Of a stretch of DNA of 42,940 nucleotides, positions 1 to 42,940 are shown piece by piece. The stretch is taken from positions 1-42,940 of the forward strand of contig JADGNP010000003.1 of assembly GCA_017883425.1 (NCBI GenBank), read 5' to 3'. The translations under genes and the position numbers were made by a program. The DNA is from Candidatus Sulfotelmatobacter sp. Its GTDB lineage: Bacteria > Acidobacteriota > Terriglobia > Terriglobales > Acidobacteriaceae. Every line of letters begins with the position of its first letter. Position 1 is the stretch's first letter. The notes beneath the pieces are model-generated. The model worked only from the letters and a program-made list of their open reading frames with translations. It was not told the origin of the DNA and did not search any database.

Positions 1-3000
1 GTCCGCGGCCCGGTCACGGTGCAGGTTGGTTTCACCACGGTCAATGGCGAACTGCAGATCGGCGCGGAGACGCAAGAGATAACGGTCCCGACGGACGTGC
101 CCCTGCTAAAGACCGAGACGAGCGAACAGAGCACCACTCTGGAAGCGAAATCCATGGCACAACTGCCGCAGGTTGCAGGCGGGTCAGGGGTTAGCTGGGA
201 AAACTTCATGATCCTGCTGCCCGGCGCTACCGGTACCCCCAACGGATCCCAGGGTTCGTCCAATCCAGGCCAGGAGGTCGCGATCAACGGCAACCTGCCT
301 TACACCAACATCCTTGCGGACGGAGCATCTACCACGCTCTCGCACAGCCAGAATGCCAACCCCGCGATTTTTGAGACCGTCGCCGAACTGCAAGTCAACA
401 GCTCGTCATTTTCGGCCCAGTATGGCATCGGCGGAGTGATCTTCAACCAGATCACTAAGGGCGGCACCAACCAGTTCCATGGGTCGGTCTATGACTATTT
501 CCAGAATGACGCTTTGACCGCCCACTCTTACTTCCAAACCGGACCGATTCCGTTCCTTCGCTTCAACAACTTCGGATTCTCCGTCGGCGGCCCGATATTG
601 AAGAAGAAGATGTTCTTCTTCTTCGATTACGACCAGATTGTGGACCACGGCAACAGTACCGGTACGAATAGTGTTCCGACCACCGCTATCATGGGCGGAG
701 ACTTCACCGGAATGCAGACCATCTTCGACCCAACCACGCAGACCATCGCGATCGATTCCGCGGGCAACCCTTACCCGGTCCGGCAGAGCTTTGCCAGCGA
801 GTATGCAAATGGAAACGTCGTCCCCTCGAGTCTGTTCGATGGAGTAGCGCTCAAAATGCAGCAGTTCTACCCCACGCCGACAAGCCATCTTCCTGGAGGC
901 ATATTTCTTCCTGGAAACATCGGCTCAGAGGGGGAAGTGCAGAATAACTTCTTTTCGAGTCTGAAGTCATCCTACCCCTACCGAAAGTTCTTTGGCAGGT
1001 TGGATTACGACATCTCGCAAAGCAATCGGCTGAGCTTGTCCGACACGCAGAGCGACACTCCGCAACGCTATCCGAACAACGTGAGCGCCTGCCCCATCGG
1101 TTGCCAGGCTGGCGACGTGGATAACAATAACGCGCAGATTACCGACGTGTGGAATATCAGTTCGCGGACGGTCAACGAAGCCAGGATCGGTTTCACCAGC
1201 CAGTTGAACTTCTTCGCCGATCTTGCGTTGAACAAGGGATACGCCGCCCAGTTGGGCTGGCAGTTCGCCAAAGCGGATGACTTCCCCGCAATCAACTTCA
1301 CCGGCACGTATCCTTACGCCTGGATCGATCCCAGCTCCAACTCCGTATACAAAGAGTTCACCTGGAATCCTTCCGACGTGGTGACCATGATCCGCGGCAA
1401 GCACATCCTTCACTTCGGCGGAGAACTTCTGGCTTACCAGAACAATTCCACCGCCTGGGGCAACACCAACGCCGGTGCCACGTTTTACTCAGGCCAATAC
1501 ACCCAGCAATGGGCAGTTGATCCCGGCACTGGTGTGGCTGCTCCCGTTGCCGGAACCGGTATGGAGTATGCCGACTTCCTGCTTGGCTATGTAAATAGTT
1601 GGAACGCAAGTAGCTCGCCCGAGTACGGCGCGCGCCTGAAGAGCCCGCAGATTTTCGTTCAGGACGATTGGAAGGTGCGTCCAAATCTAACCCTCAACCT
1701 TGGTCTTCGCTACCAGATTAACCATGGCTGGACCGAAGTTAAGAACAATATGTCCAGCTTCGACCCAACCATAATTAACCCGGCCGACAATACCCCCGGT
1801 GCCTACTGGTTTGGCACTACGCACACAAACGGCCGCAGGGCATTACAGGCAAATACCTTCAACACTTGGCAACCGCGGTTAGGCTTCGCGTGGGCATACG
1901 ATCCCAAGACCACTTTTCGTGGCGGGTTTGGACTCTACTCTTATACGTGGAGCCTGGATACTTACGGCGGAAACAATACCAGCTACGGAATGGGCGCCGC
2001 CATCAGTTCCTCCGGTGACGTCTCCGATCAGACAAACGGCATCACTCCGGTCACAAAGCTCGATGGACCCGGCACTGTCTTTGGAACGTCCACACCCCTG
2101 CCATACGTGCAGGCATCCACGGCTCCCGATGCCTACAACGGCCAGGGAGTAGGCTACATCCAGTACCACACGCCGGTTCCCAAGATCATGCAGTGGAACC
2201 TTTCCGTTCAGCGAGCCCTAACCACTGACATGGTGGTCGAGCTGGCTTACGTCGCAAGCCACGCATCGAATTTGACCTTCCCGGTGGATATCAATCAAGT
2301 ATTGCCGGCCAATTGGTCGTCGAACGACTCTGCAAACCGGCCGTATCCCAACTTTCAGGGGATCAGCGGAGGTACCAATAACGCTATCTCCAACTACAAC
2401 TCCCTGCAGGCATCCGTCACCAAGCGCATGACCCACGGCTTGAGCCTCAGCTTCAGCTATGTATGGTCGCATATGCTGGACGACTTGGATTCCTCCGGGT
2501 GGGGAAGCCGCGGAGGACCGCAAGATTATCAGGATGCACACAATCCCGCGGCAAGCTACAGCAACTCCAACTTCGATGTGCGCCATGCCTTCAAGGGCTA
2601 CGCGGTGTATCAACTGCCCTTCGGCAAGGGAAAGCAGTTCCTGAACGGGAGTCGCTTGCTGGACGAGGTGGTTGGCGGTTGGCAGCTTGCCGGTACGGTT
2701 ATTCTCCAGACCGGACAACCCTTCAGTGTTTTCTCGAATCAGGCCAACTACTCACTGGCAGGCGCGACTTTTCCAAACTGGAGCCCCGGAGTCAGTCCGA
2801 CACCATCCAACCGTGGTATCAAAAACTGGATCAACACTGCGGCATTCACTCAGCCCGCTCCCGGAACCTGGGGCAACGTGAGAAGAAACAGCCTGTACGG
2901 GCCGCGACTCAACGTGTTCAATCTTTCGGCGGCGAAATCGTTCTCAATTCCTTTAAGAGAGGGAATGCAGGTCGAGTTCCGTGCCGATGCGCAAAACGTT

Positions 3001-3141
3001 TTCAATCATGCCAGCTTCGGCACGCCCTCTGGCACCAATTTCAGCGGCCCTGATGGCCAGCCCTACACGAGCACAACGCCCCTGACCTCGGTATCGGTCA
3101 GCGGGCGCAACCTGCAACTCGCGCTGCGTGTTAGCTTCTAA
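1..3141 (+). CDS. TonB-dependent receptor, Oar-like, 5' truncated by window edge
   Basis: Frame open from nt 1 (VRGPVTVQVGF...). Contains plug-like region 'ETVAELQVNSSSFSAQYGIGGVIFNQITKGGTNQFHGSVYDYFQND' and C-terminal beta-barrel style ending in 'LQLALRVSF'. Confidence 0.9.
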   Translation, partial: VRGPVTVQVGFTTVNGELQIGAETQEITVPTDVPLLKTETSEQSTTLEAKSMAQLPQVAGGSGVSWENFMILLPGATGTPNGSQGSSNPGQEVAINGNLPYTNILADGASTTLSHSQNANPAIFETVAELQVNSSSFSAQYGIGGVIFNQITKGGTNQFHGSVYDYFQNDALTAHSYFQTGPIPFLRFNNFGFSVGGPILKKKMFFFFDYDQIVDHGNSTGTNSVPTTAIMGGDFTGMQTIFDPTTQTIAIDSAGNPYPVRQSFASEYANGNVVPSSLFDGVALKMQQFYPTPTSHLPGGIFLPGNIGSEGEVQNNFFSSLKSSYPYRKFFGRLDYDISQSNRLSLSDTQSDTPQRYPNNVSACPIGCQAGDVDNNNAQITDVWNISSRTVNEARIGFTSQLNFFADLALNKGYAAQLGWQFAKADDFPAINFTGTYPYAWIDPSSNSVYKEFTWNPSDVVTMIRGKHILHFGGELLAYQNNSTAWGNTNAGATFYSGQYTQQWAVDPGTGVAAPVAGTGMEYADFLLGYVNSWNASSSPEYGARLKSPQIFVQDDWKVRPNLTLNLGLRYQINHGWTEVKNNMSSFDPTIINPADNTPGAYWFGTTHTNGRRALQANTFNTWQPRLGFAWAYDPKTTFRGGFGLYSYTWSLDTYGGNNTSYGMGAAISSSGDVSDQTNGITPVTKLDGPGTVFGTSTPLPYVQASTAPDAYNGQGVGYIQYHTPVPKIMQWNLSVQRALTTDMVVELAYVASHASNLTFPVDINQVLPANWSSNDSANRPYPNFQGISGGTNNAISNYNSLQASVTKRMTHGLSLSFSYVWSHMLDDLDSSGWGSRGGPQDYQDAHNPAASYSNSNFDVRHAFKGYAVYQLPFGKGKQFLNGSRLLDEVVGGWQLAGTVILQTGQPFSVFSNQANYSLAGATFPNWSPGVSPTPSNRGIKNWINTAAFTQPAPGTWGNVRRNSLYGPRLNVFNLSAAKSFSIPLREGMQVEFRADAQNVFNHASFGTPSGTNFSGPDGQPYTSTTPLTSVSVSGRNLQLALRVSF

Positions 3142-3222
3142 CGCTGGAAGTTTGGCCTGTGAAAGAGACAGCGATCCGTTCGCTGTCTCTTGTTTTTTGC
3201 GTCATGCTCTATGATTTACCCC

Positions 3223-4419
3223 ATGACTGCGAAGTCTCGACTTGTATCTGTTGGATTCGTCCTGCTACTGGGTGTTGCGTCGTGTCTCTGTCAAGCGACA
3301 GTCGACAAGCAGCAGGAGTTTGCGGCGCACATGCAAAAGGCACACGGCTACCTCGATGAAAAGCAGCCCGCCCTGGCGATTCCGGAGTTTCAGGCTGCGG
3401 TGGCCATCGATCCTGAAAATGTGGATGCGCAGGCGAACCTGGGCGTTTTGCTGTTTTTTCAGGGAAAGGCAGCCGATTCCATTCCCCACTTTCGCGCCGC
3501 ACTTGAGCGGCAGCCTGGCCTGACAAAAATTCAAGGTTTGCTGGGAATGGCCGAGAGCCGCACGCTGGACTTTGCCAATGCGCGCAAGGATATGGAAGCC
3601 GCCTTCCCTTCGCTCCAGGACCGGCGCTTTCAGGTGCAACTTGGTCTGGAGCTTGTCAGCCTCGATACGGAAAGCGGTGATCTAGACAAGGCCTCGGCCG
3701 TCATCGCGCAGCTGCGGCAGGTAGCTCCTGACAACGCGGAAGTGCTCTATGCCGCCTACCGCACCTATTCCGATCTTGCCGGCGAATCGATGCTCGCCCT
3801 GTCGCTGGCTGCGCCGGCCTCCGCGCAAATGCATCAGTTGCTGGCTCACGAAGACACCAGGCAGGGAAATACCAACGGGGCCATCGCGCAGTATCGTAAG
3901 GCAATTGCCATCGATCCACATCTTCCCGGCGTTCATTTCGAATTGGCCGAACTGCTCCATACCTCGACGGATGAAGCAGTAAAGAAGGAGGCCGAACTGG
4001 AATACCACGCCGCGCTGCTGGAAGATCCTCAGAATGAGAAATCGATCCTCAGGCTGGCGGAGATTGACGCCCAAAAAGGAAACATCGAGCAGTCTTACCA
4101 GGAATACACGAAAGCCGTCGAGCTGCAGCCGGCCGATGCGGATGCCAAGCTGGGATTGGCCAAGACGTTGATTGAGATGAATCAATCGGACAAGGCGCTG
4201 GCGCTGCTCGAAGAAACCGTGCAACTGGAGCCCACCAACGCCACCGCGCACTACCGCCTGGCGACGCTCTATCGGAAGATGGGGCGCGTGGACGATGCCA
4301 AGCGCGAGGTGGAACTCTACCAAAAGTTTAAGGAGATGAAAGAGAAGCTGCGCGCACTGTATAAAGAATTGCAGGTTCAGCCCAAGGAAATTCGTGCGGA
4401 CGAGCAGGATGAACAATAG
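3223..4419 (+). CDS. Exported tetratricopeptide-repeat protein
   Basis: Signal-like N-terminus MTAKSRLVSVGFVLLLGVASCLC, then many TPR units (AIPEFQAAVAIDPENVDAQANLGVLLFFQGKAADSIPHFRAAL...). ORF track starts at 3190; 3223 is the preferred start. Confidence 0.85.
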   Translation: MTAKSRLVSVGFVLLLGVASCLCQATVDKQQEFAAHMQKAHGYLDEKQPALAIPEFQAAVAIDPENVDAQANLGVLLFFQGKAADSIPHFRAALERQPGLTKIQGLLGMAESRTLDFANARKDMEAAFPSLQDRRFQVQLGLELVSLDTESGDLDKASAVIAQLRQVAPDNAEVLYAAYRTYSDLAGESMLALSLAAPASAQMHQLLAHEDTRQGNTNGAIAQYRKAIAIDPHLPGVHFELAELLHTSTDEAVKKEAELEYHAALLEDPQNEKSILRLAEIDAQKGNIEQSYQEYTKAVELQPADADAKLGLAKTLIEMNQSDKALALLEETVQLEPTNATAHYRLATLYRKMGRVDDAKREVELYQKFKEMKEKLRALYKELQVQPKEIRADEQDEQ

Positions 4420-6250
4420 GATCGGAGCGCGAGGCAGCGCTGGAATATCGAAGGTGCTGCTGGCTGCATTTCTCCGATCGTGCATGGCGCTTTTCATCCT
4501 CTGCCTGAATACGGGGGCGATGGGACAAATGGGCACGCCAACCCCGCTGTCGGCTGCGGAGCGTAAAAAGGCGGAGGCCGAGAGTAAGGCAACCGGCGCC
4601 CTTGCCAACTATCCGCATTTGGTCGACATCACGGATTCCACCGGCATTCATTTCGAACACCTGTCGAGTCCTGAGGCGAAATTCATTGCGGAGTCGATGA
4701 GCGGGGGAGTCGCGCTGATCGATTACGACAGCGATGGCTGGCCGGATATTTATTTTACGAATGCGCAGAGCGTGGAAATGGCCCTGCAGGGCGTCAAAGC
4801 GCGGAGCGCCTTGTTTCATAACAACCACGACGGGACATTCACGGATGTCACCGACAAGGCCGGGGTAGGCTATCCCTGCTGGGCGATGGGTGCTGTCGTT
4901 GGCGACTACAACAACGACGGCTGGCCTGATCTGCTGGTGACCTGTCTGGGCGGCGTGGTGCTCTATCGCAACAACGGCGACGGAACCTTTACCGATGTGA
5001 CCCGAGCCAGCGGACTTGCCGGCGATTCCGGGTGGGCGACGGGAGCGGCCTTTGGAGATTATGACGGCGATGGCTGGGCCGATCTCTTTGTGTCGCACTA
5101 TGTGGAATTTCACCTAAACGATCTGCCCATATTCGGTTCCAGCAAATCGTGCAAGTACCTGGGACTTGACGTGCAGTGCGGCCCCCGTGGGCTGAAGGGA
5201 TCTCCCGACAATCTTTACCACAATAACGGGGACGGAACGTTTAGCGATGTATCGAAGAAATCCGGGGTCGACGATCCCGAGCGCCGCTATGGCCTGACCG
5301 CCATCTGGTCGGATTTCGACAATGACGGAAAGCTCGATCTCTTTGTTACCAACGACGGCCAGGCGAACTACCTGTACCAGGACGACGGCACGGGCAGATT
5401 CGTGGATGTCGCCCTTGCTTCCGGCGTGGCGGCGAACGAGGACGGACTTGAACAGGCCAATATGGGAGTTGCTCTCGGCGACTATCTGCACACCGGGCGC
5501 ATGTCTCTGTTGCTTTCGCATTTTGACATTGAGTACGCCGCCCTCTATCGCAACGATGGAGGGATGAACTTCTCCGACATGTCGATCGCTTCGGGCATTG
5601 CCAGGGGCACCCAAGGCTACGTGGGCTGGGGCGACGCCTTTGTCGACTTCGACAACGATGGCTGGGAGGATTTCTTCCTGGTCAACGGACACGTGTATCC
5701 GCAGGTGGACCACGCTCACAAGGCCACCAGATACCTGGAGCCGAAGTTCCTGTTTGTCAATCAACACGACGGAACCTTCAGGAACGCCAGCAGGCTGGCT
5801 GGAGACGCGATTCAGATCGTGCAGGTCAGCCGCGGCCTTGCTGTGGGCGATCTTTTCAACGACGGAAAGATGGAGGCGGTGATTGAAAACCTGGTGGGCA
5901 AGCCCATGATTCTGCGTCCCGAAGGAGGCCCGCAGAACCATTGGGTCAGTTTTCAACTGGAAGGCGTAAAGAGCAATCGTCTGGCCTTGAATGCGCGGGT
6001 ACGAGCCACAGCCGGAGACCTGGTGCAGCTGGGCGAAGTCCTCAGCGGCGGAAGCTACCTGTCGCAGCACGATCTGCGCATACACTTCGGGCTGGGTAGC
6101 CATGAGCGTCTCGATCGGGCTGAAGTCTTGTGGCCGGATGGGAAAAAGGAAACGCTCACCAATCTGGCTGCCGATCGGTTTTATGTGGTGCGCGAAGGAA
6201 AGGGAGTGGTCTCCAGCAAACTGCCCGAGCACCGCGTCAAGGTCCCTTAG
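4409..6250 (+). CDS. CRTAC1-family FG-GAP/VCBS repeat protein with ASPIC/UnbV-like C-terminus
   Basis: Repeated 'DYDxDGWPDxxxTN', 'NNGDGTFTDVTRASGL' motifs and C-terminal 'NHWVSFQLEGVKSNRLALNARVRATAGDLVQLGEVLSGGSYLSQHDLRIHFGLG'. ATG at 4409 overlaps the stop of the preceding TPR gene. Confidence 0.9.
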   Translation: MNNRIGARGSAGISKVLLAAFLRSCMALFILCLNTGAMGQMGTPTPLSAAERKKAEAESKATGALANYPHLVDITDSTGIHFEHLSSPEAKFIAESMSGGVALIDYDSDGWPDIYFTNAQSVEMALQGVKARSALFHNNHDGTFTDVTDKAGVGYPCWAMGAVVGDYNNDGWPDLLVTCLGGVVLYRNNGDGTFTDVTRASGLAGDSGWATGAAFGDYDGDGWADLFVSHYVEFHLNDLPIFGSSKSCKYLGLDVQCGPRGLKGSPDNLYHNNGDGTFSDVSKKSGVDDPERRYGLTAIWSDFDNDGKLDLFVTNDGQANYLYQDDGTGRFVDVALASGVAANEDGLEQANMGVALGDYLHTGRMSLLLSHFDIEYAALYRNDGGMNFSDMSIASGIARGTQGYVGWGDAFVDFDNDGWEDFFLVNGHVYPQVDHAHKATRYLEPKFLFVNQHDGTFRNASRLAGDAIQIVQVSRGLAVGDLFNDGKMEAVIENLVGKPMILRPEGGPQNHWVSFQLEGVKSNRLALNARVRATAGDLVQLGEVLSGGSYLSQHDLRIHFGLGSHERLDRAEVLWPDGKKETLTNLAADRFYVVREGKGVVSSKLPEHRVKVP

Positions 6251-6251
6251 T

Positions 6252-7916
6252 ATGGCCATCGGCGCAACGGCAAATCATCTCCGTGCAGTCCTGCTTTTGG
6301 CGGCGCTGTTTGCTGCCGGAGGTGCCGCTGTTCGGGCGCAGAACACGGGCCGTTCCGCTGAGTCTCCCCTGATGGGGCAACTCCACCAGGCGCTCAGCCT
6401 CGCCGAGCACGGCGACCGGCAGGGGGCAATGAATCTTGTCCTCCGCTTGCTTGAGCAGCGTCCGGATTTTGCGCCGGCAATCAAGCTGAAGGGCATGTTG
6501 CTGGAGCAGGCAGGCCGCACCTCCGAGGCGGCAGCCGCCTATGAAGAGGCTCTGAAGCTCGCGCCGAACGACGGAGATCTCCTGCTCAAAGCCGGCATCT
6601 ACAAACTGACTGCGGGCCAAAAGGAAGAAGCCATCAAGTTGCTGCAGCACTGCATCCGGATTCTTCCCGGCGACGGAGACGCACAGTATTATCTTGCCCA
6701 GGCCTATCACCTGAATGGGCAGGACGACCTGGCGCTGCGCGCCATCCGGCAGAGTTTGAAGGCCGAGCCCGACAATATATCGGTGTGGCAGAAGTACGGA
6801 GAACTGTTGTGCGGAACGGGGGATTACGCGGCGGGGCTGAAGTGGCTGCTGAAGGCACAGCGCTCTGATGCTACGCTGCCGCGGATTGATTATGACATTG
6901 CCGCGGCGGATTACAAATTGATGGATCTTGCCGGGGCCGCGCAGTATGCCGCGCGTGCAGTTGAATCCCAGCCCAACGACGTGACAGCCTTGCAACTGCT
7001 GGCTATCGCGGATGTGAAGCTCGCCAAATGGCAAGAGGCCAGGAATGCATTTGAACGCATCCTCACATTCAAAACCGACGATGTGGAGTCGTTGTTGGGG
7101 CTTGGCCAATGCGAACTGGAACTGAAGAACTATCCGGCCGCCGTCGATAGATTGCAATTGGTGTTACGGCTGGCCCCCACGCGGCTATTGGCGCATTTCT
7201 ATCTATCACGGGCGTTTGCCGGGATGGGCAGGACGGCGGACGCGCAACACGAGGCGGCACTGCATCAGCTGATGATGGAACAGATGACATTCGTCCGCTC
7301 CGTGGAGGGCGATGAACGCGAGAGCCCCATCAAGGCTCAAGCCCGTCAATTGCTGGCAGAGCATCGCGAAAAGGATGCGTTGCAGCTGTATCGGGAACAC
7401 TTCAAGGGAACTGCCGCCACTCCAGCGGATGCGTATGTGTTTGTTGGGAAACTGTATCTCTTCATGAGAGAAACGGAAGATGGCCTGCGCAATCTTCATC
7501 ATGCGCTGGAAATTCAGCCAACCGTTCGAGGAGCTCATACCTACGAGGGAATACTGGCGCTGAAACTGGGCGACCTGAGCGGGGCCGAGAATGAGTTTAA
7601 GGCGGAACTCGGAAACGACCCGAACTATCAGATGGCGATTGCCGAGATGGGCGAGGTCCGCTACCACCAGGGGCTCTGGTCCGATGCGGCGGAACAACTG
7701 GCGAAGTCCAGAACCACGACTCCGGAGTTGCTTTACATGCTTTGCGATTCTTACTTCCATACGGGGAGAGTGTCGGATGCCGACTTGACTGCCGAAACGA
7801 TGGCGGCGTACGGGAGGAACCAGCCTGAAGTCATGAAAGAACTTATCGAGCTTCTCCTCCGCAATGGGCAAACGGAGCTCGCGCACCGTTTGTCGGCCAA
7901 TCTCGCGCAACAATAA
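6252..7916 (+). CDS. Exported tetratricopeptide-repeat protein
   Basis: ATG at 6252 right after the upstream stop; signal-like MAIGATANHLRAVLLLAALFAAGGAAVRAQ; repeated TPR signatures (AAAYEEALKLAPNDGDLLLKAGIYKLTAGQ). Confidence 0.85.
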   Translation: MAIGATANHLRAVLLLAALFAAGGAAVRAQNTGRSAESPLMGQLHQALSLAEHGDRQGAMNLVLRLLEQRPDFAPAIKLKGMLLEQAGRTSEAAAAYEEALKLAPNDGDLLLKAGIYKLTAGQKEEAIKLLQHCIRILPGDGDAQYYLAQAYHLNGQDDLALRAIRQSLKAEPDNISVWQKYGELLCGTGDYAAGLKWLLKAQRSDATLPRIDYDIAAADYKLMDLAGAAQYAARAVESQPNDVTALQLLAIADVKLAKWQEARNAFERILTFKTDDVESLLGLGQCELELKNYPAAVDRLQLVLRLAPTRLLAHFYLSRAFAGMGRTADAQHEAALHQLMMEQMTFVRSVEGDERESPIKAQARQLLAEHREKDALQLYREHFKGTAATPADAYVFVGKLYLFMRETEDGLRNLHHALEIQPTVRGAHTYEGILALKLGDLSGAENEFKAELGNDPNYQMAIAEMGEVRYHQGLWSDAAEQLAKSRTTTPELLYMLCDSYFHTGRVSDADLTAETMAAYGRNQPEVMKELIELLLRNGQTELAHRLSANLAQQ

Positions 7917-7929
7917 AGATCGGTGCAGC

Positions 7930-9822
7930 TCAGGGCGACGCGCTCTCGGTCACGGTGAGGATCTGATCTGCTTTGACGTTTTTCAATACCTGCTTGATGC
8001 CGCTCGGCCAGGTGAGTGCAATGGTTTCTACGACGTCGGCCGAGCCCAGCCCGAAGTGTACGCGCTTATCGCTCGAAGAGTTGTAGCCAACCGCGGTAGT
8101 CGCCTGGTTGTACTGGGTGCCCAGAGAAGTTGTTACCTTGACCTTTGTTCCCAGACCGTCGCGGTTGGATTTGACGCCGACCAGTTTCAGAATGATCCAG
8201 TGGTTTCGGTTGCTGGAACGGTTCATCCATATCTCCGGCGGGCCGTTCAGAACCGTCACGACGACATCGATCTTGCCGTCGTTGTTGAGGTCGCCGAAGG
8301 CCGCGCCGCGATGCGGAGCCGGAACTGAGAAGGATGTTCCGGCCTTTGAACTCAGATCCTCGAAGCTCAGGCCGCCTTTGTTGCGAAACACTCGATTGGG
8401 AAGCGCAAAAGGCCTGTGCGCCAGCTCCATGGCATTGTCCAGAATGTCGGAGTTGGCAGTAAACAGGTCCTTGTTCCCGTCGTTGTCGAAATCGAAAACC
8501 CCCACTCCCCAGGCCGTTGAGCGACTGGTCAGGGCGCTCAGTCCTGCCGTGGCGGTGACATCCTGGAATTGACCATCTCCTAGATTCTTATAGAGGGGAA
8601 AGCCTTCTCCGAACATCGCAGTTTCAAAGATATCCGGCCTTCCATCGTTGTCGACATCCCGGAAATCCGCGCCCATGCCGGCGATGGCGTTGCCGTATGC
8701 GTTGTACGCAACCCCGGCGAGCATCGCGACATTGGTAAAGGTTCCATCCCGGTTGTTGTGAAGAAGATAGTTCTCGAAGGTATCGTTGGAGACGAAGATG
8801 TCGGTAAATCCATCGTTGTCATAGTCGGCAAACGCTAAACCCATCCCTTTGCCAACATACTGGGAAAAGTGGGACTGTTCGGAGACGTCGGTAAAAGTGC
8901 CGTCGCCATTGTTACGATAGAGGATGTTCGGCATTCCCAGAAAATCGACCGGCGAGCAGTAGGCTGGAAGTCCTTGCTGAACGCAGAGAGTTGCAGTTTT
9001 GATTTTGTAATTGAGGTAGTTAACCACAAAAAGGTCGAGCAGCCCATCGTTGTTGTAATCGAACCATCCCGCAGCTACAGACCATGCCTTGCCGAGCCTG
9101 GGGACGATACCGCCGACTCCCGCCTTCTCGGTCACGTCCGTGAAGGTGCCGTCCCCATTGTTATGGAAAAGCTGGTTGCGGTTGACGCCGGTAACGTAAA
9201 GATCGACAAATCCATCATTGTCGTAGTCGCCGGCGGCCACTCCCATCGAATAGCCGCTGCCCTGCAGGCCGGCTTTCTCAGTTCCATCGGTGAAGGTGCC
9301 GTCCCCGTTGTTGCGGAAGAGCCGGTTTGAGTAACTGGGGTCGCTCTTTTCAAGCGACGGGATGGCCGCGCCATTGGTAAAGAAGATGTCCAGCAAACCG
9401 TCGTTGTTGTAGTCAAAGACCGCGACTCCGCCAGTCATGGTTTCAAACGTGTAGCGCTGGGGACTGACGCTGTTCTTGAGCTTGAACTTGATCTTCGATT
9501 TTTCGATGATGTTCTCGAATTGGACCGCGGATGCGGCGGACACCGCTGTATTCGCTGACTTTTTGCCGGGAGCGGCTCGGCGGGGCTGCGCTGACTGATG
9601 GGGCGCGGGTGCTGGGACCAGGGTCGGCGGTGGGGCTTGGGCATGCAGGCTGAGAACGCTCCACAGCAGGCAAAGGGTCAACTTAGCAGCGAGAACGATT
9701 CCGGGGGCGGCTCTTCTCGAATCGGCGTCGGCGATGCGCGGGGTGGCCTCCCAGTTGGGATGTGGCAGATGCTTGCGCGGATTTGGCTTCATAGCGATAC
9801 AAATCAAAGGCCTAGAATCCAC
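7930..9822 (-). CDS. CRTAC1-family FG-GAP/VCBS repeat protein with ASPIC/UnbV-like C-terminus
   Basis: 'VAVFDYNNDGLLDIFFTNGA', 'NNGDGTFTDVTEKAGV' repeats; C-terminus 'NRNHWIILKLVGVKSNRDGLGTKVKVTTSLGTQ...GYNSSSDKRVHFGLG'. Alternative start at internal MKPNPRKH. Confidence 0.9.
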   Translation of the reverse strand: MDSRPLICIAMKPNPRKHLPHPNWEATPRIADADSRRAAPGIVLAAKLTLCLLWSVLSLHAQAPPPTLVPAPAPHQSAQPRRAAPGKKSANTAVSAASAVQFENIIEKSKIKFKLKNSVSPQRYTFETMTGGVAVFDYNNDGLLDIFFTNGAAIPSLEKSDPSYSNRLFRNNGDGTFTDGTEKAGLQGSGYSMGVAAGDYDNDGFVDLYVTGVNRNQLFHNNGDGTFTDVTEKAGVGGIVPRLGKAWSVAAGWFDYNNDGLLDLFVVNYLNYKIKTATLCVQQGLPAYCSPVDFLGMPNILYRNNGDGTFTDVSEQSHFSQYVGKGMGLAFADYDNDGFTDIFVSNDTFENYLLHNNRDGTFTNVAMLAGVAYNAYGNAIAGMGADFRDVDNDGRPDIFETAMFGEGFPLYKNLGDGQFQDVTATAGLSALTSRSTAWGVGVFDFDNDGNKDLFTANSDILDNAMELAHRPFALPNRVFRNKGGLSFEDLSSKAGTSFSVPAPHRGAAFGDLNNDGKIDVVVTVLNGPPEIWMNRSSNRNHWIILKLVGVKSNRDGLGTKVKVTTSLGTQYNQATTAVGYNSSSDKRVHFGLGSADVVETIALTWPSGIKQVLKNVKADQILTVTESASP

Positions 9823-10389
9823 AGGGAGTTTGCAGATGGGGCCGGTTCTCAGCCCTTTGCCTGTCTATGAAGGGAACTAAGGTCAGGGACTGGCGGACAC
9901 GTGCCGTCCAACCAAGGATACAAGCTTAGCAGCCCGTGGTGCAAGGAGCGGATTTTCTGAGCGGATTTTCTGCAAAGCCGGCGACGTAGCTGGGCCCGCG
10001 ATCTAACGCAGCTCTTGGCAACGGACACGGAGATTCGATTTCTGCAAAGCCGATTGTGAATTTATCCGACACGCGAAGAGTAAATCGACAGGCACAACAA
10101 GCCTGCCTCGAAGCGGTTTCTCCACTCCCGTGCGGCGCCGCCATCTGCGCTGACACGAAGATATTCTGAAGCGGCAACTGATCCACGTGGGGCGCGTTCG
10201 CTCTGAGCCTGTCCTACGCAAACTGCTGGGCGCGGGCACGCGTCCGGGCGTTTCGCGTAGTGCAACTCGGCGCCAAACTCTACTTCTAGTCCTGAACGAG
10301 TTTTGCACATGCTCGGGGCTCTGGCCGCTGGCTTTGTTCTTCGGTCATGCAAGCAGTGAACAGTTTCCCCCTTTTGGAGCAGAGAGATT

Positions 10390-10542
10390 TCACTTGCGTG
10401 CCCGGAATATCAGGGCCAAGGCGATGATCAGCACCACCCCGAACATCCACATCCAACCATGTTCCAGCCTTGCATACCATATCCGTGCACGGGATCTCCT
10501 CGGGGATTGCTGTTTGAAAATAGGGGACACGGTCAGACTCAT
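10390..10542 (-). CDS. Small (50 aa) putative single-pass membrane protein
   Basis: MSLTVSPIFKQQSPRRSRARIWYARLEHGWMWMFGVVLIIALALIFRARK*. ATG overlaps the TGA of the upstream Met-rich gene (ATGA). One hydrophobic span (WMWMFGVVLIIALALIF) followed by RARK. Below the length cutoff of the supplied ORF track. Confidence 0.6.
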   Translation of the reverse strand: MSLTVSPIFKQQSPRRSRARIWYARLEHGWMWMFGVVLIIALALIFRARK

Positions 10543-10961
10543 TTCTTCTGATCGTCCGCCATCCCTTTATCCTTCTTCTTCGTCGCCCCGGTTTTCTTGT
10601 GCATGTCCATTGGATTCGGTTTCATGGCCATGCAGTCGGTCATCGTCTGCATGTGATCCGTCAGCGTTTGTAACTGGTTAAGCATCGCCTGCTGCAGTTC
10701 CATCTGGCCCTTCATGCTGGCTTGCTCTGTTTCCATGTGGCTCTTCATGGCGGCATCGGCAGCGGCCATTTTAGCCATGTTGTCCTTCATCAGGGCCTGC
10801 ATCTGTTCCATCTGCGCACGCATCTGCTCCATCTGCGATTTCATGCTCTTCATGTCCATGCCGGAACTTGGCATGGCGTTCTGGGCTTGCAGGGGTACAG
10901 CGTGAAAGCCCATTAGCAGTAATGCGAGAGCCGATACGGACAGCAGTTTTGCGATTGTCAT
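10539..10961 (-). CDS. Methionine-rich exported protein, possible metal-binding
   Basis: Signal peptide MTIAKLLSVSALALLLMGFHAVPLQAQ; roughly 25 Met in 140 aa, many in MxxM/MxxxM spacing (MDMKSMKSQMEQMRAQMEQMQALMKDNMAKM). Confidence 0.75.
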   Translation of the reverse strand: MTIAKLLSVSALALLLMGFHAVPLQAQNAMPSSGMDMKSMKSQMEQMRAQMEQMQALMKDNMAKMAAADAAMKSHMETEQASMKGQMELQQAMLNQLQTLTDHMQTMTDCMAMKPNPMDMHKKTGATKKKDKGMADDQKK

Positions 10962-11222
10962 TCCTTCATCTCCTGGGTGTTCTCAAATTGATTGTTGATA
11001 AAAACCGGATCGGCGCCGCTGCAACAAACCACAGCTCGTTGCGACTCCGCCGGGACAGAGCCGCCCGCATCGTCGCCCACTAGTCGGTGATCGCCGATGT
11101 AGAAGGTGGTCGATCGAATATGCGACCGCCGTTCGCAGCGCAAACGTATCGCTTAGTAAAAGAGTCCAAATGTCGTTTCGACGTAAACAGCCCTGTGCTT
11201 CGACACTTACTGAGGTTTGCAG

Positions 11223-11419
11223 AATATTGTGACACCCCTACACGGTCTGTCATTCCGAGCGGAGTTCCGTCATCCGCGTCGCGGATGGCGGAACGTAGTC
11301 GAGGAACCTGCTGTTGGACGCGGCAGAAAAGCAGGTTTCTCGACTCCCCAAGGGTCTGTCCGCTCGCGGACAAACCTTGCTGCGCTCGAAATGACAGTAG
11401 GAGTGAGTGTCACAATATT
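11223..11419. repeat. Nested inverted-repeat (cloverleaf-like) element
   Basis: Outer perfect 13-bp IR AATATTGTGACAC (11223-11235)/GTGTCACAATATT (11407-11419); inner IR GTCATTCCGAGCG (11249-11261)/CGCTCGAAATGAC (11383-11395, 1 mismatch); three internal hairpins (TTCCGTCATCCGC/GCGGATGGCGGAA, CGAGGAACCTGCT/AGCAGGTTTCTCG, GTCTGTCCGC/GCGGACAAAC). Confidence 0.85.
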
Positions 11420-12048
11420 GTGGAATCTTCAATAACAGCTGAAGACAGGACCCGCATACTACTGCTGGCGTTGCCGGTCGAAGCAGAACTGATCCGTGTT
11501 GCCGAGCGCCCCTTCACGCCAATTACACGCCGTGTCTTGGGACAACCCTGCCTCAAGAGGGTAGCTCAGGCCGTCTGGTTTGGCGGGCAAACTCGCCTCT
11601 TGAGACACCACTAGATTCGCTCACTTGCTCTGGCAATACTGTGCAGAATGGCTCAGGTCGTGAGCTATCCGACGTTGCGGGCTTCAACAGGGGCAGTCGC
11701 GGGAAGCACCACGACCTTGTTCAAGAGTGTATTGGGGCTAGCGGAGTATTCGTCAACTCGACCCTTTAGAAATGAAAGGCTGCGCTAGATTTGCGCGGAT
11801 TCTCCTGCTTGTCTGTGTCTTGAAATGGATGTTCGGGCGTTTACGAGAATCGTTTCGTCGTCGAGTACACTTATTCCTTTCGGCCGTAATAGGGTCGAGC
11901 TGCTTTGCCATGTTCTGCTGCTTGGTTTTTCTCATCTCAAGTAGGTGGCGGGGACTTGGTCTCTTGATGCAAGGCTTGCCAAGCACGACCGAGGTGGTGG
12001 TGACTGAGGTGCCCCGTAGGTTTGAGGCACGACTATCAAGGAGGCTCG

Positions 12049-13566
12049 ATGAACGAGTTGTCTGAATCCAGGCGCCGGTTTCTAAAAGCAGCAGGTCTAA
12101 CAGCCGGAGCGGTTTTCCTACCCTCCGGCACGGTCGTCGCTGAATCGGGCATCTCAACCCAGAGCAATGACACACGTGCTACTTCGTCGGAGTCCGGTTC
12201 TCCCGACTACACGTTGCACATCAAAACATCTCCTGTTGAGATCGCGCCTAACCGGATCGTCTCGGCGACCACATACAACGGGCAATTCCCAGGGCCACTG
12301 CTTCGCTTTAAGGAACGCCAACAGGCCATAGTGGACGTGTACAACCACACGGACGCGCCGGAGCAATTGCATTGGCACGGTCAGATGGTACCGGTTGACG
12401 TGGATGGAGCCGCGGAAGAGGGCACACCTTTCATTCCTGCACATGGTAAACGCAGGATCGTATTCTCTCCGCGACCGGCAGGATTTCGTTTCTATCACAC
12501 GCACAATCGAGCGGGAGCCGATCTCTACGCCGGACAGTACGGCGGCGAGGTTGGTCCCGTATACATCGAGCCGAAGCATGAGCCAGGCAACTATGACCGT
12601 GAGGTCTTCCTCGTGCTGAAGGAGTTCGAGCCGACTTTCAGCCGCGGCGGAGACATGGCGATGGATTTTCTTTCTCCCGCGACTAAAGTGAAAGCGCTCG
12701 AAGAGCAAGGCCAGTCTGCCATGAAGGCTTCCCTCGCGAAGGGTATGCCGCACGGATACGAAGTGGGCTACGGTTCTTTTACGATCAATGGCCGGATGCT
12801 GCACCACGGGGAGCCCATCCGCGTGAAGCAGGGCGAAAGAGTTCTGTTCCATGTGTTGAATGGAAGCGCGACCGAGATTCGCAGCCTTGCCCTACCGGGT
12901 CACTCCTTCCATGTCGTGGCGCTGGACGGGAATCCTGTCCCCAATCCGGCAACGGTTCCCGTGCTTTGGCTGGGCACTGCGGAGCGGGTCTCTGCCATTG
13001 TTGAAATGAAACACCCTGGGGTCTGGATCATGGGCGATCTGGCGGACGACGATCGTCACCACGGCATGGGAATCATCCTCGAATATGCGGGGTCCAAGGG
13101 TAACGGACAATGGATTGCGCCGCCGCCCTATCGCTGGAACTACGGGCTCTTCGCCAAGCCCGGCACTACTGCCGCGCCGCCGGAACAAACGTTTGAGATG
13201 ATCTTTGCGAAGGATAATGCCGCCGAAGAGGGCTTCAATCGATGGACGATCAACGGAGTGTCCTATCCGATGACCCGCGAGATCGTGCCCGCCTCCTATC
13301 ATTTGAATCAAGGCAAGCATTACCGCATCCGCATGCGCAACGCCAGCGACGATATTCACCCCATCCACCTTCATCGCCATAGCTTTGAACTCACGACCTT
13401 GTCGGGAAAGCCCACAGCGGGAATCTCGAAAGACGTGGTCATGTTGGGAGGCTACCAGGAGGCCGAAATCGACTTTGTTGCCGACAACCCAGGACTGACG
13501 CTGTTCCACTGCCACCAACAATTGCACATGGATTTTGGGTTCATGACCCTTTTCGACTACGTGTGA
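12049..13566 (+). CDS. Multicopper oxidase with Tat signal
   Basis: Tat motif SRRRFLKAAG; Cu-ligand motifs HWHGQM, YHTHNRAG, HPIHLHRHSFEL, LFHCHQQLHMDFGFM. ATG at 12049 preceded by AAGGAGG. Confidence 0.93.
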   Translation: MNELSESRRRFLKAAGLTAGAVFLPSGTVVAESGISTQSNDTRATSSESGSPDYTLHIKTSPVEIAPNRIVSATTYNGQFPGPLLRFKERQQAIVDVYNHTDAPEQLHWHGQMVPVDVDGAAEEGTPFIPAHGKRRIVFSPRPAGFRFYHTHNRAGADLYAGQYGGEVGPVYIEPKHEPGNYDREVFLVLKEFEPTFSRGGDMAMDFLSPATKVKALEEQGQSAMKASLAKGMPHGYEVGYGSFTINGRMLHHGEPIRVKQGERVLFHVLNGSATEIRSLALPGHSFHVVALDGNPVPNPATVPVLWLGTAERVSAIVEMKHPGVWIMGDLADDDRHHGMGIILEYAGSKGNGQWIAPPPYRWNYGLFAKPGTTAAPPEQTFEMIFAKDNAAEEGFNRWTINGVSYPMTREIVPASYHLNQGKHYRIRMRNASDDIHPIHLHRHSFELTTLSGKPTAGISKDVVMLGGYQEAEIDFVADNPGLTLFHCHQQLHMDFGFMTLFDYV

Positions 13567-13577
13567 TCCATGAAGCA

Positions 13578-13607
13578 ACACGGGTTCAAATCCCGTCGGG
13601 GACGCCA
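13578..13607 (+). pseudogene. 3' end of a tRNA-Glu (T-arm, acceptor 3' strand, CCA); no 5' part present
   Basis: ACACGGGTTCAAATCCCGTCGGGGACGCCA: 5-bp T-stem ACGGG/CCCGT around TTCAAAT, then CGGGGAC-G-CCA. Matches the typical 3' end of bacterial tRNA-Glu; upstream is the multicopper oxidase CDS, so D and anticodon arms are absent. Confidence 0.7.
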
Positions 13608-13837
13608 ACCGTTCAGTCACCTGCCCTCCATCTGTCGCCGCTCGGGGGAGCCCCAACACGTCAGTAATCGTCCTCAGCCCCGCCCCCGGGGAAGAATCGT
13701 CTTCAACGAAACTGTGTCCCGCGGAGCCTGCGTGAACGGCGTGGCCGTCCTCGTTGTTCGGCAATCAGCTTGCTAATCATGGCCGGCGCGCATACTCTCA
13801 GAGTAGGTGTTCGTTTGCGCTGTAAAAGGGAGAGCAT

Positions 13838-14149
13838 CTGACACACGACGAACTCAAGTCTTCTTATGTTGTAATACGCCACAACGTCCGCACCTACGAG
13901 TCTGCGGGAGTGGTCGAAGTCGTCAAGGGACGACAGAACGCAGAGTCCACCTTGAAGAACTTCGAAAGCGGACAAAGCCCGGCGGACCGGCATGAGGGCT
14001 GGCGCTACTTCCTGGAAAAGTCCACCTTGAAGGCAGGCACCGACCCCACGGAAGCCACGGAGCTGCGCCAGGCAGAGTTGGAACGTCGGGAGTCCAAAGC
14101 CACGCAAGAAGGTGAGGCCTCAAATGGCGGAGGCGGGTTCTCGCGGTAA
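13838..14149 (+). CDS. Small hypothetical protein, apparent non-ATG start
   Basis: Frame reads LTHDELKSSYVVIRHNVRTYESAGVVEVVKGRQNAESTLKNFESGQSPADRHEGWRYFLEKSTLKAGTDPTEATELRQAELERRESKATQEGEASNGGGGFSR. AAGGGAGAG lies just upstream of CTG at 13838; first standard start in frame is GTG 13910. Confidence 0.55.
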   Translation: MTHDELKSSYVVIRHNVRTYESAGVVEVVKGRQNAESTLKNFESGQSPADRHEGWRYFLEKSTLKAGTDPTEATELRQAELERRESKATQEGEASNGGGGFSR

Positions 14150-14329
14150 GGCGGGGTGTCCGTCCAGCCCAAGCAATTCGCTTGCTAACTTGTGGCCGCC
14201 AGCGTAGCATCACTCTGTGCGTTAGACCGAATCGGTTGTGAGCAGTTCTCGCCTAATCAGCCAGCACTTGCCTGCAGTACCTCCGAATCTCTCCAGCGTA
14301 AATTGATTGAAAGGAACACCAGTATCAAC

Positions 14330-14533
14330 ATGGCAGAACAAGGAACAGTAAAGTGGTTCAATGACGCCAAAGGCTATGGCTTTATCAGCCGCCAGAATGG
14401 CGAAGATGTTTTTGTGCACTTCTCAGCGATCCAGGCGGGCGGCTTCAAGAGCCTGCAGGAGGGCCAGACAGTGCAATTCGACGTGACCAAGGGCCCCAAG
14501 GGCTGGCAGGCTGAGAACGTCCAGCCGCTCTAA
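14330..14533 (+). CDS. Cold-shock domain protein (CspA family)
   Basis: [70 protein letters not shown]1 KGYGFI and RNP2 DVFVHF. ORF track start (14192) is too long. Confidence 0.97.
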
Positions 14534-14550
14534 CCTCATCCCGGGATGCG

Positions 14551-14589
14551 AAAGGCGATCTCCCTTGGGAGATCGCCTTTTCAGTTTTT
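14551..14589 (+). terminator. Intrinsic terminator downstream of the cold-shock gene
   Basis: AAAGGCGATCTCCC-TTGG-GAGATCGCCTTTT then CAGTTTTT. Confidence 0.8.
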
Positions 14590-14632
14590 CGGTGTCTCTG
14601 TTCGATGAGCCATCCCGAGACGTGGCGACTCG

Positions 14633-16036
14633 TCACTTGCTGCGCCCCGGCAGCGCGAAGTCTGCGGTTCCGACTTTGACGATTGTTCCGCTCGGCTGCG
14701 GTTTCGCCTCCTTGCCTTCTTCCGGCTTGGTTTTTGCTTCCGGCACCGGTGCAGGTTTCTCTGTCCACATGCCGTACACCCGCCCGCCATACGCTGCAAT
14801 TCCGCTGTAGTCGCCGAAAAAGACGCCGCTGGCTTCGAACGCTTCGTCGGTCCAGGCGTAGTTATTGAAGCTGTGTCCGCCGTCCGTGGAGCGCGCCAGA
14901 ACCACGATCTGCTTGCGGTTCTGCGGATCGCCCCGGCGATCATAAAAGACAACGTCGATGGAGCCGTCAGTCGGGTCCACGGCGAGCCACTGAAAGAACT
15001 GTTCCGCTCCGTTGTGGACTGGGTCGTTGTTGACGCGGACCGGCGCCGTCCAATGCTTGCCTCCGTCGTCGGATGTCGCAAGGAAAACATCCAGATCGCC
15101 GTTGCGGTAATCACTCCAGGTCACGTACAGGCGCTTGCTTTTCGGGTCGATTGCAATCTGCGGAAATCCGTTCGCCCTGTCGAGCGTCTGTATGGCGAAC
15201 ATGATCGGCGCCGTGTGAATCACCGGGCGGGCGCGGGAGAAGGTCTTGCCGCCGTCGCGGGACGTCGTGAGCATAAGCGCGTCATCCTGGCTCCATATGG
15301 CGTAAAGCCTGCCATCCGGTCCGACTACCCCGGCGAATCCCTCGGCGGCGCCGTTGTCATCGCGCGGCAACCCGGGATGAGCATCGATCTCAATCGGCTG
15401 CGACCATGTCTTCCCGTCGTCGGTGGAACGCGACAGCACCATCTGAGAGTCCGTCAACCTCCATCGCGTCCACCCGATGTAGAGATTGCCCGCATAGCGG
15501 CTCTTGCTGTTGTCCGCGACAATGTACGGCTTGTCTTCGAACGGAATTCCCGGCGAACTTGGCTGTTCGGCGACAGGAACGTGCTCGGGTTCCCAGGATC
15601 TTCCGCCGTCGAGCGAGCGGCGCACAAAAATGCCGTTGCGCGTCGCGCCGTGTGCCCAGTAGTTGAAAGTCCCCAGCTTATCGAAGGCGATGTAACAGAC
15701 AAAGGCGTGCCCCTGATTATCGAAAGCCACCGACACGTCGCCAGAGATGCGATAGTTCTTGGGATCGACGCCCTCTGCCAGTTGCCAGGTGTGGCCGGTA
15801 TCTTGCGAGTAGGCGGCGTGCACGTTGTCCTGAAAAACGGCGACCACCTGCTGCGGATTTGCGGGATTGACCGCGATCCCCGGCTCCGTGAAAAATCCGG
15901 GCGTGGGAGTGAGAGTGAAGACCTGAGATTGAGGAGCTTTCGGCAGATCCTGGGCCTGCAAGAGCAGAGGTGCATTGAAAAAGAGCGTGAAGACTGCCGT
16001 TGCTGCGAATCGGCGGAAATGTTGCGAGAAGAACAT
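14633..16036 (-). CDS. Exported sialidase/BNR-repeat family protein
   Basis: Signal MFFSQHFRRFAATAVFTLFFNAPLLLQAQ; Asp-box-like 'SxDxGxxW' repeats (SQDTGHTWQL, SLDGGRSWEP, STDDGKTWSQ, SRDGGKTFSR, SDDGGKHWTA). Start moved from 16114 to 16036. Confidence 0.8.
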   Translation of the reverse strand: MFFSQHFRRFAATAVFTLFFNAPLLLQAQDLPKAPQSQVFTLTPTPGFFTEPGIAVNPANPQQVVAVFQDNVHAAYSQDTGHTWQLAEGVDPKNYRISGDVSVAFDNQGHAFVCYIAFDKLGTFNYWAHGATRNGIFVRRSLDGGRSWEPEHVPVAEQPSSPGIPFEDKPYIVADNSKSRYAGNLYIGWTRWRLTDSQMVLSRSTDDGKTWSQPIEIDAHPGLPRDDNGAAEGFAGVVGPDGRLYAIWSQDDALMLTTSRDGGKTFSRARPVIHTAPIMFAIQTLDRANGFPQIAIDPKSKRLYVTWSDYRNGDLDVFLATSDDGGKHWTAPVRVNNDPVHNGAEQFFQWLAVDPTDGSIDVVFYDRRGDPQNRKQIVVLARSTDGGHSFNNYAWTDEAFEASGVFFGDYSGIAAYGGRVYGMWTEKPAPVPEAKTKPEEGKEAKPQPSGTIVKVGTADFALPGRSK

Positions 16037-16073
16037 TCGAAGTCCCCCGGTGTTTGCGATCGAGTCTGCGCTG

Positions 16074-17051
16074 TTAAGGAAGGTCCTCAGAACATAAGGC
16101 CGCGCCTCCAGCAATTCCTGCGTCTGCCCCGTAATGAGCCATCAACAGCGGAATATCGGAGGCGCGTGGATTCACGCACCAACTCGGAAGGCGATTCTTG
16201 ATGTCATCGAAAAACGGTTTAAGCATCGCCGCCACGCCGCCGCCCATCACCAGAACGTCAGGGTCGAGCAGATCGACGATGTTGCCGAGCCAGGGTGTTA
16301 AGACCTCGACCGTCTCGATAAGAATTTCCCGCGCCAACGGATCGCCAGCGACATAAGCCTGTCCCACCAATTCGCTGGTGACGGCGGCAACGTCTCCCTT
16401 GGCCAATTCGAGAATGGTGGAGCGAGAATGCCCTGCGGCGAGCTTGGTTCGGGCGCGGGAGCCAATCGCCGGACCGGCCGCCAGCACTTCAATGCATCCA
16501 CGTTTGCCGCAGCTGCAAAGCGGGCCATGATAGTCGATGCTCACGTGGCCGCCCTCGCCGGCGGAGCCGGTATTGCCGTGGTAGATGCGGCCGTCCAGAA
16601 CAATGCCGGTTCCAATCCCGGTTCCAATCGTGGCATAGAAAACGTAGCGGAATCCACGTGCCGCGCCCCAGCGCGTTTCCGCGAGCGCGGCGGCGTTCGC
16701 GTCGTTGTCCACTTTGACGGGGACTCGATACATCGAAGTGATTTTCTCAGCCAGCGGAAAGTTCCGCCAGCAGGGTAGATTTGGAGGATTGAGAACTATG
16801 CCGGTCTTCGGGTCCAGCGGTCCGGGCGCGCAAATCCCGATGCTGTGAATGCCGCCTGGCGCCGAGGATGCCAAGGAATCAATGGCGCCGGTGACTGCCT
16901 GAAAAGCAGCCTCGGCCGTGCCGTTTGCCACCATGGGCTTGCGGCCCTGCGTGAGTATCTTCCCGTCTCGGTCCACGAGTCCAACCGCGACTTTGGTGCC
17001 GCCGATATCGACGCCGAGAATTGGGCCGCTACGCTTTGAGTTTTCCGTCAC
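16074..17051 (-). CDS. ROK-family sugar kinase (glucokinase-like)
   Basis: GVDIGGTKVAVGLVD ATP-binding motif; CSCGKRGCIEVLAAGPAI zinc motif; GTGIGTGIVLDGRIYHGNTGSAGEGGHVSID. Confidence 0.93.
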   Translation of the reverse strand: MTENSKRSGPILGVDIGGTKVAVGLVDRDGKILTQGRKPMVANGTAEAAFQAVTGAIDSLASSAPGGIHSIGICAPGPLDPKTGIVLNPPNLPCWRNFPLAEKITSMYRVPVKVDNDANAAALAETRWGAARGFRYVFYATIGTGIGTGIVLDGRIYHGNTGSAGEGGHVSIDYHGPLCSCGKRGCIEVLAAGPAIGSRARTKLAAGHSRSTILELAKGDVAAVTSELVGQAYVAGDPLAREILIETVEVLTPWLGNIVDLLDPDVLVMGGGVAAMLKPFFDDIKNRLPSWCVNPRASDIPLLMAHYGADAGIAGGAALCSEDLP

Positions 17052-20000
17052 GGTTTGGCCGTCGCCGCGATCTGCGGTATCCCAGAGAAGCGCACCTTGA
17101 TGGTCTTAATCTCGTACGGTTTCGTGTGCAACGTAACGGCGCCATCGTGCACCGAAACGCTGGCAATCGCTCTTTCCATCAGATCGGTCTCCGCCGCAGA
17201 CTCTGCTCCCGGAGGAAGTTGAATTGTAGCCTCACCATCCTTACCGGCCCATTCGTAGAAGCGCACCACCAGCGTATTCTCGTCCTCCGCTTTCTTCAGC
17301 GCGGTCACGATGACGTTGTCCGGTTGCGCCTGCACGAAAGAATGCTCGGCCGCGAGCGCTCCCTGATGCTTTCCGAACGGCATAGAAATCAATTTGTAGT
17401 TCAGTTCATAACCACGCCGGATGGTGAGCGCATCCTTCCAGCCTCCACCGTGGGGATACAGCGAGTACGTGAACTCATGATGGCCCTCGTCGGCATGAGG
17501 GTCCGGCCACTCCGGAGACCGCAGCAGCGACAAACGAAGCACATTCCCTTTCGCGTCGTAACCATATTTACAGTCATTCAGCAGGCTGAACCCGTGCTTG
17601 GAGTCCGAGATGTCAGCCCAGCGCTGCGCCGGAACTTCAAACTGCGCCAACTCCGCGGGCGTATTTCGCGTGGTGGGACGTTCCACGGAGCCAAATGGAA
17701 TTTCAAACGCCGCTTTGTCACTGTGCGCGCTGACCGGGAACGCCACCTTCAGCAGAATATGCTTCTCATGCCATTCGGCCATCATCTTCACATCGACACG
17801 AGGCACGCCCGCGTACATGATGATATCTCGCAAGAAAGTCGAATTCTGGAAATGATTCTTGATTCGGATGATGGCTCGCAGCGGGCCGCTCTCCATGAGC
17901 TTCACTTCATCGGCCTTGTCCAGATCCCAGTGCTGCTTTTCGAAGTCCGCGTCAATATTCCACGCGTCCCACTGCTGGGGCTTATCGACGAAGGTCTGCA
18001 GCAGGTTGCCGCAGGTTGAAGTCTTGGGGCCACCCGTGTCGGTTTCCGCGGGGGCAAGCGCTTCTGTGCCGCTTCGCTTGTCAAACAGGCTGGTCATGCA
18101 GCCCGTTTGCGGATCGATCTTCACGCGGATGAATTCGTTCTCCAGCGTGTCGGAGGAAGCCTTCAGCATCGAGTGAACCGCAGGCGCCGCAGTTGCAGCG
18201 CGCACGAAATAGGTCTGGTATCCAAGGGACGGCGTGCTCGATAGCAATAAGAAGTGGGCGCGGTGAGTTTCCGCATCGAGGGAGACTAGTTGCGACTCTG
18301 CCGGCTTTCCCGTGGAATCCACTACCTCGATCTGGCGGGTTGGTGCGGGCAGTTGCACGTCAACCTCAGCCACTTCGGTGCGCGGCCACGACAGGGAATT
18401 GAAAATCAGTATCGGCGCCCCCTCGCCTTGCGTGTTGACGTGCGCGGCGATCTCGCGGAGGGACCCCATGGCAACGTCGTTCGCGGTGCGGTCGACATTT
18501 TCCAGGCTGCGTTTGGCGTCCAAGTAATTCACCGCGATACCGGAGCCCGGCATGATGTCGTGGAAGTGCTCGAACAGCAGATTCTTCCAGGTCAGTTCCA
18601 TCTCGTCTTGTGGATAAGGGCGCCCGTAGAGCAAGGCCAGCGAAGCAAACTTCTCAGCATTGAGTACTGTTTCCTCGGCGCGGCGGATTCTCCGCTTGGT
18701 TTCGGCCTGGGTCGTGAAGACTCCGCGGTGATAGGCGAAATAGAGCTCACCATCCCACGTCGGAACCTGCATGCTGGGAAGCTTCTTCTCCAGATCGCTG
18801 AAGAAGTCGCGCGCGAAACTAAACTCGAGTTTCGGATACACCGCACCCGAAGCCTTCAGTTGCTCGGCATGATCGAGCATGACGCGGGTTGGCCCGCCGC
18901 CGTGGTCGCCCACGCCATAGAGGTGCATCATCTCAGGTTTGTCGGGAACGCTCTTGCCGTAGATCGACGGCATCCAGATCGAGAGGTCGGTTGCGAGCGG
19001 CTCCGCATCGATGCCGCCAGCGTAGTCATGCGGGAAATAAGTGAGCAAACGGCTGCCGTCCGGCGCCTGCCACCAGAACAGCTTGTAAGGGAACGTGGTG
19101 AACTCGTGCGCCCAGAGCAGCTTCTGGGTGACGAAATAATCCATGCCCGACTTCTTATAGATCTGCGGGAGTTGATAGTTGTATCCAAACGAATCCGGGT
19201 TCCACCCGATTTTCACGTCCACGCCAAAATTCTTCTGAAAGTAACGCTTGCCCACCAGAATCTGGCGGACCAGAGACTCGCCGTCCGGCATATTCAGGTC
19301 GGGCTCGACCCACATGCCGCCGATGATCTCCCACCGGCCTTCCTTGACGCGCTTCTCGATCTGCTGGAAGAGGTCGGGATATTTCTCTTGCATCCACTCG
19401 TAGGTGCGCGCCGAGGACATGGTGAACTTGAAGTCCGGATACTCGCGCATTAGATCGAGCACGCTCTGGAACGTGTTGCGTACCACTTCCACGGTCTCGG
19501 TCCACGGCCACAGCCACGCCATGTCAATGTGCGAGTTGCCCACGATACGGATGTTGAACTTCTGCAGAAAGGGCTTGAGCGCTTCCAACTTGGCATGAGC
19601 CGCTTTGAGCGACGCATCAAAGCCGGCCTGATCCCCTCGATCCAACGGCGAGAAATCAATCGCCTTCAGGGCCGCTTCGAGTCGTTGTTGACGTTCAGCC
19701 TTTCCTTCTTCATAGGCAGCGATGATGGGACGGGCAGACAGAAGTTCCATCCGCAGAAAAGCGGGGTCCGGGCGCGCGTGCGGTGGTTCGAGCGTGAGTT
19801 CGCTGTGAAAGAATTCGGATTGAGCTTCGTCTCCTGCGACTACTCTCGCCGCGACCAGAAACTTCTGCCCCGGCTGCGCGTTCTCCGTCAAAAGCATGGG
19901 CAGAATATCGTCGTCGCTGCCGCGATAGAGAATCGCTCCGTTCGAGAAGACGGTGATCCTCAAGCTTTGCGGACTCCCGAAGCGCAGATCCATCGACACC

Positions 20001-20338
20001 CGTGAGCCTTGCGTCGCATAGCCATGAATCTTCTCGGGAATCTGAATCCACCGGCGGAACACGCGGGTTCCCGCCCAATGCTCCTCGTTCGCATTCCTTC
20101 CGCCTGGCTCCGACGCATTCTTCACGGTGAGCAGGCCCCAGTCGGAGTCGTTCAGCCCCGGATCTTCTGGATGGGGAACGTCAGCATGAAAGCGCCATTC
20201 GGCTTCGTCCAGACGGGTGAGCGTTTCTAGCCGGTCGAGTGTCGGCTTATAAGGATCGGGGACAGGAGAAGTCTGGGAAACCGCAAAAGCCGCGTGCATC
20301 ACAATCACGAGTATTAAGAAGATAGCGGAACGCTTCAT
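17048..20338 (-). CDS. Glycoside hydrolase family 38 alpha-mannosidase, exported
   Basis: 'NSHIDMAWLWPWTETVEVVRNTFQSVLDLM' and 'KIGWNPDSFGYNYQLPQIYKKSGMDYFVTQKL' typical of GH38; signal MKRSAIFLILVIVMHAAFAVSQ. Confidence 0.9.
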   Translation of the reverse strand: MKRSAIFLILVIVMHAAFAVSQTSPVPDPYKPTLDRLETLTRLDEAEWRFHADVPHPEDPGLNDSDWGLLTVKNASEPGGRNANEEHWAGTRVFRRWIQIPEKIHGYATQGSRVSMDLRFGSPQSLRITVFSNGAILYRGSDDDILPMLLTENAQPGQKFLVAARVVAGDEAQSEFFHSELTLEPPHARPDPAFLRMELLSARPIIAAYEEGKAERQQRLEAALKAIDFSPLDRGDQAGFDASLKAAHAKLEALKPFLQKFNIRIVGNSHIDMAWLWPWTETVEVVRNTFQSVLDLMREYPDFKFTMSSARTYEWMQEKYPDLFQQIEKRVKEGRWEIIGGMWVEPDLNMPDGESLVRQILVGKRYFQKNFGVDVKIGWNPDSFGYNYQLPQIYKKSGMDYFVTQKLLWAHEFTTFPYKLFWWQAPDGSRLLTYFPHDYAGGIDAEPLATDLSIWMPSIYGKSVPDKPEMMHLYGVGDHGGGPTRVMLDHAEQLKASGAVYPKLEFSFARDFFSDLEKKLPSMQVPTWDGELYFAYHRGVFTTQAETKRRIRRAEETVLNAEKFASLALLYGRPYPQDEMELTWKNLLFEHFHDIMPGSGIAVNYLDAKRSLENVDRTANDVAMGSLREIAAHVNTQGEGAPILIFNSLSWPRTEVAEVDVQLPAPTRQIEVVDSTGKPAESQLVSLDAETHRAHFLLLSSTPSLGYQTYFVRAATAAPAVHSMLKASSDTLENEFIRVKIDPQTGCMTSLFDKRSGTEALAPAETDTGGPKTSTCGNLLQTFVDKPQQWDAWNIDADFEKQHWDLDKADEVKLMESGPLRAIIRIKNHFQNSTFLRDIIMYAGVPRVDVKMMAEWHEKHILLKVAFPVSAHSDKAAFEIPFGSVERPTTRNTPAELAQFEVPAQRWADISDSKHGFSLLNDCKYGYDAKGNVLRLSLLRSPEWPDPHADEGHHEFTYSLYPHGGGWKDALTIRRGYELNYKLISMPFGKHQGALAAEHSFVQAQPDNVIVTALKKAEDENTLVVRFYEWAGKDGEATIQLPPGAESAAETDLMERAIASVSVHDGAVTLHTKPYEIKTIKVRFSGIPQIAATAKP

Positions 20339-20530
20339 CGAGAACGCACCTTTCCGAGCGAGGCCAGACTGCAACAGCAGTCTTTGCAGGCAACCAAAGA
20401 TTATCACTCAACAATTGTTTGGAAGCCTAAGTTGCTGATTCTACAGCGAGGTTACGCCGCCTGCGCGCGGCCTGCAAAAATTGTGATTCCTTCCATGCAA
20501 ATTATGAATCGAAGTTGTTACGTAAGATTG

Positions 20531-20559
20531 TTGACGGCACAAGCCGTTCAACTTAGAAT
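20531..20559 (+). promoter_or_regulatory. Sigma70-like promoter of the Cys-leader/sulfur operon
   Basis: TTGACG (20531-20536), 17-nt spacer, TAGAAT (20554-20559). Near-palindrome TTGACGGC-ACAA-GCCGTTCAA overlaps the -35 element and spacer. Confidence 0.65.
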
Positions 20560-20569
20560 CCAGACTCCA

Positions 20570-20662
20570 ATGTCAGATAGCTGCAATCTTCGCGCGTTGT
20601 GCTGCTGCACTTGTTGTTGTTGTGCATGCGTGTGCGCTGGCGCGGGGAGGCTGCTGACCTAA
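20570..20662 (+). CDS. Polycysteine leader peptide (candidate cysteine attenuator uORF)
   Basis: ATG..TAA encodes MSDSCNLRALCCCTCCCCACVCAGAGRLLT, 10 Cys in 30 codons (TGCTGCTGC ACT TGTTGTTGTTGT GCA TGC GTG TGC). ATG is 10 nt after the -10 hexamer. Located directly upstream of a terminator and a sulfur-assimilation operon. Confidence 0.8.
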   Translation: MSDSCNLRALCCCTCCCCACVCAGAGRLLT

Positions 20663-20690
20663 GAATTCGTTCTTAACATCGGCACTCATC

Positions 20691-20730
20691 AACCCATCGC
20701 CAGACGAACTGGCGGTGGGTTTTTTGTTTT
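20691..20730 (+). terminator. Intrinsic terminator between Cys leader and sulfite reductase (candidate attenuator)
   Basis: AACCCATCGCCAG-ACGAA-CTGGCGGTGGGTT: 13-bp stem with one T-G pair, followed by TTTTTTGTTTT. Confidence 0.88.
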
Positions 20731-20762
20731 CCGGATATTAACTTTCCAGACCCCAAACTCCT

Positions 20763-22481
20763 ATGACAAACGCAGCGAAAGAAACCAAAGCACAACGAGT
20801 CGAGCGCCTGAAGCGCGCCCAGAACCCATGGGAGGGGCTGGAGGAAATCCGGCGCTTTGCCCGCGAGGGATTCGAATCCATCCCCCCCGAATGGATCGGG
20901 ACCTACTTCCGCTGGTGGGGCGTTTACACCCAGGGGGATGGTGCGGGAGTCACCGGCGGCCAGAATGGGGAAGGCCGGGCGTTGCAGCGTTTCATGGTGC
21001 GCATTCGCATTCCCAACGGCATGATGAGTTCCCGGCAACTGCGGGCCATTGCCGACCTCACTCGCCGCCACGCCAACGGAATCGCCGACCTTACCGTTCG
21101 TCAAAACATTCAACTGCATTGGATCACCATCGAATCGCTGCCGGAAGTGCTCGACGGCCTCTGGCAAGTCGGGCTGAATACGACCGGAGCCTGCGGTGAC
21201 GTCGTGCGCAATGTGACCGGATGCCCGGTTGCGGGGGTGGATGCGGACGAAATCGTCGACGCTTCGCCACTTGTTCTGGAAGCATCGCGACTGCTGGCGG
21301 GGAATGCCGACTTCTACAACCTGCCGCGCAAATTCAAAATCTCGATTACTGGATGCCGCGTGTGGTGTCCCTATCCCGAAATCAATGACGTGGGCCTGAC
21401 CGCACTGACTCGCACGGTTGGCGGAGAGCCGGAGGTCGGCTTCTCCCTGCGAGTCGCCGGCGGGCTTTCGACGGAACCCTATCTCGGAGCGCGCCTGAAT
21501 GCATTTGTCCGCTGGAACCAGGTTCTGCCCGTGATCAGAGGGATTGCCGAGTTGTTCCGCGACTCCGACGTGTTGCGCGAACACCGCGAACGCGCCCGGC
21601 TGAAATTCCTCTTCTTGCGGCACGGATGGACCGCAGACCGTTTTCTGGGCGAACTGCAAGAGCGCATCGGATTCCAGCTTGATCCCGCGGTCGAAGAGCG
21701 TCCTCCCGACGATGTCTACCGCGATCATGTGGGCATTCATGCGCAGAAGCAGTCCGGTCTCTCTTACGTGGGAGCGGTTGCGCTCCGCGGCCGAATCACC
21801 GCGGAACAGATGCAGTCGGCTGCGGATCTCGCCGAGCGCTATGCCGGCGGCGAATTGCGTGCCACCAACATGCAGAACCTCCTCGTCGTAAACGTGCCCA
21901 CCCTCAACGCGGAAGTGCTGGCGGGGGAATTCAACGCGATCGGATTGAAAGTCGGCGGTTCCGCCTTCTGGCGCGGCACGGTGGCGTGCAGCGGGACGGA
22001 GTTCTGCAAGCTTGCCATCACGGAGACGAAGAGCTTCTCCCGTTGGCTCGTAGAAGAACTGGAAGAACGTTTGCCCGGCTTTGATCAGCATCTGAAACTG
22101 CACGTCACGGGATGCCCCAACAGTTGCGGACAGCACTGGATCGCCGACATCGGCATTGAAGGCAAGAAGATCAAGGTTCATGACCGCATGGTCGATGCCT
22201 ACTACTTCTGCGTGGGCGGAGCGCTTGGTCTCCATCAAGCTACGGCGCGACCCGTCGGGTATCGCTGCGCCGCAACCGACGTGCCGGATGCGCTCGAACG
22301 TCTGCTGGGGCGATACCTGGCGCAGCGCGAACCGGGCGAAAATCTGCGCCGGTTCTTTGTGCGTCACAGCGACACGGAGTTGCGCGAGTTTCTGGCCGGA
22401 GAAGTCGTGGCCGCGGTAGCTCGCGATTTGCCGGACCCGACTCGGGGTCTGTCGCAATCAGCAGGAGGAATCGGTGACTAA
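20763..22481 (+). CDS. Siroheme/4Fe-4S nitrite/sulfite reductase, probably assimilatory sulfite reductase
   Basis: 'RGFESIPPEWIGTYFRWWGVYTQ', 'LTVRQNIQLHWITIESLPEVLDGL', cluster motifs 'VACSGTEFCKLAITETK' and 'VTGCPNSCGQHWIADIG'. Neighbours are siroheme synthesis genes and cysH. Confidence 0.9.
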   Translation: MTNAAKETKAQRVERLKRAQNPWEGLEEIRRFAREGFESIPPEWIGTYFRWWGVYTQGDGAGVTGGQNGEGRALQRFMVRIRIPNGMMSSRQLRAIADLTRRHANGIADLTVRQNIQLHWITIESLPEVLDGLWQVGLNTTGACGDVVRNVTGCPVAGVDADEIVDASPLVLEASRLLAGNADFYNLPRKFKISITGCRVWCPYPEINDVGLTALTRTVGGEPEVGFSLRVAGGLSTEPYLGARLNAFVRWNQVLPVIRGIAELFRDSDVLREHRERARLKFLFLRHGWTADRFLGELQERIGFQLDPAVEERPPDDVYRDHVGIHAQKQSGLSYVGAVALRGRITAEQMQSAADLAERYAGGELRATNMQNLLVVNVPTLNAEVLAGEFNAIGLKVGGSAFWRGTVACSGTEFCKLAITETKSFSRWLVEELEERLPGFDQHLKLHVTGCPNSCGQHWIADIGIEGKKIKVHDRMVDAYYFCVGGALGLHQATARPVGYRCAATDVPDALERLLGRYLAQREPGENLRRFFVRHSDTELREFLAGEVVAAVARDLPDPTRGLSQSAGGIGD

Positions 22482-23094
22482 CTTGTTTCCCATGTTTCTG
22501 AAGCTGGAAGGCAGGCAATGCCTGGTCGTGGGCGCCGGGAAAGTCGGCGAACCAAAGATCGGCGGCCTGCTTGAGACGGGTGCGCGACTCCGCGTGGTTG
22601 CTCTCGATGCAAGTCCCACGGTCCGCGAATGGGCGCGGGCTGGAAAGCTCGACCTCGAGTTGCGTGCCTTCTCGGCGGAAGACCTGGACGGCGCGTTCCT
22701 GGCAGTTGTGGCGACGAATTCACGCAGCCTGAATGAGCGCGTCTATCACGAGGCGCGGAACCGTGGCGTGCTGTGCAATGTGGTCGATGTTCCTGATCTC
22801 TGCGATTTCTTCTATCCCGCCGTCGTGCGCCGCGGCGATCTGCAAATCGCCATTTCAACCGCCGGACAGAGTCCATCGCTGGCCCAGAAAATTCGCCAAC
22901 AGCTTGAAAAACAATTTGGCCCCGGATACGCCGCGTGGGTGGCGGAACTCGGCGAGACTCGAAAACTGATTCTCGCCAGCGATCTTGCCAAAGAACGCAA
23001 GCTGGACCTGTTGCATTCGCTGGCGAGCAGGGAAGCGCTGGAAGCAGCCCTGGCTCAGACCCCCGAACTAGCCGCAAAAGGAGAGGGAGCATGA
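22474..23094 (+). CDS. Precorrin-2 dehydrogenase/sirohydrochlorin ferrochelatase (CysG N-domain/Met8-like)
   Basis: MTNLFPMFLKLEGRQCLVVGAGKVGEPKIGGLLETGARLRVVA; 'NSRSLNERVYHEARNRGVLCNVVDVPDLCDFFYPAVVRRGDLQIAISTAGQSPSLAQKIRQQLE'. GTG start. Confidence 0.9.
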   Translation: MTNLFPMFLKLEGRQCLVVGAGKVGEPKIGGLLETGARLRVVALDASPTVREWARAGKLDLELRAFSAEDLDGAFLAVVATNSRSLNERVYHEARNRGVLCNVVDVPDLCDFFYPAVVRRGDLQIAISTAGQSPSLAQKIRQQLEKQFGPGYAAWVAELGETRKLILASDLAKERKLDLLHSLASREALEAALAQTPELAAKGEGA

Positions 23095-23930
23095 AAGGCA
23101 AGGTTTATCTAGTTGGCGCTGGGCCGGGCGACCCGGAGTTGCTCACCCTGAAAGCGCTACGCGTGCTGAAAACGGCCGATGCTGTGCTGCACGACGACCT
23201 GGTCGCTCCCGAGATATTGAAACTCATCCCTTCCACGGCGCAGATGCACAACGTCGGCAAGCGCTGCGGCAAGAAAAAGATTCGGCAGGAGGAAATCAAT
23301 TTTCTCATGGTCGCGCTCGCGGACTCCGGACTGCGGGTCGTCCGGCTGAAGAGTGGCGATCCGCTGATCTTCGGACGAGCCGGGGAAGAAATCGAATCGC
23401 TGCGCAGGGCCAACATCCCCTTCGAGATTGTGCCGGGCGTGACTTCCGCCCTGGGCGCGGCAGCCGCAGCGCAGATCCCGTTGACCCATCGCCGCGCGTC
23501 GTCCGCCCTTGTATTCATCACTGCGCATCAGGCCCCTGGAAGCGACGCCGCAAACTGGGGCAAGCTGGCCGGAAGCGGGGCGACGCTGGTGATCTATATG
23601 CCCGGACAGAACTACTGCGAGGTTGCCGCGAAGCTGAAGGCGGCTGGGCTTGCCGGCGAGACGCCCTGTGCCGTCATCTCGCGTGCGACAACCCCGCACC
23701 AGCGAGCCCACCGTTCCACGATCGCCGAGTTGTCTCGCTCGCCGAAGCTCGCCGCTCCCACGCTGCTGGTCGTGGGAGAAGTCGTGCGCTTTACCGATCC
23801 TGTAGCCCTCGCGCAGCAACTTGGAGTGCCGGGTATTTCCGCGGGCAACGACAGCCCTCTTGCCACCGTACTATTTGCGGATCCCCCTTCGGCAGCGGAC
23901 TTCAGAACAAATGAGGAGCCACTCGCGTGA
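23091..23930 (+). CDS. cobA: Uroporphyrinogen-III C-methyltransferase
   Basis: MKGKVYLVGAGPGDPELLTLKALRVLKTADAVLHDDLV; 'RLKSGDPLIFGRAGEEIESLRRANIPFEIVPGVTSALGAAAAAQIPLTHR'. Start corrected to ATG 23091, overlapping the upstream stop. Confidence 0.93.
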   Translation: MKGKVYLVGAGPGDPELLTLKALRVLKTADAVLHDDLVAPEILKLIPSTAQMHNVGKRCGKKKIRQEEINFLMVALADSGLRVVRLKSGDPLIFGRAGEEIESLRRANIPFEIVPGVTSALGAAAAAQIPLTHRRASSALVFITAHQAPGSDAANWGKLAGSGATLVIYMPGQNYCEVAAKLKAAGLAGETPCAVISRATTPHQRAHRSTIAELSRSPKLAAPTLLVVGEVVRFTDPVALAQQLGVPGISAGNDSPLATVLFADPPSAADFRTNEEPLA

Positions 23931-24691
23931 AACACCATCTCCAGGACCGTGTTCAAGAGCAGATCGCAGATATTCAGCATGCGGCCGAGCATTGGACTCC
24001 GCAGCACGCTCTGACTTGGGCGTTCGAGACCTTCGGGAACAGTGTGGCCATTTCCTCGGCGTTCGGAGCCGAGGGAATGGTGCTGATCGATATGGCTTCG
24101 CGGGTCCACAGAGACTTCCGCCTTTTCACCATTGACACGGAATTCCTGTTCCCCGAGACCTACAACTTGATGGACAGGATCGAAGAAAAGTACGGCATCG
24201 CGATCGAGAAAGTGTATTCCGTGCTCTCACCCGAAGAGCAGGAACGCAGTCACGGAACGGCGCTGTGGACACGCGATCCCGACCTCTGCTGCAGCCTGCG
24301 GAAAGTCGAACCACTCCGTCGCAAACTCAGCGAGTTGAGCGCGTGGATCACGAGCATTCGCCGCGACCAGACCTCGGTCCGCTCCAGTGCGTGCAGAGTT
24401 GAATGGGATGCCAAGTTCGGCTTGCCGAAGATCAATCCAATTGCCGACTGGACGTCAAAGCAGGTGTGGCGCTACATCCACGACCATGATGTTCCTTACA
24501 ACGCACTTCACAATCAGGACTATCCCAGCATCGGCTGCACGCATTGCACTCGCGCCGTCCGCCCGGGAGAAGATCCGCGTGCGGGACGCTGGCCGGGATT
24601 TGCCAAAACCGAGTGCGGCCTGCACATCATCGAGCCTGTGCCGGGCTCGCCTGCCGCGAGTGCGTCGAAAGCCGCCAAGTTCGGCAACTGA
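23927..24691 (+). CDS. cysH: Assimilatory (phospho)adenylyl-sulfate reductase, probably the 4Fe-4S APS type
   Basis: 'SSAFGAEGMVLIDMA', 'IDTEFLFPETYNLMDRI', 'CCSLRKVEPLRRKL', 'WITSIRRDQTSVR', 'CTHCTRAVRPGEDPRAGRWPGFAKTECGLH'. CC...CxxC pattern is typical of cluster-bearing APS reductases. Confidence 0.93.
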   Translation: MKHHLQDRVQEQIADIQHAAEHWTPQHALTWAFETFGNSVAISSAFGAEGMVLIDMASRVHRDFRLFTIDTEFLFPETYNLMDRIEEKYGIAIEKVYSVLSPEEQERSHGTALWTRDPDLCCSLRKVEPLRRKLSELSAWITSIRRDQTSVRSSACRVEWDAKFGLPKINPIADWTSKQVWRYIHDHDVPYNALHNQDYPSIGCTHCTRAVRPGEDPRAGRWPGFAKTECGLHIIEPVPGSPAASASKAAKFGN

Positions 24692-24846
24692 GTCTGCGCT
24701 TCGCTCAAACTGCCTGGCAGAAAGCGCTGGAGATCCTTCCCCGGTCGCGTGCTGGTTCGGGCCACAGGGAGAATATTGCGTGCAGTCGCTGCACCGACTC
24801 TTCGACCTTCGATTCTTCCACGAAGAACGAGATCGTATTCATGTGG

Positions 24847-24885
24847 GGACAGCCGCCCTCGGCTGTCCGTCGAGCGAAGCTCGAC
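24847..24885. repeat. Tandem hairpins in cysH/LysR convergent intergenic region
   Basis: GGACAGCCG-CCCT-CGGCTGTCC followed directly by GTCGAGC-GAA-GCTCGAC. Confidence 0.75.
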
Positions 24886-24937
24886 AGCTGGTCGGAACCG
24901 GCAACCTGAGACCGAATTTCAGCTCAAGTCCGGTCCT

Positions 24938-25840
24938 TTAATCGTCCGTCTTTTTCATTTGCGTGGCGAACTGACGCAATAGAGCGACAAACGCAGTGGA
25001 GGCCACCGAGAGCGTTCGGTCGCGCCGGTAGGCAAGTCCCAGTTCGCGGTACAGCACCGCGTCCTCGAGATCAATCAGTTTGACTCGCCCGGCATCCACT
25101 TCATCGCGGGCGAAGGACGCGCTGATGAGCGACACGCCCAGATCCGCCGCCACGAAGCTCTTGATCATGCCGATGCTGGGCAGTTCCATTCGCACCTGCA
25201 GTTCGGCGGCGTGGGGCCGAAACAGCTTATCCAACAGCCGTCGCGTATGTCCCGTCTTCGGAAGCAGCAGAGGATGTTTGACGATCTCGCTGACCGGCAC
25301 CACCTTGAATTTCGCCAGCGGATTCTTGGGGCTCACCATCAACATCAGCTTGTCGCGGAAGATCGGATAGATCTTCAAACTCGGAGATTGGATGGGTAAA
25401 GTCAATATGCCCACCTCCACCTGCCCGTTTTCCAGCTTTTCCACGATTTTGTAGGTGAAGTTCCGGTAGATGCTGATCTGCACCGGGGGATAGCGGCGGC
25501 AATATTCGCCGAAAACCTCGGGCAGAACATACAAACAGGTGGCCTCGTTGGCGCCCACCCGCAGCGTGCCACGCGGGGTGCCGCTGTGGTCGGCGACCGC
25601 CATTAACGATTCGTCCCGCAGACTCTTCAGGCGCTCGGCGTATTCGAAAAACACCTGGCCGGCGGGGGTAAGTTTCACCGTTTTGCCCGAGCGGTCGAGC
25701 AGCCGGTCACCGTATTCCTGCTCCAGTTGACGGATTTGCGCGCTGACCGCCGACTGCGACCGAAAAACCTTCTCCCCGGCGCGCGAAAAGCTACCCTGCC
25801 TGGCAACTTCCAGGAACGTGATGAGCTGATCAAAGTCCAT
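24938..25840 (-). CDS. LysR-family transcriptional regulator
   Basis: MDFDQLITFLEVARQGSFSRAGEKVFRSQSAVSAQIRQLEQEYGDRLLDRSGKTVKLTPAG: classic LysR wHTH. TATAAT -10 candidate at 25855-25860 (complement). Confidence 0.95.
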   Translation of the reverse strand: MDFDQLITFLEVARQGSFSRAGEKVFRSQSAVSAQIRQLEQEYGDRLLDRSGKTVKLTPAGQVFFEYAERLKSLRDESLMAVADHSGTPRGTLRVGANEATCLYVLPEVFGEYCRRYPPVQISIYRNFTYKIVEKLENGQVEVGILTLPIQSPSLKIYPIFRDKLMLMVSPKNPLAKFKVVPVSEIVKHPLLLPKTGHTRRLLDKLFRPHAAELQVRMELPSIGMIKSFVAADLGVSLISASFARDEVDAGRVKLIDLEDAVLYRELGLAYRRDRTLSVASTAFVALLRQFATQMKKTDD

Positions 25841-26091
25841 GGTGGTTGAGCGAAATTATAGCGGACTCGTCGCGGTTTCGAGGTTTAATTACCGGGGACC
25901 CAACGCGTCGTGATACGCCCTGAAATTTGCATGGCTTGCATCGAAATTCTGCATTGTACTTTGCTGGCTACAAGCAGATATTAAAGAGCAACGTCTGTTC
26001 CTGGGCAGAAGTGTGCGACACTCCGTCGCCCTCGCAAGATACGCCCAAGAACGAGTGATTCGAAAGGAGTTCAGTCCACCGGACGGAGTCC

Positions 26092-29000
26092 ATGACGACG
26101 CGTCTAAACCCGAGAAATGGCTTGCCACCCGCCCAGGGTCTCTACGACCCCGCGCACGAGCACGACGCCTGCGGCATCGGCTTCGTCGCCAGCATCGGGG
26201 GCCATAAGAGCCACGATATCATCCGCAAGGGCATCCAGGTGTTGCTCAACCTGGCGCACCGTGGTGCCTGCGGCTGCGATCCTGAAACCGGCGACGGCGC
26301 GGGCGTCCTCATTCAGATTCCACACAAGTTCTTCGCGCGCGAATGTGACACGCTTGGCTTCGCGCTTCCCAAGCCGGGGACGTACGGCGTCGGCATGACG
26401 TTTCTGCCGGTGGAAAAGCACCAGCGGTTGCAGTGCGAAGGCATCCTCGAACGCATCGTCCGCGAAGAAGGCCTGACCTTACTCGGCTGGCGTGACACCC
26501 CAGTTTGTGCCTCCGCCATCGGCCGGGTGGCGCGCGCTTCGCAGCCCTACATCCAGCAGATTTTCGTGGGCTGCGCTCCAGGGATGGAGGAAGACGCGTT
26601 CGAGCGCAAGCTCTACGTCGTCCGCAAACGCGCGGAAAACGAAATTCGCGAGTCCGGCATCGAAGATGCGGGGATGTTCTACATCCCGTCGCTTTCCTGC
26701 CGCACAATCGTCTACAAAGGTTTGTTGCTCGCCTCGCAGATCACCAATTTCTACCGCGAACTCTCCGACCCCGACGCCGTCAGCGCGTTGTGCCTCGTGC
26801 ACCAGCGGTTTTCCACCAACACGTTCCCCAGTTGGCAGCGGGCGCATCCCTACCGCTACGTCGCGCACAACGGTGAGATCAACACGCTCCGTGGCAACGT
26901 CAACTGGATGCAGGCCCGCCAGTCGCTGTTGCAGTCCCCGCTCTTCGGCGAGGATATGAAGAAGCTGCATCCCATCATCGCTCCCGACGGCAGCGACTCG
27001 GCGAACTTCGATAATGCTGTGGAGTTGCTCCTCCAGTCAGGGCGCAGCCTGCCGCACGTCATGGCCATGCTGATTCCCGAAGCCTGGTCGGGTAATCCGC
27101 ACATGAAGCCGGAGAAGCGCGCCTTCTACGAGTACCACGCCTGTCTGATGGAACCTTGGGACGGCCCGGCCGCCATCGCTTTCACCGACGGACGCGTGAT
27201 CGGAGCGACGCTCGACCGCAACGGCCTTCGCCCCGGACGATACGTCGTGACTCACGACGATCTGGTCGTCATGGCCTCGGAAGCGGGAGTGCTCGACATC
27301 GCGCCCGAGCAGGTCAAGAGAAAAGGCCGGTTGCAGCCAGGAAAGATGTTCCTGGTCGATATGATCGAAGGCCGCATCGTCTCCGACAAAGAGATTAAGC
27401 AGAAACTCGCGTCGCGGCAGCCCTACGCACAGTGGTTGAAAGAGAATCAGATCACGATCGATCAGTTACCCGAGCCCTCGCGCATGCACTACCCGGATGC
27501 CGAGACCCTGCTCCGCCGCCAGCGAGCCTTCGGTTACAGCGATGAAGATCTGAGGATGATTCTGGGCCCGATGGCGTCGCGGGGCGAAGAGCCGATTGGT
27601 TCGATGGGCACCGACACGCCGCTGGCCTGTCTCTCCGACAAGCCGCAGTCGTTGTTTAACTACTTCAAGCAACTCTTTGCGCAGGTGACCAATCCTCCTA
27701 TCGATCCCATCCGCGAAGAAATGGTGATGTCGCTCATCAGTTACATCGGAAGTGAGCGCAACATCCTGGAGGAAGCGCCCGAGAACTGTCACATGCTGAA
27801 GCTGGCGCATCCGCTGCTCTCGAATCGCGAACTGGAGAAGCTGCGCCGTGTCTCGAATCGCGACTTGCTGGCAACCACGCTGCCTGCTCTGTTCCGTGCC
27901 AGCGACGGCGAGGCTGGACTCAAGCGGGCACTCGACGAACTGTGCCAGCGAGCCTCACGGGCGGTGAAGGCCGGATACTCTCTGCTCATTCTTTCCGATC
28001 GCGGGGTGGACAAAGACTACGCTCCTATCCCGTGCCTGCTCGCGCTGGCCGCGGTACACAACCTGCTGGTGCGGGAAGAAACGCGAACGCAGGTTGCCCT
28101 GATCACCGAATCCGGCGAGCCCCGCGAAGTAATGCACTTTGCCTTGCTCAGCGGCTACGGGGCCAGCGCAATTAATCCGTACCTGGCGCTCGAGAGCGTT
28201 GAAAACCTGGTCTGGCGCGGCGAGTTGGGAGATGGCATCACGCCGGAACTTGCGGTGAAGCACTTCATGAAGGCGATCAAGAAGGGGCTGCTGAAGACCT
28301 TCTCGAAGATGGGCATCTCCACTCTGCAAAGTTATCAGGGAGCGCAGGTTTTCGAAGCCATCGGATTGAACAAAGAGTTGATCGACGCGTATTTTGCCGG
28401 CACCACCTCGCGCCTTGAGGGAATTGGACTGTCTGTTCTCGCCACCGAGGCCCAACTGAAACACGAATACGCCTTCCGTCCGCTGACCGAGTTCGAAACT
28501 GAGCTAGCCGTCGGCGGCAGTTATCACCAGCGCGTGAACGGCGAATATCACCTGCTCAATCCGCAGACCATCAGCAAGCTGCAACAAGCGGTGCGTCAGG
28601 GCAGTTTCAAAACATTTCAGGAATACACCGACCTTATCGACAACCAGAGCGCCAACCTGTGCACCCTGCGCGGCCTGATGAAGTTGAAGAAGAGCGATAC
28701 GCCGGTTCCGATTGAGGAAGTCGAGCCCGCTAAAGAAATTGTGAAGCGCTTTACCACCGGCGCCATGTCGTTCGGATCCATCAGCAAGGAAGCCCACGAA
28801 ACTCTTGCCATCGCCATGAACCGCATCGGCGGCAAGTCCAACACGGGCGAGGGTGGAGAGGATGAGGAGCGGTTCAAGCCCGACGCCAGCGGCGATTTGC
28901 GGCGAAGTGCGGTCAAGCAAGTGGCCTCGGCGCGGTTCGGCGTGACCGCGAACTATCTGGTGAACGCGGATGAGTTGCAGATCAAGATGGCGCAAGGCGC

Positions 29001-30684
29001 GAAGCCGGGCGAGGGCGGCCAACTCCCCGGCCACAAGGTCGACGACGTGATCGCCCGCTTGCGGCACTCCATCCCCGGTGTCGGGCTGATCTCGCCGCCA
29101 CCGCATCACGACATCTATTCGATCGAAGACCTCGCGCAACTGATTTACGACCTGAAAAACGTGAACCCGCAAGCTCGCATCGCCGTGAAGCTGGTTGCGG
29201 AAGTCGGGGTCGGCACAGTTGCGGCGGGCGTGGCCAAAGCTCACGCCGATGTGGTTCTGATCAGCGGCGACACCGGCGGCACCGGCGCGTCCCCGTTGAG
29301 TTCCATCAAACACGCAGGCGTTCCGTGGGAATTGGGCTTGGCGGAAACGCAGCAGGTCCTGCTGTTGAACGATCTGCGCAGCCGCATCCGGGTGCAAACC
29401 GACGGCAAACTGCAGACCGGCCGCGATGTGGCCATTGCAGCCCTGTTGGGCGCCGAAGAATTTGGTTTCGCCACGACGCCCTTGATCGCGATGGGTTGCA
29501 TTATGATGCGCAAGTGCCATCTCAACACTTGCTCGGTGGGCATCGCCACGCAAGACCCCGTGCTGCGCAAGCAGTTCAAAGGCCAGCCCGAGCACGTGAT
29601 CAATTTCTTTTTCTTCATCGCGGAACAGCTTCGCCAGTACATGGCGGAACTGGGATTCCGCACGGTGGATGAGATGGTCGGGCGCGTCGACATGCTCGAC
29701 GTTGAACCCGCCGTTGATCACTGGAAAGCCCGCGGTTTGGATTTCTCGGCGATCCTCTACAATCCGCCCGTTCCCTCGCGCGTGGCGCGCCGTTGCGTGC
29801 ACAGCCAGGATCACGGCCTGGACCACGCACTTGACCATCAACTAGTCGAGCAATCCCTGGATGCTTTGCTGAGCCTGAGAAATGTTGAAATCAATTTGCC
29901 CGTGCGCAACGTGCATCGCTCGGTCGGCACAATATTGAGTGGAGAAATCGCGCGCCGCTACGGCTCGGCCGGGCTGCCTGACGACACAATTCGCATCCAT
30001 CTCACGGGTTCTGCGGGCCAAAGCCTCGGTGCGTTCCTCGCCAAGGGAGTCACACTCACGCTCGAAGGCGACGCCAACGACTATGTGGGCAAGGGGCTCT
30101 CCGGCGGTCGGCTCATCGTGTATCCGCCGCGCGGTTCCAGCTTCGCTCCCGAAGAAAACATCCTGATTGGGAACGTGGTCCTGTACGGCGCGACCAGCGG
30201 AGAGGTGTTCTTCAACGGAGTCGCGGGCGAGCGCTTTGCCGTGCGCAATTCCGGGGCAACTGCGGTTGTCGAGGGCGTCGGCGATCACGGGTGCGAATAC
30301 ATGACGAACGGGTTGGTGCTGGTGCTCGGCTCCTGCGGCAGGAATTTCGCGGCTGGCATGAGCGGCGGCGTCGCCTACGTTTTTGATGAGCGCATGGATT
30401 TTACGGAGAAACGCTGCAACCTCGACTCCGTCGACCTCGAGCCGTTGCTCGACGGTCAAGATGTGCAGATTGTCCGCGATCTCGTAACGCGCCACCTGGA
30501 TCTGACCGGCAGCCGCCGCGCCAAGTGGATTCTGGACAACTGGCAAGATCTGGTCTCGCGCTTCATCAAAGTCTTCCCGCACGAATTCAAGCGCGTGCTG
30601 GGGGTGGCCCGGAGCGAGCAGGCCTACATCCCAAGCCAGCCCGTCTCTGTTCTGGTGGACGTCGAGCAGGTGCAACATGGGTAA
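26092..30684 (+). CDS. gltB: Glutamate synthase large subunit
   Basis: '[52 protein letters not shown]', '[31 protein letters not shown]', '[32 protein letters not shown]', '[32 protein letters not shown]'. Confidence 0.98.
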
Positions 30685-32137
30685 GACCACCGGCTTCATG
30701 GATTACTCGCGGGAACTGGCTCCCCGCCGGCCTGTCGCCGAGAGGGTCAACGACTGGTTCGAGATCTACCAGGATTTCCCGGAAGAAAAGCTTCGCAAGC
30801 AGGGTGCACGCTGCATGGATTGCGGCGTGCCCTTCTGCCAAACCGGATGCCCCGTCAACAATCTCATCCCCGACTGGAACGATCTCGTCTATCGCGGGCG
30901 CTGGCAAGACGCAGTGCGCCAGTTGCACGCCACCAACAATTTCCCCGAGTTTACCGGCCGAATCTGTCCCGCTCCGTGCGAAGCCTCGTGCGTTCTGGGC
31001 ATCAACCAGCCTCCGGTCACGATCAAGCAAAATGAAAAGAACATCGTGGAGCGCGGCTTCTTGGAAGGCTGGATCCACCCGGAGCCCGCGAAAGTTCGCA
31101 CTGGAAAGAAAGTGGCCGTCGTCGGTTCGGGTCCGGCGGGACTGGCTTCGGCGCAACAGTTGTGTCGCGCGGGCCATTCGGTCGTCGTCTACGAAAAAGC
31201 AGACCGTATCGGAGGATTGCTCCGCTACGGCATCCCCGAGTTCAAGCTGGAAAAGCATATCATCGATCGCCGCCTCGAGCAGATGTCCGCCGAGGGCGTG
31301 AAGTTCGTTACCAATGCTGAGGTCGGCAAGAACGTACAGGTCGAAGATCTGCGTCGTGACTTCGATGCCATTGTGCTGGCGGGCGGCTCCGAGCATCCGC
31401 GTGACTTGGAAGTCCCCGGACGTGAGCTGAAGGGAATTCACTACGCGATGGAGTTCCTCCCGCAGCAGAACAAGCGTTGCCTGGGCGACACGCTCGATCC
31501 CGCTGCCGAAATTCTGGCGACCGGCAAGCGCGTGGTCATCATCGGAGGCGGCGACACCGGCGCCGACTGCCTGGGCACGTGCCACCGCCAGAAGCCGCTT
31601 TCGGTTCACCAATTTGAAATCATGCCCAAGCCGCCCGACGAGCGTTCGCCGCAGACGCCGTGGCCGCTGTGGCCGATGCAACTGCGTACCGAGGCGGCCC
31701 ACGAAGAAGGCGGCATCCGCGACTGGAGTATTGCTACCGCAAAGTTTACTGGCGACCAGAACGGTAACGTCCAGCAACTTCATGCCGTGCGCGTTGGCCC
31801 TGCTCCCAAGTTCGAGCCCATCGTGGGCACCGAGTTCACCATGGAAGCCGACTTGGTCCTGATTGCCATGGGTTTCCTCGGCCCCGTGCGCACTGGCATG
31901 ATCGAGCAGTTGGGAGTTCAACTCGACAATCGCGGCAACGTGGCGACGGACCCGAGCTACATGTCGTCGGTCCCGGGCGTGTTCGCTGCCGGCGACATGC
32001 GCCGCGGCCAATCGCTCGTGGTATGGGCGATCTCCGAGGGCCGCAAAGCCGCGGCTTGTGTCGACGCCTACCTGAAGGCGCTTGCGCTCCGCCCGGTTGT
32101 TCCTCTGGCTTCCACCGCGCAACAAATCGCCTCGTGA
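30677..32137 (+). CDS. gltD: Glutamate synthase small subunit
   Basis: '[69 protein letters not shown]', '[17 protein letters not shown]'. Overlaps the gltB end by 8 nt. Confidence 0.98.
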
Positions 32138-32169
32138 GCCCGAACCATCGTGGACCGACAGAAATGGGG

Positions 32170-32204
32170 CGCCTTCGTGCACCTTTGTGTCCTTCGTGGT
32201 TTAT
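32170..32204. repeat. Dispersed short repeat remnant ('CCTTCGTGCACCTTTGTGTCCTTCGTGGTT' type)
   Basis: cgccttcgtgcacctttgtgtccttcgtggtttat, internally repetitive; a related inverted version (aaccgcaaaggtcgctgagggggcgcgaagggcgcagagg) lies near 42873. Confidence 0.5.
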
Positions 32205-32278
32205 GAATTTGCAGGACCTCATGCCGACTCCAATCCAAGACGACACGGAAGATGCAGTAAGATGACTGCGCACCCGTC

Positions 32279-33487
32279 ATGATCCAACTTTCCGACATCC
32301 AGGCCGCTCTCGACAGAATTCGTGCGGACATCCGCGTCTCTCCCTGCACTCACTCGGAAACATTTTCCCGCCTGACCAACAATTCCATCTTTCTCAAGCT
32401 CGATAACCAGCAACGCACCGGCGCGTTCAAAGAGCGCGGTGCCCTGAACAAACTGCTCACGCTCAACCAGGACGAACGTGCCCGCGGCGTGATCGCCGCA
32501 TCCGCCGGCAATCATGCGCAAGGCGTCGCCTACCACGCGGGACGCCACCAGATCGAGGCGCGCATCGTCATGCCGCTCCCGACCCCACTCACCAAAGTTT
32601 CGGCGACTCGCGCCTACGGTGCCGAGGTTCTGCTGCACGGCACCAACTATGACGAGGCCTACGAAAAGGCCGTCGAACTCAGCGAGCAAGACCGCCTGAC
32701 TCTCATTCATGCCTTCGACGACGACGCAGTCATCGCAGGGCAGGGAACTCTCGGCCTTGAAATCCTGCAGCAACATCCTGACATCGAGGTTATCGTGGCG
32801 CCCATTGGAGGCGGAGGCCTGATCGGCGGGATCGCTTGCGCCGTCAAAGAAACCAATCCTGCGATACAGATCTTCGGAGTTCAACCCTCGCGGATTCCTT
32901 CCATGAAGGCCGCGGTGGCGGCAGGCAAGCCCGTCACCCTGACGTCCGCCAAGACGATCGCCGACGGAATCGCCGTGCGCCGCGCCGGAGAACGCACCCT
33001 TCCGCTCGTTCAAAAGTACGTAGACGACATTGTTACTGTGGAAGAAGAAGAAATCGCCAACGCGATTCTCTTGCTGCTGGAGCGCGAGAAGACGCTGGCC
33101 GAGGGAGCCGGAGCTGCCGCCATCGCCGCCGTTCTGAACCGCAAACTGCCTCTGCAGGGCAAACGAGTCGCGGTCCTCGTCTGCGGCGGCAATATCGATG
33201 TCACATTACTCTCGCGCATCATCGAGCGCGGTCTCGTGAAAGACGGACGCCTCGTCCGTTTGCGCGTTCACCTGCCCGACTATCCCGGCGCGCTGCACCG
33301 CCTTACCGGAATCCTGGCCGATCATCGCGCCAACATCGTCGAGACCGCCTATGACCGCGCCTACCACGGCGTCAATCTCGGTGATACCGCCATCGACATC
33401 ACCATGGAGACCCGCGGCCCCGATCACATTGCGGAGCTTCTGGCAGCTTTGGTGTCTGCCGGTTATACACACGAAAGAATTCTGTGA
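32279..33487 (+). CDS. ilvA: Threonine ammonia-lyase (PLP-dependent) with C-terminal ACT-like domain
   Basis: 'LKLDNQQRTGAFKERGALNKLL' (PLP Lys), 'ASAGNHAQGVAYHA', 'APIGGGGLIGGIA', C-terminal 'LVRLRVHLPDYPGALHRLTGILADHRANIVETAYDRAYH'. Confidence 0.93.
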   Translation: MIQLSDIQAALDRIRADIRVSPCTHSETFSRLTNNSIFLKLDNQQRTGAFKERGALNKLLTLNQDERARGVIAASAGNHAQGVAYHAGRHQIEARIVMPLPTPLTKVSATRAYGAEVLLHGTNYDEAYEKAVELSEQDRLTLIHAFDDDAVIAGQGTLGLEILQQHPDIEVIVAPIGGGGLIGGIACAVKETNPAIQIFGVQPSRIPSMKAAVAAGKPVTLTSAKTIADGIAVRRAGERTLPLVQKYVDDIVTVEEEEIANAILLLLEREKTLAEGAGAAAIAAVLNRKLPLQGKRVAVLVCGGNIDVTLLSRIIERGLVKDGRLVRLRVHLPDYPGALHRLTGILADHRANIVETAYDRAYHGVNLGDTAIDITMETRGPDHIAELLAALVSAGYTHERIL

Positions 33488-33909
33488 TTAGGATTGGCCG
33501 ACCTGAGCCGATTCTGCAGTTAAGGTGCCGATGAGGTAAGAGTTGGCGTCCCGCCGCTACCGCCGCCACAGAGCAGGATGCAAAGCAAATGGCTTTCGCA
33601 TGAAGAACTGCCGCTCCAGTCTGCCCGGTCTGGCCGAGCAACGACACCGGAACGATCACCAACATCACCCAGCACAGAAAACAACGTAAGATAGAGACGC
33701 GCATCCCGAAGACCGATTTCCACAAACTCCCCAATGAAAGCGTGTCTGGGTGTGCCCATGTCGTCTATTAGCGCTCTGGGTGACCGGCCGATGGTTGGTT
33801 CGCTAGGGATCGCCGTTTCCCATTTTTGTAATACTTGTTGTTGTCTGGGTAAAACTTTGTAAATCATCGAGTTCCACCGCATCCGGCAAGGTAAATTAGA
33901 GTGGGGCGT

Positions 33910-35160
33910 ATGACAGCTAAGAAAGCAGCAATCGCGACGTTTGTCTTGTCGGTCATCAGCGTGTCCGGTACGGAGTTCCTGCCGGCGTGTTTCGCATCTG
34001 CCATGGGCCAGGCCCAGGACGCTGGCCAACCTGCCGTCGCCAGGCGTATCGGCGCCATCAAAGCGATCCATGGGAATGCCATCACACTGGCGCCGGATTC
34101 TGGTCCCGAAGTCGTGGTGACCGTACAGCCAAATGCGCGCCTCTTGCGCATTGCGCCCGGCGAAAAGGATCTCAAGAACGCGACGCCCGTCCAGTTGCAG
34201 GAGCTGCAGGTGGGTGACAGGGTCCGGGTACGCGGCCAGGCATCCGCCGACGGCACCTCGATCGCCGCCTTGGAGATCATCGTCATCGCGCATTCGGACC
34301 TCGAAGCGCGCCACGAGCAGGAGCGCCAGGACTGGCAGAAACGCGGCCTTGGCGGTCTGGTCAGCGCCGTCGACCCCGCCTCCGGCACGGTGACAATCTC
34401 GGTGACGAGTTTGGGAGGGAAGAAAGACATGGCCGTGCACACGGCGAAAAGCACGGTGTTTCGACGCTACGCTCCGGACTCGGTGAAGTTCGATGACGCC
34501 AAGCCCAGCAGTTTGCCGGAAATTCAGCCGGGCGATCAGCTCCGGGCGCGTGGAGACCGCAGCGCCGACGGTTCTGAGTTGACAGCGGAAGAAATCGTCA
34601 CTGGCACCTTCCGCAATGTCGCGGGTTTGATTAATTCCGTGGATGCAAGCGCCGGAACCGTCAGTGTTCAAGATTTGTTGAGCAAGAAAGCGGTGCAGGT
34701 GAAGATCACGCCTGACTCCCAGCTTCATAAACTGCCCCCCGAGATGGCGCAGCGTATCGCCATGCGGTTGAAAGGCGCCATGCCTCCAGGAACGCCGGGG
34801 GCTGCCGACTCTTCGAACTCCGGATCTGCCCCAGTCGCTGGCAATGGCCAGCAATCCGGCGCTCCCGCTGGCGGGATGACTCCGGGTGCCGGCGCCACGG
34901 GCGGAGGTATGCGTCAAGGCGGAGCGCCCGACCTCCAGCAGATGTTAAGCCGCATGCCCGCGGTTGCTCTCGCCGATCTGCAGAAAGGCGATGCCGTGCT
35001 GATTGTCACGACCCAGGGCACGGCAACAGGTGGTGGCACCGCGATCACGCTGCTCACTGGAGTGGAGCCGATTCTTCAGGCCGCTCCCAACGGCAGCCAG
35101 GCCATGATGTTGGCGCCCTGGAGTTTAGAGGGCGCGCCCGGCGGCGACGCAGCTCCATAG
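33910..35160 (+). CDS. Exported DUF5666-like protein
   Basis: Signal-like N-terminus; repeated small beta modules 'RIGAIKAIHGNAITL...VQPNARLLRI...LQELQVGDRVRVRGQASADGTSIAALEIIV' and 'FDDAKPSSLPEIQPGDQLRARGDRSADGSELTAEEIV'; Gly/Pro-rich linker. Confidence 0.7.
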   Translation: MTAKKAAIATFVLSVISVSGTEFLPACFASAMGQAQDAGQPAVARRIGAIKAIHGNAITLAPDSGPEVVVTVQPNARLLRIAPGEKDLKNATPVQLQELQVGDRVRVRGQASADGTSIAALEIIVIAHSDLEARHEQERQDWQKRGLGGLVSAVDPASGTVTISVTSLGGKKDMAVHTAKSTVFRRYAPDSVKFDDAKPSSLPEIQPGDQLRARGDRSADGSELTAEEIVTGTFRNVAGLINSVDASAGTVSVQDLLSKKAVQVKITPDSQLHKLPPEMAQRIAMRLKGAMPPGTPGAADSSNSGSAPVAGNGQQSGAPAGGMTPGAGATGGGMRQGGAPDLQQMLSRMPAVALADLQKGDAVLIVTTQGTATGGGTAITLLTGVEPILQAAPNGSQAMMLAPWSLEGAPGGDAAP

Positions 35161-35292
35161 CTGTGCCTGTCTCGAAAAGAACTGTTCCTGAAGATTCGTG
35201 TCGAGGTTTGCGTCTGAGGACTCGTATCTGAGATTCGTATTAGGCTATGCCTTCAGAGGTTGCGGAAGAAATGTATGCATCACCGTGGAAGA

Positions 35293-35345
35293 GCGGCCCT
35301 TCCAGGGCCGCGTAAGGCGCGTGGAATCAGCGCGGGCTTCAGCCC
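35293..35345. repeat. Hairpin cluster upstream of TonB receptor
   Basis: GCGGCCCT-TCC-AGGGCCGC (35293-35311) and GGGCT-TC-AGCCC (35334-35345). Confidence 0.6.
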
Positions 35346-35484
35346 CTGGGGTCGCTCTTCCTCAGCAGAATGCGTTTCTGCGCAGCCTCTTCAGGCATAC
35401 CGCAAGTGCCGGATTGCCAATCGCGCCTTCAGGCGCTGCGATTCGAGCGCGGAGCTTTTTAAACTCGTGAGAAATGGGAAGAAA

Positions 35485-38424
35485 ATGAAGGTTGAGAAAT
35501 TCGTGCGTTTCTCTTACATAGTGCTCCTAGTGTTCTTATTCTGGCTGTCGGTCAGTGCGTTGTTGGCGCAAACAGGCTCGGGAGTTCTCCGCGGACAAGT
35601 CACCGATCCCTCCGGCGCTGCCATTGCCGGCGCCAGCGTGATCATGACTCCCGCCACCGGATCTCCGATCGTGATCCAGAGCAACGCCCAGGGGATGTAT
35701 GAATTCAAGGCCTTACCGGCAGGGAAGTATACCCTCACAGTCGCTGCTCAGGGCTTCGCTCTCTACGAGAACGACAACGTCGTGATCGCGGATCAGCCCC
35801 TGCGGCTGAACGTGGCCATGACGATCGAGGTGGAGACCCAGAAAGTTCAGGTTTCCGATACCGAGCCCACCGTCGATGTGAATCCTTCCAGCAATGCCGG
35901 CGCCATCGTCATCTCCGGTAAAGAACTCGAAGCTCTGCCCGACGATCCCGATGAGCTGCAATCCGATCTGGAAGCGCTGGCCGGACCTTCCGCAGGTCCC
36001 AGCGGCGGACAGATGTACATCGACGGATTCACCGCGGGTCAACTCCCGCCCAAGTCATCGATCCGCGAAATCCGCATCAACCAGAACCCGTTCTCTTCCG
36101 AATACGACAAGCTGGGCTACGGCCGCATCGAAATTTTCACCAAGCCCGGAACCGACAAATACCACGGGCAAGTCTTTGTGAATGGCAATGACTCTGCCTT
36201 CAATTCGTCGAATCCCTTTGCCGGAGCGGAGGCTCCCTACTATTCCACTCAGTACAGTGGAAATATAGGCGGCCCGCTCGGTAAGGCTGCCTCTTTTTTC
36301 TTCAACCTCGAGCGTCGCAACATCAACGAACTCACTGCGGTCAACGCGGTCGTCCTCGATCCCACGCTGGCCGAAACTTCGTTGGTGGAGTCGATTCCCA
36401 ACCCCCGCCAGCGGACCAACCTCAGCCCGCGCCTGGATTGGGCGCTGACCAAGAACAACACCCTCACCGCGCGCTATCAATACTTTCGCAACACGGAAAC
36501 CAACGACGGCGTCGGCGTGCTCAGTCTTCCCTCCCAGGCCTACTACTCCAAATCGACTGAGCAAACCCTGCAACTTGGCGATACGCAGGTGATTGGGTCG
36601 AAGATCGTCAACGAGACGCGTTTCCAGTACGTTCGTGACAACGATATCCAGAATCCGGTCGACACCAACCCGGCCGTCAATGTGATCGGAAATTTCAGCG
36701 GCGGCGGCAGCGGTCAGGGCACAATCAATGACCGCCAGAACCGCTATGAGCTGCAGAACTACACCTCGCTCATTCACGGCAATCATATTTTCAAATTCGG
36801 CGGCCGGATGAGGGCCACGCAAGATAGGAGCCTTGCCACTTCGGGATTCAATGGCACGTTCACGTTCTCTTCGTTGAACTCCCCAACCGACGTACTGTCG
36901 AATTGCTCCGGCGTCGGCGGAAACCCCGCGTGCCCCTTCTCTTTGCTCTCTGCCGAGCAGGAACTGAGCAGCGGCGGCACTCCTTACGCAACCCAACTGA
37001 GCTACACCACCGGCCTCCCTAGTGCTGCAGTCACTTACTACGATGCCGGACTGTACCTGCAGGACGACTGGCGGATACGGCCGAACTTTACGCTCAGTTC
37101 CGGCCTCCGCTTTGAGACTCAGAACGCCATTCACGATCACGGAGACTGGGCTCCGCGCCTGGGCTTTGCCTGGGGCGTGGGTGGCAAGAGCGCTTCTCCG
37201 AAGGTAGTCATTCGCGGCGGCTACGGCATTTTTTATGATCGCTTCCAGTCCGGACAACTCTTGCAGGCGGAACGCCTCAACGGCGTTACCCAACAGCAGT
37301 TCATTGTCAACAACCCGACCTGCTTCCCCGGTGTCGACCTGGCTCTCGCCAGCTTCTCGAACTGCGGCGCGGTCAGCTCCGCCGCGTCCAACGTCTTCCA
37401 GATCAGCCCCACCCTGCACGCACCCTATACCCTGCAAGGGGCGGTGAGTGTGGAACGGCAGCTCACCAAGTCCGCGACTCTATCCGCAACCTATCTCAAT
37501 TCGCGTGGCTTCGACCAGTTCGTCACCATCAACGCGAATGCGCCCTATCCGGGAACCCCATGCTTTCTGAGTGGGTGTCCGCTGATCAGCGGAGGCAATA
37601 CCTACCGCTACGTGTCCGAAGGCAATTTCAAGCAAAACCAGCTCATCGTAAACACCAATGTGCGCGTCGGTTCCAAGGTCCAGCTGTTCGGCTTCTACAC
37701 GCTGGGCTACGCCAACGGCGACACTTCGGGTGTTTCCAGTTTCCCGTCGAATTCCTACGACATCAGCCAGGACTACGGCCGCGCCTCGTTCGATGTCAGG
37801 CACAGATTCTTTCTCGGCGGCAGCATTGCTTTCCCCTATCTGTTTCGGCTCAGTCCCTTCATGGTGATCAGTTCCGGTGCTCCCTTTAATATCACGTCGC
37901 CCATCGACGAGAACGGAGACCAGATCTACAACGATCGCCCTGGATTTGTGTCATCTGCCACTTGTCCCGGAGGTGTGAACCCCACGCAAGGGACCATTTA
38001 CTGTACCCCGCTGGGAACCTTCGATGCCTCGGGCGCCGGAAAACTTCTGCCCATCAACTCTGAAACTGGCCCGGCGCACTTCGTCCTGAACCTGCGACTC
38101 ACCAAGACCTTCGGATTCGGACCCAAGGCAAAATCTCCCTCGGGCAATCAGGGCCAGGGTGGACCTGGCGGTGGCGGTGGCCGGCGCGGTGGTTCGCCCT
38201 TTGGTGGCGGCCCCACGATGGTCTCGGCCAATTCGGACCGCCGTTACAATTTCATCCTGGGCGTGGGTGTGCGCAACGTCTTCAACAACGTGAACCTGGC
38301 GAATCCCAACGCGGTTTTGGGCTCCAGGTTGTTTGACGTTTCCAATGCTCTGCAAGGAGGTCCGTTCTCGCAGGGTAGCTCGGCCAACCGCCGCATTGAG
38401 TTGCAAGCGACGTTCGCCTTCTGA
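35485..38424 (+). CDS. Oar-like TonB-dependent receptor with N-terminal carboxypeptidase-regulatory-like domain
   Basis: MKVEKFVRFSYIVLLVFLFWLSVSALLAQTGSGVLRGQVTDPSGAAIAGASVIMTPATGSP; plug and barrel 'YGRIEIFTKPGTDKYHGQVFVNGND'; C-terminal RRIELQATFAF. ORF track start 35260 is too early. Confidence 0.92.
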   Translation: MKVEKFVRFSYIVLLVFLFWLSVSALLAQTGSGVLRGQVTDPSGAAIAGASVIMTPATGSPIVIQSNAQGMYEFKALPAGKYTLTVAAQGFALYENDNVVIADQPLRLNVAMTIEVETQKVQVSDTEPTVDVNPSSNAGAIVISGKELEALPDDPDELQSDLEALAGPSAGPSGGQMYIDGFTAGQLPPKSSIREIRINQNPFSSEYDKLGYGRIEIFTKPGTDKYHGQVFVNGNDSAFNSSNPFAGAEAPYYSTQYSGNIGGPLGKAASFFFNLERRNINELTAVNAVVLDPTLAETSLVESIPNPRQRTNLSPRLDWALTKNNTLTARYQYFRNTETNDGVGVLSLPSQAYYSKSTEQTLQLGDTQVIGSKIVNETRFQYVRDNDIQNPVDTNPAVNVIGNFSGGGSGQGTINDRQNRYELQNYTSLIHGNHIFKFGGRMRATQDRSLATSGFNGTFTFSSLNSPTDVLSNCSGVGGNPACPFSLLSAEQELSSGGTPYATQLSYTTGLPSAAVTYYDAGLYLQDDWRIRPNFTLSSGLRFETQNAIHDHGDWAPRLGFAWGVGGKSASPKVVIRGGYGIFYDRFQSGQLLQAERLNGVTQQQFIVNNPTCFPGVDLALASFSNCGAVSSAASNVFQISPTLHAPYTLQGAVSVERQLTKSATLSATYLNSRGFDQFVTINANAPYPGTPCFLSGCPLISGGNTYRYVSEGNFKQNQLIVNTNVRVGSKVQLFGFYTLGYANGDTSGVSSFPSNSYDISQDYGRASFDVRHRFFLGGSIAFPYLFRLSPFMVISSGAPFNITSPIDENGDQIYNDRPGFVSSATCPGGVNPTQGTIYCTPLGTFDASGAGKLLPINSETGPAHFVLNLRLTKTFGFGPKAKSPSGNQGQGGPGGGGGRRGGSPFGGGPTMVSANSDRRYNFILGVGVRNVFNNVNLANPNAVLGSRLFDVSNALQGGPFSQGSSANRRIELQATFAF

Positions 38425-38529
38425 TCGGGAGCATTCCTCTCGTCATAGCGCGAATCTGAGGACTCGGGTTATCCTGAAAGGCGCAGACTGCGTGCCGCGC
38501 AATCCGACCGTGTAAGGGCCCGAGATCCA

Positions 38530-39396
38530 TTGGCGTTTCTTCCTACGACCAGGCGAAGGTTCATCCGTCTCGCAGCGACCGCTGGCGTGGCCGCGCTCGC
38601 CGCCGACACCACGCTGCTCGAGCCCAACCGTCCCCGAATCGTCCGCAAGGAGATTGCGCTCCGGCGCTGGCCCGCCCGGCTGGAAGGCTTCACGGTCGCA
38701 CTCCTCAGCGACTTCCATTACGATCCTTATTTTTCCGTCCATCCTCTTCGCTCGGCCATCGGCATGGTGAACGGCCTGCGTGCCGACTTGATCGTACTCA
38801 CCGGGGATTTCGTTTCGGTGCCATGGTTTGGCGATCCGGCAGCGGGCGCCTCTGCCGCCGAACCTTGCGCCCAACTGCTGCGGCAAATGCAGGCGCCTCA
38901 CGGCCTCTGGGCGGTGATGGGAAACCATGACGCCTTCACCGACCCGGATCGCGTGACCAGTTCACTTCGCGCCGCGGGAATTCGGGTTCTGTCCAATCAA
39001 TCGGCTCCCATCGAACGCGATGGAGCACGGTTCTGGCTCGGCGGCGTGGACGACGTGCTGGGGCTGACCGCCGATCTCAACGCGACTCTGCATAATGTTC
39101 CCGCGGACGAAGCCTCGATCTTGTTGGCCCACGAGCCCGACTATGCCGACCATGTCGCGCGCTATCCGGTGGATCTCCAACTCTCGGGGCACTCCCATGG
39201 AGGCCAGGTGCGTGTGCCTTTCCTCCGCCCTCTTTATTTGCCTGACTTGGCCAGGAAATACATTTGGGGTTTGTACAAGATCGGCGGGCTTACGCTCTAC
39301 ACCAACCCAGGGTTGGGCACGGTCGGAGTTCCGGTCCGGATGAACTGCCCTCCTGAAATCACTTTACTGACTCTTCGTCGTTCTGCAACTTCCTAG
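38530..39396 (+). CDS. Tat-exported metallophosphoesterase
   Basis: RRRFIRLAATAGVAALAAD twin-arginine signal; 'LLSDFHYDPYF', 'LTGDFVSVPWFG', 'VMGNHDAFTD', 'LSGHSHGGQVRVPF' metallophosphatase motifs. TTG start. Confidence 0.9.
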   Translation: MAFLPTTRRRFIRLAATAGVAALAADTTLLEPNRPRIVRKEIALRRWPARLEGFTVALLSDFHYDPYFSVHPLRSAIGMVNGLRADLIVLTGDFVSVPWFGDPAAGASAAEPCAQLLRQMQAPHGLWAVMGNHDAFTDPDRVTSSLRAAGIRVLSNQSAPIERDGARFWLGGVDDVLGLTADLNATLHNVPADEASILLAHEPDYADHVARYPVDLQLSGHSHGGQVRVPFLRPLYLPDLARKYIWGLYKIGGLTLYTNPGLGTVGVPVRMNCPPEITLLTLRRSATS

Positions 39397-39618
39397 CTCA
39401 GGCCCGCATACAAACCGCTCCTTCGCTTTTTCTGCAACAAAGTTCTACTGCTGTGCAAGAGTTTGCCCGTCTGCGGTTTTTCTTGGACTGATCGAAAATT
39501 TGCGCTTTGAGATTCCGGCGACTTGATGTAACTTCGGTGGCTGTCTTTGCACTCCGGCCGCGCAGCACAGCTGGATTTCCGTGCAACTTCACTTTCACAA
39601 ACGCACACAGGAGAAACC

Positions 39619-39669
39619 ATGAGTAAGTCGATTCGGGGTGAGACTCAGCTCGGCCGACTGGGACGGTGA
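39619..39669 (+). CDS. Candidate 16-aa small ORF
   Basis: AGGAG (39609-39613), 5-nt gap, ATG; MSKSIRGETQLGRLGR*. Lies in the 450-nt gap between metallophosphoesterase and TonB-C gene. Confidence 0.35.
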   Translation: MSKSIRGETQLGRLGR

Positions 39670-39843
39670 CGTCGCACAAGTCCCGATCTTTCTATGCAAT
39701 CTCTTTCACCTAGGGATATCTGATTCGGCAAGTGTTGCTTGTAACCTCTTCTAGAACAAAGAGATGCCGGTGGTAGGGAATGGTCCTGCGTTTGCCACTC
39801 TGAGGTTAAGAGCGAACCCAGCTCATAGGGAGCTACAAGACTC

Positions 39844-40278
39844 ATGCATCGTCGCATCTGGCCCGCGATTCTGTTGTCGATGATTTCTGTGGTGACTCTG
39901 GCGGTGAGCACGCCTGCGCCGCGTCCGCGATCGGCAACCCTTGAGCAGCGCGCGGTATCGAAAACGTTGGCTCGCGCTTCCCAGTTCGTCGATGTCCTCC
40001 ACATCAGCTCGCGGCCGGCTTGCGAAGACGTTCAGCCGCCCGAGGCCCTGACCACGCCGGATCCGCTTTTCACCACGGCGGCACACGGCCAGAGAGTGAA
40101 AGTCAGTTTCATCATCGGAACCGATGGGCGCGTTCACAGCCCTCTCATTCTGGAGAGCGCGGGGCTGGCTGGCGACCGTCACGTGCTGCAGACGGTGCGC
40201 ACGTGGAGATATCGTCCGGCAACCTGCAACGGAGTTCCGACCGAGATCGAAGGCAAGATCGAGTTTTCCAGCCGATAG
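39844..40278 (+). CDS. TonB C-terminal-domain-like exported protein
   Basis: Signal-like N-terminus; 'VKVSFIIGTDGRVHSPLILESAGLAGDRHVLQTVRTWRYRPATCNGVPTEIEGKIEF' matches TonB-C pattern. Confidence 0.75.
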   Translation: MHRRIWPAILLSMISVVTLAVSTPAPRPRSATLEQRAVSKTLARASQFVDVLHISSRPACEDVQPPEALTTPDPLFTTAAHGQRVKVSFIIGTDGRVHSPLILESAGLAGDRHVLQTVRTWRYRPATCNGVPTEIEGKIEFSSR

Positions 40279-40320
40279 CACGAGTCCGAGCCGCTGGGCT
40301 AGAATGACCCCAGCAGCGGG

Positions 40321-41373
40321 GTGATTCGATTCGTGGACAAAGATAAGAAAAATCCCAGACCTTCCGCTTCGCCTTCGGATACGCCTGTCCGCGGCTCCGA
40401 GATGGACGAACTCTACCGCAGGCTGCAACCGGAAATGCGCCGTCCCAAGCCCAGTCCAGACGCGATTGCCGCGGCGCTGGAAGCTGCGCAGCGTTTAGCT
40501 GCCGAAGGCGACGCGGAACAGGCTGCGGATGACACCGCGCCGGAACTCACTGCCGATTCCACCACGATCGTGTGCCGCGTTTGTGGCTACCGCAATCGCG
40601 AAGGGAACAAGTTCTGCGGCATGTGCGGCGTCACCGTCACCGAACTGGAAGAAGCACAATCTGATTTTCCCGCGGAGGAAGAGCGTCCGGCGTCGAGCGC
40701 GCTTGCGCTTCCCCCGAATCCATTTCTCGATCACGAACCCGAAGCAAGGCCCGCGACCACGCGGCCCTCGGGGCTGGAAACGCATCACTACCATCACCAC
40801 TATCATCACCACTATTTTCCTGGCGGGGAAGCGATGGCAGCGCGATCCGGGGCTGATCCAGTCCGGGCTGATGTGCGGGAAGATAAAATGCGGCCTTCGG
40901 CGGCGCTGCGCGGCGACATGAGCCGCGCCGAGGCTGCGGTGCGACGCATCGCGCACGAGTGGGTGCTGGCCTGCAACACGAAACACCTCGATGATCTGCT
41001 CGATCTCTACGCTGCCGATGCGCTGGTGCTGCGGTCCAACTGTCCTCCGGTCCGCAGCGCCGCTTCGGTCCGCGAGTTTTTCTTTGGAGCGCTCGACGCG
41101 GGACTGGGAGAAGTGGAACTGGAACCGCTGCGCGTGGAAGTCGTCGGCGATCTGGCTTACGAAGCGGGACGGTGCAAGGCTTTGATTCCCAGCGCCACCG
41201 GCAAGCGCCGCGAAGAACGCGGCAAGTACCTGTGGGTCTGCGCGCGGCAGAGTAACGGCGAATGGAAGCTGGCGGCCGATTGCTGGTCCAGCGACTTGAC
41301 GCTCTCCATGCTGGAATCCGACGTTCCGCAGAGTGCAGGGGTAAAGACGACCCAACCGCGCAAGAATCCGTGA
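40321..41373 (+). CDS. Zinc-ribbon protein with His-Tyr repeat and SnoaL/NTF2-like C-terminal domain
   Basis: CRVCGYRNREGNKFCGMCG zinc ribbon; THHYHHHYHHHYF repeat; C-terminal 'VRRIAHEWVLACNTKHLDDLLDLYAADALVLRSN...GKYLWVCARQSNGEWKLAADCWSSDL'. GTG 40333 is an alternative start. Confidence 0.75.
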   Translation: MIRFVDKDKKNPRPSASPSDTPVRGSEMDELYRRLQPEMRRPKPSPDAIAAALEAAQRLAAEGDAEQAADDTAPELTADSTTIVCRVCGYRNREGNKFCGMCGVTVTELEEAQSDFPAEEERPASSALALPPNPFLDHEPEARPATTRPSGLETHHYHHHYHHHYFPGGEAMAARSGADPVRADVREDKMRPSAALRGDMSRAEAAVRRIAHEWVLACNTKHLDDLLDLYAADALVLRSNCPPVRSAASVREFFFGALDAGLGEVELEPLRVEVVGDLAYEAGRCKALIPSATGKRREERGKYLWVCARQSNGEWKLAADCWSSDLTLSMLESDVPQSAGVKTTQPRKNP

Positions 41374-41435
41374 GGGAATCTCGCGGGAGCGAAAAAAAGA
41401 ACCCTTCTGAGGCTCGCGTGGGCCACAACGACCTC

Positions 41436-41572
41436 AGGGGCTAAAGCCCTTACCAAAAGGAAGGGTTTTATCGCAGCGCTGAAAGCGCTGCGCCACCCAA
41501 AACCGAACTGTTCAGCAAACTGTAAAGCCCAATGCTCATGCGGCCTGTGGCGGCACGACTAAAAGTCGTGCC
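41436..41572. repeat. Three short hairpins in intergenic region
   Basis: GGGCT-AA-AGCCC (41438-41449), CGCAGCGCT-GAA-AGCGCTGCG (41472-41492), GGCACGACT-AAA-AGTCGTGCC (41552-41572). Confidence 0.7.
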
Positions 41573-41615
41573 CTTCCCAAGTCCAGCCTTCCCAGTCCAG
41601 TCTGTGAAACACGCT

Positions 41616-42227
41616 CTACGGGCTCACACCCAATTTAGCCAAGTCTCCCCGCAGCCGCTCCACCGATTGCATCTCGATGGTCTGCATTCCCAGCTTGGCG
41701 GCGCATTCCAGATTGAGCGGGCGATCGTCGATAAAGCAGCACTGTTCCGCGGGGATCTGCGTAGTCTCGAGCGCCAGACGATAAATGTCGCGCTCTGGCT
41801 TGCGGAATCCTACGAAGCAGGAACTGACAAACAGGCGGAAGGTCTTCCGCAATCCATATTTTTCAATCCGGTAGTAATTGAGTTCGCGCGATTCGTTATT
41901 GATCGTGCCCATGAAGTATTTGCCAGAGTCGCTGAGTGCCTGCGCGAATGCCAGCACGTCGGGGAACGGCTGGGAGAGCGAAAACATGTAATCGCGAAAC
42001 GCGTCTCGCGGGAAAGGACGCGTGCGGTAAAAGACCGTGCGGTCGATGTACTCGTCGAGTGTGATCTTGCCGCGCTCGAACGACGAGACCACCATCTCGT
42101 GGCGGTCGTGGAACTCTTCCTCGTCGAGGTGAAAGTGCTCGAGCGCTGCAATGCGTTCGGTGCGGTCCCAGGCGTTGGTAAGCAGCACGCCGCCAACGTC
42201 CCAAAAAATGGCGCGAATGGCAGACAA
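41616..42227 (-). CDS. HAD-superfamily hydrolase
   Basis: 'AIRAIFWDVGGVLLTNAWDR', 'FVGFRKPERDIYRLAL', 'CCFIDDRPLNLECAAKLGMQTI'. TTG start at 42227 preceded by GGGGAGG on the minus strand; the ORF track extends to 42335. Confidence 0.88.
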   Translation of the reverse strand: MSAIRAIFWDVGGVLLTNAWDRTERIAALEHFHLDEEEFHDRHEMVVSSFERGKITLDEYIDRTVFYRTRPFPRDAFRDYMFSLSQPFPDVLAFAQALSDSGKYFMGTINNESRELNYYRIEKYGLRKTFRLFVSSCFVGFRKPERDIYRLALETTQIPAEQCCFIDDRPLNLECAAKLGMQTIEMQSVERLRGDLAKLGVSP

Positions 42228-42940
42228 AGGTCGTTCCTCCCCAGCAGAAAAGTTCTGGGAAAGAGTGTAGACGAGTTGCGTCAGGAAGGGCGATTGCGGG
42301 TTCGTTTTGGGAAGGGCGGCGATTTTTGGGGGCACCCCCTCCCCCCTGGTCTAATAGAATCATCAACTTGGAGGGAAATCGCGAAAAGATCTCAGCGGCA
42401 CAATCAGTTACGGGCAAAATCTTGTGCTTAAAGGACTTACGCGAGGGGCGATGCGATAAGTTCTTTAGAATCAGCCAGCCACTTTAACTTATGGGCGGCA
42501 AAATCTTGATTGCAAATAACTTGTGCGTGCTGCTGTTCTCCCGACCCTGAGCCCGGACGTTAGAAGGATCGGATTATCTGAGGGGCAAAGTCAAGACCAC
42601 GAAAGTATCCTGCGGCTGCGGATGGAGTTCAGAGAGTGCGCGAATCCCGTGTCGTCCCTCTGGGACTCGGTTCCCCTTTCTCTGCCTAGCGCTGGCAAAA
42701 ATCGCAGAACTCGACGAGTTTGACGTTGCGCAGGCAAACTTCGACCCGCCGGCCCCCAAAAATGTGGAAGAGATTCACGCCACTCTCACGGAGAGCACAC
42801 GTCGAGCAACCGCAGATAGACCGACAGCTGCCCCCGATCGCGCGCGTCGTTTTCGAGAACCAGAAGAAGCTTGAACCGCAAAGGTCGCTGAGGGGGCGCG
42901 AAGGGCGCAGAGGAACCAGTTTAGAAGGTGTCTCATAAAT

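Follow-up and report, generated by a model that had tools for sequence, protein, structure and literature searches.

Upstream of cys operons in Mycobacterium and Propionibacterium, and of cbs in Bifidobacterium, short leader ORFs rich in Cys codons and lacking terminators have been predicted (PMC1262725), and the Cys leaders of M. smegmatis were reported to be cysteine-responsive (Canestrari 2020, as cited in PMC9094748 and PMC9031893). The attenuators predicted in Acidobacteria are said to lack associated functions, or nearly so (PMC2965389). A cysteine attenuator in Acidobacteria was not found in the literature that we searched, which excludes the 2010 Lopatovskaya survey. Here we describe a leader upstream of a sulfite reductase family gene (sir) that is very likely a ribosome-mediated transcription attenuator sensing Cys-tRNA; its function is experimentally untested. 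It is located in the window, i.e. the whole stretch of 42,940 nucleotides that was analysed, and its parts are listed below, together with the basis of the assignment where one applies.

20531..20559, plus strand: promoter-like site TTGACG-17-TAGAAT (same site in relatives; predicted start about 20566-20570)
20570..20662, plus strand: poly-Cys leader ORF (translation, conservation in relatives, shuffle counts)
20572..20595, plus strand: region 1, partner of region 2 in the naked RNA (folding, weak support)
20600..20623, plus strand: main regulatory codons Cys11-13 and Cys15-18 (a stall there frees region 2 in the folds)
20637..20657, plus strand: region 2, antiterminator 5' strand with CUGGCG, GGG and UGCUGA (folding, conservation)
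20679..20703, plus strand: region 3, antiterminator 3' strand, from 20691 also the terminator 5' arm
20691..20721, plus strand: intrinsic terminator hairpin, regions 3:4 (folding, compensatory changes)
20722..20730, plus strand: T tract of the terminator (sequence)
20763..22481, plus strand: sir, ferredoxin-type nitrite/sulfite reductase family (NIR_SIR domains; ATG at 20763)
22474..23094, plus strand: siroheme synthase N-terminal part (Met8-like)
23085..23930, plus strand: tetrapyrrole methylase (uroporphyrinogen III methyltransferase-like)
23927..24691, plus strand: cysH, PAPS/APS reductase

The leader ORF at 20570-20662 (plus strand) has 30 codons, ten of them for Cys; its translation is MSDSCNLRALCCCTCCCCACVCAGAGRLLT and its stop codon is 20660-20662. 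It sits in the gap between a minus-strand gene (17048-20407) and sir (20763). The terminator stem begins at 20691, 28 nt past the leader stop codon, and consists of 13 pairs with a loop of 5 and the tail TTTTGTTTTC, at about -23 kcal/mol. The gene order downstream is sir-met8-methylase-cysH. This layout (a 30-codon ORF with ten Cys codons, 28 nt, a 13-bp terminator and then the sir ATG) had been described in an earlier note on the window, and it held when the sequence was re-checked. None of the Rfam covariance models matched the leader at the gathering score, nor was there a credible weak match. We also observe a LysR-type regulator gene on the minus strand (24938-25840), convergent with the sir operon.

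The Cys-rich ORF and its start upstream of sir

Searching with the sir protein, we obtained 80 loci. Most are from Acidobacteriota (labelled Acidobacteriaceae, Ca. Sulfotelmatobacter or Terriglobia), and Rokubacteria and Methylomirabilota served as outgroups. We counted ORFs with an ATG start and 8-45 codons that end 50-300 nt upstream of sir, and used dinucleotide shuffles as the null. An ORF with at least three Cys in six codons precedes 49 of 55 Acidobacteriota sir genes, as compared to 1.1 expected from the shuffles, and the stricter threshold of at least four Cys in six codons is reached at 40 Acidobacteriota loci (0.06 expected). The same search for three or more Cys in six codons upstream of sir found nothing at the 18 Rokubacteria/Methylomirabilota loci. 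Within the same shuffle test, no other amino acid showed a comparable excess in short ORFs upstream of sir.

Leaders of close relatives are exemplified by MSDSCNFCAMCCCTCCCCACVRTGAGRLLT and MISFSNFRQECMCACCCCAFVCSGGGKLLT, while in distant relatives the Cys runs are nearly all that persists, as in MCCCCGAAGVSSGAGRLLT and MQNICQNAMCTCCCEYTCVSLACCAAPK. The N-terminus of the leader peptide and the spacing vary freely among relatives. The in-frame codons of 72 leaders include TGT 278 times, TGC 144 times and TGG 9 times, which is what selection for Cys, and not for a TGT repeat, would leave. The earlier note had named conservation in relatives as a check on its proposal; the check was passed, as the sequences upstream of sir diverge except for the Cys-rich ORF and the terminator.

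Some distant loci stand apart. Six labelled as Acidobacteriaceae or found with them (L060, L064, L069, L070, L075 and L076) have very short leaders of the CCRCC type, about 17 codons long, and the region after the stop codon differs (CCTGGGTCT ... TTCC); their antiterminator looks as if it might have been rebuilt. L070 (PMKA01000277.1) carries the label Opitutia, Verrucomicrobiota, and has an Acidobacteria-like sir with a CCRCC leader, possibly as a result of transfer or mis-binning.

A promoter-like site was found in 45 of the 72 leaders (5.9 expected), and in 42 leaders the -10 hexamer ends 5-13 nt upstream of the leader ATG, so that the predicted 5' end of the RNA falls on the ATG or only a few nt away. 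In the window the 3' end of the TTGACG-17-TAGAAT site lies 10 nt upstream of the ATG. In most leaders a Shine-Dalgarno site would thus probably not fit, as far as can be judged from promoter predictions without mapped 5' ends. The promoter spacing may, with the same reservation, agree with a leaderless poly-Cys ORF.

Terminator, antiterminator and the proposed switch

The terminator shows compensatory change in four pairs among 21 close sequences, a number reached by 0 of 500 shuffles, and on a structure-blind MAFFT alignment it has 31 double-change cells, as compared to 8.5 in shuffles. Terminators were called automatically, wrongly so at a few loci that include L008, L015, L076 and L080; inspection by eye reveals the hairpin at the first two.

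The effect of a stalled ribosome was examined on the RNA that is free at the moment when the terminator 5' arm emerges. For stalls from Cys11 to Cys18 this RNA forms the helices CUGGCG/CGCCAG, GGG/CCC and UGCUGA/UCGGCA, with a fold energy of about -26 to -30 kcal/mol. With a stall at Cys20 the CUGGCG/CGCCAG helix is gone, leaving a weaker remnant of -15 kcal/mol, and with the ribosome on the stop codon nothing is left of the antiterminator, so that the terminator is able to form. The UGCUGA/UCGGCA helix is compatible with the terminator; what excludes the terminator is the pairing of its arm with CUGGCG and GGG. The terminator was favoured in every fold of the full-length RNA, therefore the switch must be kinetic. 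Folding during transcription may permit a kinetic choice of the antiterminator, a preference that is itself inferred. In the naked RNA of the window, region 1 (the beginning of the ORF) forms a hairpin with region 2. Each of the 21 close sequences exceeds its shuffles in this respect, if only weakly (mean z only 1.5).

In the 21 close sequences the antiterminator is 89% paired and its pairs are nearly invariant. Double changes occur in 13 of the 16 pairs among 78 distinct sequences fitted to the model, giving 102 double-change cells where shuffles give 32.5 and slid controls 30-39; we note that this alignment leans towards structure. RNAalifold returned no structure on the structure-blind alignment of the 78 sequences, so pairs were counted directly. 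On the structure-blind MAFFT alignment the core helix has 90% pairing and 12 double-change cells (2.8 in shuffles, 0 of 500 reaching that value); slid controls have 5-16 such cells with only 33-42% of the cells paired. The outer helix found no support on this alignment.

The nascent region also folds better than shuffles, with a mean z of about -2.1 in 64 sequences that were not used for building the model, and the values are similar for sir loci picked by the ORF alone. The sequences are related, so these z-scores are not independent. A shuffle test of arm pairing was significant in 8 of 43 cases (p<=0.05) and has low power, because shuffled leaders keep the G-rich make-up; the fold-energy z-scores are more telling. 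The conserved SGAGRLLT tail of the leader was considered as a peptide signal and dropped, since it coincides with region 2: the tail encodes that region and is better explained as RNA.

In the mechanism that we propose, transcription would begin at the leader ATG or a few nt before it, and a ribosome would translate the leader behind the RNA polymerase. If Cys-tRNA is ample, the ribosome would run to the stop codon and cover region 2, the terminator would form and the RNA would end before sir. If Cys-tRNA is scarce, the ribosome would stall on Cys11-Cys18 and leave region 2 free to pair with the emerging region 3, which takes up the terminator 5' arm; with the terminator blocked, the polymerase would read into sir-met8-methylase-cysH. 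Without translation, region 1 would pair with region 2 and the terminator would form, i.e. the predicted default is off. The ORF, the Cys conservation, the terminator, the antiterminator and the recurrence before other sulfur genes (see below) are borne out by sequence. Translation, stalling, the cysteine response and the kinetic preference for the antiterminator are inferred from sequence alone, without expression or ribosome data.

Related leaders before other genes

A covariance model of the window site, R1, matched 107 of 299 genomes of the class, with two to five sites in many of these, and gave no match in 16 outgroup genomes that have sir. We read 40 of the matches, mostly secondary ones. 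The genes behind them are cysD (8), two-domain rhodanese (7), sulfite/nitrite reductase family (7), aspartokinase (5), siroheme synthase (4), outer-membrane beta-barrel proteins with a carboxypeptidase-regulatory domain (4), solute-binding proteins (2), and a TauE permease, an ATP sulfurylase and an unassigned protein (1 each). Nearly all of these sites, save those before aspartokinase, have a Cys-rich ORF and a terminator of their own. Further cysD, sir, rhodanese, TauE and solute-binding genes came from a second batch. The sequence part of R1 carries the Cys codons and so favours Cys leaders; the identity of the downstream gene is independent of R1. Outside the class matches are rare: there are three marginal ones, but two of these three are plain, MPCCCCCCRPTRPAGGSGMGVR and MVSPACCCCCCCRPTRPTGGSGLGGFIE, both located before cysH and each with a terminator.

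This recurrence before sulfur genes likely reflects a cysteine-attenuation regulon, although the response to cysteine is inferred and there are no expression data. The window's own genome has no second good copy of the element, and the relatives' cysD and rhodanese proteins had no match there, so the regulon is described from the relatives.

Two groups of sites deserve separate mention. At L188:313-480 and L181 a Cys attenuator precedes a small rhodanese gene followed by a gene for an SrpI-type family 2A encapsulin shell (PF19307, relative of PDB 6x8m); this shell family has been linked to sulfur metabolism (PMC8049743). At L120, L132, L133, L135, L149 and L171 Cys attenuators or weak versions of them precede outer-membrane genes, namely beta-barrels (PF25183) and an unassigned porin-like protein. 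These proteins are conceivable candidates for the uptake of sulfur compounds.

The matches before aspartokinase involve only the 3' part of R1, and their leaders are rich in Thr/Ile, e.g. MATTTIITTTITTTGASGEGRNS. Of 14 further partial matches, 13 lie before aspartokinase-type genes with Thr/Ile leaders and the remaining one (L155) before a semialdehyde dehydrogenase gene. In other words, the codons track the pathway and the RNA scaffold is common, as the aspartokinase leaders carry Thr/Ile and not Cys. They probably serve as an internal specificity control for the Cys leaders. The loci with Thr/Ile-rich leaders on this scaffold before aspartokinase-type genes (L115, L116, L119, L129, L148 and L156-L168) are themselves likely, by appearance, to be thr-type attenuators in Acidobacteriota. 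Attenuator-like matches at L155 and L177 precede genes of the aspartate-semialdehyde dehydrogenase family, and their leaders mix Met, Thr, Cys and His codons.

A bolder reading is that in Acidobacteriota a large part of sulfur assimilation and uptake, with outer-membrane proteins among the targets, is controlled by numerous independent leaderless poly-Cys transcription attenuators, and that one scaffold with exchanged codons (Cys, Thr/Ile) serves different pathways. We lean towards this reading without holding it firmly, and with equal caution we would place it above all in the class Terriglobia and, for outliers, in other parts of the phylum.

Alternative explanations and known systems

Four other explanations were considered. 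In the first, control is by translation attenuation or by Rho: the leader ribosome governs initiation at sir or the access of Rho, and the hairpin is not a working terminator. The leaderless poly-Cys ORFs of mycobacteria do act without intrinsic terminators (PMC1262725, PMC13236596). However, the strong U-tailed hairpin is at a fixed place and shows compensatory changes, and the 5' arm of this hairpin is also the partner of region 2, so we consider this very unlikely. Also very unlikely is a metabolite-binding riboswitch with an incidental ORF. A conserved RNA structure upstream of a biosynthetic operon would fit it, but there is no Rfam match, the Cys codons are conserved with synonymous change, and Thr/Ile replaces Cys before aspartokinase genes on the same scaffold. 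The ORF might also encode a working Cys-rich peptide, e.g. a metal-binding one, given up to ten Cys in 30 residues. Against this, which we regard as very unlikely too, the N-terminus and spacing are free to vary, RNA pairing explains the conserved tail, and every sulfur operon has its own unrelated version. A chance (TGT)n repeat next to the terminator of an upstream transcript is all but excluded: TGTTGTTGTTGT is indeed a short repeat, but conservation (49 of 55 against 1.1) already refutes chance, and the neighbouring upstream gene is on the opposite strand.

The attenuator reading thus remains the preferred one. Among the marks of a trp-type attenuator are a short leader ORF with clustered codons for the amino acid of the pathway, an intrinsic terminator between this ORF and the first gene, an antiterminator that is incompatible with the terminator and becomes available when a ribosome occupies the regulatory codons, and downstream genes that make the sensed amino acid. 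All of these are present here, the antiterminator as judged by folding and conservation. A further mark, the region 1:2 hairpin in untranslated RNA, has only weak support, and more read-through when the charged tRNA is scarce is predicted from sequence alone. The earlier note had read the locus as a trp-type attenuator, which is supported, and the mutually exclusive antiterminator, present and conserved, is now added to it; "cysteine-responsive", as it called the element, is still an inference in the absence of expression data. Its claim of novelty held in part, as an attenuator with two Cys codons and a terminator had earlier been proposed before cysS of Rhodobacterales (uORFC-8-2, PMC8632094). 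New here, very likely, is trp-type attenuation with another amino acid, phylum and regulon, a statement that has good sequence support and is experimentally untested.

If this is correct, a dominant soil phylum would gain a class-wide cysteine-sensing regulon that annotators miss, and the earlier note had likewise called the ORF easily missed. The leaders would offer a natural codon-swap series, Cys versus Thr/Ile on one scaffold, and they suggest sulfur functions for unassigned genes, e.g. the outer-membrane proteins behind Cys leaders. The element would also bring together leaderless poly-Cys ORFs and trp-type terminators, which had been known apart from each other.

The likeness to each of the known systems is partial. 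The element shares with uORFC-8-2 a predicted Cys-codon leader with an intrinsic terminator. That system, however, has two Cys codons, belongs to cysS only, in Alphaproteobacteria, and has no sulfur-assimilation regulon; its location before cysS is not met, the gene here being sir and, in relatives, other sulfur genes. Cys runs in a short ORF, predicted in our case to be leaderless, and an association with cys operons link our leaders to the mycobacterial leaderless poly-Cys short ORFs (Seliverstov 2005, PMC1262725; Canestrari 2020), for which a cysteine response has been shown. The mycobacterial leaders have no intrinsic terminator, whereas a terminator and an antiterminator are conserved here, so the absence of a terminator is a criterion that our leader does not meet; the resemblance in the leaderless start could be convergence. 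The enterobacterial trp/his/thr-type attenuators likewise have a leader ORF in which codons for the end product stand in tandem, the alternative hairpins 2:3 and 3:4 as well as 1:2, of which the last is only weakly supported in our leaders, and an intrinsic terminator before the first gene, but here the amino acid is cysteine, the phylum is Acidobacteriota, the start is predicted to be leaderless and the element is common to many operons.
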